A stretch of DNA of 64,000 nt from Corallococcus macrosporus DSM 14697. GTDB taxonomy: Bacteria > Myxococcota > Myxococcia > Myxococcales > Myxococcaceae. Under the pieces are notes generated by a model. That model was not told the origin of the DNA, searched no databases, and was given only the letters and a program-made list of their open reading frames with translations. Of the stretch, positions 1 to 64,000 are shown one piece after another. Position 1 is the stretch's first letter; every line of letters starts with the position of its first letter. The stretch is from contig NZ_CP022203.1 in NCBI RefSeq assembly GCF_002305895.1, positions 4,938,501 through 5,002,500 on the forward strand, given 5' to 3'. Made by a program: the position numbers and the translations under genes.

Positions 1-1112
1 ATCTGGCAGTGGGCGCCGAGCAGGCAAAGCAGCCGGTGCAGCTCGGCGTATTCGAAATGCGTGCTCGGCGCGGCCCCGTCGGCGCTCCCTCCCGGCGGCG
101 CGAGCGAGCGGATGTCCATGCTCAGGTACACCCGCGGACAGTCCGCCAGACAGCGCACCAACGCGTCCTCGCCGCCCGCGTCCCTCAGCTCCGGCGCGGA
201 GAGCACGGTGAGGCCGGCCAGGGCCCGGTCCACCGAGCCGATGGCGCCCAGGTGCACATAGCGCGTCACGCCAGGAAGGCCGAGCGCGTGCGCCGGCAAG
301 GTGCCCGGTGAGATGAAGGAAGGATGGACGGCGCCACGTTCGCGCGCGTCAGCCGCGATCCTGACGACCGCGATCGGCTGTCGCGCCTGCAGACGGCGGA
401 TGGCCGGAAAGGCCACGGACGCATCGCCGCCGATCAGCACGGGCAGGCTGCCGGCCCCCGTCACCGTCTCCAACACGGCGTCGACGCGGCCGAACAACGC
501 CGCCTGCTCCTCCCCTCGGGTGATGAACACGTCGCCACAATCGGAGATCGTCGCGCCTCGCAGGATGGGGCGGCGGCGGTCGGCGTCGTACCAGCCCAGC
601 GGCTTGCCGCCGTGGCGGTCCAATCCGTAGAGAATCTGCAGCGACGCTTCCCGCAGCGCCGCGGGCGCTTCGCGCGCGCCAGCGGCCGAGCGGTCGCTGA
701 GATCGTAGGCGACGCCGAGCACGACGAAGTCCGAACTCGAGGGCTCCAGCTTCTGGGCGGGCGCGTCGAACATCCGCACGGGCGCGTCCGTGAGCAGGCG
801 GCGGCTCGACGCGTGCGTGTTCTCGCCGACCAGGAACCCCTTCGCGCGCAGGCTCTCCAGCGCGGCCCCCGCCTTGGCGCCGTACCGCCCGTCGCCGAGG
901 ACGGCGCTCACGCCGCGAGGCGTCTCGAACTCGAGGAGGAGCTTGTGCAACGCGATGGGGATGCGGATCCGGGTGCCATCCAACTGCAGATAGATGGTGG
1001 CGAACTTCTCGTCGAGCTGCTCGACCCGCATCGCGGGTGAGACGACCAGCCGCACCTCGTCCGCGCCGCCAGCCGGCTCGCGAGGGTCCGTCGGAGACAG
1101 AGCGTCCGCCAT
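1..1112 (-). CDS. RRE-fused arginase-like protein with degenerate metal site (C-terminus cut by window edge)
   Basis: Open reading frame with no stop before the left edge; about 370 residues are visible. The first ~95 residues look like a PqqD-type leader-binding (RRE) domain. The rest follows the ureohydrolase (arginase/agmatinase) fold: VVLGVAYD, a GWYDAD stretch, DCGDVF, then LIGGDAS. The family metal ligands are mostly gone: the His of GGDH is Ala (GGDA), the D-A-H-x-D strand reads RIAADARE, and the SIDID strand reads SMDIR. It is therefore probably not a catalytic arginase but a substrate-binding or scaffold partner. Its ATG overlaps the stop of the upstream oxygenase gene by one base (TGATG), so it is translationally coupled and the last visible gene of the RiPP operon. 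It resembles the protein at 3124-4350 closely, including the same lost ligands. The fold call is firm; the role is inferred. Confidence 0.8.
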   Translation of the reverse strand, partial: MADALSPTDPREPAGGADEVRLVVSPAMRVEQLDEKFATIYLQLDGTRIRIPIALHKLLLEFETPRGVSAVLGDGRYGAKAGAALESLRAKGFLVGENTHASSRRLLTDAPVRMFDAPAQKLEPSSSDFVVLGVAYDLSDRSAAGAREAPAALREASLQILYGLDRHGGKPLGWYDADRRRPILRGATISDCGDVFITRGEEQAALFGRVDAVLETVTGAGSLPVLIGGDASVAFPAIRRLQARQPIAVVRIAADARERGAVHPSFISPGTLPAHALGLPGVTRYVHLGAIGSVDRALAGLTVLSAPELRDAGGEDALVRCLADCPRVYLSMDIRSLAPPGGSADGAAPSTHFEYAELHRLLCLLGAHCQ

Positions 1113-2209
1113 CACACCGCTCCAGCCGCTGCCGGCTTGAGCTCCGGCGCCGCGTCTTCCTCGAGCGCCGCCAGCAGCTCACGCCTGACCCGCGCTGACC
1201 GCTCCGGCTGCGAGCCGGCCAGGGCGCTTCGAAGGACGCAGATCATCAGCTCGCGCCCGAGCTCCGGGTCACTGGCGCCCGTCAGCGCGTCATGCACGCG
1301 GCGGTCCGGGATACGCGTGCGAATCAGCTCCGCGTTCTTCCTCGCGAACCGGCCCAGCTCGTCCCTCCAGTCCACCGACTTCGCGTACGCGCGCAGGTTG
1401 AGGGCGTTGATGAAGTCGAAGCTGACGGTGGTCGAGTCCGACAGCGTCACGACGTGGTGCGCCCAGTTCGGTCCCCAGATGAGCAGCTCCCCGGGATTGA
1501 GCAGCCCGGTCCACGGGCGGGCTTCGCGCCAGGTCGGGAACTCGTCATCGTTGGGGTTCAGGGGGTCCAGGTAGCCGACGTCCGGGTTGTAGTAGTGGCG
1601 CTTGTCCTCGGCGCTGTAGAGGATCGCCCGCTTCTGCCCCCGCAGTTGCGCCAGGTAGGCGATGACCGCGTTGTTGTCCTGGTGCAGCGGCGTGAGCGCG
1701 CCCTTCAGGCTCACGTACAGCCAGACGTGGTTGCCTGACTGGTAGTAGTACGGGATCTCGTTGTTGAAGTGCTCCAGCGGCTCCGGGAGGATGGGGTCGA
1801 GCTGCGAGAAGACCTCCTCCCGGGCATGGCGGACCAGCCGGAGGTTCCCGCTGTACAGGGGCAGGCCGAGCTCCCGCAGGAGCTGCGCGCTGCCCTTCGA
1901 CCACTTCCCCTCGAAGAGCGCCTCCACGCGCTCCGGGGCCTTGACGTACTCCAGATAGGTCCCGAAGTCGGTCATCACCTGGCACATCTTCGCCTGCTTC
2001 TGGGTGACGAACTGCGGCGCGCCAGCCGTCACCGGCAGGTGCCCGAACATCTCGCTGAGCGCGTCCAGCTCGCCCCACCGCTTGCTGGCGAGCCACTTGT
2101 CAGTGAAGCCCCGCACCACGCAAGGCTGCCGGGTGAGCACGTCCGGCGACTTCTCCACCAGTTGGCGGAACGCTTCGAGGTCATAGGCGGGAATCGGTGT
2201 GGCTTCCAT
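1112..2209 (-). CDS. JmjC/cupin-8-like Fe(II)/2-oxoglutarate oxygenase
   Basis: 365 aa. Residues ~110-270 match the JmjC-like cupin family: LHQDNN supplies the HxD pair (H176, D178) and GPNWAHHV the distal His (H251 or H252), together a full Fe(II) facial triad. TTVSFDF after it matches the last strand of the cupin barrel. Enzymes of this family hydroxylate protein or peptide side chains using 2-oxoglutarate and O2. It lies between an arginase and an arginase-like gene in the RiPP operon, 42 bp after the arginase stop and overlapping the next start (TGATG), so a peptide hydroxylase acting on the precursor is likely. The ATG is preceded by GAGGGA about nine bases upstream. Substrate and site are unknown. 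No RRE-like domain is obvious, so delivery of the peptide may depend on partners. Confidence 0.85.
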   Translation of the reverse strand: MEATPIPAYDLEAFRQLVEKSPDVLTRQPCVVRGFTDKWLASKRWGELDALSEMFGHLPVTAGAPQFVTQKQAKMCQVMTDFGTYLEYVKAPERVEALFEGKWSKGSAQLLRELGLPLYSGNLRLVRHAREEVFSQLDPILPEPLEHFNNEIPYYYQSGNHVWLYVSLKGALTPLHQDNNAVIAYLAQLRGQKRAILYSAEDKRHYYNPDVGYLDPLNPNDDEFPTWREARPWTGLLNPGELLIWGPNWAHHVVTLSDSTTVSFDFINALNLRAYAKSVDWRDELGRFARKNAELIRTRIPDRRVHDALTGASDPELGRELMICVLRSALAGSQPERSARVRRELLAALEEDAAPELKPAAAGAV

Positions 2210-2251
2210 TCGGCGGTCCCTCGTGCCTGACGTGGATGATGAACAGTAGCG

Positions 2252-3127
2252 CTAGCTCGCGCGGTTCGAGCGCCCGAGCTGGGAATGCCATTGGTCCGCG
2301 GCCTCGCGAATGAGCTCCGCGGCGATCGCGCTCGTCGAGGTCTGGACGTCGAGCACCGGGTTGACCTCGACCACGTCGAGCCCCGAGATCCTGCGTTCGC
2401 GCACCAGCGCGCTCAGGATCCGGCGCACGTGCAGCGGGTGCAGGCCATCTGGCACCGGGGCGCCGGTGCCGGGCGCATGGAACGGGTCCACCGCGTCGAT
2501 GTCGATGGAGACGTAGCAGGGCAGCGCTTCCGGCACGAGCGCCAGGAGCTCGGCGTCGGACAGGTTGCGCGCGCGGGCCGAGGTGATGACGACGGCGTCA
2601 TCCCCCAGCGAGCGCTCGTCGCCCACCGTGATTCCCCGGTAGCCGATCTGCACGATCCTGCGCACGCCGGGCAGCTTCGACAGCCTGCGCAGCACCTGCT
2701 TGTGGTCGTGGAACGGCGTCCCCTCCCACGGGCTGAAGTCCGTGTGCGCGTCAATCCAGACCAGGCACAGGTCCCCGGCGGACTGCAGCACCGACACGGG
2801 CGCGTAGCTGATGGAATGGTCGCCGCCGAGGAACAAGGGGCGCAGGCCGCGCGCCAGGATGTCCTTCGTCGTCGCCGCCAGCCGCTCCAGGTAGCGCGCC
2901 AGGTTCGCCGGCCCCGCCACGTCGCCCCAATCGCAGCCAGGGACCCGAGGGGGTGCCAGGAGCTGGCTCGCCTCGCGTATCGCCGCGGGGCCCTTCGCCG
3001 CGCCGCGAGCGATCGGGTTGCCCAGGTCCGTCGGCGCGCCCACGACGCAGAGCGCGCCCGGCTCAGCCAGCGCCAGGCTGCGGTCCGGCCAGCCGAACAG
3101 CGACGCGCGCGGGCTTGCTCCGCTCAT
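2252..3127 (-). CDS. Complete arginase/agmatinase-family hydrolase, proposed peptide arginase
   Basis: 291 aa, the usual length of the family. All metal-binding motifs are present: GGDHS (H104), WIDAHTDF (D126, H128, D130) and SIDIDAVDP (D209, D211), so a binuclear Mn site should form. The family hydrolyses guanidino groups to release urea, giving for example ornithine from arginine. Its ATG overlaps the stop of the RRE-bearing pseudo-arginase gene (ATGA, 3124-3127). It is the only one of the three arginase homologues here with intact ligands and the only one without an N-terminal PqqD-like domain. In this operon I infer that it converts arginine residues of the precursor core to ornithine, guided by its RRE-bearing relatives. 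A free arginine or agmatine enzyme is the alternative. The family call is firm, the peptide substrate inferred. Confidence 0.92.
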   Translation of the reverse strand: MSGASPRASLFGWPDRSLALAEPGALCVVGAPTDLGNPIARGAAKGPAAIREASQLLAPPRVPGCDWGDVAGPANLARYLERLAATTKDILARGLRPLFLGGDHSISYAPVSVLQSAGDLCLVWIDAHTDFSPWEGTPFHDHKQVLRRLSKLPGVRRIVQIGYRGITVGDERSLGDDAVVITSARARNLSDAELLALVPEALPCYVSIDIDAVDPFHAPGTGAPVPDGLHPLHVRRILSALVRERRISGLDVVEVNPVLDVQTSTSAIAAELIREAADQWHSQLGRSNRAS

Positions 3128-4350
3128 CGCTCGGCCCCCCCATGGCCGCGGGAGGCCTCCATCGCGGTCAGCGCGAGGTCGCAAGCGACCGCCGCGGACA
3201 GGTGCGCGAGCCTTGACCGCGTGTCCAGGCCAACGAGGTCGATGCCGACGATGCGGTGCCGCTGGCCCAGCGCGGAGATCACCCCCCTGAGCTCGGCCTG
3301 TGACAGCCCGGCCGACACGCCGTGCTCGTCCGTCCGCATGCACTCCGGCGTCGTGAGGCCAAGGTCGATTGACAGATGCACGTCGCCGCCCCAGTCACAC
3401 GCCAGCGTGTCCAGGGGGGCGCGGCGCAGCGCCTCCACGTCGTACACCGTCACCCGGCCGCTCGGGCTCGCGGGGGGCGGCTTCAGCCCGCCCAGGCTCA
3501 CGAACCGCTCCACCCCTTCGAGTTCCAGGAGACGGGCCGCGACCTCCTCCGCCCCGATGACCTCGGCGCCCGACGCGGGAGACGTCGCCAGCTCTGCGGA
3601 GAGCCGGACGACGGTCAGCGGCCCCCGGCGTCGGAGCGCCGCGGCAACGGCGTACGTCACCGAGCCGTCCCCGCCAAGGACGACCGGCACCGCCCCCTCC
3701 CCCAGCGTCCCGAGGACCGAGGCGATCCGTCCGAACAGCTCGGCCTGCTCCTCTCCGTATTCGACGTAGACGTCGCCAGCGTCGGCCAGCGAGGCGCCCC
3801 GCATGATCCAGGTCTCCCGGTTCGCGTCGAACCAGCCGTTGGGACGGCCGTCGGCGATTCGCATCCGGTAGAGGTAATCGAGCGACTTCTGCCGGATCGC
3901 CGTCGGCGCGGCGCGGCAGTCGACGGCGCCCGCGAGGTCGTAGGGCACGCCCAGCACCACGAAGTCGCTGGCCGCGCCGTGGGCCGGCGCGTTGCAGAAG
4001 CGGTAGGGCACCGTCGTGCGCAGCCGGTCCGCGCGGACCGCGCGCGGCGCGTCGGCGTCGAGGAGGAGCCGCTTCTCCAGCAGCCGGCCCACCTGCGCGC
4101 GCGCCCCGGCCGCGGCGCCAGGCGGGACGACCTCCTCCAACCTGCGCGGCTTCGCGAACGCCTTCAGGAACTGGTAGGCGGCGGTGGACAGCTTCATGCG
4201 CGCCGCGGTGGCCGTATTCGCGACCGTGACGTGGGTCGCGTCCTGGCTCTCGAGGATCAAGTCGTCGGAGAGCACCAGGCGAATCGTGGACAGGTCGCCC
4301 CACCCCGCGGGTGAATCAGGCGCGTCGACTGAAGAATCCGGGTTGCGCAT
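3124..4350 (-). CDS. RRE-fused pseudo-arginase
   Basis: 408 aa. Residues ~20-100 resemble a PqqD/RRE winged helix (VLSDDLIL ... MKLSTAAYQFLKAF ... GRLLEKRLLL). Residues ~128-400 follow the arginase fold (FVVLGVPYDLAG, AGDVYVEYGEEQAELFGR, VVLGGDGSVTY). Nearly every metal ligand is replaced: GGDH is GGDG (229), the D-A-H-x-D strand reads VVRLSAEL (247-254), and SIDID reads SIDLG (only D329 kept). So it is very unlikely to hydrolyse guanidines itself. It is coupled to the intact arginase (ATGA overlap) and starts 21 bp after the M50 gene. A leader-binding subunit of a hetero-oligomeric peptide arginase is the simplest reading. It is a paralogue of the gene at the left edge. A weak GAGAGCGAG lies just before the ATG. 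Confidence 0.85.
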   Translation of the reverse strand: MRNPDSSVDAPDSPAGWGDLSTIRLVLSDDLILESQDATHVTVANTATAARMKLSTAAYQFLKAFAKPRRLEEVVPPGAAAGARAQVGRLLEKRLLLDADAPRAVRADRLRTTVPYRFCNAPAHGAASDFVVLGVPYDLAGAVDCRAAPTAIRQKSLDYLYRMRIADGRPNGWFDANRETWIMRGASLADAGDVYVEYGEEQAELFGRIASVLGTLGEGAVPVVLGGDGSVTYAVAAALRRRGPLTVVRLSAELATSPASGAEVIGAEEVAARLLELEGVERFVSLGGLKPPPASPSGRVTVYDVEALRRAPLDTLACDWGGDVHLSIDLGLTTPECMRTDEHGVSAGLSQAELRGVISALGQRHRIVGIDLVGLDTRSRLAHLSAAVACDLALTAMEASRGHGGAER

Positions 4351-4371
4351 GCTCGCTCTCGGCCAGGCCGC

Positions 4372-5670
4372 TCAGGCCCCGCTGTGCCGGACCTGGGCCC
4401 GGAACGCCCAGAGCTTGCCAAGCAGATTGACCGCGCGTGTCGCCAGGCTCCACAGCGTGACGGCCGCGCCCGCGAGCATCAACGAACGCCAGAAGACCTC
4501 CAGGAACACCTTGAGCACCTCGATCAACGGCGCTCCCTCTCCAGCCGCCTGGACGAAGGCGCGCAACAACGCGGGGTACTCCTTGGCGATGCTCAGAATC
4601 ACGAACTGGAAGATCACCTTCAGGATGTAGGCCAGGAACACCGTGCCCAGCGCCGTGTAGATGCCAAGCGCCCACCTGGCCTTGCGGGTCAGGTTGACCT
4701 TCGGCCCTGGCTCCCGGACGCCAAAGAGCCTGCCTCCCAGGTGCTGAACCCAGAGCATCTGCTGCTTGCGCAGGTTCACGATGCCGAAGAAGTCGCTCAT
4801 CAGCCAGTAGCCGTCCATGCGGAGGAACGGGTTGAAGGTCGTCGCGATCGAGAGGTCGATGATGACGAAGGCGACGAGGAAGATGATGTCCCCGGTCCGC
4901 AGGAACAGCCCCAGCATGGCGAGCAGGAAGATCGATTCGAAGTAGACCCCGCCGATGTCCACGACCGCGCGCTGCCGCCGCGGGAGCTTCCAGGCGTCCG
5001 AGACGTTCGTCCAGAGGACCGTATAGATGATGTAGACGCCCCAGCCGATGGTCATCCGCCGGCAGCCGTAGTGAGCGGCGGCGCTGGCGTGCCCGAACTC
5101 GTGACAGAGGGTCCCCAGGGTGGAGAGCAGCATCACGGCCAGGACGCCCGTGGCGTCGAGCTGGCTGAAGTCGGCGCGCTGAGCCGTGAGCAGCACACCG
5201 TAGACGTAGGCGTGCGAGAGCACCGCCAGGATCAAGCCCAGCACCAGGGCCGGCGTCTTGAACATGAAGCCCAGGCGCCGGGCAATCGGCTCGACGACGC
5301 TGGGCGGGATGATGGGGAGCTTGATGAACAGGAACGCGCGCTTGGGCTGTGAGCTGACGCCCGCCCGCGAAGCGTCCTGATCCGGGTGAACGAGGATGCC
5401 CTTGGGGAGCAGCGACTTCTCGACCAGCCGCCGGAGCCAATCCCGCTCGAAGCTCCCCTGTCCGCGCTGCAGAAACGCGTCAATGGCTTCGTCAATGGTG
5501 CGGACCCCGTCGAACTCCCGCACCAGGTCCATGTAGGCCGCCGGCAGCGCGAAGCGCACCGCGTCATTCCCATCAGGGACGGCGCACATCACCATCGGCT
5601 TCGCCGCATCCGAGTCGAAGTCGGATACCTCGAGGTGGGGATTGGCCAGTGGGCGGGCGGGTTGCGTCAT
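4372..5670 (-). CDS. PqqD-like domain fused to M50-type membrane metalloprotease
   Basis: 432 aa from the ATG at 5670, chosen because AGGGAG stands at a good distance before it and 33 further in-frame upstream residues have no such site. Residues ~12-97 look like a PqqD-type domain. From ~118 on there are several hydrophobic helices, with HEFGH (190-194) in one and NPFLRMDGYW (280-289, Asp286) in another; these are the two metal-site motifs of the site-2-protease (M50) family. This architecture recurs in RiPP clusters, where the M50 protein is thought to cut or export the peptide. It is the first gene after the precursor, separated from it by a strong hairpin, so a leader peptidase or exporter acting at the inner membrane is a reasonable role. 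No ABC transporter is visible, which adds weight to an export-coupled function. Confidence 0.85.
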   Translation of the reverse strand: MTQPARPLANPHLEVSDFDSDAAKPMVMCAVPDGNDAVRFALPAAYMDLVREFDGVRTIDEAIDAFLQRGQGSFERDWLRRLVEKSLLPKGILVHPDQDASRAGVSSQPKRAFLFIKLPIIPPSVVEPIARRLGFMFKTPALVLGLILAVLSHAYVYGVLLTAQRADFSQLDATGVLAVMLLSTLGTLCHEFGHASAAAHYGCRRMTIGWGVYIIYTVLWTNVSDAWKLPRRQRAVVDIGGVYFESIFLLAMLGLFLRTGDIIFLVAFVIIDLSIATTFNPFLRMDGYWLMSDFFGIVNLRKQQMLWVQHLGGRLFGVREPGPKVNLTRKARWALGIYTALGTVFLAYILKVIFQFVILSIAKEYPALLRAFVQAAGEGAPLIEVLKVFLEVFWRSLMLAGAAVTLWSLATRAVNLLGKLWAFRAQVRHSGA

Positions 5671-5732
5671 GGTCCGAGCTCCCTGAACTCGCCTTCCAGG
5701 CAGACCCTTCGGGCGCTTCGATCGAACTGCGA

Positions 5733-5758
5733 CCGGATCGGACCCAAGCCCGATCCGG
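5733..5758 (-). terminator. Strong hairpin just downstream of the precursor gene
   Basis: Perfect 9-bp inverted repeat, CCGGATCGG / CCGATCCGG, with an 8-nt loop, 37 nt after the precursor stop codon. No T-run follows on the minus strand, so it is more likely a partial terminator or an RNA-stabilising 3' structure. Such structures often raise the amount of precursor mRNA relative to the modifying-enzyme genes downstream. Confidence 0.6.
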
Positions 5759-5795
5759 CCTAGAAACAATCGGCGTTCGCCGAGTGTCCTACAGC

Positions 5796-5945
5796 TTACT
5801 CCACCGAGCGCTCGACCTGGGCGTCGCAGCGGCCGTTGCAGCGGCCGGCCAGCTCCAGACGGTCCTCAAGCTCGATGATCTCGAACTCGTCGATCAGGAG
5901 GCTCTCGTTCTTCTCAACCGTCACGGCGTTCTTGTCGTTGTTCAC
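5796..5945 (-). CDS. Putative RiPP precursor peptide, 49 aa
   Basis: Short gene read directly from the sequence: GTG start at 5945 with a near-perfect AGAGGAG six bases upstream, TAA stop at 5796-5798. The N-terminal ~32 residues are acidic (ESLLIDEFEIIELEDRLELA), typical of a leader recognised by PqqD-like domains. The C-terminal ~17 residues form a distinct core, AGRCNGRCDAQVERSVE, with a twin GRC repeat: two Cys (36, 40) and three Arg (35, 39, 46). It lies among radical SAM, acyltransferase, M50, arginase and oxygenase genes, with hairpins on both sides. The Arg residues are plausible arginase targets (ornithine formation) and the Cys residues plausible radical SAM crosslink sites. The leader/core border near LAGR is a guess. 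There is no signal peptide. Reading frame, start signal and context make this convincing; the product is unknown. Confidence 0.85.
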   Translation of the reverse strand: MNNDKNAVTVEKNESLLIDEFEIIELEDRLELAGRCNGRCDAQVERSVE

Positions 5946-5983
5946 GTGATGCTCCTCTGGGGGATGCACTTTTTCGTTACTGC

Positions 5984-6016
5984 ATTACCAATCCCCGTGC
6001 ATTGGAGGGTGGTAAT
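5984..6016. repeat. Inverted repeat upstream of the precursor gene
   Basis: ATTACCA (5984-5990) and TGGTAAT (6010-6016) form a perfect 7-bp dyad; inner CCAAT / ATTGG can pair as well. It sits in the 119-bp gap between the acyltransferase stop and the precursor start, the least GC-rich part of the operon. It may be an intercistronic processing or regulatory structure or part of an internal promoter for the precursor; no clear -35/-10 pair was found. Confidence 0.4.
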
Positions 6017-6064
6017 CCCTTTCAGCGCGCTGCCTCCGCGCGCATGGTCAAACAAGCCCTGCGT

Positions 6065-7336
6065 TCACCCGTGGCACCGGACGGCGTCCCGCGACGCGAG
6101 CTGGCAGATCAAGCTCCACATCCGCGAGCGCACGTCGCTCGGGTGCTGGTCAAGCCACTGCAGGTCCACGCCCCGGCCTTCGTCCGCGAGGCGCGCCGCC
6201 AGGTCCATGATGGCGAGCGGAAACTTGTAGCAACGCCCGGTCATGGCGTCGGTCCAGACGATGTCGTTCTCACCCGGGAGCTCGACGATGCGCCGCGTGT
6301 CCATCACCACCCGGCCGCCCGTCCCCAGGTGCTCGCGCAGGCGCTGCTCAATCTCGTTGGCGGGATGCGTGACGGAGGGGGCCGGGAGCCGCCACTGGTG
6401 GAACAAGTCGCCGCCGCACCACTCGTCGGCATATGCGTTCAGCGCCTCGCCCAGGAAGGTGTACGCGCTCTGCACGGCCTCCTCGACGAAGCGCTCCGCG
6501 TCCGCGCCGCGCAGCGGCCCGCCCGGATCCAGGACCGGCCCCAGCCTGCACGCCCGCTGGCCGTCGAGGTTGTGGGCCACCATCGGGATGACCGGAGAGC
6601 CGAACCTCGCCGCCATGACGAACAACCCGTTCTTGACCCGGCACTCGCTCCCTAGGAGCGCGACCTTCGAGCGCCGCGCGTCTCCCCGCGTCCCGTCGTT
6701 GCCCGTGTTGCCGTCAATCGTGGAGAAGACCAGCTCGCCCCGTGCGAGCGCCTTGGCCAGCGAGATCGCGCCCGCGCGCGCCTCGACGTCCACGAATTCG
6801 AAGTGTTTCCAGAGCGCCGCGCCCGGGTTGCTGGCCCTCGCGGTCCAGTAGTCGTTGTACGAATCGCTGGCGAGCGGCAGGTGCGTCGCGATCCCCGCAT
6901 GCGCGAACTCGGAGGGGAGATAGCGCATGTGACCGAAGTGGAAGGACACCCCCACCACCCCACGGCCGCGCTCGAGCAGCGCGCGCACCTGCTCCAGGTG
7001 CGCCCCGTTCACTTGCGGCGCGTCAGGCGCCGACGTCAACCGCGGCAGGTAATGCTGATGGTACTCCCACCCGCCGAGGATCTTGCTGATCGCGGCGGCG
7101 CGCGCGGCTTGCGCAATCCGCTCCCGTGGCCAGTCACGGCCGAACAGCGACACGAGGTTGAGCCGGTAGGCGCGCAGTCCGAACGGCAGGAGCTCATCGT
7201 CGCTGAGCGAATGGACCAGGTCGAACACCTCGCTCCTGCTCACGTCGCTCCGGGCGAGCAGGTGCTTGACCCGATCGACCCTGGACGCGGTGGGGATGGC
7301 GGCGTTCTCGGGGGCAGCCCCCTGGGTCATCGTCAT
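6065..7336 (-). CDS. LpxL-like acyltransferase with C-terminal PqqD-like domain
   Basis: 423 aa. Residues ~115-310 resemble the lipid A / lysophospholipid acyltransferase (LpxL/HtrB) family: GVVGVSFHFGHMRYLP corresponds to the catalytic block and KVALLGSECRVKNGLFVMAARFGSPVIPM to the later substrate block. The expected H-x4-D/E dyad is not clear after H133 or H136, so the active site is unusual. Residues ~335-423 look like a PqqD/RRE winged-helix domain (RRIVELPGENDIVW ... LICQLASRDAVRC). No long hydrophobic anchor is obvious. The start overlaps the radical SAM stop (ATGA, 7333-7336). A leader-binding domain on an acyltransferase suggests that the RiPP is fatty-acylated, or that the fold has been reused for other peptide chemistry. 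The family call rests on motifs only. Confidence 0.7.
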   Translation of the reverse strand: MTMTQGAAPENAAIPTASRVDRVKHLLARSDVSRSEVFDLVHSLSDDELLPFGLRAYRLNLVSLFGRDWPRERIAQAARAAAISKILGGWEYHQHYLPRLTSAPDAPQVNGAHLEQVRALLERGRGVVGVSFHFGHMRYLPSEFAHAGIATHLPLASDSYNDYWTARASNPGAALWKHFEFVDVEARAGAISLAKALARGELVFSTIDGNTGNDGTRGDARRSKVALLGSECRVKNGLFVMAARFGSPVIPMVAHNLDGQRACRLGPVLDPGGPLRGADAERFVEEAVQSAYTFLGEALNAYADEWCGGDLFHQWRLPAPSVTHPANEIEQRLREHLGTGGRVVMDTRRIVELPGENDIVWTDAMTGRCYKFPLAIMDLAARLADEGRGVDLQWLDQHPSDVRSRMWSLICQLASRDAVRCHG

Positions 7337-8868
7337 GGCGCGCTCTGCTTGGCGTCGGGTGGCGTCTGCGACTCCCGCTCCTCTCCCCCGCTGTCTGCCT
7401 CAGGCAAGGCCGCTGCATCAGCGGCGGCGCGCTTCGCGCCATCCTGGGTGGCCTTGAAGTAGTCCACCATCTCTCGCTTGGCGGTGAAGCGGATGGTCGG
7501 GCAAGGACGCTGGTTGTAGTCCATGCGGATCTGCGGACAATGCACGCCCTGGCACGCCGGCAGGTTGTGGCAGCTCTGGCATCCGGTGTCCCGCTCGAAG
7601 GCCGGCTCGGTCCACAGGGCCATCTTGTCCGTGTTCAAATCGAGCGTGCCGTCGGGGAGGATCTTCCCGACGATGTTGCGGTCCTTCTTGTTGAGATCGA
7701 TGGTGCACTTCATCAGGTCGCCATGGGCGCCCACGATGAAGTTGTAGGGCCTGACCGCGTAGCACACGTCCGTCCCCACCCTGGCGCCGGGCCGCCACCC
7801 GCTGGTGACGCGCAGCCCCAAGGTCCGGGCCGCGGCCTTCAGCCGCATGTGCGCGGAATGGGATTCGTCCTTGCCGCAGACGTCCAGGTTGGCGTCGTTG
7901 CTCCCGCCCCAGCGTCCCACCGCGTGGAAGGAGACGGTGAAGCGATCATCCCCGCTGAACCTCTCCTGGAGGGACTTCAGGAAGGTCTCCAGCCCTTCGA
8001 CATTCGTCTTGGCGAAGTTGACGCGGATGACGACCGAGAAGTCGTCCTCGCGCTCGCTCAGCTTCACCAGGTTGTCGTAGATCGTCTGGTATGTGCCGCC
8101 GCCGTCGCGCGCCGGCCTGTGCTGGTTGTGGTGCTCCGGCAGGCCGTCCAGGGTGATCTGGAAGTCGGTGATGCCCCACGACAAGAGGCGGCCGGCCACG
8201 TCGTCCGTCAGCAGGTAGCCGTTCGTGGTCATGTGGCTGGAGAACCGCAGCCCTTCGCGCTTCGCAGTCTCCGCGAAGAACGGCGCCAGGTCCTCGATGG
8301 CCTCCATCCCGTACAGCGGCTCGCCCCCGAACCAGGAGACGTTGAACTCGCGCAAGGACCGGACACGGCTCTCCACGAGCTTCTTGATGCTCGCGCGCAC
8401 CTCGGGGCGCATCGTGCCGCGCTTGAAGTCCTCGTAGCAGTACGTGCACCGGAAATTGCAGTCCTCCGAGGCCAGCAGGATCAGCTCGAGGATGTCACTG
8501 CGGTGATTCGCCTGGCCGAACGCATACTGGACCCGGCGCAGCTCATCGGCCTCCTTCTCAATCAGGAAGCCTCTCTTGGAGAGGTAGCCGGTGATGCCGT
8601 CGTCGCTGGCGGTGATGCCCTGCTGGCTGAGCAGCTTGAGCACCGACTCGCGTTGCGCCGGGCGGAACGCGTTCAGCGACCCTGAGTAGGTGTTCCACAG
8701 CAGCAGCCAGCCGTCGTCCGTGAGCGCGTGGACATTGAAGCGCGAAGGCTTCCATTGCCGCTTCAAGGCGACCGGCTTGAGAGGGGTGCTCGCGGGTGTT
8801 TCACCGACCGAAGCGCTCGGCATCCGATCGAGAGGGGACTTGAAGAGGATGTCCTTGCCCGTTGCCAC
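7333..8868 (-). CDS. SPASM-domain radical SAM peptide maturase
   Basis: 511 aa, GTG start at 8868 with AAGGAGGT a few bases upstream. Residues ~40-115 form an N-terminal RRE-like region. C137-x3-C141-x2-C144 (CNFRCTYC) binds the SAM-cleaving 4Fe-4S cluster, followed by FGGEPL and TTNGYLL motifs. A Cys-rich SPASM domain (~370-465, including CQSCHNLPACQGVHCP) holds auxiliary clusters. A hydrophilic Ala/Glu-rich tail closes the protein. SPASM maturases install thioether, C-C or C-O crosslinks in leader-bearing peptides; here the likely substrate is the precursor at 5796-5945, with its two core Cys. It is the first gene of the operon and overlaps the next gene by four bases. The bond type cannot be read from sequence. 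Confidence 0.93.
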   Translation of the reverse strand: MATGKDILFKSPLDRMPSASVGETPASTPLKPVALKRQWKPSRFNVHALTDDGWLLLWNTYSGSLNAFRPAQRESVLKLLSQQGITASDDGITGYLSKRGFLIEKEADELRRVQYAFGQANHRSDILELILLASEDCNFRCTYCYEDFKRGTMRPEVRASIKKLVESRVRSLREFNVSWFGGEPLYGMEAIEDLAPFFAETAKREGLRFSSHMTTNGYLLTDDVAGRLLSWGITDFQITLDGLPEHHNQHRPARDGGGTYQTIYDNLVKLSEREDDFSVVIRVNFAKTNVEGLETFLKSLQERFSGDDRFTVSFHAVGRWGGSNDANLDVCGKDESHSAHMRLKAAARTLGLRVTSGWRPGARVGTDVCYAVRPYNFIVGAHGDLMKCTIDLNKKDRNIVGKILPDGTLDLNTDKMALWTEPAFERDTGCQSCHNLPACQGVHCPQIRMDYNQRPCPTIRFTAKREMVDYFKATQDGAKRAAADAAALPEADSGGEERESQTPPDAKQSAP

Positions 8869-9272
8869 GCGACCTCCTTGCTACTCGGACCGGAGCAAGC
8901 TCCATTCCGGCGATACAGCGTGAGGCGAGACTTCAATACATTCCCTCTTTTGCTTGCTAGCATGTTCTAACTGGAGCTGCAACAGGCCCACCCAGCAAAA
9001 CATGAATGTCGCTGTTGTATCGAGCTGCGTCATGAATGCCCCAGACCTGGGTCAAAACATGAGTCAAGGCAGGGACGCGCTCGCGTCACCGCGACAGCCG
9101 CCCCCGGCCGTCAGGTTGCGCGGATGATGGACACAGCCGGCCGATGACACGGCCGTGGCCGGAGCCTTCCGGCTCCGGATTGCTCACGCGCAAACACAGG
9201 TTCGTTCCGCGCCGAGAAGGTGGGCCGCTCATTCGAGGCCCACTCATGATGGCTCGAGAGAGTCAACCTCCC
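8869..9272. promoter_or_regulatory. Upstream region of the RiPP operon
   Basis: About 400 bp without a convincing gene. It is locally AT-richer (about 8930-9065) than the flanks, which fits the operon promoter. It holds a short dyad CCCAG-AC-CTGGG (9040-9051), two copies of AAAACATGA (8998-9006 and 9055-9063), and the hairpin at 9159-9178 that probably ends the upstream gene. TTGAC stands at 9051-9055 on the minus strand but has no good -10 partner, so no promoter is assigned precisely. Confidence 0.4.
9159..9178 (-). terminator. GNRA-loop hairpin after the Cys-rich peptide gene
   Basis: Perfect 8-bp stem CCGGAGCC / GGCTCCGG. On the minus strand the loop is GGAA, a GNRA tetraloop. It lies about 95 nt after the stop of the gene at 9273-9473. 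There is no U-run, so it may be a 3'-end stabiliser rather than a classic terminator. Confidence 0.5.
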
Positions 9273-9473
9273 TCAAAAGCACACAGGAAACTGCTCACAG
9301 AGGCAGCTGGAACCCATTGAATAGCACCGATAGACACAGGTGCAGCTCGCATCGGCGCACTGATCCGGACACCGATCAATGCTGGCTTGAGCCTCCGCTG
9401 GCCGGACCGTTCCCAGCATGCCTCCGAAAACAACGCCCACGACAAAGACCCACTTCTGGATTCCCTTGCGCAT
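9273..9473 (-). CDS. Small secreted cysteine-rich peptide
   Basis: 66 aa from the ATG at 9473, which has GAGAGG seven bases upstream; a longer frame from a TTG has no such site. Residues 1-28 form a clear Sec signal peptide (basic MRKGIQK, hydrophobic core, AEA before the cut). The mature part (~38 aa) has eight cysteines arranged as C-x3-C-x4-C-x-C-x3-C-x6-C-x-C-x4-C, so four disulfides are possible. I do not recognise the family; it resembles in general form defensin- or toxin-like disulfide mini-proteins. It lies between crtI and the RiPP operon on the same strand, with about 400 bp separating it from the latter, and is probably independent. The signal peptide argues against it being a substrate of the cytoplasmic radical SAM enzyme. 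Confidence 0.7.
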   Translation of the reverse strand: MRKGIQKWVFVVGVVFGGMLGTVRPAEAQASIDRCPDQCADASCTCVYRCYSMGSSCLCEQFPVCF

Positions 9474-9587
9474 GACAAATCCTCTCAATGGGACTGCGCG
9501 GCAAATCCTACCACACGAACCAACCCAGGATAGCCCCCCATCCGTGGCTCAACGCGCCATCACGTCCCACGCCCGTCGAAGCGTCCG

Positions 9588-11120
9588 CTACGCCAGTGGA
9601 ATCACGGCGTCGACGATCTTCGCGGAGCACAGCACAGCGGGGAGCCCCGCCCCGGGATGCGTGCCCGCCCCGACCATGTAGAGGCGTTCCACGTCCTCAC
9701 TGCGAGCCTGGGCGCGAAGGAACGTCGTCTGAAGCAACGTTGGCGCGAAGCTGAACGCGGCCCCCCGGAATGAGCGCAGCTCGTCGCGGAAGTACTCCGG
9801 GGTGACCATCCGCGACGTCACCAGCTCCGCGCCCAGCCCTGGCAGCACGGTCCGCGACAGCCGTTCCTCCAGCGCCCTCCGGAATGACTCCGCCCGATGC
9901 CTCCACTCCGAGCCCGTCCCCAGATGCGGCACTGGCGCCAGCACGTAGAAGGCGTCATGCCCGACCGGAGCCAGCGCCGCGTCCGTCGCCGTGGGCCTGT
10001 GCAGGTACAGCAGCGGGTCTGGGGACGGCTGCCCCGGCCCCTTCAGCCCCGAGAACATCCCCCGGAAGTCCTTGCCGAACAGCAGCGTGTGGTGCGCCAC
10101 CTCCGGATACTGACGCCGCGTCCCGAAGTACCAGAGGAACGCGCTCATCGAGTACCGCGCCCGGTCGATGCGCTCGTCCGTCCAGTGCTTCCGGACATGC
10201 CCGGGCAACAGGTACCGGTACGTCCACGCCGCATCCGCGTTCGACACCACCACGTCCGCGGCCAGCCCCGTCCCATCCCCGAGCCGAACCCCCGTCGCCT
10301 TCCGCCCCTCCAGCGTGATCTCCGTCACCTCACTGCCGTAACGGACCTCGCCGCCCAGGGACTCCAGCAACGCCACCAGGCCGCGGACCAGGGCCCCCGT
10401 GCCGCCCACCGGGAAGAACGCGCCCCAGCGGCGCTCCACGAATTGAATCGACGTGTACACCGCGCTCGCGGTCGCGAAGGGGCTGCCGCCGATCAGCAGC
10501 GGATGAAAGCTCAACGCCTGCTGAAGCCGCTCGTCGCGGATGTGCTTCGACACCAGCCCGAACATCGACCGGAACGCCTCGTCCCGCACCAGCGCGGGGG
10601 TGAACGGCGCCAGGCTCAGCACGTCCGGCACCGGCGTGCTCATCAGCGTGCCAATGCCCGCCTCGTACATCCGCTCCACGCGGGCGCACAGCGACAAGAA
10701 CCCCGCCTCATCCCTGGGAGACAGCCGGCGCACGGACTCGCGCATCGCCTCGCGGTCCGTGTGGTAGTCGAACGTGGAGCCGTCCGGGAACCGCATCCGG
10801 TACAGCGGCGCCACGGGCCGCAGCTCCACGTAGTCCGCCATGCGCTGGCCCGCGAGCGCCCACAGCTCTTCCAGCAGGTGCGGACACGTAATCACGGTGG
10901 GCCCCGCGTCGAACGTGAAGCCCTCCTGCTGGAAGGCGTTCGCCCGCCCGCCCGGTCCGTCCCTCCGCTCCAGCACCGTGACGCGCCAGCCACGCGCCGC
11001 CAGCCGGATGGCCGCGGCCAGTCCACCGAAACCACTGCCAATCACGAGCGCGCGGCGTCCGCCGCTTCGCGCGGCCACACCAGCCATCCCAGAGGGTCTC
11101 AGCACGGTGAGACGATCCAT
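9588..11120 (-). CDS. crtI: Phytoene desaturase (CrtI family)
   Basis: About 510 aa. It begins with a Rossmann FAD-binding motif, ALVIGSGFGGLAAAIRLA, then GPGGRANAFQQEGFTFDAGP, diagnostic of CrtI-type carotenoid desaturases, and ends with the C-terminal FAD motif YMVGAGTHPGAGLPAVL. The enzyme removes hydrogens from phytoene on the way to lycopene-type carotenoids at the membrane. No other carotenoid gene is near. In Myxococcus xanthus the phytoene dehydrogenase gene carC is also unlinked to the main carotenoid operon, so this may be its counterpart (inference). The start is uncertain: ATG at 11120 is used, ATG at 11087 is also possible; neither has a strong ribosome site. It is divergent from the hybrid kinase gene. 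Confidence 0.9.
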   Translation of the reverse strand: MDRLTVLRPSGMAGVAARSGGRRALVIGSGFGGLAAAIRLAARGWRVTVLERRDGPGGRANAFQQEGFTFDAGPTVITCPHLLEELWALAGQRMADYVELRPVAPLYRMRFPDGSTFDYHTDREAMRESVRRLSPRDEAGFLSLCARVERMYEAGIGTLMSTPVPDVLSLAPFTPALVRDEAFRSMFGLVSKHIRDERLQQALSFHPLLIGGSPFATASAVYTSIQFVERRWGAFFPVGGTGALVRGLVALLESLGGEVRYGSEVTEITLEGRKATGVRLGDGTGLAADVVVSNADAAWTYRYLLPGHVRKHWTDERIDRARYSMSAFLWYFGTRRQYPEVAHHTLLFGKDFRGMFSGLKGPGQPSPDPLLYLHRPTATDAALAPVGHDAFYVLAPVPHLGTGSEWRHRAESFRRALEERLSRTVLPGLGAELVTSRMVTPEYFRDELRSFRGAAFSFAPTLLQTTFLRAQARSEDVERLYMVGAGTHPGAGLPAVLCSAKIVDAVIPLA

Positions 11121-11266
11121 CGCACACCCGCGAGGTCCGCTCCACCCTGGCCTTCCGCCGGCCATCCAGGCTCACGAGCGCCGCACTGTGTTGCGAGCCC
11201 CCTGCGCCACGACTAGCCTCACCCGCTTCAACGGGGAGTGCGCTCCTGCGCGCACGGGTGGAAGCA

Positions 11267-14200
11267 ATGATGGATGTACCCGGCTACCGCATCGGCAGAG
11301 AACTCACCACCGCGGGCGCCTTCCAGCTCCTGCGCGCCACACGCGAGGAAGATGGCGCCCCGGTCCTCCTCAAGGTCCCCGACACCACGCGTCTTCCCTC
11401 GGCCACCGCGCGGCTGCGCCATGAATGGGAGCTGACGAACGCCCTGAACCTCGACGGCGTCCTCCAGCCCCTCGCCTGGACTGAAGCACGAGACGGCGCC
11501 CCCGTGCTCGTCCTGGAGGGCTTCGGCGACGCGACGCTGGCACAGCGCCTGTCCCACGGCCGCGTCGAGCCCCGCGCCGCCTGCCGCATCGCGCTGTCGC
11601 TGGCGCGCGCCCTGGGCGGCATCCACGAGCAGGGCATCCTCCACCGGGACCTGAACCCCAGCAGCATCGTCGTGGGCACGGACGGCGAGTCCGTGAAGCT
11701 CACCAGCTTCACCCTCGCCACGCGCCGGCCCCGCGCCGAGGTCGCGCCGCTCGCCCCCGAGCGACTGGAGGGTACGCTCGAATATCTCTCGCCCGAGGGC
11801 ACGGGACGAACCCACCGCAGCGTGGACTCGCGCGGCGACTTCTATTCCATGGGCGTGGTGCTCTACGAGCTGCTCACCGGCCGCCGCCCCTTCGCGGACA
11901 CGGATGCGCTGGGCCTCATCCACGCCCACGTCGCCCTCCCCCCGGCGCCGCCCGTCACCGTCGAGCCCGGGCTCCCCCAGCCCCTCTCCGACATCGCCCT
12001 CAAGCTCCTCGCCAAGTCCCCCGAGGACCGCTACCAGAGCGCCTACGGGCTGGTGGCGGACCTCCAGCGCTGCCTGAAGGCCCTGGAGGCCCCGGGGCCC
12101 GTCGCCCCGTTCATCCTGGGCGCCAAGGACGTCCCCGAGCGCTTCGCCGTCCCCGAGAAGCTCTACGGCCGCGAACCGCAACAGGCGGCCCTGCGCGAAG
12201 CCTTCGAGCGCGCCGCCTCGGGCCGCTCCGCCTTCGTCCTCGTCTCCGGGGCCGCGGGCATGGGCAAGTCCGCCCTCACCGGGACGCTCAAGCGCCCCGT
12301 CACGGAGCGCCACGGGCACTTCGCGCGCGGCAAGTACGACCAGCTCCTCCGCGACACACCCTACAGCGGCATCTTCGAGGCCTTCCGCGAGGTGGCGCGC
12401 GGACTGCTCGGCGAGCAGGAGCACGACCTGGAGCGCTGGCGGCATCGCCTCCTCGAAGCCGTGGGCGGCATGGGCCGGCTCGTGGTGGACGCGGTGCCTC
12501 GCATGGCCCTGGTGCTCGGGGACCAGCCCCCCGTGCCCGAATTGGGGCCCGCGGAGTCGGAGCTGCGCTTCCAACTCGTCCTGCGCAAGCTGGTGGGGGC
12601 GCTCGCCTCGCGGGAGCACCCGCTCGTCCTCGTCCTGGACGACCTCCACTGGGCGGACAGCACCAGCCTGCAGCTCCTCCGGCTCCTCCTGACGGACCGG
12701 GACATCGAACACCTGCTCGTCATCGCGGGCTGCCGCGCCGAGGAGCTGAGCCCCGACCATCCCGTCGAAGGCCTCGCCCGCGCGCTGCAGGAGCACGGCA
12801 CTCCGGTCCACCGCATCGACCTGGCGCCGCTGTCACCCGAGGACATGACGCGGCTGGTGTCGGACGTGTTCCCTCCCGCCGAGGGACAACCCGACGCCCA
12901 GCTCGACGACCTGGTGCTGTCGTTGTCGGAAGGCAACCCGTTCCACGCCGTGCAGCTCCTGCGCACCTTCTACGAGCGCGGCCTGGTGCGCTTCGACGCG
13001 GACGGCGGGGGCTTCCGCTGGGATGCCACCGCGCTGCGGGGCCAGGACTTCAGCGACGGCGTGGTGGCGCTGCTCACCTCCCGCATCCGCGAGCTGTCCT
13101 CGTCCGCCCAGGCCCTGCTGCCCATGGCCGCGGCGCTGGGCCACACCTTCGACCTGCACAGCCTCGCCATCGTCCTGGAGCACACCGACGAGGAGGCCGC
13201 GAAGGGCCTCGGCGAGGTCCTGCAAGCCGGGCTCGTGACGCCCATCGACGACGCCGACGTCGACACCGGGGGCACGTACCAGTTCACCCATGACCGCGTG
13301 CAGCAGGCCGCGCTGGAGCTCATCCCCGCGGACGTGCACCCGGAGATTCACGCGCGCATCGGCCGGCTGCTGCTGCGGCACACGCCGCCGGAGCGGCTGG
13401 ACGAAGGGCTCGCGGAGCTCGTCAGCCACTTCCACCTGGCCTTGCCCGTGCTCCATGACGAGCAGGAGCGTCACCGCGTCGCGGAGCTGGATCTGCGCGC
13501 CGGCCGCAGCGCCAAGTCTCGCGGCGCCTGGGACGCGGCCCGGCGGCTGCTGAGCACGGGCCTGTCGCTGCTCGGCGACGACGGCTGGCGGAAGGACCGG
13601 CGGCTCACCTTCGACCTCCACGTCGACGCGTCCGAGGCCGCCTACCTCGCGGCCGACTTCGACCAGATGGAGCGGCTGGCGGCGGCGGCGCTGGCCCAGG
13701 CGGTGGACGGCGCGGAGGAGGTCCGGGTGCAGGAGGTCCGGCTCCAGTGCCTCGCGCACCGGGGCGAGCACTCGCGCGGCGTGGACCTGGGCCTGGAAGT
13801 GTTGCGCAAGCTGGGCCAGCCCCTGCCCGCGAACCCCAAGCAGCCCCACGTCCTGGCCGCGGTGGCGAAGACGAAGCTGCGCCTGGGCCTGCGCAAGCCC
13901 GAGGACCTGGCGGCCCTGCCCGAGTGCACCGATCCGCTCCTGCTCGCCACCCTGCGGCTGCTGGTGAAGCTGTCCTCGCTGGCCTTCATGGCCCGCCCGC
14001 TGCTGTTCCCGCTGGTGGTGCTCCGCGTGCTCCAGCTCACCATCCGCCACGGCGCCACGGGCGTGGCCGCGTTCGGCTACGTGGGCTACGGGTTGATGCT
14101 GAGCGTCCACCTGGGCAACCCCGAGGAGGGCTTCCGCTACGGCCGGCTGGCGCTGAAGACGCTGGACCGCTTCCACGCGGAGAGCCTGCGGGCCATGGTG

Positions 14201-16561
14201 ACCTTCGTCTTCAACCTCTTCATCCGGCACTGGAAGGAGCCGCTGTCCGGCTGCATCGACGACTTCCTCGCCGCCGCGCAGAAGGGCCAGGAGACGGGCG
14301 ACATCGAGTACTTCGGCTACGCGGCCAGCGCGGGCTGCGCCACCGCCATCATCGCCCGGGACGGCCTGGCCGACGGCGGCCCGCGCATGGACCGGTACCG
14401 CGACACGCTGGCCAACCACCGGCACAAGAACGTGCTCTTCGTCGAGTACATGCGCCACACGCTCGACTCCCTCACCGGCGCCTTCACCGGCGACGTGGAG
14501 GCCCGCGAGGAGGAGCTGGTCGCGCCGTACCGGCAGCTCGACTACGCCAACGGCATCGCCACCTGTGACGTGCTGCGCACCCTGCGCCGCTGGCTGTGGG
14601 GCGACGCACGCGGGGCCCTCAAGAGCGCCGCGGCGGTGGACGCGCAAGTCGAGCTCATCGCCGGGCAGATCTACCTGCCCTGGTACAAGTTCTACCAAGG
14701 CCTGGCGCTCATCGCCGTCCACCCGACGCTGGGGCCGCTGGACCGGCTTCGCTCGTCGCGCGCCATCGACGCCATCCGCAAATCCATGCGCGGCTGGGCG
14801 AACCTCGCCCCGATGAACTACGGCGCCCGGGCGGAGCTGCTGGACGCGGAGCGGGCGCGGCTGGACGGACAGGAGGACACGGCGGCGGACGCGTATGACC
14901 GGGCCATCCGGCTGGCGCGCCAGTACGGCCTGTCGCTCGACGAGGGCGTGGCCTGCGAGGCCGCGGCGCGCTTCCACCTGACGCAAGCCCGCGAGCGCGT
15001 GGCGCGCACCTACCTGGAGGAGGCCCGCGCCGCCTACCTGCGTTGGGGCGCTCGCGCCGTCGCGGCCCGGCTGGAGCGGGAGCACCCCCGGCTGCTCCCC
15101 ACCGCGCCCGAGCCCACGCGCACCGACGCGCCCACCGAGGCCTCCCTGGCCGCGCTGGACCTGGCCTCGGTCATCAAGACGGCGCGCGCGCTGTCCGGCG
15201 AAATCGTCCTGGGCAAGCTGCTGCGCAAGCTGATGACGCTGGTCATCGAGAACGCGGGCGCGCGCCGGGGCGTGCTGCTGCTGAAGCGGACCGAGGGCCT
15301 GGTCATCGCGGCGGAGGGCTCGGTGGACAGCGACGGCGTGGTGCTGGAGGCGCCCATCCCCATGGAGGCCTCCACGGCGCTGCCCGCCTCCATCCTCCAC
15401 TACGTGGTGCGCACCGGGGAGACGGTGCTCCTGCACGACGCCTCGGCGGAGGAGCCCTTCTCCGAGGACCCCTACGTCCGCAGCGCCCAGCCCAAGTCCC
15501 TGCTGTGCAGCCCGCTCTTGAAGCAGGGCTCACTGACGGGCGTGCTCTACCTGGAGAACGACGCCACCCGCGGCGCCTTCACCCGCGAGCGGCTGGAGGT
15601 GCTGCGCCTGCTGTCATTCCAGGCGGCCATCTCCCTGGAGAACGCCGGCCTCTACGCCAGCCTGGAGGAGTACAGCCGGACGCTGGAGCGCCGCGTGGAG
15701 GAGCGCACGGCTGAAATCCAGCGCAAGAACGCCGAGCTGGCGGAGACGCTCACCCGCCTCCAGGAGATGCAGCGTCAGCTCGTCGCGCAGGAGAAGCTCG
15801 CGTCCCTGGGCGCGCTCACCGCGGGCATCGCCCACGAGCTCCAGAACCCGCTCAACTTCGTGAACAACTTCTCCAACCTGTCCTCGAAGCTGGCCGGCGA
15901 GTTGGAGGAGACGCTGAAGGGCATGGCGGACCGGCTCGACAGCGAGGCCCGCGAGGACGTGCTGGAGACGCTCCAGGATTTGAAGCAGAACGCCCAGCGC
16001 ATCCACAGCCACGGCAAGCGCGCCTCGGACATCATCAAGACGATGCTCCGGCACTCGCGCAAGTCGGAGGGCACCCGCTCCAAGGCGGACCTCAACCTGC
16101 TGGTGCGCGACAGCGTGAATCTGGCGGTGCAGGGCCTGCGCAGCCGCCCCGGGGGCGCCAGCGTGAAGATGGAGACGTCGCTGGACCCCACCGTGGGCAT
16201 CGTGGAGCTGGTGGCCAGCGACATCAGCCGGTTGCTCACCAACATCCTCGACAACGCCTTCTACGCCGCGGCGCAGCAGCAGCAGCAGGCCGGCGCCGGC
16301 TTCACGCCCCAGGTGCACCTGCGCACCCGCCGCGTCGGCAACAAGGTGGAGCTGCGCATCCGCGACAACGGGCCCGGCATCCCCGAGCACCTCCGCGAGA
16401 AGCTCTTCCACCCCTTCTTCACCACCAAGCCCGCGGGCGTGGGCACGGGGCTGGGGCTGTCGCTGTGCCACGACATCGTCCAGGAGCACCAGGGCGAGCT
16501 CCGCGTGGAGAGCACGCCCGGCGCCGGGGCGGAGTTCATCGTCACCCTGCCCGCGCCCTGA
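11267..16561 (+). CDS. Hybrid Ser/Thr kinase-like / AAA ATPase / GAF / histidine kinase
   Basis: About 1764 aa. Order: protein-kinase-like domain (~1-265; HRDLNPSS catalytic loop, H126), AAA/STAND-type ATPase (~300-600; Walker A GAAGMGKS ~328, Walker B LVLVLDDLHWAD ~458), a long helical TPR-like stretch (~700-1270), GAF domain (~1295-1460), short coiled coil, then HisKA with H1523 (AGIAHELQNPLNF) and HATPase (~1590-1760; DNGPGIP, GTGLGLSL). The kinase DFG motif is replaced by TSF, so the Mg-binding Asp is lost and the kinase domain may be inactive. Such giant hybrids occur in cyanobacteria and myxobacteria as soluble signal integrators. No receiver gene is adjacent. ATG 11267 follows GGGTGGAA; GTG 11258 and ATG 11270 are alternatives. 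A hairpin separates it from convergent clpX. Confidence 0.92.
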   Translation: MMDVPGYRIGRELTTAGAFQLLRATREEDGAPVLLKVPDTTRLPSATARLRHEWELTNALNLDGVLQPLAWTEARDGAPVLVLEGFGDATLAQRLSHGRVEPRAACRIALSLARALGGIHEQGILHRDLNPSSIVVGTDGESVKLTSFTLATRRPRAEVAPLAPERLEGTLEYLSPEGTGRTHRSVDSRGDFYSMGVVLYELLTGRRPFADTDALGLIHAHVALPPAPPVTVEPGLPQPLSDIALKLLAKSPEDRYQSAYGLVADLQRCLKALEAPGPVAPFILGAKDVPERFAVPEKLYGREPQQAALREAFERAASGRSAFVLVSGAAGMGKSALTGTLKRPVTERHGHFARGKYDQLLRDTPYSGIFEAFREVARGLLGEQEHDLERWRHRLLEAVGGMGRLVVDAVPRMALVLGDQPPVPELGPAESELRFQLVLRKLVGALASREHPLVLVLDDLHWADSTSLQLLRLLLTDRDIEHLLVIAGCRAEELSPDHPVEGLARALQEHGTPVHRIDLAPLSPEDMTRLVSDVFPPAEGQPDAQLDDLVLSLSEGNPFHAVQLLRTFYERGLVRFDADGGGFRWDATALRGQDFSDGVVALLTSRIRELSSSAQALLPMAAALGHTFDLHSLAIVLEHTDEEAAKGLGEVLQAGLVTPIDDADVDTGGTYQFTHDRVQQAALELIPADVHPEIHARIGRLLLRHTPPERLDEGLAELVSHFHLALPVLHDEQERHRVAELDLRAGRSAKSRGAWDAARRLLSTGLSLLGDDGWRKDRRLTFDLHVDASEAAYLAADFDQMERLAAAALAQAVDGAEEVRVQEVRLQCLAHRGEHSRGVDLGLEVLRKLGQPLPANPKQPHVLAAVAKTKLRLGLRKPEDLAALPECTDPLLLATLRLLVKLSSLAFMARPLLFPLVVLRVLQLTIRHGATGVAAFGYVGYGLMLSVHLGNPEEGFRYGRLALKTLDRFHAESLRAMVTFVFNLFIRHWKEPLSGCIDDFLAAAQKGQETGDIEYFGYAASAGCATAIIARDGLADGGPRMDRYRDTLANHRHKNVLFVEYMRHTLDSLTGAFTGDVEAREEELVAPYRQLDYANGIATCDVLRTLRRWLWGDARGALKSAAAVDAQVELIAGQIYLPWYKFYQGLALIAVHPTLGPLDRLRSSRAIDAIRKSMRGWANLAPMNYGARAELLDAERARLDGQEDTAADAYDRAIRLARQYGLSLDEGVACEAAARFHLTQARERVARTYLEEARAAYLRWGARAVAARLEREHPRLLPTAPEPTRTDAPTEASLAALDLASVIKTARALSGEIVLGKLLRKLMTLVIENAGARRGVLLLKRTEGLVIAAEGSVDSDGVVLEAPIPMEASTALPASILHYVVRTGETVLLHDASAEEPFSEDPYVRSAQPKSLLCSPLLKQGSLTGVLYLENDATRGAFTRERLEVLRLLSFQAAISLENAGLYASLEEYSRTLERRVEERTAEIQRKNAELAETLTRLQEMQRQLVAQEKLASLGALTAGIAHELQNPLNFVNNFSNLSSKLAGELEETLKGMADRLDSEAREDVLETLQDLKQNAQRIHSHGKRASDIIKTMLRHSRKSEGTRSKADLNLLVRDSVNLAVQGLRSRPGGASVKMETSLDPTVGIVELVASDISRLLTNILDNAFYAAAQQQQQAGAGFTPQVHLRTRRVGNKVELRIRDNGPGIPEHLREKLFHPFFTTKPAGVGTGLGLSLCHDIVQEHQGELRVESTPGAGAEFIVTLPAP

Positions 16562-16568
16562 AGAGCGA

Positions 16569-16602
16569 AGGCCCCGCCTCCCGGGTGGGAAGCAGGGCCT
16601 TG
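16569..16602 (+). terminator. Hairpin between convergent genes
   Basis: AAGGCCC (16569-16575) pairs with GGGCCTT (16596-16602), with inner pairing in CCTCCC..GGTGGG. It lies 8 bp after the kinase stop and 25 bp from the clpX stop on the other strand, so it could serve as a bidirectional terminator. Confidence 0.5.
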
Positions 16603-16626
16603 GACGCCGGGAGAAGCAAGACGCCG

Positions 16627-17904
<1,278 letters not shown>

Positions 17905-18127
17905 TGCCGCCTCCGAGTTCGCCGGCCCCGCTAAGCCGGAGCCTCCTACGCCGTCCACCGCTCCCCTACCCGCACGGCCTGCCCACGTCTCGAACAGCCG
18001 TCAGGCCCACCTTCCACGCGGCCCTGAACCACTATAGGGCCCTCCCCTTCGGGCAGGAAGCCCGGCGGTACAGGCCCGTTGCCGAGCGTACAGCCCCGGC
18101 GACGGGTCAGCGTTCAGTAACAGCGGC

Positions 18128-18784
18128 TCAGGCGTCCGTCACGCCCGAGGCGATGTCCTCGAGGTCTTCGGCCAGGGCGGCTGCCCGCTCGGCGACGGCG
18201 TTCGGAATCCGACGGCTCCCCGACAGCTCGGAGGCGAGCTTGCGGGCCATCTGCGCCAGCTTCCGCACCTGGGCGCTCTCCGGAGGCGGCTCCGGCGGGG
18301 GACGGGGGAAGCGCTCGGCGAACTCCTTCTTCAGCTCGGCCGGGTTCTTCTCCGGGCTCCAGATGCTGTCGCGCAGGGACTTGTATTCAGTGGGCGACAG
18401 CTGGCCCCGCTCCTCCGCGTCCGCGAGCACTTCGATGACCTCGAAGGCGGGTGCGCGCTGGGGGAACTCCTGTGCGGTAAGCTCCTCCTCCGGCTCGTGC
18501 TTGGTCAGGAAGCTGAACGAGCGGGTGAGCTTCAAGGCGGTCTGCTTCTTGATGTGCAGTTCCTTGAGGCAGTAGGCCTCGAAGGAGGGGTAGCCCCACT
18601 CCTCGAACTTGGCCTCGTCCCGGACCTGGACCAGGAGCTTGCCCAGCTCGGCCCAGGTGGACTTGAAGCGCTTGGCTGCCGTCAGCACGGTGTGACGGAA
18701 GGTCCCCGGCGGGACGCTCATGGCCTTCTTCGCGATTTCGGTCTCTGCAACGGATGCGGCGGACATGCCCACGGTATCGGGCAT
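18128..18784 (-). CDS. Conserved hypothetical protein, probably myxobacterial
   Basis: 218 aa, not recognised. Residues ~30-95 are helical and basic with a DNA-binding feel (WAELGKLLVQVRDEAKFEEWGY, KELHIKKQTALKL). A proline-rich linker (RFPRPPPEPPPES, ~162-175) joins a C-terminal helical region (~178-215). No signal peptide or membrane segment. The start is uncertain: ATG 18784 or ATG 18766, neither with a good ribosome site. It is 27 bp downstream of the AgmX-like gene on the same strand and may be co-transcribed with it. Codon use fits the neighbours, so it is a real gene; its function cannot be stated. Confidence 0.75.
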   Translation of the reverse strand: MPDTVGMSAASVAETEIAKKAMSVPPGTFRHTVLTAAKRFKSTWAELGKLLVQVRDEAKFEEWGYPSFEAYCLKELHIKKQTALKLTRSFSFLTKHEPEEELTAQEFPQRAPAFEVIEVLADAEERGQLSPTEYKSLRDSIWSPEKNPAELKKEFAERFPRPPPEPPPESAQVRKLAQMARKLASELSGSRRIPNAVAERAAALAEDLEDIASGVTDA

Positions 18785-18811
18785 GGCCGGGGTGCCGGCA
18801 AGAAAGTGGCC

Positions 18812-19741
18812 CTACCCCCGCTTGCCGATGGTGAACGACAGGCCCACCGTGGCCCGCTCGCCCTCGTAGGCGCGGAAGGGCCACTTCCGCATCTCCGTCA
18901 GGAGACAGTCGTAGAGTGGACCCTTCTTGAACTGCGGGTTGTCCACCCACAGCTTGCTCACCCGGCCGTCATTCCCGATGACGAACTCCATGGGGATCTT
19001 GGCGTAGATGCCCGGGCTGCGCGCCCCCTCTTCCTTGAAGCACCGGAAGAGCGTGGACTTGTTGCTGGCCACCACCCGGTTGATGGCGGACTGGTCGAAC
19101 TGCTGCGCCACCTCCATGCCGTCCGGCTCCGTGCTCACGCTGCCGCTCGGCCGGGGCTTGCGGTCCGGCGGGGACCGGGTGGTGGAGGCCATGGCCACCT
19201 TCCCCGGGCCGCTGCTGCCCGTGGCCGGCTTCACCCCGGGCCCGCCCGAGCCAGGACGCCGCGCGCCACCGGCGGGGTACTCGAAGAGCTCCTCCTCATC
19301 CACCCGGGCCTGGGCCACGCGGATGGTGATTTCGCCCATCTCGAAGTCGTCCGGCTGGGCCTCGCCGCCGCCGAACCAGCCGTGGACCGCGGCGTTGCGC
19401 GCCACCTGGATGCCGACGACGCCCAGCACCACCACGCCCGCCACGGCGGCGCCGCCCAGGAGCTTCAGGCGCTTCGCGGACTTCGCCCGCTCCACCACGA
19501 CGGCGGCGTCCACCCGGGCGCGCGCCTCGGCCCGGGCCACGTGCGTGCGGAACGCGTCCACCTCCGACATGCGGTGGAATTCCCGCTCCCCGGCGGGCGC
19601 CACCAGGGTGTCCGGCGTCAGCTCACCCGCGCCGAGCTTCTCCACGATCTGCGCGCCACTGAGGGGCCCCAGGACCAAGTCCCCGTGCTTGAAGAGCCAG
19701 TGTCCGTCCACGTCCGCCGCAAGGTCTTGTCCAGCCGCCAT
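18812..19741 (-). CDS. GYF-domain / TM / AgmX-PglI C-terminal-type protein
   Basis: 309 aa. Residues ~13-60 form a GYF_2-type domain (WLFKHGDLVLGPLSGAQIVEKL), a fold that binds proline-rich peptides. There is one membrane helix at ~93-113 (LLGGAAVAGVVVLGVVGIQV), a Ser/Pro/Gly-rich linker, and a C-terminal domain (~215-305) like that of AgmX/PglI proteins (NRVVASNKSTLFRCFKEE ... IPMEFVIGNDGRVS). In M. xanthus, proteins of this kind are linked to adventurous gliding motility and envelope complexes; a motility role here is inference. The N-terminus is cytoplasmic by the positive-inside rule. Divergent from truA with a 44-bp gap. The ATG has no strong ribosome site. Confidence 0.82.
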   Translation of the reverse strand: MAAGQDLAADVDGHWLFKHGDLVLGPLSGAQIVEKLGAGELTPDTLVAPAGEREFHRMSEVDAFRTHVARAEARARVDAAVVVERAKSAKRLKLLGGAAVAGVVVLGVVGIQVARNAAVHGWFGGGEAQPDDFEMGEITIRVAQARVDEEELFEYPAGGARRPGSGGPGVKPATGSSGPGKVAMASTTRSPPDRKPRPSGSVSTEPDGMEVAQQFDQSAINRVVASNKSTLFRCFKEEGARSPGIYAKIPMEFVIGNDGRVSKLWVDNPQFKKGPLYDCLLTEMRKWPFRAYEGERATVGLSFTIGKRG

Positions 19742-19785
19742 TTCGCGCGCGAGTATCCCGTGATTCCCCACACCCAAGCAACGGC

Positions 19786-20631
19786 GTGCTCCCCTCCACC
19801 ACCAAGCGAATTCCCGTCGCACTGTGGATCTGGTACCGCGGCGGAAACTTCCGCGGCTTCCAGCGCCAGGTGGAGGGGCCCACCGTGCAGTCGGCCCTGG
19901 AAGAGGCGCTCCAGTCCGTGGGCGTGCCGGCGACCTTGATGCCTTCGGGGCGCACGGACCGGGGGGTCCACGCGCGGATGCAGGTGGTGAGCGTCCGGCT
20001 GGAGGCGGGGGATTCGGCGGAGTCGCTGGAGCAGCGGCTCCCGCCCCGGCTGCCACCGGGCCTGGGCCTGTGCGCGGTGCGGCGGCCCACGTCCTTCCAT
20101 GCGCAGTGGAGCGCGTGCGGCAAGGAGTACCGCTACCGGCTCCAGTTGGGCGGCGCCGTGACGCCCGCGTGGGCGCCGTATGCGCTGGACGTGTCCGCGG
20201 ATCCGCCGCTCCAGGGGACGACGGTGACGCCGGAGCGGCTGGCGGCGGTGCTGCGCAGGGCGGAAGGGACACGGGACTTCATCGCCTTCCATGAGAAGTC
20301 CAGTCCACGCAAGCCGCGCACGCTGGAGTCCGCCACCCTGCACGCGCTGGGCGGTGGGCTGTACGAGGCCCGGCTGCGCGGGGACGGCTTCGCGCGCTAC
20401 CAGATCCGCTATCTCGTGGGGAGCGCGTTGAAGGTGGCCGCGGGGCTGCTGCCGGAAGAGGCGTGGCTCGCGGCGCTCGAGACGGGTCAGGCCCTGGAGG
20501 GCTTCAAGGCGCCCGCTCACGGCCTGGTGCTCTGGGAGGTTCGCTACCCTCCCAAAGTGGACCCCTTCACCGCCGGGGAGCGTCTCCATCCCCCGGGGCT
20601 TCCGCTGGAGCCACCCTTCTCCTTCGGGTGA
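19786..20631 (+). CDS. truA: tRNA pseudouridine(38-40) synthase TruA
   Basis: 281 aa, normal for TruA. SGRTDRGVHAR holds the catalytic Asp (D58). YRGGNFRGFQRQ near the start, the KEYRYRL strand and the RGDGFARYQIRYLVG block are all family signatures. It isomerises uridines 38-40 in the anticodon stem-loop of many tRNAs. GTG start at 19786 with no strong ribosome site; no better start lies nearby. It is divergent from the AgmX-type gene and followed by a convergent ribbon-helix-helix gene. Confidence 0.95.
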   Translation: MLPSTTKRIPVALWIWYRGGNFRGFQRQVEGPTVQSALEEALQSVGVPATLMPSGRTDRGVHARMQVVSVRLEAGDSAESLEQRLPPRLPPGLGLCAVRRPTSFHAQWSACGKEYRYRLQLGGAVTPAWAPYALDVSADPPLQGTTVTPERLAAVLRRAEGTRDFIAFHEKSSPRKPRTLESATLHALGGGLYEARLRGDGFARYQIRYLVGSALKVAAGLLPEEAWLAALETGQALEGFKAPAHGLVLWEVRYPPKVDPFTAGERLHPPGLPLEPPFSFG

Positions 20632-20658
20632 CGCGCGGTGGGGCCCGGTCGGCCGTCT

Positions 20659-20823
20659 TCAGTCGACGAGCCGCTCCTCGTACTTCGCGAGCAGGTCCGA
20701 GATGGCCTCGCGGAGGTACTCGCTCTGGCGGATGCGGGTGGAGCGCGACAGGTCCTTGAGGGCGTCGAGCTTCTCGCGGTTGAGCCGGAAGACCACAGAA
20801 GTAAGGCGGGGGCTGATGTCCAT
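20659..20823 (-). CDS. Ribbon-helix-helix (CopG/MetJ-type) small protein
   Basis: 54 aa, read directly from the sequence. ATG at 20823 has GGAGG eight bases upstream. TSVVFRLNREKLDAL forms the N-terminal strand and first helix, and TRIRQSEYLREAISDLLAKYEE the second and third; this is the classic RHH DNA-binding fold. Such proteins bind operators as dimers. No toxin gene is adjacent, so an antitoxin role is not supported and a stand-alone regulator is likelier. Its target is unknown. Confidence 0.85.
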   Translation of the reverse strand: MDISPRLTSVVFRLNREKLDALKDLSRSTRIRQSEYLREAISDLLAKYEERLVD

Positions 20824-20882
20824 GTGCGCGACCTCCTACAGATGCACACACATTCTCACAGGTCGGTCTGATCGCAAGAAAT

Positions 20883-21458
20883 TCACTTCGATCCGACCGG
20901 GAAGATCCACTGAACCCCGGTGAAGGCTTCGGCGTCTCCGCGCAGGCCCGCGCCAAACCCGAGCGAGAGCCCGAGTCCCCCGAACACCGCGAGCCGCTCG
21001 GAGAAGGTGTGTCGCAAGCCCAACGCTACGCGAGGCCCCAACCACGGCCCAGAAAACGGCCTGATCAGCAGGCCCAGATCATAGAAGGTCTGCCAGGACC
21101 CATCGCCGTGGAAGCTCCGGTAGCCCCCGGCCACCGAGAGCTCCGGGCCGCGGAGGCTGCCGCGGATCACCACGAAGACCTCGTCCCCGTCGTAGCCCAC
21201 GGTCCGGCTGGCCCCGAGGTCCAGATGCGCGTCCCCGCCCTTCTCGGCGTCGTCCTCGGTCCGGTTGATCAGCTCGGTATAGGAGGCGCCGGGGCCGAGG
21301 ATCAGCGAGAAGGCCCGGCGTTCCGCGTAGGGCGTGTCGAGGTACTCAGCGGCGCCGGCCGCGGTGGGCAGGCTCACGGCGCAGGCGCTGATCAGCCCGT
21401 GGATGCGGCGGGTCAGCCGGGAACCCGTGCTGGGAAGTGGGGAGCGTTCGCGGGCCAT
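20883..21458 (-). CDS. Predicted exported outer-membrane beta-barrel-type protein
   Basis: 191 aa from ATG 21458. Residues ~1-35 hold a signal peptide (RRIHGLISACAVSLPTAAGAAEY). The mature part has alternating strands rich in Gly and aromatic residues (SLILGPGASYTEL, VFVVIRGSLRGPELSVAGGYRSF, LGPRVALGLRHTF, GLGLSLGFGAGL), ending near a C-terminal WIFPV. This suggests a small outer-membrane barrel, but I recognise no named family. A long in-frame extension upstream is open only because of high GC. The start lacks a strong ribosome site. Divergent from the LRR lipoprotein with about 220 bp between. Confidence 0.68.
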   Translation of the reverse strand: MARERSPLPSTGSRLTRRIHGLISACAVSLPTAAGAAEYLDTPYAERRAFSLILGPGASYTELINRTEDDAEKGGDAHLDLGASRTVGYDGDEVFVVIRGSLRGPELSVAGGYRSFHGDGSWQTFYDLGLLIRPFSGPWLGPRVALGLRHTFSERLAVFGGLGLSLGFGAGLRGDAEAFTGVQWIFPVGSK

Positions 21459-21677
21459 GGCGCGGATGAAGGTTCTAGCAGGGACACGCGCCTCGGGGCG
21501 CCCTTGGGGCATAAGACGTCGAACGCTCCACCCCCGGCGCACCGGATCCTGGCGCGTCACCGGGCTTGCCCGCCGTTTCCGCGGGACCGTAGTCTCACGC
21601 CCGCGCTGCCGGAGGCCCCCTTGAGGGCGACGGTCGCGAAGTGTGACGCGGTGGGACCGATTCCACCCTGTTCGGGG

Positions 21678-23519
21678 GTGAGTTTGCGCGCAGGCTTCCT
21701 GAGGTTCGCGGGATTGATTCTCGGCCTGGCCGCATGTGCCACCACCCGCCCCGCGCCCGTCATCCCCTCCCCTGCCGCAAGCCCTGTTGTCGTCACGGCT
21801 CCCCGGCGGCTCCTCACGGTGTTCCAGCTCGCTCCGGATGGGACCCGCGATGAGCTCGGGCAGTTGCCGCCAGGGCCCGAAGGATTCACCCCACCTGACT
21901 CGGGCGACTGGTACGCCGCCCCCCTGTTGCCCGTGCGGACCGAAGTGGAGGCACGCGACCTCGCCGCCGTCTTGCGCGAGCACCGCGTGCCCGGCGTGTC
22001 CTTCGACGGCGCCGCTGTCCCCGGCCCCGAAGTGCTCCGGGTGCTACTGCAGGGCTCCCATGTCGTCGCTCTTCACGTGTCCGGGACGAACTTCGGCGAC
22101 GCGCACCTCGCCGCGCTCGAGGACGCGCCCCGAATCGAGGCCTTGCATCTCAGCGCCACCCGGCTCACCAACTCAGGGTTGGCCCCTCTTGAACGGATGC
22201 GGCGGCTGGCGGTGCTGCGGCTGGATGAAACATCTGTCTCGGACCCGGGCCTTGCGTCGCTTTCGGAGCACACCACCCTGCGCCGCGTGTCGCTCGCCGG
22301 GACAGCCGTCACGTCCCGGGGGCTCGAATTCCTCGCGCGGCAACCGGAGTTGGAGGAACTGGACCTCTCCGACACCTCCGTGGACGACACCGTCCTCGCC
22401 TCGCTGCCGGGCGCTCGGCTCCACACGCTCAGCCTGAGCGGCACGAGGGTAACGGACCGGGGCCTCCGGGCACTCACAAGCCTGCCCACCCTCAGGCGGC
22501 TGGGCCTCGCGCGGACGACCGTGTCGGATGCCGGCCTCAGACACGCAACGGGACTTCGTGCGCTGGAAGCCCTTCATCTGGGCAGCACGCGGGTGACCGA
22601 CGCAGGGCTGGTCCACCTCGCGAAGCTGCCCGGGCTTCGTGCGCTGGTCCTCAGCAAGGCGGGAATCCGGGGAGCGGGCCTGCGTCACCTCGCGGGCCTG
22701 TCTCGGCTGGAAGTACTCCATCTCGACGACACCCGCGTAGGCGACGCAGCGCTGCGCCATCTTCACGGGCTCCTCGGTCTCCGAGAGCTGGACCTCTCCC
22801 GCACGACCGTTACGGGCGCGGGACTTCAGGAATTGAGCAACCTGGTGGCGCTCGAGTCACTCTTGCTCTCAGGTCTCGCCCTGACGGACGGCTCCCTGAC
22901 GCGCCTCGCCCCGCTCAGCCGCCTGACCAGGCTCGATCTCAGCCGCACCCCCATTGGCCTGGAGGCGTTGAACAACCTGGGTCCACGCTTCCACCTGCGC
23001 CATCTTGACTTGAGCCGGACCGGGTTCACGGACGAATGGGTGTCCACCACGTGCCAGCTCTTCCCTGGCCTCCACGCCCTGAAAGCAGAACGCACACTCC
23101 TGACGGACGTGGGCCTGGGTCAGCTCGCCGGGCTGACGGAGCTGGAGGCCATCCATGTCGCGGGGACGCTCATCAGTGGCTCCGGCCTGACGGGCCTGCA
23201 CGCCCTTACCCGGCTCACGAAGCTGGACCTGGGCGCGACCCGGTTGGACGCACAGGGACAGAAGGCGCTCCTGGGCTTCAAGAGGCTCGTCTGGCTGAGC
23301 CTCGCCGGGATTCGCAGTGGGGACGAGCTGCTCGGCCACCTGCCCAGCTCGCTCCGCACCCTCTACCTGACGCGCACGAACGTCACCGATGCGGGGCTCC
23401 CGGCGTTGCGCCAGCTACCAGGCCTCCAGGAACTCGACCTGCGCGGCACCACGGTGTCCGCGGAGGCCAGACAGACCCTGGTCCAGGAACACGGCATCCG
23501 CCTCATCACGGGGCTGTGA
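21678..23519 (+). CDS. Leucine-rich-repeat lipoprotein
   Basis: 613 aa from GTG 21678. A short signal with a lipobox (GLILGLAAC) points to lipid anchoring. After a ~120-residue N-terminal part come about twenty tandem leucine-rich repeats of 22-25 residues with the pattern LxxLxLxxTxVTDxGLxxLxxL, running almost to the C-terminus. These repeats form a curved solenoid used for protein binding. The location would be the periplasmic or outer face of the envelope. The partner is unknown. The frame is open far upstream, but the lipoprotein signal fixes the likely start despite a weak ribosome site. Convergent with larE (51 bp). Confidence 0.85.
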   Translation: MSLRAGFLRFAGLILGLAACATTRPAPVIPSPAASPVVVTAPRRLLTVFQLAPDGTRDELGQLPPGPEGFTPPDSGDWYAAPLLPVRTEVEARDLAAVLREHRVPGVSFDGAAVPGPEVLRVLLQGSHVVALHVSGTNFGDAHLAALEDAPRIEALHLSATRLTNSGLAPLERMRRLAVLRLDETSVSDPGLASLSEHTTLRRVSLAGTAVTSRGLEFLARQPELEELDLSDTSVDDTVLASLPGARLHTLSLSGTRVTDRGLRALTSLPTLRRLGLARTTVSDAGLRHATGLRALEALHLGSTRVTDAGLVHLAKLPGLRALVLSKAGIRGAGLRHLAGLSRLEVLHLDDTRVGDAALRHLHGLLGLRELDLSRTTVTGAGLQELSNLVALESLLLSGLALTDGSLTRLAPLSRLTRLDLSRTPIGLEALNNLGPRFHLRHLDLSRTGFTDEWVSTTCQLFPGLHALKAERTLLTDVGLGQLAGLTELEAIHVAGTLISGSGLTGLHALTRLTKLDLGATRLDAQGQKALLGFKRLVWLSLAGIRSGDELLGHLPSSLRTLYLTRTNVTDAGLPALRQLPGLQELDLRGTTVSAEARQTLVQEHGIRLITGL

Positions 23520-23570
23520 GTTTCATCCCGAGCGGCAAGCCCAGGGTCCGGGGCGCGTCGGCGACGCGGC

Positions 23571-24458
23571 TCAGCCCACCACGGGCAGCGCGAACCCCTC
23601 CGACTGCCCTGGCTTCGCGATGCCCGCGGCGTCATTCATCCGGCCGGAGCGGAACGGCTCCAGGTCCAACGCCACGAACTTGAACCCCAGCGCCAGGAAC
23701 GCGGTGTTGATCTTCTGCCGCACGTCCGCCGCGAGGAAGCGCTCGTACTCCTCCGCCGCCACCTCCAGCCGCGCCACGTCCTGGTGGTACCGCACCCGGA
23801 ACTGCCGGAAGCCCAGCTTGCGCAGCTCCGACTCCGCGGCGGCGATCTGCAGCAGCCGATCCCTCGTCACCGCCGTGCCATACGGAATCCGTGACGCCAG
23901 GCACGCCATCTGCGGCTTGTCCCAGGTCGGCAACCCGAGCGACTGGCTCCACGCGCGGATCTCCTCCTTCGTCAGCCCCGCCTGCGCCAGCGGCGACACC
24001 ACCTGGTGCTCCCGCGCCGCCTTGTGGCCGGGCCGGTGGTCCTTGAAGTCGTCCGCGTTGAAGCCGTCCAGCACCACCGCCAGCCCCAGCGTCTTCCGCT
24101 GCGCCTCGCAGATGTCGTACAGCTCCGTCTTGCAGAAGTAGCAGCGGTTCGTCGGGTTGGCCGCGTACTGCGGGTTCGCCAGCTCGTTGCTCCCCAGCAC
24201 CACGTGCCGGGCCCCCAGCCGCTTCGCCAGCGCGCGGGCCTCGTCGGCCTCCTCCGGCGCCACGGACGCGGACAGCGCGGTGAGCGCGAGCGCCCGCTCG
24301 CCCAGCTCCTCCACGGCCACCTTCAACACGAAGGTTGAATCCACGCCGCCGGAGAAGGCCACCAGCGCGCTGCCATGGGCCCGCAGCGCGGCGCGCATCG
24401 CCTCCAGCTTGGGACGCGAGGACTCACACAGGGCCTGGATCCGCTCGGGGCTCAGCAT
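23571..24458 (-). CDS. larE: LarE-type ATP-dependent sacrificial sulfur transferase
   Basis: 295 aa. The PP-loop SGGVDST (36-42) binds ATP. C186 in QMACLASRIPYG corresponds to the Cys that LarE enzymes give up as sulfur donor; a CYFC pair (106-109) could instead bind a cluster as in Fe-S variants. LarE puts sulfur on the pyridinium cofactor precursor of the nickel-pincer (NPN) cofactor used by lactate racemase. No larB, larC or larA is in the window, so it may serve another thiolation. ATG 24458 has AGGAGAG at good distance. It follows the APS-kinase-like gene on the same strand, with a hairpin between. Confidence 0.9.
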   Translation of the reverse strand: MLSPERIQALCESSRPKLEAMRAALRAHGSALVAFSGGVDSTFVLKVAVEELGERALALTALSASVAPEEADEARALAKRLGARHVVLGSNELANPQYAANPTNRCYFCKTELYDICEAQRKTLGLAVVLDGFNADDFKDHRPGHKAAREHQVVSPLAQAGLTKEEIRAWSQSLGLPTWDKPQMACLASRIPYGTAVTRDRLLQIAAAESELRKLGFRQFRVRYHQDVARLEVAAEEYERFLAADVRQKINTAFLALGFKFVALDLEPFRSGRMNDAAGIAKPGQSEGFALPVVG

Positions 24459-24475
24459 GAAGCTCTCCTAAAACG

Positions 24476-24524
24476 GAAGGGCCCCGGATTGCACGCGCCG
24501 TTGCGCGGCAACCTGGAGCCCTTC
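24476..24524 (-). repeat. Inverted repeat between APS-kinase-like gene and larE
   Basis: GAAGGGC (24476-24482) and GCCCTTC (24518-24524) enclose a GC-rich inner dyad (GCGCC..GCGCGG). It spans most of the 99-bp gap and could be a terminator for the upstream gene or a leader structure for larE. No T-run is present. Confidence 0.35.
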
Positions 24525-24557
24525 AGGAATGACACATGGGCCTGGAAGCCCGGCCGC

Positions 24558-25349
24558 CTAGCGAGCCTTCCGCTTCGCCGCCTTCTTCGCCGCCGGAGCC
24601 GGCTTGGCCACCCGGGCCGCGCGCGTGGCCGGACGGGCCTTGGCGCCCTTGTCCGCCTTCGGCGCCTTCGCCGCCTTCGCCGCCGGCTTGGACTCCTCGG
24701 CGCGACGGGCCTTGGCCCCGCCCTTCTCAGGCTTCTCGGCCTTCTCCGCCCGCTCACCCTTGGCCGGCAGCGGGTTGGCCTTCATCTTCTTGCCGGTGAT
24801 GATCTTCAGCTCCTCGGTGCTCATGTAGCCGAGGTCCAGGAGCGACTGGAAGATCTTCGCCGCGCCGTCCTCCACCGACTCCACGTCGGAGTGGATGGTG
24901 ACCTCCGGCGAGTTGGGCGGCTCGTACGGCTCGGTGATGCCGATGAAGTTGGGGATCTCCCCGTTGAGCGCCTTCTTGTAGCGGCCCGTGCTGTCGCGCT
25001 CGATGAGCTTCTCGGTGGGGCAGTCCACGTAGACTTCCACGTAGCGCCCGATGGACCGGCGGTTCTCCTCGCGGCCCGGCTTGTACGGGCTCACGCAGGG
25101 CACCAGCGCCGCCACGCCGTTGCGCGTCAGCAGGCTGGCCACGAAGCCCAGCCGCTTCACGACGGTGGTGCGGTCCTCCTTGCCATCTCCCAGTCCCGCC
25201 CAGAGCGCCTCGCCAAGTTCACCCTCGTCGAGGATCTCGACGTTGCGGCCCACCTGCCGCAAACGCGCGGCGATGTAGGCGGCGGTGGTGCTCTTCCCGG
25301 TACCGGACATGCCGGTCAGCCAGAGGGTGAAACCAGTGTTGGAGGCCAT
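24558..25349 (-). CDS. Divergent adenylylsulfate (APS) kinase with Lys/Ala-rich tail
   Basis: 263 aa. Residues 1-180 follow APS kinase (CysC): Walker A GMSGTGKST, KEDRTTVVKRLGFVA, VSPYKPGREENR, VEVYVDCPTEKLIERD and YKKALNGEIPNFIGITEPYEPP. But the conserved LDGDxxR substrate motif reads LDEGELGEAL, losing the Arg. The C-terminal ~75 residues are a low-complexity Lys/Ala/Pro tail (KAAKAPKADKGAKARPATRA) like histone H1. The normal reaction is phosphorylation of APS to PAPS for sulfate activation. The changed motif leaves activity in doubt, and the tail suggests nucleic-acid binding or localisation. It is followed by larE. AGGGAG lies about 12 bases before the ATG. Confidence 0.82.
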   Translation of the reverse strand: MASNTGFTLWLTGMSGTGKSTTAAYIAARLRQVGRNVEILDEGELGEALWAGLGDGKEDRTTVVKRLGFVASLLTRNGVAALVPCVSPYKPGREENRRSIGRYVEVYVDCPTEKLIERDSTGRYKKALNGEIPNFIGITEPYEPPNSPEVTIHSDVESVEDGAAKIFQSLLDLGYMSTEELKIITGKKMKANPLPAKGERAEKAEKPEKGGAKARRAEESKPAAKAAKAPKADKGAKARPATRAARVAKPAPAAKKAAKRKAR

Positions 25350-25463
25350 ATGGGTCGTCTACTCCCTGCGTCCGGAGCACTTCTTGCAAGCTGCGTAGGG
25401 ACGCCGCAGATCCAGAAGATGGACGCGGTTATAGACGAAAACCCGGCCACTTGACAATTCGCG

Positions 25464-25483
25464 CCCACCTTTCCGCAGGTGGG
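25464..25483. terminator. Hairpin in the gap between JAMM operon and APS-kinase-like gene
   Basis: CCCACCT / AGGTGGG, 7-bp perfect stem with a 6-nt loop, 60 bp after the JAMM gene stop and about 115 bp before the next start. It is a probable end of the sulfur-carrier operon, though without a T-run. The rest of the 193-bp gap includes an AT-rich stretch (25515-25545) and no gene. Confidence 0.45.
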
Positions 25484-25542
25484 GTTAACGGGCATTCAAG
25501 TGCCTGCTCAGACACGGCTTTTTCGTTTCTGAAATGCACTTT

Positions 25543-25956
25543 TCAGCCCGTTCGTGACACGAAGTTTCCCGCACACCACTCATACTCCGACACGTAGTGA
25601 ACACTGCCGCAGTGTATGGATCCGACGAGATAGGAAACCTTGGGGAGCAGCGGATACCCCTCGGGCGCCGCACGCAGCGCGTCCTCGCGGGAGAAGGTGG
25701 CCGGCGCATCCACATGCGAGTGGAACACGCACACCACCCGCTCCGCCCGTGCATCCGCTTCCATGCACACCGACAACCACTCCTCGGGCGCGAAGGCATA
25801 GGCCTGCCGGGGATTGCCGGCGGCGTTGCGCAGGGGGCGGATCCGCAAGGCCCCCGTGCCCTCCTCGCGGAGGATCACCCCACAGCCCTCGAAGGGATAC
25901 GCGGCCTCCAGGTGCCGGGACACCTCGGCGAGGACGGGCTTGGGCCAGGCGCTCAC
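25543..25956 (-). CDS. JAMM/Mov34 (M67) metalloprotease
   Basis: 137 aa. Full JAMM signature: E23 (FEGCGV), H79-S-H81, then ten residues to D92 (HSHVDAPATFSRED), which bind Zn. Bacterial enzymes of this type cut isopeptide or amino-acid adducts from ubiquitin-like sulfur carriers, as Mec+ does with CysO in mycobacterial cysteine synthesis. It is the last gene of the operon E1 - tusA - moaD-like - degenerate E1 - JAMM and overlaps its upstream neighbour by four bases. A role releasing an amino acid or processing the carrier fits this context. Target residue not proven. Confidence 0.9.
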   Translation of the reverse strand: MSAWPKPVLAEVSRHLEAAYPFEGCGVILREEGTGALRIRPLRNAAGNPRQAYAFAPEEWLSVCMEADARAERVVCVFHSHVDAPATFSREDALRAAPEGYPLLPKVSYLVGSIHCGSVHYVSEYEWCAGNFVSRTG

Positions 25957-26594
25957 GGCGCGGAGGGCGCCTCACGGGCGGCGCAGCGAGCGCACCGGCG
26001 CGGCTCCAGCGCCTCCACGACTCCGGGCGGCACCAGCCACCGGCCGCCCAGCGCGGGCCCCAGGCCCAGCCGCAGCCGCTGGAACACCAGCGCCCCCAGC
26101 GTGCCCGCCGCCACGCCCAGCGCGCCATCCGGGGGCGAGCCCAGGTGACGCACCGTCTCGCCGAAGCACCAGACGCACCCCTCCGCGCTCCGGAAGACGA
26201 CGGCGGCCCGCATGCCGTCACCGCCCAGGGCCACCCACGGCGCGTCACCGCTCCAGGCCGCCGGGAGCTCCGCCAACAGGCCTCCGCCCGGCCCCGTCGC
26301 CGCCGCGTCCGGGTTCAGCGCGGGCACCTCGCGGGCCAGCGCCTCCGTCAAGGGCAGGCCCACGTCGGAGGGCGCCATCAGGAAGCCCGGCGCCCAGGGC
26401 CCCAGCGTCAGCGAGCCCGCGCCCGCCACCGGCGTGCCGCCTCCCGCCAGGTACGCCGCCGCCGTCAGGCCGGACACGCCAATGCCATCCACCCGGACGG
26501 TGCCCGCCAGCAGCGCCTCCTGGCCCCGGCCGCCCACCTCGCGCAGGAGGATCTGCCGGGAGTAGCGGACGATTTGATCTTCCCGCAGCGCCAT
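25953..26594 (-). CDS. Degenerate E1/MoeB-like protein
   Basis: 213 aa. It starts like MoeB/ThiF proteins (RYSRQILLREVGGRGQEALL), but the nucleotide-binding segment is reduced to GIGVSGLTAAAYLAGGG. The adenylation residues, catalytic Cys and most of the Rossmann domain are not recognisable. A CVWC motif and a C-terminal CARC pair could bind a metal. It probably cannot adenylate a carrier and may be a partner of the full E1 at 27107-27874, as in heterodimeric E1s. It lies 5 bp after moaD-like and overlaps the JAMM gene (ATGA). Function inferred only. Confidence 0.75.
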   Translation of the reverse strand: MALREDQIVRYSRQILLREVGGRGQEALLAGTVRVDGIGVSGLTAAAYLAGGGTPVAGAGSLTLGPWAPGFLMAPSDVGLPLTEALAREVPALNPDAAATGPGGGLLAELPAAWSGDAPWVALGGDGMRAAVVFRSAEGCVWCFGETVRHLGSPPDGALGVAAGTLGALVFQRLRLGLGPALGGRWLVPPGVVEALEPRRCARCAAREAPSAP

Positions 26595-26599
26595 GGCCC

Positions 26600-26872
26600 T
26601 CAGCCTCCCGCCATGGCGGGGATGAGGGTGATGCGGTCCACGTCCTTCACCGGCGTGTCCAGGCCGCTCAGCGCGCGGATGTCCTCGTCGTTGAGGTACA
26701 CGTTGACGTAGCGCCGCACCGCGCCGCGCTCGTCGAACACCCGGCCGCCGATGCCCGGGTGGCGCGTGTCCAGGTTCTTCAGCACCTCGCCCACGGTGGC
26801 GCCGGGGGCCGTGACCTCCGCCTGGTTGTTGGTGAAGCCGCGCATCGGGGTGGGGATACGAAGGGTCGCCAT
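26600..26872 (-). CDS. MoaD/ThiS-type ubiquitin-like sulfur carrier
   Basis: 90 aa. It has a beta-grasp fold pattern and ends in the exposed di-glycine AMAGG that is adenylated and turned into a thiocarboxylate by an E1. GAVRRYVNVYLNDEDI and DRITLIPAMAGG are typical of the MoaD/CysO branch. With the E1-like, TusA-like and JAMM genes around it, it is the central carrier of a sulfur relay. The receiving pathway (cysteine, molybdopterin or another thiolated product) cannot be decided; no molybdopterin genes are near. Confidence 0.92.
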   Translation of the reverse strand: MATLRIPTPMRGFTNNQAEVTAPGATVGEVLKNLDTRHPGIGGRVFDERGAVRRYVNVYLNDEDIRALSGLDTPVKDVDRITLIPAMAGG

Positions 26873-26879
26873 GGCTCTC

Positions 26880-27110
26880 TCACCTGCCCTGCTTGCGGAG
26901 CACCAGCCGGTGCGTTCCGTCCGGGAGCGCGTCCAGGGACACGACCTCGTGGCCCTCGTCGCGCGCGTTGCGGGGCACGTTCTTCAGCGGCTCGGCGCCC
27001 CGCAGGCGCACCTCCAGCAGCGTGCCCGGTTCCAATGGCTCCAACCTCAGCTTCGTCCGCACGTAGGTCATCGGACAGACCTCGCGGGTGATGTCCAACG
27101 TCGCCGTCAT
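26880..27110 (-). CDS. TusA/SirA-like sulfur transfer protein
   Basis: 76 aa from ATG 27110, overlapping the E1 stop (ATGA). TREVCPMTYVRTKLRLEPL holds the CPxx motif whose Cys (C12) carries a persulfide in TusA-family proteins; the two-layer alpha/beta pattern and length match. It would pass sulfur toward the MoaD-like carrier made 7 bp downstream. A longer frame upstream is only antisense-like read-through in GC-rich DNA. Confidence 0.88.
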   Translation of the reverse strand: MTATLDITREVCPMTYVRTKLRLEPLEPGTLLEVRLRGAEPLKNVPRNARDEGHEVVSLDALPDGTHRLVLRKQGR

Positions 27111-27874
27111 GTCGCGCACGCCTCGGGGGACTCCGGGTACTCGGGGATGGCCGTGACGCGGCAGCCCTCGCAGTCCGGCGCCCGCGTCACGCGCGTCCTC
27201 CGCCCCAGCAGCGACACGGCGTCCAGCACGTGCAGCGTGGCCTCGCCCCGCCCCGCGCGCGCCGCGCCCGACAGCAGCTCCAACGCCAGCAGGGCCTGCA
27301 CCGCGCCCACCAGCCCCGCCAGCGAGCCGAGCACCCCCGCCTGGGCACACGTGGGCACCGCGTCGGCCGGAGGCGGCGCCTCATAGAGGCAGCGCAGGCA
27401 CGGACCGCCCGGATCCACCCGCATCGCCTGCCCCTGCATGCGCAGCACGCCGCCATAGACGAGCGGCACGCCCGTCAGCACCGCGACGTCCGACAGGAAG
27501 AACTTGGTGGCCACGCCGTCCGTGGCGTCGATGACGGCGTCGTGCGCGCGGAAGAGCCCCTCCGCGTTGCTCGCGTCCACGCGCTCCGTGAGGGCCTCCG
27601 TGCCCAGGTCCGGGAAGGCCCGCGCCAGGCCCGCGACCGCGGACTCCGCCTTGTTGCGGCCCACGTCCTCCGTCCGGTGCCAGAGCTGGCGCGGCAGGTT
27701 CGTCACGTCCACGCGGTCCGGATCCGCCAGCGTCAGGTGCCCGACACCGGCCTGGGCCAGCGTCAGCGACGCCGGGCAGCCGAGCCCGCCCGCCCCCACC
27801 AGCAGGACGCGCGCGCGCTCCAGCCGGGACGCGTGGGGAATTCGGGGATGGTGGTCTGTGCCGTGGCCATGCAT
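27107..27874 (-). CDS. ThiF/MoeB-family E1-like adenylyltransferase
   Basis: 255 aa. RVLLVGAGGLGCPASLTLAQAGVG is the ATP-binding Rossmann motif, LADPDRVDVTNLPRQ the downstream Asp/Arg block, DVGRNKAE a family signature, and CLRCLYEAPP plus CEGC provide two CxxC pairs for zinc. These enzymes adenylate the C-terminal glycine of MoaD/ThiS-like proteins. First gene of the sulfur-carrier operon. ATG 27874 has GGAG about nine bases upstream. Compared with MoeB it lacks part of the N-terminal helix. No rhodanese domain is fused, in line with a separate TusA. Confidence 0.92.
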   Translation of the reverse strand: MHGHGTDHHPRIPHASRLERARVLLVGAGGLGCPASLTLAQAGVGHLTLADPDRVDVTNLPRQLWHRTEDVGRNKAESAVAGLARAFPDLGTEALTERVDASNAEGLFRAHDAVIDATDGVATKFFLSDVAVLTGVPLVYGGVLRMQGQAMRVDPGGPCLRCLYEAPPPADAVPTCAQAGVLGSLAGLVGAVQALLALELLSGAARAGRGEATLHVLDAVSLLGRRTRVTRAPDCEGCRVTAIPEYPESPEACAT

Positions 27875-27995
27875 CGGATGACTGCTCCACGCGTCGGAAA
27901 CGAATATGGTGAGGCCGCCTGCGTACCACCTTGCAGAAGGGCGCAGGTGTCTCTCCACCGTCCCGCCTCCGCGCGGCCCCCACCTGCCAGGACAT

Positions 27996-28385
27996 ATGAA
28001 AAACCTGACCGGCGTGCTCGTCTTTTCCGCTGCCCTCCTCCTGGCTCCCGGCTGCACCCGCAAGACGGGCGAGGCCCCGGGCCCCACCGACGCCTCCGCG
28101 GCCACGGGTGAAGCCGCGCGCACCGGCGCCAGCAAGGGCGCCCTGGGGGCGGAGGAGGACGCGGGCACGGTCAACAGCGCCCGCGCCGCCCAGGAGGCCT
28201 GCGTGGACGCGTGGCTCCAGAAGCAGGGGCTGGACGCGTACGGCAACCCGGAGGGCAGCATGTACGCGGGCGGCACGCCGCTCTTCGATGAACGGACAGG
28301 CGAGCGGACCGACCGGCTGGACTTCATCTTCAAGAACAAGCCCGAGGCGCGCCAGGCGTGCCAGGGGGACGCCTCCGCGCAGTGA
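27996..28385 (+). CDS. Small predicted lipoprotein
   Basis: 129 aa. A signal peptide ends in a lipobox (LLLAPGC), followed by a low-complexity Ala/Thr/Glu stretch, then a conserved-looking C-terminal part (CVDAWLQKQGLDAYGNPEG, FIFKNKPEARQACQ) with two Cys. ATG 27996 follows AGGA. The family is not recognised. It is divergent from the sulfur-carrier operon (121-bp gap) and followed by a hairpin. Confidence 0.75.
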   Translation: MKNLTGVLVFSAALLLAPGCTRKTGEAPGPTDASAATGEAARTGASKGALGAEEDAGTVNSARAAQEACVDAWLQKQGLDAYGNPEGSMYAGGTPLFDERTGERTDRLDFIFKNKPEARQACQGDASAQ

Positions 28386-28396
28386 CGCGGTGCCCC

Positions 28397-28414
28397 GCGG
28401 GCGGCGGGGCCCGC
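28397..28414 (+). terminator. Hairpin after the small lipoprotein gene
   Basis: GCGGGC / GCCCGC stem with a 6-nt loop, 12 bp after the stop, followed by a pyrimidine-rich run. It fits a terminator separating this gene from the two-component pair. Confidence 0.45.
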
Positions 28415-28493
28415 CTCCTCGCCCCCCGAGAAGCAGGGCGGGCCACGTCCGGGATTCCCGGCCCCCCGGTTGCTCCCGTAGACTGCCGGACGA

Positions 28494-29777
28494 ATGGATT
28501 CCCAACTCGCACTGGGCGAGGAGTCACCTGCCAATGACCTGCGCGCCCGCGTGCGGAAGGTCCTGGAGCGCCGCAAGCTGACGGACAGCGTGTCGGCGGA
28601 GCAGGCGGCCGCCTCGTGGGAGCAGGACCGCTTCGTGGCCCGCGCCCGCGCGCTCTTCTACGCGCGGATGATGTTCCTCACGCTGGGCCTGCTCATCCTC
28701 GCGGTGCCGGCCTGGAGCGGCTACTTCGGCCTCACCGGCCCGTTCTCCTTCGTGGGCTACTTCGCGATGCTGCTCTACAGCGTCGCCAACCTCCTGGTCA
28801 TCGACCACCCCAAGGCGGGCCGCTGGGTGACGTACATCACCCTGTGCCTGGACGTGGCCATCAGCGTGGTGCTCATCGTCAAGCCGCACGTCGGCGGCGG
28901 CCTCCAGAGCCCGCTGCTGGCCACGCAGCTCCTCTTCACCACGCTCTTCGCCATCCTCTACCCCAAGCCGCTGGCCATCCTGCCGCCGCTCCTGGCGCTG
29001 CCCATCACCACCCGGTTGGACCTGCTCCTCAACCGCTCCGTGACGGCGGTGGAGCTGCTGACGCTGCTCTGGTACCTGGCGCTCAACTTCATCATCGTCT
29101 ACGTGCTGGTGTACCTGAACGAGCGCGAGGCCGCGGCGCACCGCGAGGTGGTGTCGCTGCAGGGGGACCTCAAGGAGCTGGCCGTGGTGGAGGAGCGCAA
29201 CCGGCTGGCGCGGGAGATCCACGACGGCCTGGGCGCATCCCTGTCGTCCATGATCATCCAGTCCGAGTACATCCTGAACCTGGCGCGCGAAGAGAGCCTG
29301 CGCGAGGAGATCCGCGAGCTGAAGCTCACCGCGGAGGAGTCCATCGAGGAGCTGCGGCGCAACCTCCGGATGATGCGCGAGGACTTCGAGCTGGCGCAGG
29401 GCCTGGACGACTACGCGAAGACGTTCCGCGAGCGCACCGGCCTGGACATCCGCTTCGAGCGCACCGGGCTGCAGCGCAAGCTCAACCCGGACGCGCAATT
29501 GGCGCTGTTCCGCATCCTCCAGGAGTCGCTGTCCAACGCGGTGAAGCACGCGGAGGCCCGGAGCGTGCAGGTGCAGCTCGACTTCAGCGAGGAGCGCGTC
29601 AACCTCGTCGTGCGCGACGACGGAAAGGGCTTCGACCCCTCCCGGACGCCGCGCGGCCACTATGGCCTGCTCAACATGCGTGAGCGCGCCATGAAGCTCG
29701 GTGGCCAGCTCATCGTGGACTCGTCACCCGGCGCTGGCGCCCAGGTGGCATTCTCCCTTCCCTGTCGCCCGTCATGA
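28494..29777 (+). CDS. NarL-type (HisKA_3) membrane sensor histidine kinase
   Basis: 427 aa. The N-terminal cytoplasmic helix (1-60) is followed by about six membrane helices (~62-205) with short loops and no large periplasmic domain. A coiled linker leads to HisKA_3 with H243 (RLAREIHDGLGASLSSM), and a HATPase with VRDDGKGFDP and GHYGLLNMRERA. It senses through its membrane part, then phosphorylates the regulator encoded downstream, whose start overlaps its stop (ATGA). The signal is unknown. Confidence 0.94.
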   Translation: MDSQLALGEESPANDLRARVRKVLERRKLTDSVSAEQAAASWEQDRFVARARALFYARMMFLTLGLLILAVPAWSGYFGLTGPFSFVGYFAMLLYSVANLLVIDHPKAGRWVTYITLCLDVAISVVLIVKPHVGGGLQSPLLATQLLFTTLFAILYPKPLAILPPLLALPITTRLDLLLNRSVTAVELLTLLWYLALNFIIVYVLVYLNEREAAAHREVVSLQGDLKELAVVEERNRLAREIHDGLGASLSSMIIQSEYILNLAREESLREEIRELKLTAEESIEELRRNLRMMREDFELAQGLDDYAKTFRERTGLDIRFERTGLQRKLNPDAQLALFRILQESLSNAVKHAEARSVQVQLDFSEERVNLVVRDDGKGFDPSRTPRGHYGLLNMRERAMKLGGQLIVDSSPGAGAQVAFSLPCRPS

Positions 29778-30520
29778 CCGGAGCTCCCGTGGACGCCCCG
29801 CAGCCGCCATCCGATTCGCCGCCCATCCGCGTCTTCGTGGTCGAGGATCAGACGAAGATCCTCAAGAACCAGCTCCGCCTCTTCGAGAGCCACCCGGAGA
29901 TGGACATCATCGGCACCGCGCTCTCCGGCGAAGCCGCGCTGGAGGAGGTGCCCAGGCTGATGCCGGACGTGCTGCTGCTCGACCTGGGCCTGCCCCGCAT
30001 GAGCGGCATCGACGTGACGCGCGAGGTGAAGGCGCGCTTCCCGAAGATTGAAATCCTCATCTTCACCATCTTCGACGAGGAGGACAAAGTGCTGGAGGCC
30101 GTGAAGGCCGGCGCCTCCGGCTACCTCCTCAAGGGCGCCCCGGTGGACAAGATCATCGAGGCCATCAAGGAGGTCCGCGCGGGCGGCACCGTCATCCAGC
30201 CCAACCTGGCCCGGCGGCTGCTGCGCCACTTCCGGGTGGAGCCGGACGCCAGCCCCGTGCCCAGCAGCCCCGCGGCCGCGCCGCCCTCCGCCCCCATCGA
30301 CGAGCTCCAGGAGCCGCTGCTCAAGCCGCTGTCGGACCGCGAGCGCGAAATCCTCCAGCTCATCGCCAAGGGCGTATCCAACAGCGAGGCGGCGCGCCTG
30401 CTGGACCTCAGCAAGGCGACCATCCGCACGCACCTGGAGCACATCTACCGGAAGCTGGAGGTCACCAACCGCGTGGAGGCCGTGACAGAGGGCATCCGCA
30501 AGGGCCTCATCTCCGTCTGA
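29774..30520 (+). CDS. NarL/LuxR-type response regulator
   Basis: 248 aa. Receiver domain (~17-135) with acidic pair VVEDQ and phospho-acceptor D70 (LLLDLGLPRMSG); a Pro/Ala-rich linker (~155-175); C-terminal GerE helix-turn-helix (LSDREREILQLIAKGVSNSEAARLLDLSKATIRTHLEHIYRKL). It is coupled to the sensor kinase gene by a four-base overlap and is thus its partner. It controls transcription; targets are not evident here. Confidence 0.95.
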   Translation: MTGAPVDAPQPPSDSPPIRVFVVEDQTKILKNQLRLFESHPEMDIIGTALSGEAALEEVPRLMPDVLLLDLGLPRMSGIDVTREVKARFPKIEILIFTIFDEEDKVLEAVKAGASGYLLKGAPVDKIIEAIKEVRAGGTVIQPNLARRLLRHFRVEPDASPVPSSPAAAPPSAPIDELQEPLLKPLSDREREILQLIAKGVSNSEAARLLDLSKATIRTHLEHIYRKLEVTNRVEAVTEGIRKGLISV

Positions 30521-30530
30521 GCCGGAGCGC

Positions 30531-31802
30531 TCACCACCCCGTGGAGACCGCGGCCCCCGGGCGCTCCGCGGCGGCGGCCTCCATGACGAGGTCGGCGTAG
30601 CGGTTGACCGGGTCTCCCGGCAGCGTGCCGTCCCGGTAGTAGAAGGTGTAGTGGTCCCAGGCCTCCGGCCGGGCGTCATTGGCGAACATCCACAGCGCCC
30701 CGGCGCCCACGCCCTCCTTCCGCAGGCACTCCAGCCAGCCCCGGTAGAGCGCGCGGCGCTGCGACACGTCGAAGTCCCCTTCGTTGCGCAGCCCCAGCTC
30801 CCCCACGAACAGCGGCTTGCCCAGGCTCCGCGCGATGGCGGCGTGCTCGCGAATCCACCGGGCGCCGGCCTCGGCCGTGTCCGCGCCGCCCAGGCCCCAG
30901 GACTCTGGATAGAAGTGCACCGACGCGAAGTCGATGTACGGGGACGCCGTGTTGCGCGTGAAGCTGGCCCCCGGGGTGCGCAGCACCGGCGAGCCGGAGC
31001 GGGACCAGAAGCCAGGCTCGTAGCCTTCGGGGGAAGGCTCGAAGCCCTCCTCCCCCGTGCCCACCAGGTGGCCGGGCGCGTGCGTCTTCACCTCCCGCGC
31101 CACGTCATCAATCCACGCGCGCAGCCGCGCCCCCTCCTTGTCCAGCCCCCGGCCCCGCGGCTCGTTGAGCAGCTCCCAGGCGAGCACGGCCGGGTGGTCC
31201 CCGTAGCGGATGCCGTCCACCGTGTTCACCCGGTTGAGCAGGCGCGCCACGTGCGCCTTGTAGTGCGCCACCACGGCCGGGTCGGTGAAGAAGCGCGGGT
31301 CCCCCTCCACCGGCCGGGGCAGCCCCGCCCACGCCACGTAGCGGCGGGCGCCGCCATAGGCGTCCCAGTAGTTCCCGAGCGTCAGCACCAGCCGGACGCC
31401 ATGGTACCGGGCCCGGGCCAGGACCCGGTCCAGGCCGACCAGGGCCAGCTCGTCATACTCCAGCGGCGCCACCTGGATGGCGGTGTCCCCCACCTTCTCC
31501 AGCGCGTCATTGTGGCCGTTGGTGCGCAGGGCCCGCACGCCCAGCGCGGCGGCCTTGGCGAGCACCTCCTCCAACACCGGAGAGTCGGCGGCGCCCCGGC
31601 GCGCGTCCCGGGTGGCCTCCTCCTGGAGGAAGTAGGCGTTGAGCACCATGGCGCCGGAGGGCAGCCGGTCCAGGTGCTGCGCCGGGCCGCCCGCGCAGCT
31701 CGCGGCCACCGCCTCCAGCAGGACCGGGTCACCGTCGCCACAGGCCCCCAGGAGCAAGGCGAGCGCCGCGGTGGCGGTGACGGACCGGCGTGGGAGGGGC
31801 AT
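30531..31802 (-). CDS. GH5-like (mannanase/cellulase type) glycoside hydrolase lipoprotein
   Basis: 423 aa. Lipoprotein signal ending in LLLGAC (Cys21). The (beta/alpha)8 hydrolase has the acid/base in AWELLNEPRG (E214) and the nucleophile in PLFVGELGL (E335), the GH5 spacing; SVHFYPESWG between them also fits. The closest general match is beta-mannanase/endoglucanase type. It would act on plant, fungal or prey polysaccharides at the cell surface. Only 10 bp separate its stop from the convergent response-regulator stop. The ATG is fixed by the signal peptide; the open frame continues upstream only as antisense. Confidence 0.88.
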   Translation of the reverse strand: MPLPRRSVTATAALALLLGACGDGDPVLLEAVAASCAGGPAQHLDRLPSGAMVLNAYFLQEEATRDARRGAADSPVLEEVLAKAAALGVRALRTNGHNDALEKVGDTAIQVAPLEYDELALVGLDRVLARARYHGVRLVLTLGNYWDAYGGARRYVAWAGLPRPVEGDPRFFTDPAVVAHYKAHVARLLNRVNTVDGIRYGDHPAVLAWELLNEPRGRGLDKEGARLRAWIDDVAREVKTHAPGHLVGTGEEGFEPSPEGYEPGFWSRSGSPVLRTPGASFTRNTASPYIDFASVHFYPESWGLGGADTAEAGARWIREHAAIARSLGKPLFVGELGLRNEGDFDVSQRRALYRGWLECLRKEGVGAGALWMFANDARPEAWDHYTFYYRDGTLPGDPVNRYADLVMEAAAAERPGAAVSTGW

Positions 31803-31868
31803 GCCGGCATGGTAACGACGGCATGCGCCTGACGCACCAGTCCCGGGGTCTGGGCTAGGTTCACCGCC

Positions 31869-32750
31869 ATGGAGCTCAGACTCGAAGGCGTGTCGAAGAC
31901 GTACCCCAACGGCACCCGCGCGTTGCAGGGTGTCAACCTCACCATTCCGCGCGGCATGTTCGGGCTGCTCGGGCCCAACGGCGCGGGCAAGTCCACGCTG
32001 ATGCGCAGCATCGCCACGCTGCAGGACGTGGACGCGGGCACCATGACCTTCGACGGCATCGACCTGCGCCGGGACAAGGACCGGCTGCGCGAGGTGCTGG
32101 GCTACCTGCCGCAGGACTTCGGCGTGTATCCCAAGGTGACGGCCTGGGACATGCTGGACCACCTGGCGCAGCTCAAGGGCCTGGCCCAGCGTGGCCCGCG
32201 CCATGACGCGGTGAAGGCGCTCCTCCAGAAGACGAACCTCTGGGAGCACCGGGACCGGCGGCTCGGTGGGTTCTCCGGCGGCATGAAGCAGCGCTTCGGC
32301 ATCGCCCAGGCGCTGCTGGGCAACCCCAGGCTGCTCATCGTGGACGAGCCCACCGCCGGGCTCGACCCCGCCGAGCGCTTCCGCTTCCACAACCTGCTGG
32401 CGGAGATCAGCGCCGACGTGGTGGTGCTGCTGTCCACGCACATCGTCTCCGACGTGGCGGACCTCTGTCAGAACATGGCAATCCTCGCGCAGGGGAACGT
32501 CGTGGCCGCGGGGCACCCGCTGAAGCTGGTGGAGTCGCTGCGCCAGCGCGTGTGGAAGCGCTTCGTCACCCAGCAGGAGGAGCTGGACGCGCTGATGAAG
32601 AATCTGGAGGTCATCGCCGTGCGGCGCGTGGCCGGCCAGCGCCTGGTCCACGTCCACGCGGAGTCCGCGCCGGAGGGCTTCGAGCCGGCCACCCCCGACC
32701 TGGAAGACGTCTACTTCCACGCGCTCGCCCGGGCGCCCAAGCAGCCCTGA
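31869..32750 (+). CDS. ABC transporter ATP-binding protein
   Basis: 293 aa. Walker A GPNGAGKST, Q-loop GYLPQDFGVYP, signature FSGGMKQR, Walker B LLIVDEP and H-switch STH are all present. The C-terminal ~70 residues after the ATPase core are typical of ABC-2-type drug or lipid exporters. It ends 9 bp before the permease-peptidase fusion gene, its obvious partner. The exported substrate is unknown. Confidence 0.95.
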   Translation: MELRLEGVSKTYPNGTRALQGVNLTIPRGMFGLLGPNGAGKSTLMRSIATLQDVDAGTMTFDGIDLRRDKDRLREVLGYLPQDFGVYPKVTAWDMLDHLAQLKGLAQRGPRHDAVKALLQKTNLWEHRDRRLGGFSGGMKQRFGIAQALLGNPRLLIVDEPTAGLDPAERFRFHNLLAEISADVVVLLSTHIVSDVADLCQNMAILAQGNVVAAGHPLKLVESLRQRVWKRFVTQQEELDALMKNLEVIAVRRVAGQRLVHVHAESAPEGFEPATPDLEDVYFHALARAPKQP

Positions 32751-32759
32751 GGGCCCGCC

Positions 32760-35700
32760 ATGTTCTCCGCCCTCCTGACCTTCGAATTGCGGCGCCGGCT
32801 GAAGATGCTCTCCACCTGGGTCTACGCCCTGGTGCTGGCCGCCGCCGCCGCGTTGATGACGCTGGCGATTGGCGCCGTGTTCAAGGGCTTCGCCGTGGCG
32901 TCCGGCCCGGAGCTGGTCCGCGTCAACAGCCCGCACACCGTCTTCAGCTTCACCACCAGCCTGGCCTACTTCGGCCTCTTCATGGTGGCCGCCGTCTTCG
33001 GCCAGGCCGCCTACCAGGACTTCGGCCACAACACGTGGATGCTCATCTTCACCAAGAACGTGAAGAAGGGCCCGTACCTGCTCGGCCGCTTCCTGGGCGC
33101 GTACCTCTTCAGCGCGGTGCTGATGCTGGCCATCATCCCCGGGTTGCTGGTGGGCGCCGCGGGCGTGTGGCTGGTGGACGCGGAGCGGCTCGCCCCGTTC
33201 CAGCTCACCTCGTACCTGTGGCCCTACGTCATCGGCGTGTGGCCCACGCTCTTCTTCGCGGGCGCCGTCTTCTTCTCCCTGGCCGCGCTCACCCGGCGCA
33301 TGGCCCCCGTCTACGTGGGCGTGGTGGTGCTGGTGATGGGCTACCTGGTCCTCAGCGCCGCCATGTCCGACGTGCAGCACCAGGACCTGGCGTCGCTGCT
33401 AGACCCGTTCGGCTTCCTCACCTTCGAGAACGCGACCCGCTACTGGACGGCGGCCGAGCGCAACCGGGACCACCTCCCGTTCTCCGGGCTGCTGCTCGCC
33501 AACCGGCTGTTGTGGACCGCGGCGGGCGCGCTGCTGCTGGGGCTGGCCGTGCTGCGCTTCCGCACCACCGTGGAGGAGCAGCGGGGGCGCGGCGCGCGCA
33601 AGGAGACGGAGCACGCCGCCCCGGTCGCCATCCCCACCACCGTGGCGGCGCCCACGGCGGGGAGCTGGCTGCGCACGGCCCTTGGCGCCGCGTGGCTGGC
33701 GTACCGCGACATCGTCCGCTCGCCGGTGTTCTGGTCCTTCGTGGTGGCCGCGCTGGCCATGGGGACCCTGGGCATCTCCGTCTCCAAGCAGATGTTCGGC
33801 ACCGCCACGTGGCCCGTGACGTGGCAGGTGCTGGAGACGGCCACGCGCACCTTCCAGCCCTTCCTGCTCATCACCATCACCTTCTACGCGGGCGAGCTGG
33901 TGTGGAAGGAGCGCGACGCGGGCCTGGCGGACATCGTGGACGCCACGCGCGTGCCGTCCTGGGTCACCTATGGCGCGAAGCTGGGGGCGCTGCTGCTGGT
34001 GGCCTTCTCGCTCAAGGCCGTGGCGCTGCTCTCCGCGCTCCTCTCCCAGGTGCTGCGCGGCTACTTCGCCATCGAGTGGGACCTCTACGCCACGCAGCTC
34101 TTCCTGCTGGACTTCCCGCACGACGCGCTCCTGTGCGTGCTGGCGTTCTTCGCGCAGGTGCTCATCCACCAGAAGTACCTGGCGTACCTGGTGATGGTGC
34201 TCTACTTCGTCCTCCAGGCCGCGCTGGGCCTGATGGGCGTGGAGGACGCCCTGGTGCGCTACGGCTCCGAGCCCCCCCTCCGCTTCTCCGACCTGAACCG
34301 CTACGGCAGCAACATCCCCGCGCTCGTGTGGCACCGGGTGTACTGGTACGGGCTGGCCGCGCTGCTCGTGGCCGCGGGCTACCTGCTGTCCGTCCGGGGA
34401 CGGGAGTCACGCTGGAAGCAGCGCTGGGCGGCGGCCCGGGCGCGGCGCACCGTCGCGTGGACGGTGGCCGCGGCGGTGTCGCTCTGCGTCTTCGTGGGCG
34501 CGGGCGCGTTCATCTTCTACAACACCCACGTCCTCAACCCGTACATCACGCGGAAGGACCGGGAGCGGCAGCAGGCCCGCTACGAAAAGGAGTACGCGGC
34601 CTACGCCGCCCTGCCCCACCCGCGCATCACCGCCGCCGACGTCACGTTCCACATCCATCCGGAGGCGCTGCGCCTGCAGGCGCTGGGCAGCTACCGCATC
34701 CGCAACAAGACGGACGTGCCCATCTCCAAGGTGATGCTCAGCCTGCCGGACGACGCCCGCGTGCGCGGCCTGTCCCTGGCGGGCGTGACGCGGCCCGTGG
34801 TGCATGACGAGGCGCTCGGCATCTACGTCTACGAGCTGCCCAGGCCGCTGGCGCCGGGCGCGGAGTCCGCCGTCGTGTTCGACCTGGAGTTCCGCACCCG
34901 GGGCTTCAAGCACGGCGGGGCGCGCACGGACATCGTGCGCAACGGCACCTTCTTCAGCAACACGAACCTGCCGGTGCTGGGCTACGTGAAGGACCTGGAG
35001 CTGGCGGATGACCGGGACCGCGAGGACTACGACCTGCCGCCGCGCGAGCGCCTGCCGGACCGGGACGACCCGAAGGCGAAGCAGGACAACTACATCCGGC
35101 AGGACTCGGACTTCATCTCCTTCCAGGCCACGGTGAGCACGACGAAGGACCAGGTCGCCATCGCGCCGGGCTACCTGGAGAGGGAGTGGGTGGAGGGCGA
35201 GCGCCGCTTCTTCCGCTACCGGATGGACCAGCCCATCCTCAACTTCTTCTCCGTGCTGTCCGCGCGCTACGCGGTGATGCGCGACACGTGGCGCGACGTG
35301 AAGCTGGAGATCTACCACCACCCCACGCACACCTTCGCGTTGGACCGGATGATGCGCGGCATGAAGGACACGCTGGCGTACTGCAGCGAGCACTTCGGGC
35401 CGTACCAGCACCGCCAGGCGCGCATCCTGGAGTTCCCCCGCTACGCGGCCTTCGCCCAGTCCTTCCCGAACACGATCCCGTACTCGGAGGCCATGGGCTT
35501 CATCGCCCGCGTGGAGGACGGCCGCGCCGATGACGTGGACTACCCCTACTACGTCACCGCGCACGAGATTGCGCACCAGTGGTGGGCGCACCAGGTGGTG
35601 GGCGCGCGCGCGCAGGGCGCCACGATGACGTCGGAGACCCTGTCGCAGTACGCCGCGTTGATGGTGATGAAGCAGCGCTACGGGCCGAAGAAGATGAAGC

Positions 35701-36362
35701 GCTTCCTCAAGTTCGAGCTGGACCGCTACCTGGCCGGGCGCGCCTTCGAATCCAAGAAGGAGGTGCCGCTGGCGCGGGTGGAGAACCAGGCCTACATCCA
35801 CTACCAGAAGGGCAGCCTGGTGATGTACGCGCTGCAGGACTTCATTGGCGAGGCGCGGGTGAACCGCGCCCTGCGCCGCTACGTGGAGAAGGTCCGCTTC
35901 CAGGGCCCGCCGTACACCGGCAGCACGGAGCTGCTGGGCTTCCTCCGAGAGGAGACGCCGCCGGAGTTCCAGTACCTCATCGACGACCTGTTCGAGAACA
36001 TCACCCTCTACGACAACCGGGCGCTGTCCGCGCAGGTCCGCCAGAACGAGCAGGGCACCTGGGATGTCACCCTCAAGGTGCTGGCGAAGAAGTACCGGGC
36101 CGACGAGAAGGGCGAGCAGCAGGAGGTGGACTTCAACGACTGGGTGGACGTGGGCGCGCTCGACGAGCAGGGCAACGCCCTCTTCCTGGAGAAGCGCCGC
36201 GTGACGAAGGGCGAGTCGGAGCTCACCTTCACCGTCCCCGTGAAGCCCTTCCAGGTGGGCATCGATCCGCTCAACGTGCTCATCGACCGCACGTCCACGG
36301 ACAACGTGACGGCGCCCACCGTCGCGGACGCGCTGGCGCTGGGGGGCCCGTCCTCGCCCTGA
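32760..36362 (+). CDS. ABC-2 permease fused to M1-family aminopeptidase
   Basis: 1200 aa. Residues ~1-560 hold about twelve membrane helices in ABC-2 permease style, in two halves split by a polar linker at ~265-300. From ~600 on is a gluzincin M1-type domain with HEIAH (935-939) and a downstream Glu in TMTSETLSQ; the spacing is one residue longer than in classical M1 enzymes. The peptidase follows the last membrane helix and probably faces the periplasm. Such fusions occur in several bacterial phyla with little known of substrate; the pairing suggests export and trimming of peptides or processing of periplasmic proteins. Paired with the ATPase upstream. Codon use is native. Confidence 0.93.
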   Translation: MFSALLTFELRRRLKMLSTWVYALVLAAAAALMTLAIGAVFKGFAVASGPELVRVNSPHTVFSFTTSLAYFGLFMVAAVFGQAAYQDFGHNTWMLIFTKNVKKGPYLLGRFLGAYLFSAVLMLAIIPGLLVGAAGVWLVDAERLAPFQLTSYLWPYVIGVWPTLFFAGAVFFSLAALTRRMAPVYVGVVVLVMGYLVLSAAMSDVQHQDLASLLDPFGFLTFENATRYWTAAERNRDHLPFSGLLLANRLLWTAAGALLLGLAVLRFRTTVEEQRGRGARKETEHAAPVAIPTTVAAPTAGSWLRTALGAAWLAYRDIVRSPVFWSFVVAALAMGTLGISVSKQMFGTATWPVTWQVLETATRTFQPFLLITITFYAGELVWKERDAGLADIVDATRVPSWVTYGAKLGALLLVAFSLKAVALLSALLSQVLRGYFAIEWDLYATQLFLLDFPHDALLCVLAFFAQVLIHQKYLAYLVMVLYFVLQAALGLMGVEDALVRYGSEPPLRFSDLNRYGSNIPALVWHRVYWYGLAALLVAAGYLLSVRGRESRWKQRWAAARARRTVAWTVAAAVSLCVFVGAGAFIFYNTHVLNPYITRKDRERQQARYEKEYAAYAALPHPRITAADVTFHIHPEALRLQALGSYRIRNKTDVPISKVMLSLPDDARVRGLSLAGVTRPVVHDEALGIYVYELPRPLAPGAESAVVFDLEFRTRGFKHGGARTDIVRNGTFFSNTNLPVLGYVKDLELADDRDREDYDLPPRERLPDRDDPKAKQDNYIRQDSDFISFQATVSTTKDQVAIAPGYLEREWVEGERRFFRYRMDQPILNFFSVLSARYAVMRDTWRDVKLEIYHHPTHTFALDRMMRGMKDTLAYCSEHFGPYQHRQARILEFPRYAAFAQSFPNTIPYSEAMGFIARVEDGRADDVDYPYYVTAHEIAHQWWAHQVVGARAQGATMTSETLSQYAALMVMKQRYGPKKMKRFLKFELDRYLAGRAFESKKEVPLARVENQAYIHYQKGSLVMYALQDFIGEARVNRALRRYVEKVRFQGPPYTGSTELLGFLREETPPEFQYLIDDLFENITLYDNRALSAQVRQNEQGTWDVTLKVLAKKYRADEKGEQQEVDFNDWVDVGALDEQGNALFLEKRRVTKGESELTFTVPVKPFQVGIDPLNVLIDRTSTDNVTAPTVADALALGGPSSP

Positions 36363-36367
36363 CGGCG

Positions 36368-36904
36368 TCAGCGCCAGCGGATGCGCAGGTCGAAGCCGTC
36401 CGGCGGCTCGTAGCGCTCCACCACCGCCTGGGGCTCGGTGGCGCCGGCCTGCCGCAGGGCCCCTTCACAGGTGCCCGCGGCGGCCTCGGCGGGGAACGGG
36501 TAGCCCCGGAAGCGGACGCGCCAGTCCGCCGGGCCCAGGGCCTCCACCTGGATGTCCACCGGGGAGAACACCGAGCTGAAGCTCAGGGACACGCGCTTCA
36601 TGGCGCGCTCGGGCCCCGCCACCTTCAACGCGATGCCCACCACCTTGCCCACCAGGGTGTCGAAGTAGCTGCGCACCAGCTCCCGGCCCAGCGTCCGGTA
36701 CGCGGCCTCGCGGTCCAGGCCCGCGTAGCGGTGGCGCACCGTCGCCTCCTGGCAGCCGGCGAACACGGCCGCCGGATAGCTGGCGCGGGGCTTGTCCATG
36801 TCGTAGCCCGCGGCCAGGAACTCGGCCTGGAGCTTCGCGTCGGGACGCGACAGGCGGACCAGGGACTCGAACAACGTTGATTGGACAGTGACGTCGGTCG
36901 GCAT
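36368..36904 (-). CDS. DUF2378-like (myxobacterial TIGR02265-type) protein
   Basis: 178 aa. The pattern LFESLVRL ... LQAEFLAAGYDMDKPRASYPAAVF and YRTLGRELVRSYFDTLVGKVVG matches a family found almost only in Myxococcales and present in many copies per genome. No enzymatic motif, signal peptide or membrane segment is evident, and its function is unknown. It converges with the ABC fusion gene (5 bp between stops), which it therefore does not share a transcript with. Confidence 0.78.
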   Translation of the reverse strand: MPTDVTVQSTLFESLVRLSRPDAKLQAEFLAAGYDMDKPRASYPAAVFAGCQEATVRHRYAGLDREAAYRTLGRELVRSYFDTLVGKVVGIALKVAGPERAMKRVSLSFSSVFSPVDIQVEALGPADWRVRFRGYPFPAEAAAGTCEGALRQAGATEPQAVVERYEPPDGFDLRIRWR

Positions 36905-36984
36905 CGGTGGCGCGGCACCCTAGGGGAGTCAAGCGTCCCGGGAAAGCAGGTGAAGCGAGAGAGTTTGACTCGCCAACGTCGGGC

Positions 36985-37863
36985 TCAGCCGTCGCGCAGA
37001 CCGCCACGCTCCGGCAACTGGAGCCGGACGTACTCCCGGGGCGTCAAACCCGCGAACTGACGGAAGTCGCGGTTGAAGTGCGACTGATCGTAATACCCCT
37101 GCGCCAGGGCCAGCTCGGCCCAGCTCCCCTGGAACGACCCTGCCTTCAGCTTCTCGATGACCTGGCCGAAGCGCAGCAACCGCGACAGCAGCTTGGGCGG
37201 CAACCCCAGCTCTTCGTTGAAGCAGGCGATGAGGTGCTTCTGGCTGTAGCCCAGCTCCTCCGCCAGCGCGCCAATCTCCACCGCGCCCCCGCTCGCGAGC
37301 AGCCGCTCCCACGCCCACGGGACACACGCCGTGATGGCGCGCGCCGCCTGGAGGCGCTTCAGCAGGAACCGGTCGAGCAGCGCGAAGCGGGCCGCCCAAC
37401 CAGGGGCCTCGTGGAGCTGCTCGGTCAGCCGTGAGGCCTCGGGGCCCAGGACATCACCCAGGCCCACCACGCGCCGGGCCAGCCCCTTCAACGGCACGCC
37501 GAAGAACCGCCGCGCCCCCAGCGGCGTGAAGTTGACCTGGAGGCCGCGCATCACCCCCGTTGTCTCAGTCAGCGAGAATGAATCATCCAATCCGGCGACA
37601 AAACCATCCGGATGCCGTGCGGCGACACTGGAATCTCTGGGATTGAGAATCTGAAGCGGCGGGCCGAACTCGATGATGAGCACCACCTGCGGCAATGGCA
37701 GCTCGCGGCGGCGCATGGGCCCAGGCGTCCGTTCGTCGTATCCCCAGTAAGGGCCCTGCACCACGCCCCGCAGCCGTGTGTCAGGCGTCCCCGACACCAT
37801 CTCCCAGCGGCCGTGCGCCGATTCGTGACGAAAGACGTGAATGGGAGACGCGGTACGGGACAC
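36985..37863 (-). CDS. AraC-family transcriptional regulator
   Basis: 292 aa with a GTG start. The N-terminal ~165 residues form a cupin-like sensing domain (LPLPQVVLIIEFGPPLQI). The C-terminal two-helix-turn-helix domain includes VEIGALAEELGYSQKHLIACFNEELGLPPKLLSRLLRF and GYYDQSHFNRDFRQFAGLTPREY, the AraC signature. It is divergent from mchA with a 262-bp gap that holds a perfect dyad (37977-38001), so it is a candidate regulator of itself and of the mch genes. This is positional inference. The ligand is unknown. Confidence 0.92.
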   Translation of the reverse strand: MSRTASPIHVFRHESAHGRWEMVSGTPDTRLRGVVQGPYWGYDERTPGPMRRRELPLPQVVLIIEFGPPLQILNPRDSSVAARHPDGFVAGLDDSFSLTETTGVMRGLQVNFTPLGARRFFGVPLKGLARRVVGLGDVLGPEASRLTEQLHEAPGWAARFALLDRFLLKRLQAARAITACVPWAWERLLASGGAVEIGALAEELGYSQKHLIACFNEELGLPPKLLSRLLRFGQVIEKLKAGSFQGSWAELALAQGYYDQSHFNRDFRQFAGLTPREYVRLQLPERGGLRDG

Positions 37864-37976
37864 GAAGAAGCCTCGCAGGTGTCAGACAGGGCTGAGAGGA
37901 TGTGCCCGGGCGCCAGACAGAGGGGGAGCCCCACGTGACAGTCGTATCAAGAAATGGCGAAGAAACCCGAACATGA

Positions 37977-38001
37977 ACGTTTCATCACCTACTTGAAACG
38001 T
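37977..38001. promoter_or_regulatory. Perfect dyad in the AraC-mchA intergenic region
   Basis: ACGTTTCA (37977-37984) and TGAAACGT (37994-38001), 8-bp arms with a 9-bp spacer, between two divergent starts. Size and place suit an operator for a dimeric regulator, most simply the adjacent AraC-type protein. Confidence 0.5.
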
Positions 38002-38033
38002 CGTGTCTCACAGGGCACGAGCTTGTGACACCG

Positions 38034-38125
38034 GGTTGTAACCCATTCATTCACAACCGCTCTCGACTGCTGAGAATACAACCTTTGCTTTACGGGCAAT
38101 CCGTTGCCGACGTAGGTTTACAACC
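38034..38125. promoter_or_regulatory. Repeated (T)ACAACC elements before mchA
   Basis: GGTTGTAA (38034-38041) in one orientation and CACAACC (38052-38058), TACAACC (38077-38083) and TTACAACC (38118-38125) in the other. The first and last are perfect inverse copies. The last abuts the mchA ATG. AGG (38114-38116) is the only weak ribosome-site candidate. They may be regulator sites or an mRNA leader structure; no promoter is assigned. Confidence 0.35.
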
Positions 38126-41100
38126 ATGAGCGCTGTGTCCAATCGTGTGCAAGACCCCATCGCAATCATTGGCATCGGCTGCCGCTTTCCAGGGGGTGCG
38201 CAGTCGCCACGCCACCTCTGGGAGCTGCTCACCCAGGGCCGCTGCGCCATCGTCGAGGTCCCCAAGGAGCGCTGGGACCACCGGCGGTATTACGACCCGG
38301 ACCCCGACAAGCCAGGCAAGACGTACGTGCGGCACGGCGGCTTCCTGCGGGAGGCCATCGACACGTTCGACGCGGCCTTCTTCTCCATCTCCCCGCGCGA
38401 GGCGGCGACGTTGGACCCCCAGCAGCGCCTGCTCGCGGAGGTGGCCTGGGAGAGCCTGGAGGACGCGGGCCTTCCGGCGGACGGGCTCGCGGGCAGCCCC
38501 ACGGGCGTCTACGTCGGCGGGTTCATGCTCGACAGCATGCTCACGCACATGGGGCCGATGAACCGCGAGCTCATCGGGGCGCATACGGCGGTGGGCTCGA
38601 CGATGACGGTGCTCTCCAACCGGCTGTCATACATGTTCGACTTCCGGGGGCCGAGCATCTCCCTGGACACGGCGTGCTCCTCGTCGATGGTCGCCGTCCA
38701 CCTGGCGTGCCAGGACCTGCGCAGCGGCGCCACGTCGCTCGCGCTGGCTGGCGGCGTCAACGTCATGTTCCGGCCCGAAATCTTCGTGGCCATGAGCAAG
38801 GGCAAGTTCCTGTCGGCGGACGGGTACTCCAAGAGCTTCGATACGCGCGCGGACGGCTACGGCCGGGGTGAAGGCGCCGGCCTCGTGGTGCTCAAGCGGC
38901 TCGCCGACGCGGTCCGCGACCAGGACCGCATCTACGCCATCATCCGGGGCACGGGCGTCAACCAGGACGGCCACAGCGAGTCCATGACGGCGCCGAGCTC
39001 CAGCGCGCAGGAGGCGCTGATTCGCCGCGTGTGCTCCAGCGCGGCCCTGGACCCCACCGACATCCACGCCTTCGAGGCCCACGGCACGGGCACGGCGGTG
39101 GGAGACCCGGCGGAGCTGGGCGGCCTGGGCGCCGTCTCCAAGCGGGCGGACGGGCAGGGCCCGTGGGTGGGCTCGCTCAAGGCGAACATCGGCCACCTGG
39201 AGGCCGCGGCCGGCGTGGCCGGCCTCATCAAGGCGAGCCTGTGCTTGCAGCACCGCCAGCTCCCGCCGCAGGCCAACCTGCGCGACCTCAACCCGGCCAT
39301 CCCCTTCGACACGCTGGGCCTCCGCATCCCCCGCGCCCTCGAGGCGCTGGCGCCCCGGAAGGACGAGCCCCTGCGGATGGGCGTGAACTCCTTCGGCTAC
39401 GGCGGCACCAACGCCCACTGCGTCATCGAGCAGGCGCCGCCCGCCGAGCCGCGGGCGCGCGCCGACGAGGCCGCGGCCCCGCTGCTGCTCCCCCTCTCCG
39501 CGAGGAGCCCCGAGGCGCTGCGCGCGCTGGCCCGGTCCTACGCGGACCTCCTGGCGGCGCCGGCGGCCGCCCCGCTGTCGGACGTCTGCTTCTCCGCGGC
39601 CACGCGCCGCGCGCACCACGAGCACCGGCTGGCGCTGCTGGCGACGGAGGACGTGGCGGACCTGGCCACGCGGCTGTCGTCCTTCGCGGCGGGCAACCCC
39701 GCCGAGCTGGGCGCCTCCGGCCGGACGCTCCAGGCGGCGGAGGCCCGGCCCGTCTTCGTGTTCACCGGCATGGGGCCCCAGTGGTGGGCCATGGGCCGGG
39801 AGCTGTACGCCCAGGACGCGCTGTTCCGCGCCACCCTGGAGCGCTGCGACGCCATCTTCCAGCGGCTTTCGGGCTGGTCGCTGCTGGAGCAGATGCTCGC
39901 GGACGAGCAGTCCTCCAACATGGCCCGGGCGGACATCGCGCAGCCGGCGAACACGTTCCTCCAGCTTGGCCTGCTGGAGCTGTGGCGCCGCGCGGGCATC
40001 GAGCCGGCGGCGGTGATTGGCCACAGCGCGGGCGAGGTCGCGTCGGCGTATGCCGCCGGCCGCTTCACGCTGGAGCAGGCCATGCTCGTCATCTACGAGC
40101 GCAGCCGCATCCAGGCGAAGGCCGCGGGCCTGGGGAAGATGGCGGCCGTGGGGCTCTCCGAGGAAGGCGCGCGCGCCGCCATCCGGGGGCGCGAGGCGCT
40201 GGTGTCCATCGCCGCCATCAACGGCCCCAACGGGGTGACGCTGTCGGGTGACGCGAAGGCCATCGAGGAGATTGCCGCGGAGCTGGAGGCGCGCGGCGTC
40301 TTCCAGCGCATCCTGAAGGTCGAGGTGCCCTACCACAGCCCCGCCATGGAGGGCCTCAAGCCGGAGCTGCGCCGCTGTCTGGCCTCGCTCCAGCCCTCCG
40401 CCGGGCACCTGCCCACGTACTCCACCGTCACGGGTGGCCGCGTGGAGGGCGTCTCGTACGACGCGGAATACTGGTGCGACAACATCCGCGAGCCCACGCT
40501 CTTCGCGAAGGCTGCGGGGCAGTTGCTGAAGGACGGCTACCGGCTCTTCATCGAGCTGGGGCCCCACCCCGTGCTGCTGGCGTCCATCAAGGAGTGCTGC
40601 GCGGAGGCCCGCGTCGAGGGCCGCGTCCTCACCTCCCTGCGGCGGCAGGAGCCCGAGCAGAAGACCTTCACCAAGGCCCTGGCCGAGCTCTACGTCGCGG
40701 GCATCCCCGTCAAGTGGAGCAGCCTCTATCCCCAGGGCTCGCGCTACACGCCGCTGCCCACCTACCCCTGGCAGCGCGAGAAGCACTGGCACGAGTCCGA
40801 GGAGGCCCTCACGGACCGCCGCGGCTCGGATGAGCACTCCCTGCTCGGGCCCCGCGTCCCCTCGCCCCTCCCCGCCTGGGAGCGCGGGCTGAACGCGCGC
40901 TTCCTGCCCTGCCTCCAGGACCACCGCGTCCGGGGCTCGCTGGTCGTCCCCGGCGCCACCTACGTCGAGCTGGCGCTGGCCGTGCGCCGCGCCATGGGGC
41001 TCGCCGAGCCTCACGCGCTGGAGGAGGTGCGCTTCGAGAACGCGCTCGTCGTCATGGGGCATGACGAGCCCGTCGTCCGGACCACCTATGACGAGGCGGC

Positions 41101-44100
41101 CCAGACGGTGACCATCTACAGCCGCCCGCGCGACAACCGCACGTCCTGGACCCGGCACGCCACCGCGCGCATCCGCCGCGACGTCCAGACGCCGGCGGCG
41201 ACGCACGTCCGGGTGAGCGAGCTCGGCATCCACGCGGAGGCGCCGCTCGACACCGAGGCGCTGTACCAGATGCTGGCGTCGCGGGGGCTCGAGTACGGGC
41301 CGCGCCTGCGGGGCATCCGCTCGCTGCGCCGGAGCGACACGGAGCTGCTGGCCGAAATCGTCCTGCCGGAATCGGAGGTGGAGCGCATCACCGCGGACCC
41401 GCACATGCAGTTGGACCCGGTGTGGCTGGACCCGTGCCTCCAGGCGATGGTGTCCTGGCTCCCCGAGGACGACGCGCGGCTCTACCTGCCCATGGGTTGC
41501 CGGAGCGTGCAGCTCTCCCAGCCGCCCGCGCCGGACGCACCGCTGTGGTGCCACGCGCGCATCCGCGCGCGCACGGCCAACACGCTCGAGTGCGACCTCA
41601 CGCTGGTGGACGGCGAGGGCCGGGTGTCCGCGCGGCTGACGGGCGTCGAGTGCGCCGCGCTCGCGAACCGCGAGGAGTCCGCCCCCAGGCCGGCGTTCTA
41701 CGACTGGACCTACGCGCATGCCTTCGAGGCCACCGCCGACGAGATGCCCGCGAAGGGCAGCGGGACGTGGCTGGTGTTCGCCGACCAGGGCGGCATCGGC
41801 GCCGGGCTCGCGCCTGTCTTCGAGCGCGGCGGCGTCCAGGACATCGTCATGGTGACGCGGGGCGAGGCGTTCGTCCGTGAGTCGGACCACCGGTTCCAGA
41901 TTCGCCCCGGGAACGCGGCGGATGTCCGCGCCGTCGTGGAGGCCGTGGGCCGCGTCCGCGTCCAGCACGTGGCCTACCTCTACGGGCTGGACGCGCAAGC
42001 GGGCAACGCGTCGGATGACGTCCAGTCACTGCTCGACGTGGTGCTGGCGCTGGCCCCGGGTGACGGCGCGTCGCTGCGCGTCGTCACGCGAGACGCGCAG
42101 CGGGCCGTGCCAGGGGACTGCCTGGACGCGCTGTCCGCCGCGGCGTTGATTGGCTTCGCGCGCGTCGTCCCCGCGGAGTTCCCGCACCTGCGGACCCGCT
42201 CCATCGACCTGCCCCGGGACGCCTCGGCGTCGCAGCAGGCGCTGGTCGAGCGGCTGGCGCACGAGCTCCTGGCGGACACGAAGGAAGAGGAGGTCGCGCT
42301 GCGCGACACCCGCCGGTTCGTCCGGCGCCTCACCGCGAAGCCGCTGCCGGAGTGGGAGGCCCAGACGAAGGGCACGCCCGCGCCCGTGGGCGCGGAGCAG
42401 GTGTTCGAGATTGCGCTCGACGGCGCGGAGCGCCGCCCCAGGCGCGCCACGCGCAAGCAGCCCGGCCGGGGCGAGCTTGAAATCCGGGTGACGCACGTAA
42501 CGCTGACCCGCGCGGCGGCGACCCAGGGCCGGCGCGCGTCCGACACGCACTGGCCGCTGGAGGTGGGCGGCGTCGTCATCGCGGTGGGCGAGTCCACCCC
42601 GGGCTTCACGCCGGGCCAGGCGGTGCAGGCGCTGGTCGCGCAAGAGGCGCCCGGGGTGGGGACGCACGCGGTGCTGCGGCTGGACAGGGACTTCGTCAGC
42701 GCCGGCACCTCGCAGGGGCGGCTGCTGCCCTTCATCGGCGCGGAGTACGCGATCCACGCGCATGGCCACCTCCAGCCCTCCGAGCGCCTCCTCGTCATCG
42801 GGGATGCCGGTGGCGTGGGGACCGCGCTCGTCGAGCTCGGCCGCGCCGCAGGGGGCCGGACGGCCATCGTCCTGGACACCGGGACGCAGCAGGCGCCCGA
42901 AGGCGTCCGCGTCTTCGACCGGCGCTCGCCTTCCCTGCCCGAGGAGGTTCTCGCGTGGACGGACGGCGCGGGCGTGGACCTGCTGGTGAACGCGTCGTGC
43001 GACGCGGACCCCACCATCACCAGCGTGCTCGGGACGTTCGGCCGCTTCGTGGACGCGGGTCCGCTCGCCGCGGCGGAGGGGCTCTTCGCCACCGCCTGGC
43101 CTCGCGGCGCGGCCTGCGCTCGCGTGGACCTGGCGGCCATGCTGCGCCAGCGTCCCCGGGACGTCGCCGCGCGGCTCCAGTCCGTCCTCGGCCGGTTCCA
43201 GACGCTGCCGGCGCTGCCCGCCGAGTCCTGGTCCGTCACCCGCGCGGCGGAAGCGCCGGGCTGGCTGGCCGAGCATGCCCAAGCGCGGGGCCTGGCCCGC
43301 CTCACGCTGACGTTCACCGACGGTGAGCGGCTGGCCCTCGCGCCAGCGGCGGACGAGCCCCTCTTCGACGCGAACGCGACCTACCTCGTCACCGGCGGCT
43401 TCGGCGGCTTCGGCCTCGCCCTGGCCCGCTGGATGGTCGCGGAGGGCGCGCGGCACCTGGTCCTCACGGGCCGCAAGGGCGCCTCCACGCCGGAGGCCAG
43501 GCAGTTGGTGCAGGACCTGGAAGCCGCGGGCGCGCGCGTCACCCCGGCCGCCGCGGACGTCAGCAACCTGGACGACATGAAGGCCCTGTTCGCGCGCCTC
43601 GACGCCACGCACCCGCCCCTCAAGGGCGTGCTGCACACGGCGGCCGTGCTCGACGACGCGCCGCTCCCCGACCTGAACCTGGAGCGCATCCAGCGCGTCA
43701 TGGTGCCCAAGGCAGGAGGCGCGTGGGTCCTCCACGAGCTGACGAAGGACCGCCCGCTGGACGTCTTCGTCCTGTTCTCGTCCGTCGCCGCGCTGATTGG
43801 CAACCCGCGCCAGGGCAACTACGTGGCGGCGAACAGCTACCTGGACGCGCTGGCGGAGCACCGGGCGGCGAGGGGCCTGGCGGCCATCAGCATCCACTGG
43901 GGCGTGCTGGGTGGGTTCGGCATGGCCCAGGACGAGGCGGTGCGCACGTACCTCGAATCGCTGGGCCTCAACCCGATGGCGCCCGCCACCGTGCTGACCG
44001 CGCTCAAGCGGGTGCTGCGCCTCCACACGCCGCAGCTCGGCCTCTTCGACGTCCAGTGGGCCAAGCTGGGCCGCGCCGCCCCGCACCTGGGCAAGTCCGC

Positions 44101-44577
44101 CCGGACGTCCCACCTGCTGGGCAGCGCGCAGGGCGGCGGCCAGAGCGAGGCGGAGCAGCTGCGCGGCCACCTGGCGCAGCTCCCGTCCGAGGCCCGGCAG
44201 CCGGAGCTGGAGAAGTTCCTCGTCGAGCGGCTCGCCAGCATCCTCCAGATTCCCATGGAGCGGGTGGAGCCGCGGAAGCCCCTCTCGCTGCTGGGCGTGG
44301 ACTCGCTGCTGTCGATGCAGGTCCAACGGACCATCCGTGAGGCCCTGGGCATCGAGATTCCCGCGCTGGAGCTGCTGCGCGCGGGGAGCCTGGTGGAGGT
44401 GGCCACCAGCCTCTCGTCGAAGTTCGACGGCCCCGCCGCCGCGGAGGCGCCCGCGAAGGCGCCCGTGACGGAGGAGGCCGAAATCGAGCAGCAGGTGAAC
44501 AGCATGTCGGAGAGCGAGCTGGACTCCATCCTCCAGGCCATGCTCGCCGCGCAGACGGCGCAGGAGAGGGAGACGGC

Positions 44578-44581
<4 letters not shown>
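38126..44581 (+). CDS. mchA: MchA-like iterative polyketide synthase (KS-AT-DH-ER*-KR-ACP)
   Basis: 2151 aa. KS (~9-430: DTACSSS with C184, HGTGT H319, NIGHLEA H357); AT (~535-830: GHSAGE, S634); DH (~895-1180: H933 in DHRVRGSLVVP, D1102 in LDPCLQ); ER-like region (~1440-1720) with AGGVG but without the usual NFRD/Tyr block, so probably inactive; KR (~1752-1960: TGGFGGFG, LDD, Y1899); ACP (~2020-2095: S2060 in GVDSLL). The domain order, the position before mchB and the loss of ER function fit the MchA of myxochromide clusters, which makes a polyene acyl chain by repeated use of one module. The acyl chain then starts lipopeptide assembly. The AT selectivity motif PYHS is not diagnostic, but malonyl units are expected. 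Stop overlaps the mchB start (ATGA). Confidence 0.9.

Positions 44582-64000
<19,419 letters not shown>

Follow-up and report, generated by a model that had tools for sequence, protein, structure and literature searches.

Two pairs of intact arginase and RRE-fused pseudo-arginase encoded in a putative RiPP operon of Corallococcus macrosporus

An operon of Corallococcus macrosporus DSM 14697 encodes, twice in succession, a triad composed of an RRE-fused pseudo-arginase, an intact arginase and a cupin-8 hydroxylase. On balance, we favour the reading that these are two dedicated modules for the conversion of arginine to ornithine, each probably built on a heteromer in which the leader-binding domain belongs to the dead subunit. 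The window analysed here is a stretch of 64,000 nucleotides (genome positions 4938501-5002500), and the operon runs past its position 1 (Table 1). From start to end, the genes encode a radical SAM/SPASM protein, a 423-aa protein, a 49-aa precursor, an M50 metalloprotease, pseudo-arginase A, arginase A, cupin-8 A, pseudo-arginase B, arginase B, cupin-8 B and an FtsX-type permease. A whole-genome search (8.97 Mb) returned five PF00491 matches, four of them in this operon and one at 5471849. The sequence-only reading had described three adjacent ureohydrolase-fold genes in one operon, one complete enzyme and two pseudo-arginases. The three minus-strand reading frames concerned all match PF00491, but the operon holds four such genes arranged as two pseudo/intact pairs; the trio was misread because the window edge cuts the operon, the second intact arginase lying just beyond position 1. 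Nor are the three adjacent, since a cupin-8 gene separates arginase A from pseudo-arginase B. Likewise, the view that only arginase A keeps its ligands holds within the window (GGDHS, DAHTD, SIDID and the catalytic His/Glu equivalents, with 6/6 metal ligands) but not for the operon, where arginase B also has 6/6. That arginase A has no leader-binding domain was confirmed, no RRE being found in it.

Table 1. Coordinates of the operon features (window positions unless stated otherwise)
Feature	Position	Strand	Basis or remark
Radical SAM/SPASM RiPP maturase, 511 aa, first operon gene	7333..8868	-	Pfam PF04055
423-aa protein, no known family	6065..7336	-	Conserved in all five operons
Precursor peptide, 49 aa, GTG start; leader end LLIDEFEIIELEDRLELA, core GRCNGRCDAQVERSVE	5796..5945	-	Orthologues in related operons
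M50-type HExxH intramembrane metalloprotease	4372..5670	-	NCBIfam daptide_HExxH, E 1.1e-24, below cut-off
Pseudo-arginase A, 408 aa: N-terminal RRE and degenerate ureohydrolase domain, 1/6 metal ligands	3124..4350	-	PF00491, ligand alignment, AF2 model
RRE-like domain of pseudo-arginase A	4036..4293	-	AF2 model of isolated domain and fold matches
Intact arginase A, 291 aa, 6/6 metal ligands, without RRE	2252..3127	-	PF00491, E 5.9e-57; ligand table
Cupin-8/JmjC-type hydroxylase A, 365 aa	1112..2209	-	PF13621, E 1.6e-17
Pseudo-arginase B, 408 aa: RRE and degenerate ureohydrolase domain, 1/6 ligands	1..1115	-	Last 111 bases beyond window
Intact arginase B, 297 aa, 6/6 ligands	Genome positions 4937499-4938392, outside window	-	Follows pseudo-arginase B
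Cupin-8 B	Ends at genome position 4936351, outside window	-	After arginase B
FtsX-type permease	Outside window		After cupin-8 B

The same operon is found in Myxococcus vastator, Luteibacter sp. SG786, Luteibacter jiangsuensis and a third gammaproteobacterial genome (G448), the first three having been recovered by a scan of one genome per species across 84,980 species. Relatives of pseudo-arginase A occur in 2/96 genomes of the family and, at full length, in 3/398 genomes of the order of Luteibacter, a scattered distribution suggestive of horizontal transfer; a class-level search of the Gammaproteobacteria gave matches to the arginase domain alone. Gene order is identical in M. vastator and the two Luteibacter, with A corresponding to A and B to B: the SG786 arginase A is 58% identical to that of module A in the window versus 47% to that of module B, its cupin A 62% versus 44%, and its pseudo-arginase B 46% to the B protein versus 32% to the A protein. 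G448 shows the same order without a recognised cupin B, pseudo-arginase B and arginase B being kept. Modules A and B are paralogous, with identities of 36% between the pseudo-arginases, 46% between the arginases and 42% between the cupins. Throughout the five operons, pseudo and intact genes are always paired. At 8/8 junctions examined the two reading frames share 1 or 4 nt, as in both pairs described here (ATGA at the A junction, 4 nt at the B junction), but other genes of the operon overlap as well, so such coupling is not peculiar to the pseudo/intact pairs.

Metal ligands were compared by aligning five RRE-fused arginases with ten sequences each of the pseudo and intact types. All six, together with the catalytic His/Glu equivalents, are present in 10/10 intact sequences and in the RRE-fused ones. 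Arginases A and B thereby have the complete set of an active PF00491 ureohydrolase, and would be expected to convert peptidyl Arg to Orn and urea. The pseudo sequences, by contrast, keep 1/6 ligands in seven cases and 2/6 in three, and the catalytic His and Glu are lost in the ten aligned. Only one ligand, the first Asp of SIDxD, is common to all ten, and a second Asp is kept in pseudo-arginase B of Luteibacter and G448. The earlier statement that both RRE-fused proteins had lost nearly all ligands is thus correct, each having one left. An alternative, in which the ligands are present but shifted, is ruled out: the pseudo-arginase proteins align in register, and residues 115-408 of pseudo-arginase A take up a ureohydrolase fold in the AF2 model (mean pLDDT 77, 14 sequences), with Z values of about 30 to agmatinases (30.9 to 1gq6, rmsd 2.8 over 267; 30.5 to 1wog, rmsd 2.8 over 271), so the ligands are lost. 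With PF00491 scores of 69.8 and 68.4 bits against a cut-off of 22, pseudo-arginases A and B are identified as members of this family by descent and predicted not to be active ureohydrolases. None of the three arginase-fold proteins encoded in the window matched the OspR-type family PF12640 up to E 1.

Both pseudo-arginases begin with a domain of about 90 residues that had been recognised as PqqD-like from the letters alone, an assignment that has held: the first is modelled as an RRE, and the second aligns with it. The isolated N-terminal domain of pseudo-arginase A (AF2, block pLDDT 85-91) is predicted to form strands at residues 24-27, 31-36, 40-45 and 50-55 followed by helices at 56-66, 71-74 and 77-92, that is, the beta strands and then three helices of the PqqD-like winged-helix fold. 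Its top fold match is TigE (8vpo, Z 11.7, rmsd 2.3 over 87), and others include leader-bound TbiB1 (5v1v, Z 8.4, rmsd 2.6 over 77), the PbtF RRE (8t19, Z 8.1), lasso B1 (Z 7.6) and PqqD (5sxy, Z 6.9), with heterocyclases, NisB, MccB, the sactipeptide maturase 5wgg and SuiB at lower ranks. Several of these matches have Z below 8, too low to carry much weight singly, and some chains in the list are unrelated; the domain is assigned as an RRE because the top matches are consistently, for the most part, RRE-bearing RiPP enzymes. A profile search of the domain against PDB sequences found nothing, the matches coming from the fold search only. Some of the matched RREs were solved with a bound leader, and the pseudo-arginase domain may bind a leader too. 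Single-chain RRE-fused arginases with all six ligands occur elsewhere in the phylum, and their N-terminal domain matches that of the pseudo-arginases in profile-profile comparison (prob 93, E 2.5e-7). The domain is present in all ten pseudo sequences, its own sequence being variable (mean column identity 52%).

How the pairs arose was addressed with a tree of 41 sequences, in which pseudo-arginases A and B form a single clade (100/99) and intact arginases A and B another (95/95). An origin of each pseudo-arginase from the intact gene beside it is rejected for module A (clade of pseudo-arginase A with arginase A, p-AU 2e-16). On this phylogeny, the split between pseudo and intact forms came first, and the pair, having arisen once, was then duplicated as a unit. 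Complementary loss from one RRE-fused ancestor is attractive, because RRE-fused active arginases exist, but we do not claim it, AU tests neither supporting nor rejecting it, nor did the analysis place pseudo and intact arginases as closest relatives of one another. The dead copies are under purifying selection, with dN/dS values, obtained by a simple counting method that makes no correction for codon bias, of 0.33/0.34 in Myxococcus and 0.26/0.15 in Luteibacter. The intact genes give 0.21 and 0.22 in Myxococcus and 0.10 and 0.19 in Luteibacter; the pseudo genes of Myxococcus thus evolve faster than their intact partners.

The presumed substrate of the operon is the precursor VNNDKNAVTVEKNESLLIDEFEIIELEDRLELAGRCNGRCDAQVERSVE, orthologues of which are encoded in M. 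vastator (ending in LELAGRCNGRCDSQVERSVE), in the two Luteibacter, with two copies each (ending in LELAGRCNGRCDGQSKPTSA and LELADRCNGRCNKTSQPTGG), and in G448 (ending in LELANRCNGRCDGQTKPPAAA). RCNGRC is invariant across the precursors and the third Arg of the window core varies, so that the core GRCNGRC contains two conserved Arg-Cys units. A GRC motif is also the site of enteropeptin maturation, where it is turned into thiomorpholine-ornithine: enteropeptin A is MKGOCPPS, in which O denotes an N-methylornithine that shares a thiomorpholine with the Cys after it, and KgrD, the enteropeptin arginase, belongs to PF00491 and requires the thiomorpholine first (PMC12703449, PMC12395415). The enteropeptin-type set of a radical SAM maturase, a PF00491 arginase and a G-R-C core is present here. 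No ornithine N-methyltransferase was found among the operon proteins of the window that were scanned, one of which (423 aa) has no identified family. The radical SAM maturase is nearest to NCBIfam TIGR04463, with a score below the family cut-off, and its best solved relative is the sactipeptide thioether maturase 5wgg (E 1e-14). This relationship and the requirement of KgrD make it likely, by analogy, that radical SAM cross-linking at R-C precedes deguanidination. In a biphenomycin-like pathway, PbsE and then the cupin PbsQ yield Orn and then hydroxy-Orn (PMC12257519). Because PbsQ hydroxylates a newly made ornithine, a similar role is proposed for the cupins of this operon. The solved relatives of cupin A include FIH and JMJD5, the latter deposited as an arginyl hydroxylase.

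Two further proteins are less easily placed. The 423-aa protein has orthologues at 47-87% identity; four members were compared with Pfam, none of them matching, and the PDB gave no match either; that it might be an acyltransferase, from an HFG-like motif, is only a guess without support in Pfam or the PDB, and the impression by eye of an RRE-like C-terminal part gained no support from profile comparison. The N-terminus of the M50 protease gives a weak profile-profile match to the pseudo-arginase N-terminal domain (prob 53), and this region is possibly RRE-like.

Taken together, the operon would produce a RiPP from the 49-aa precursor, its two Arg-Cys units being modified by the paralogous modules A and B. 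After the radical SAM step, which probably comes first as for enteropeptin, the RRE-bearing pseudo-arginase and the RRE-less arginase of the same fold would co-assemble as a hetero-oligomer in which the leader is held by the dead subunit through its RRE while the live subunit hydrolyses core Arg to ornithine and urea. The adjoining cupin-8 would then probably hydroxylate the product of each pair. Such a complex would be of the type of metformin hydrolase (dimethylguanidine hydrolase; MefH alpha/beta, MfmAB, MetCaCb), a ureohydrolase heterohexamer with dead subunits, the degenerate subunit of which has lost four of six ligands and is essential for activity (PMC11399263). This precedent, the RRE fold, the ancient paired retention in two phyla and the overlapping genes support a division of labour in which the dead paralogue binds the leader and the live one catalyses. 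The sequence-only reading had proposed this division, and on the comparative evidence it is the best reading; its other element, a single intact arginase serving both dead proteins, is not supported, since the operon encodes an intact partner for each of them. From a count of two modules and two arginines, one module may serve each Arg. We propose more tentatively, and with less than even confidence, that the dead RRE arginases are regiospecific adaptors, pairs A and B sharing the precursor and each being dedicated to one Arg-Cys unit. If so, duplicated leader-docking pseudoenzymes, and not catalytic subunits alone, would choose the Arg that becomes (hydroxy)ornithine.

Other roles for the pseudo-arginases have to be weighed. 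They may be separate leader-binding scaffolds for the pathway, cupins included, outside the arginase oligomer, with a homo-oligomeric intact arginase. Cupin A matches only cupin-8/JmjC, with no extra domain, no RRE is seen in the cupins, and each triad combines one pseudo-arginase with one cupin, G448 being the exception for the cupin. We nevertheless regard this as rather unlikely: co-assembly, with metformin hydrolase as the example, is the simplest explanation for a scaffold of ureohydrolase fold encoded beside a ureohydrolase, and the retention of pair B in G448 argues against a role confined to the cupin. It is less probable still that the role of the pseudo-arginase is to regulate or stabilise its intact partner through folding, metal loading or timing, the RRE being minor. 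In favour of this, the degenerate subunit of metformin hydrolase is required for solubility as well as activity although it binds no leader (PMC11399263); against it, the pseudo-arginase N-terminal domain, for all its variable sequence, is kept in 10/10. That the old active site now performs another chemistry is very improbable, since beyond the Asp residues kept in the SIDxD motif, which could speak for it, the ligand positions appear to vary freely among orthologues with no new conserved set of residues. Finally, that these are decaying copies without function, as loss of the ligands might suggest, is scarcely credible, given that the frames are full-length in all five genomes, which span two phyla, that dN/dS is well below 1 and that gene order is conserved.

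If the two-module reading is right, live/dead pairs would be a natural test of pseudoenzymes taking over substrate recruitment, and they could become tools to install ornithine at chosen sites; direct tests are feasible because the pairs are of ordinary size, the substrate has 49 aa and five genomes are available. A number of known systems share features with this operon, metformin hydrolase and KgrD of enteropeptin being the nearest. Like metformin hydrolase, it has tandem ureohydrolase genes kept together, one subunit having six ligands and the other being degenerate, but metformin hydrolase acts on a small molecule, consists of one pair, has the Ni chaperones HypA/B in its operon and has no reported leader-binding domain. 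The enteropeptin system resembles it in the PF00491 arginase beside a radical SAM maturase and in the G-R-C core, here present twice; it differs in that no pseudo partner is described for KgrD and in having an N-methyltransferase in place of the cupin-8, whereas two GRC units and two arginases are found here. OspR-type peptide arginases also convert Arg to Orn in a RiPP core, the activity expected here, but belong to another Pfam family with other motifs, and are homodimers with their own dimerisation domain, with the leader probably docking in the cleft of the dimer (PMC10028609). The order of arginase and then cupin in the PbsE/PbsQ pathway (PMC12257519) is mirrored by the gene order in each triad, but PbsE is a PF12640 arginase (PMC12703449), and the RRE protein of that pathway serves an MNIO enzyme. 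Lastly, the RRE domains of PqqD, TbiB1, PbtF and TigE (N-terminal domain) have the fold predicted for the pseudo-arginase N-terminal domain, which is here joined to a dead paralogue of the catalytic subunit. Known RREs either stand alone as separate proteins or form part of the enzyme that they assist, and the open-access papers searched contained no description of a dead arginase bearing an RRE; a leader-binding domain on the dead paralogue of the catalyst would, if the proposed division of labour is correct, be a new way for a small-molecule enzyme fold to act on peptides.

Two proteins encoded in the window have no recognised family. The 423-aa protein has neither a Pfam relative nor a convincing PDB relative, and scans of the 71-aa protein against Pfam and NCBIfam matched no family. 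The N-terminus of the latter is signal-like and is followed by eight Cys.

In the operons of Luteibacter, the precursor genes form a tandem pair; ATP-grasp-like and TauD-type oxygenase-like genes lie downstream of cupin B. G448, the third gammaproteobacterial genome, retains both pseudo B and arginase B, and cupin B was not found there (L053, reverse strand, beyond position 12717). The side of the operon bordered by an FtsX-type permease gene differs between Myxococcus and Luteibacter, and these permeases perhaps play a role in export or immunity.

Coordinates of the features discussed
Feature	Locus	Position	Strand	Remark
71-aa protein	window	9273-9488	minus	upstream of radical SAM gene
423-aa protein	window	6065-7336	minus	kept in 5/5 operons
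Precursor pair, Luteibacter	L042	8209-8349, 8422-8574		
ATP-grasp-like and TauD-type oxygenase-like genes, Luteibacter	L042	16267-18379		
FtsX-type permease, Myxococcus	L006	8312-10930	minus	
FtsX-type permease, Luteibacter	L042	2598-5201		
RRE-fused arginase	L034	5394-6599		6/6 ligands
RRE-fused arginase	L035	9697-10902		6/6 ligands
RRE-fused arginase	L036	2632-3834		6/6 ligands
RRE-fused arginase	L037	6128-7408		6/6 ligands
RRE-fused arginase	L038	9190-10491		6/6 ligands

Elsewhere in the phylum, five loci from other families encode an arginase and an RRE (the domain taken as leader-binding) on one chain, with every metal ligand kept. At L036 and L038, genes for two further proteins adjoin the fusion gene, one protein being small and the other, of ~130 aa, containing Arg; at L036 a cupin-like gene also lies beside it. 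The five loci possibly represent another deguanidination system, acting on a peptide or a protein.
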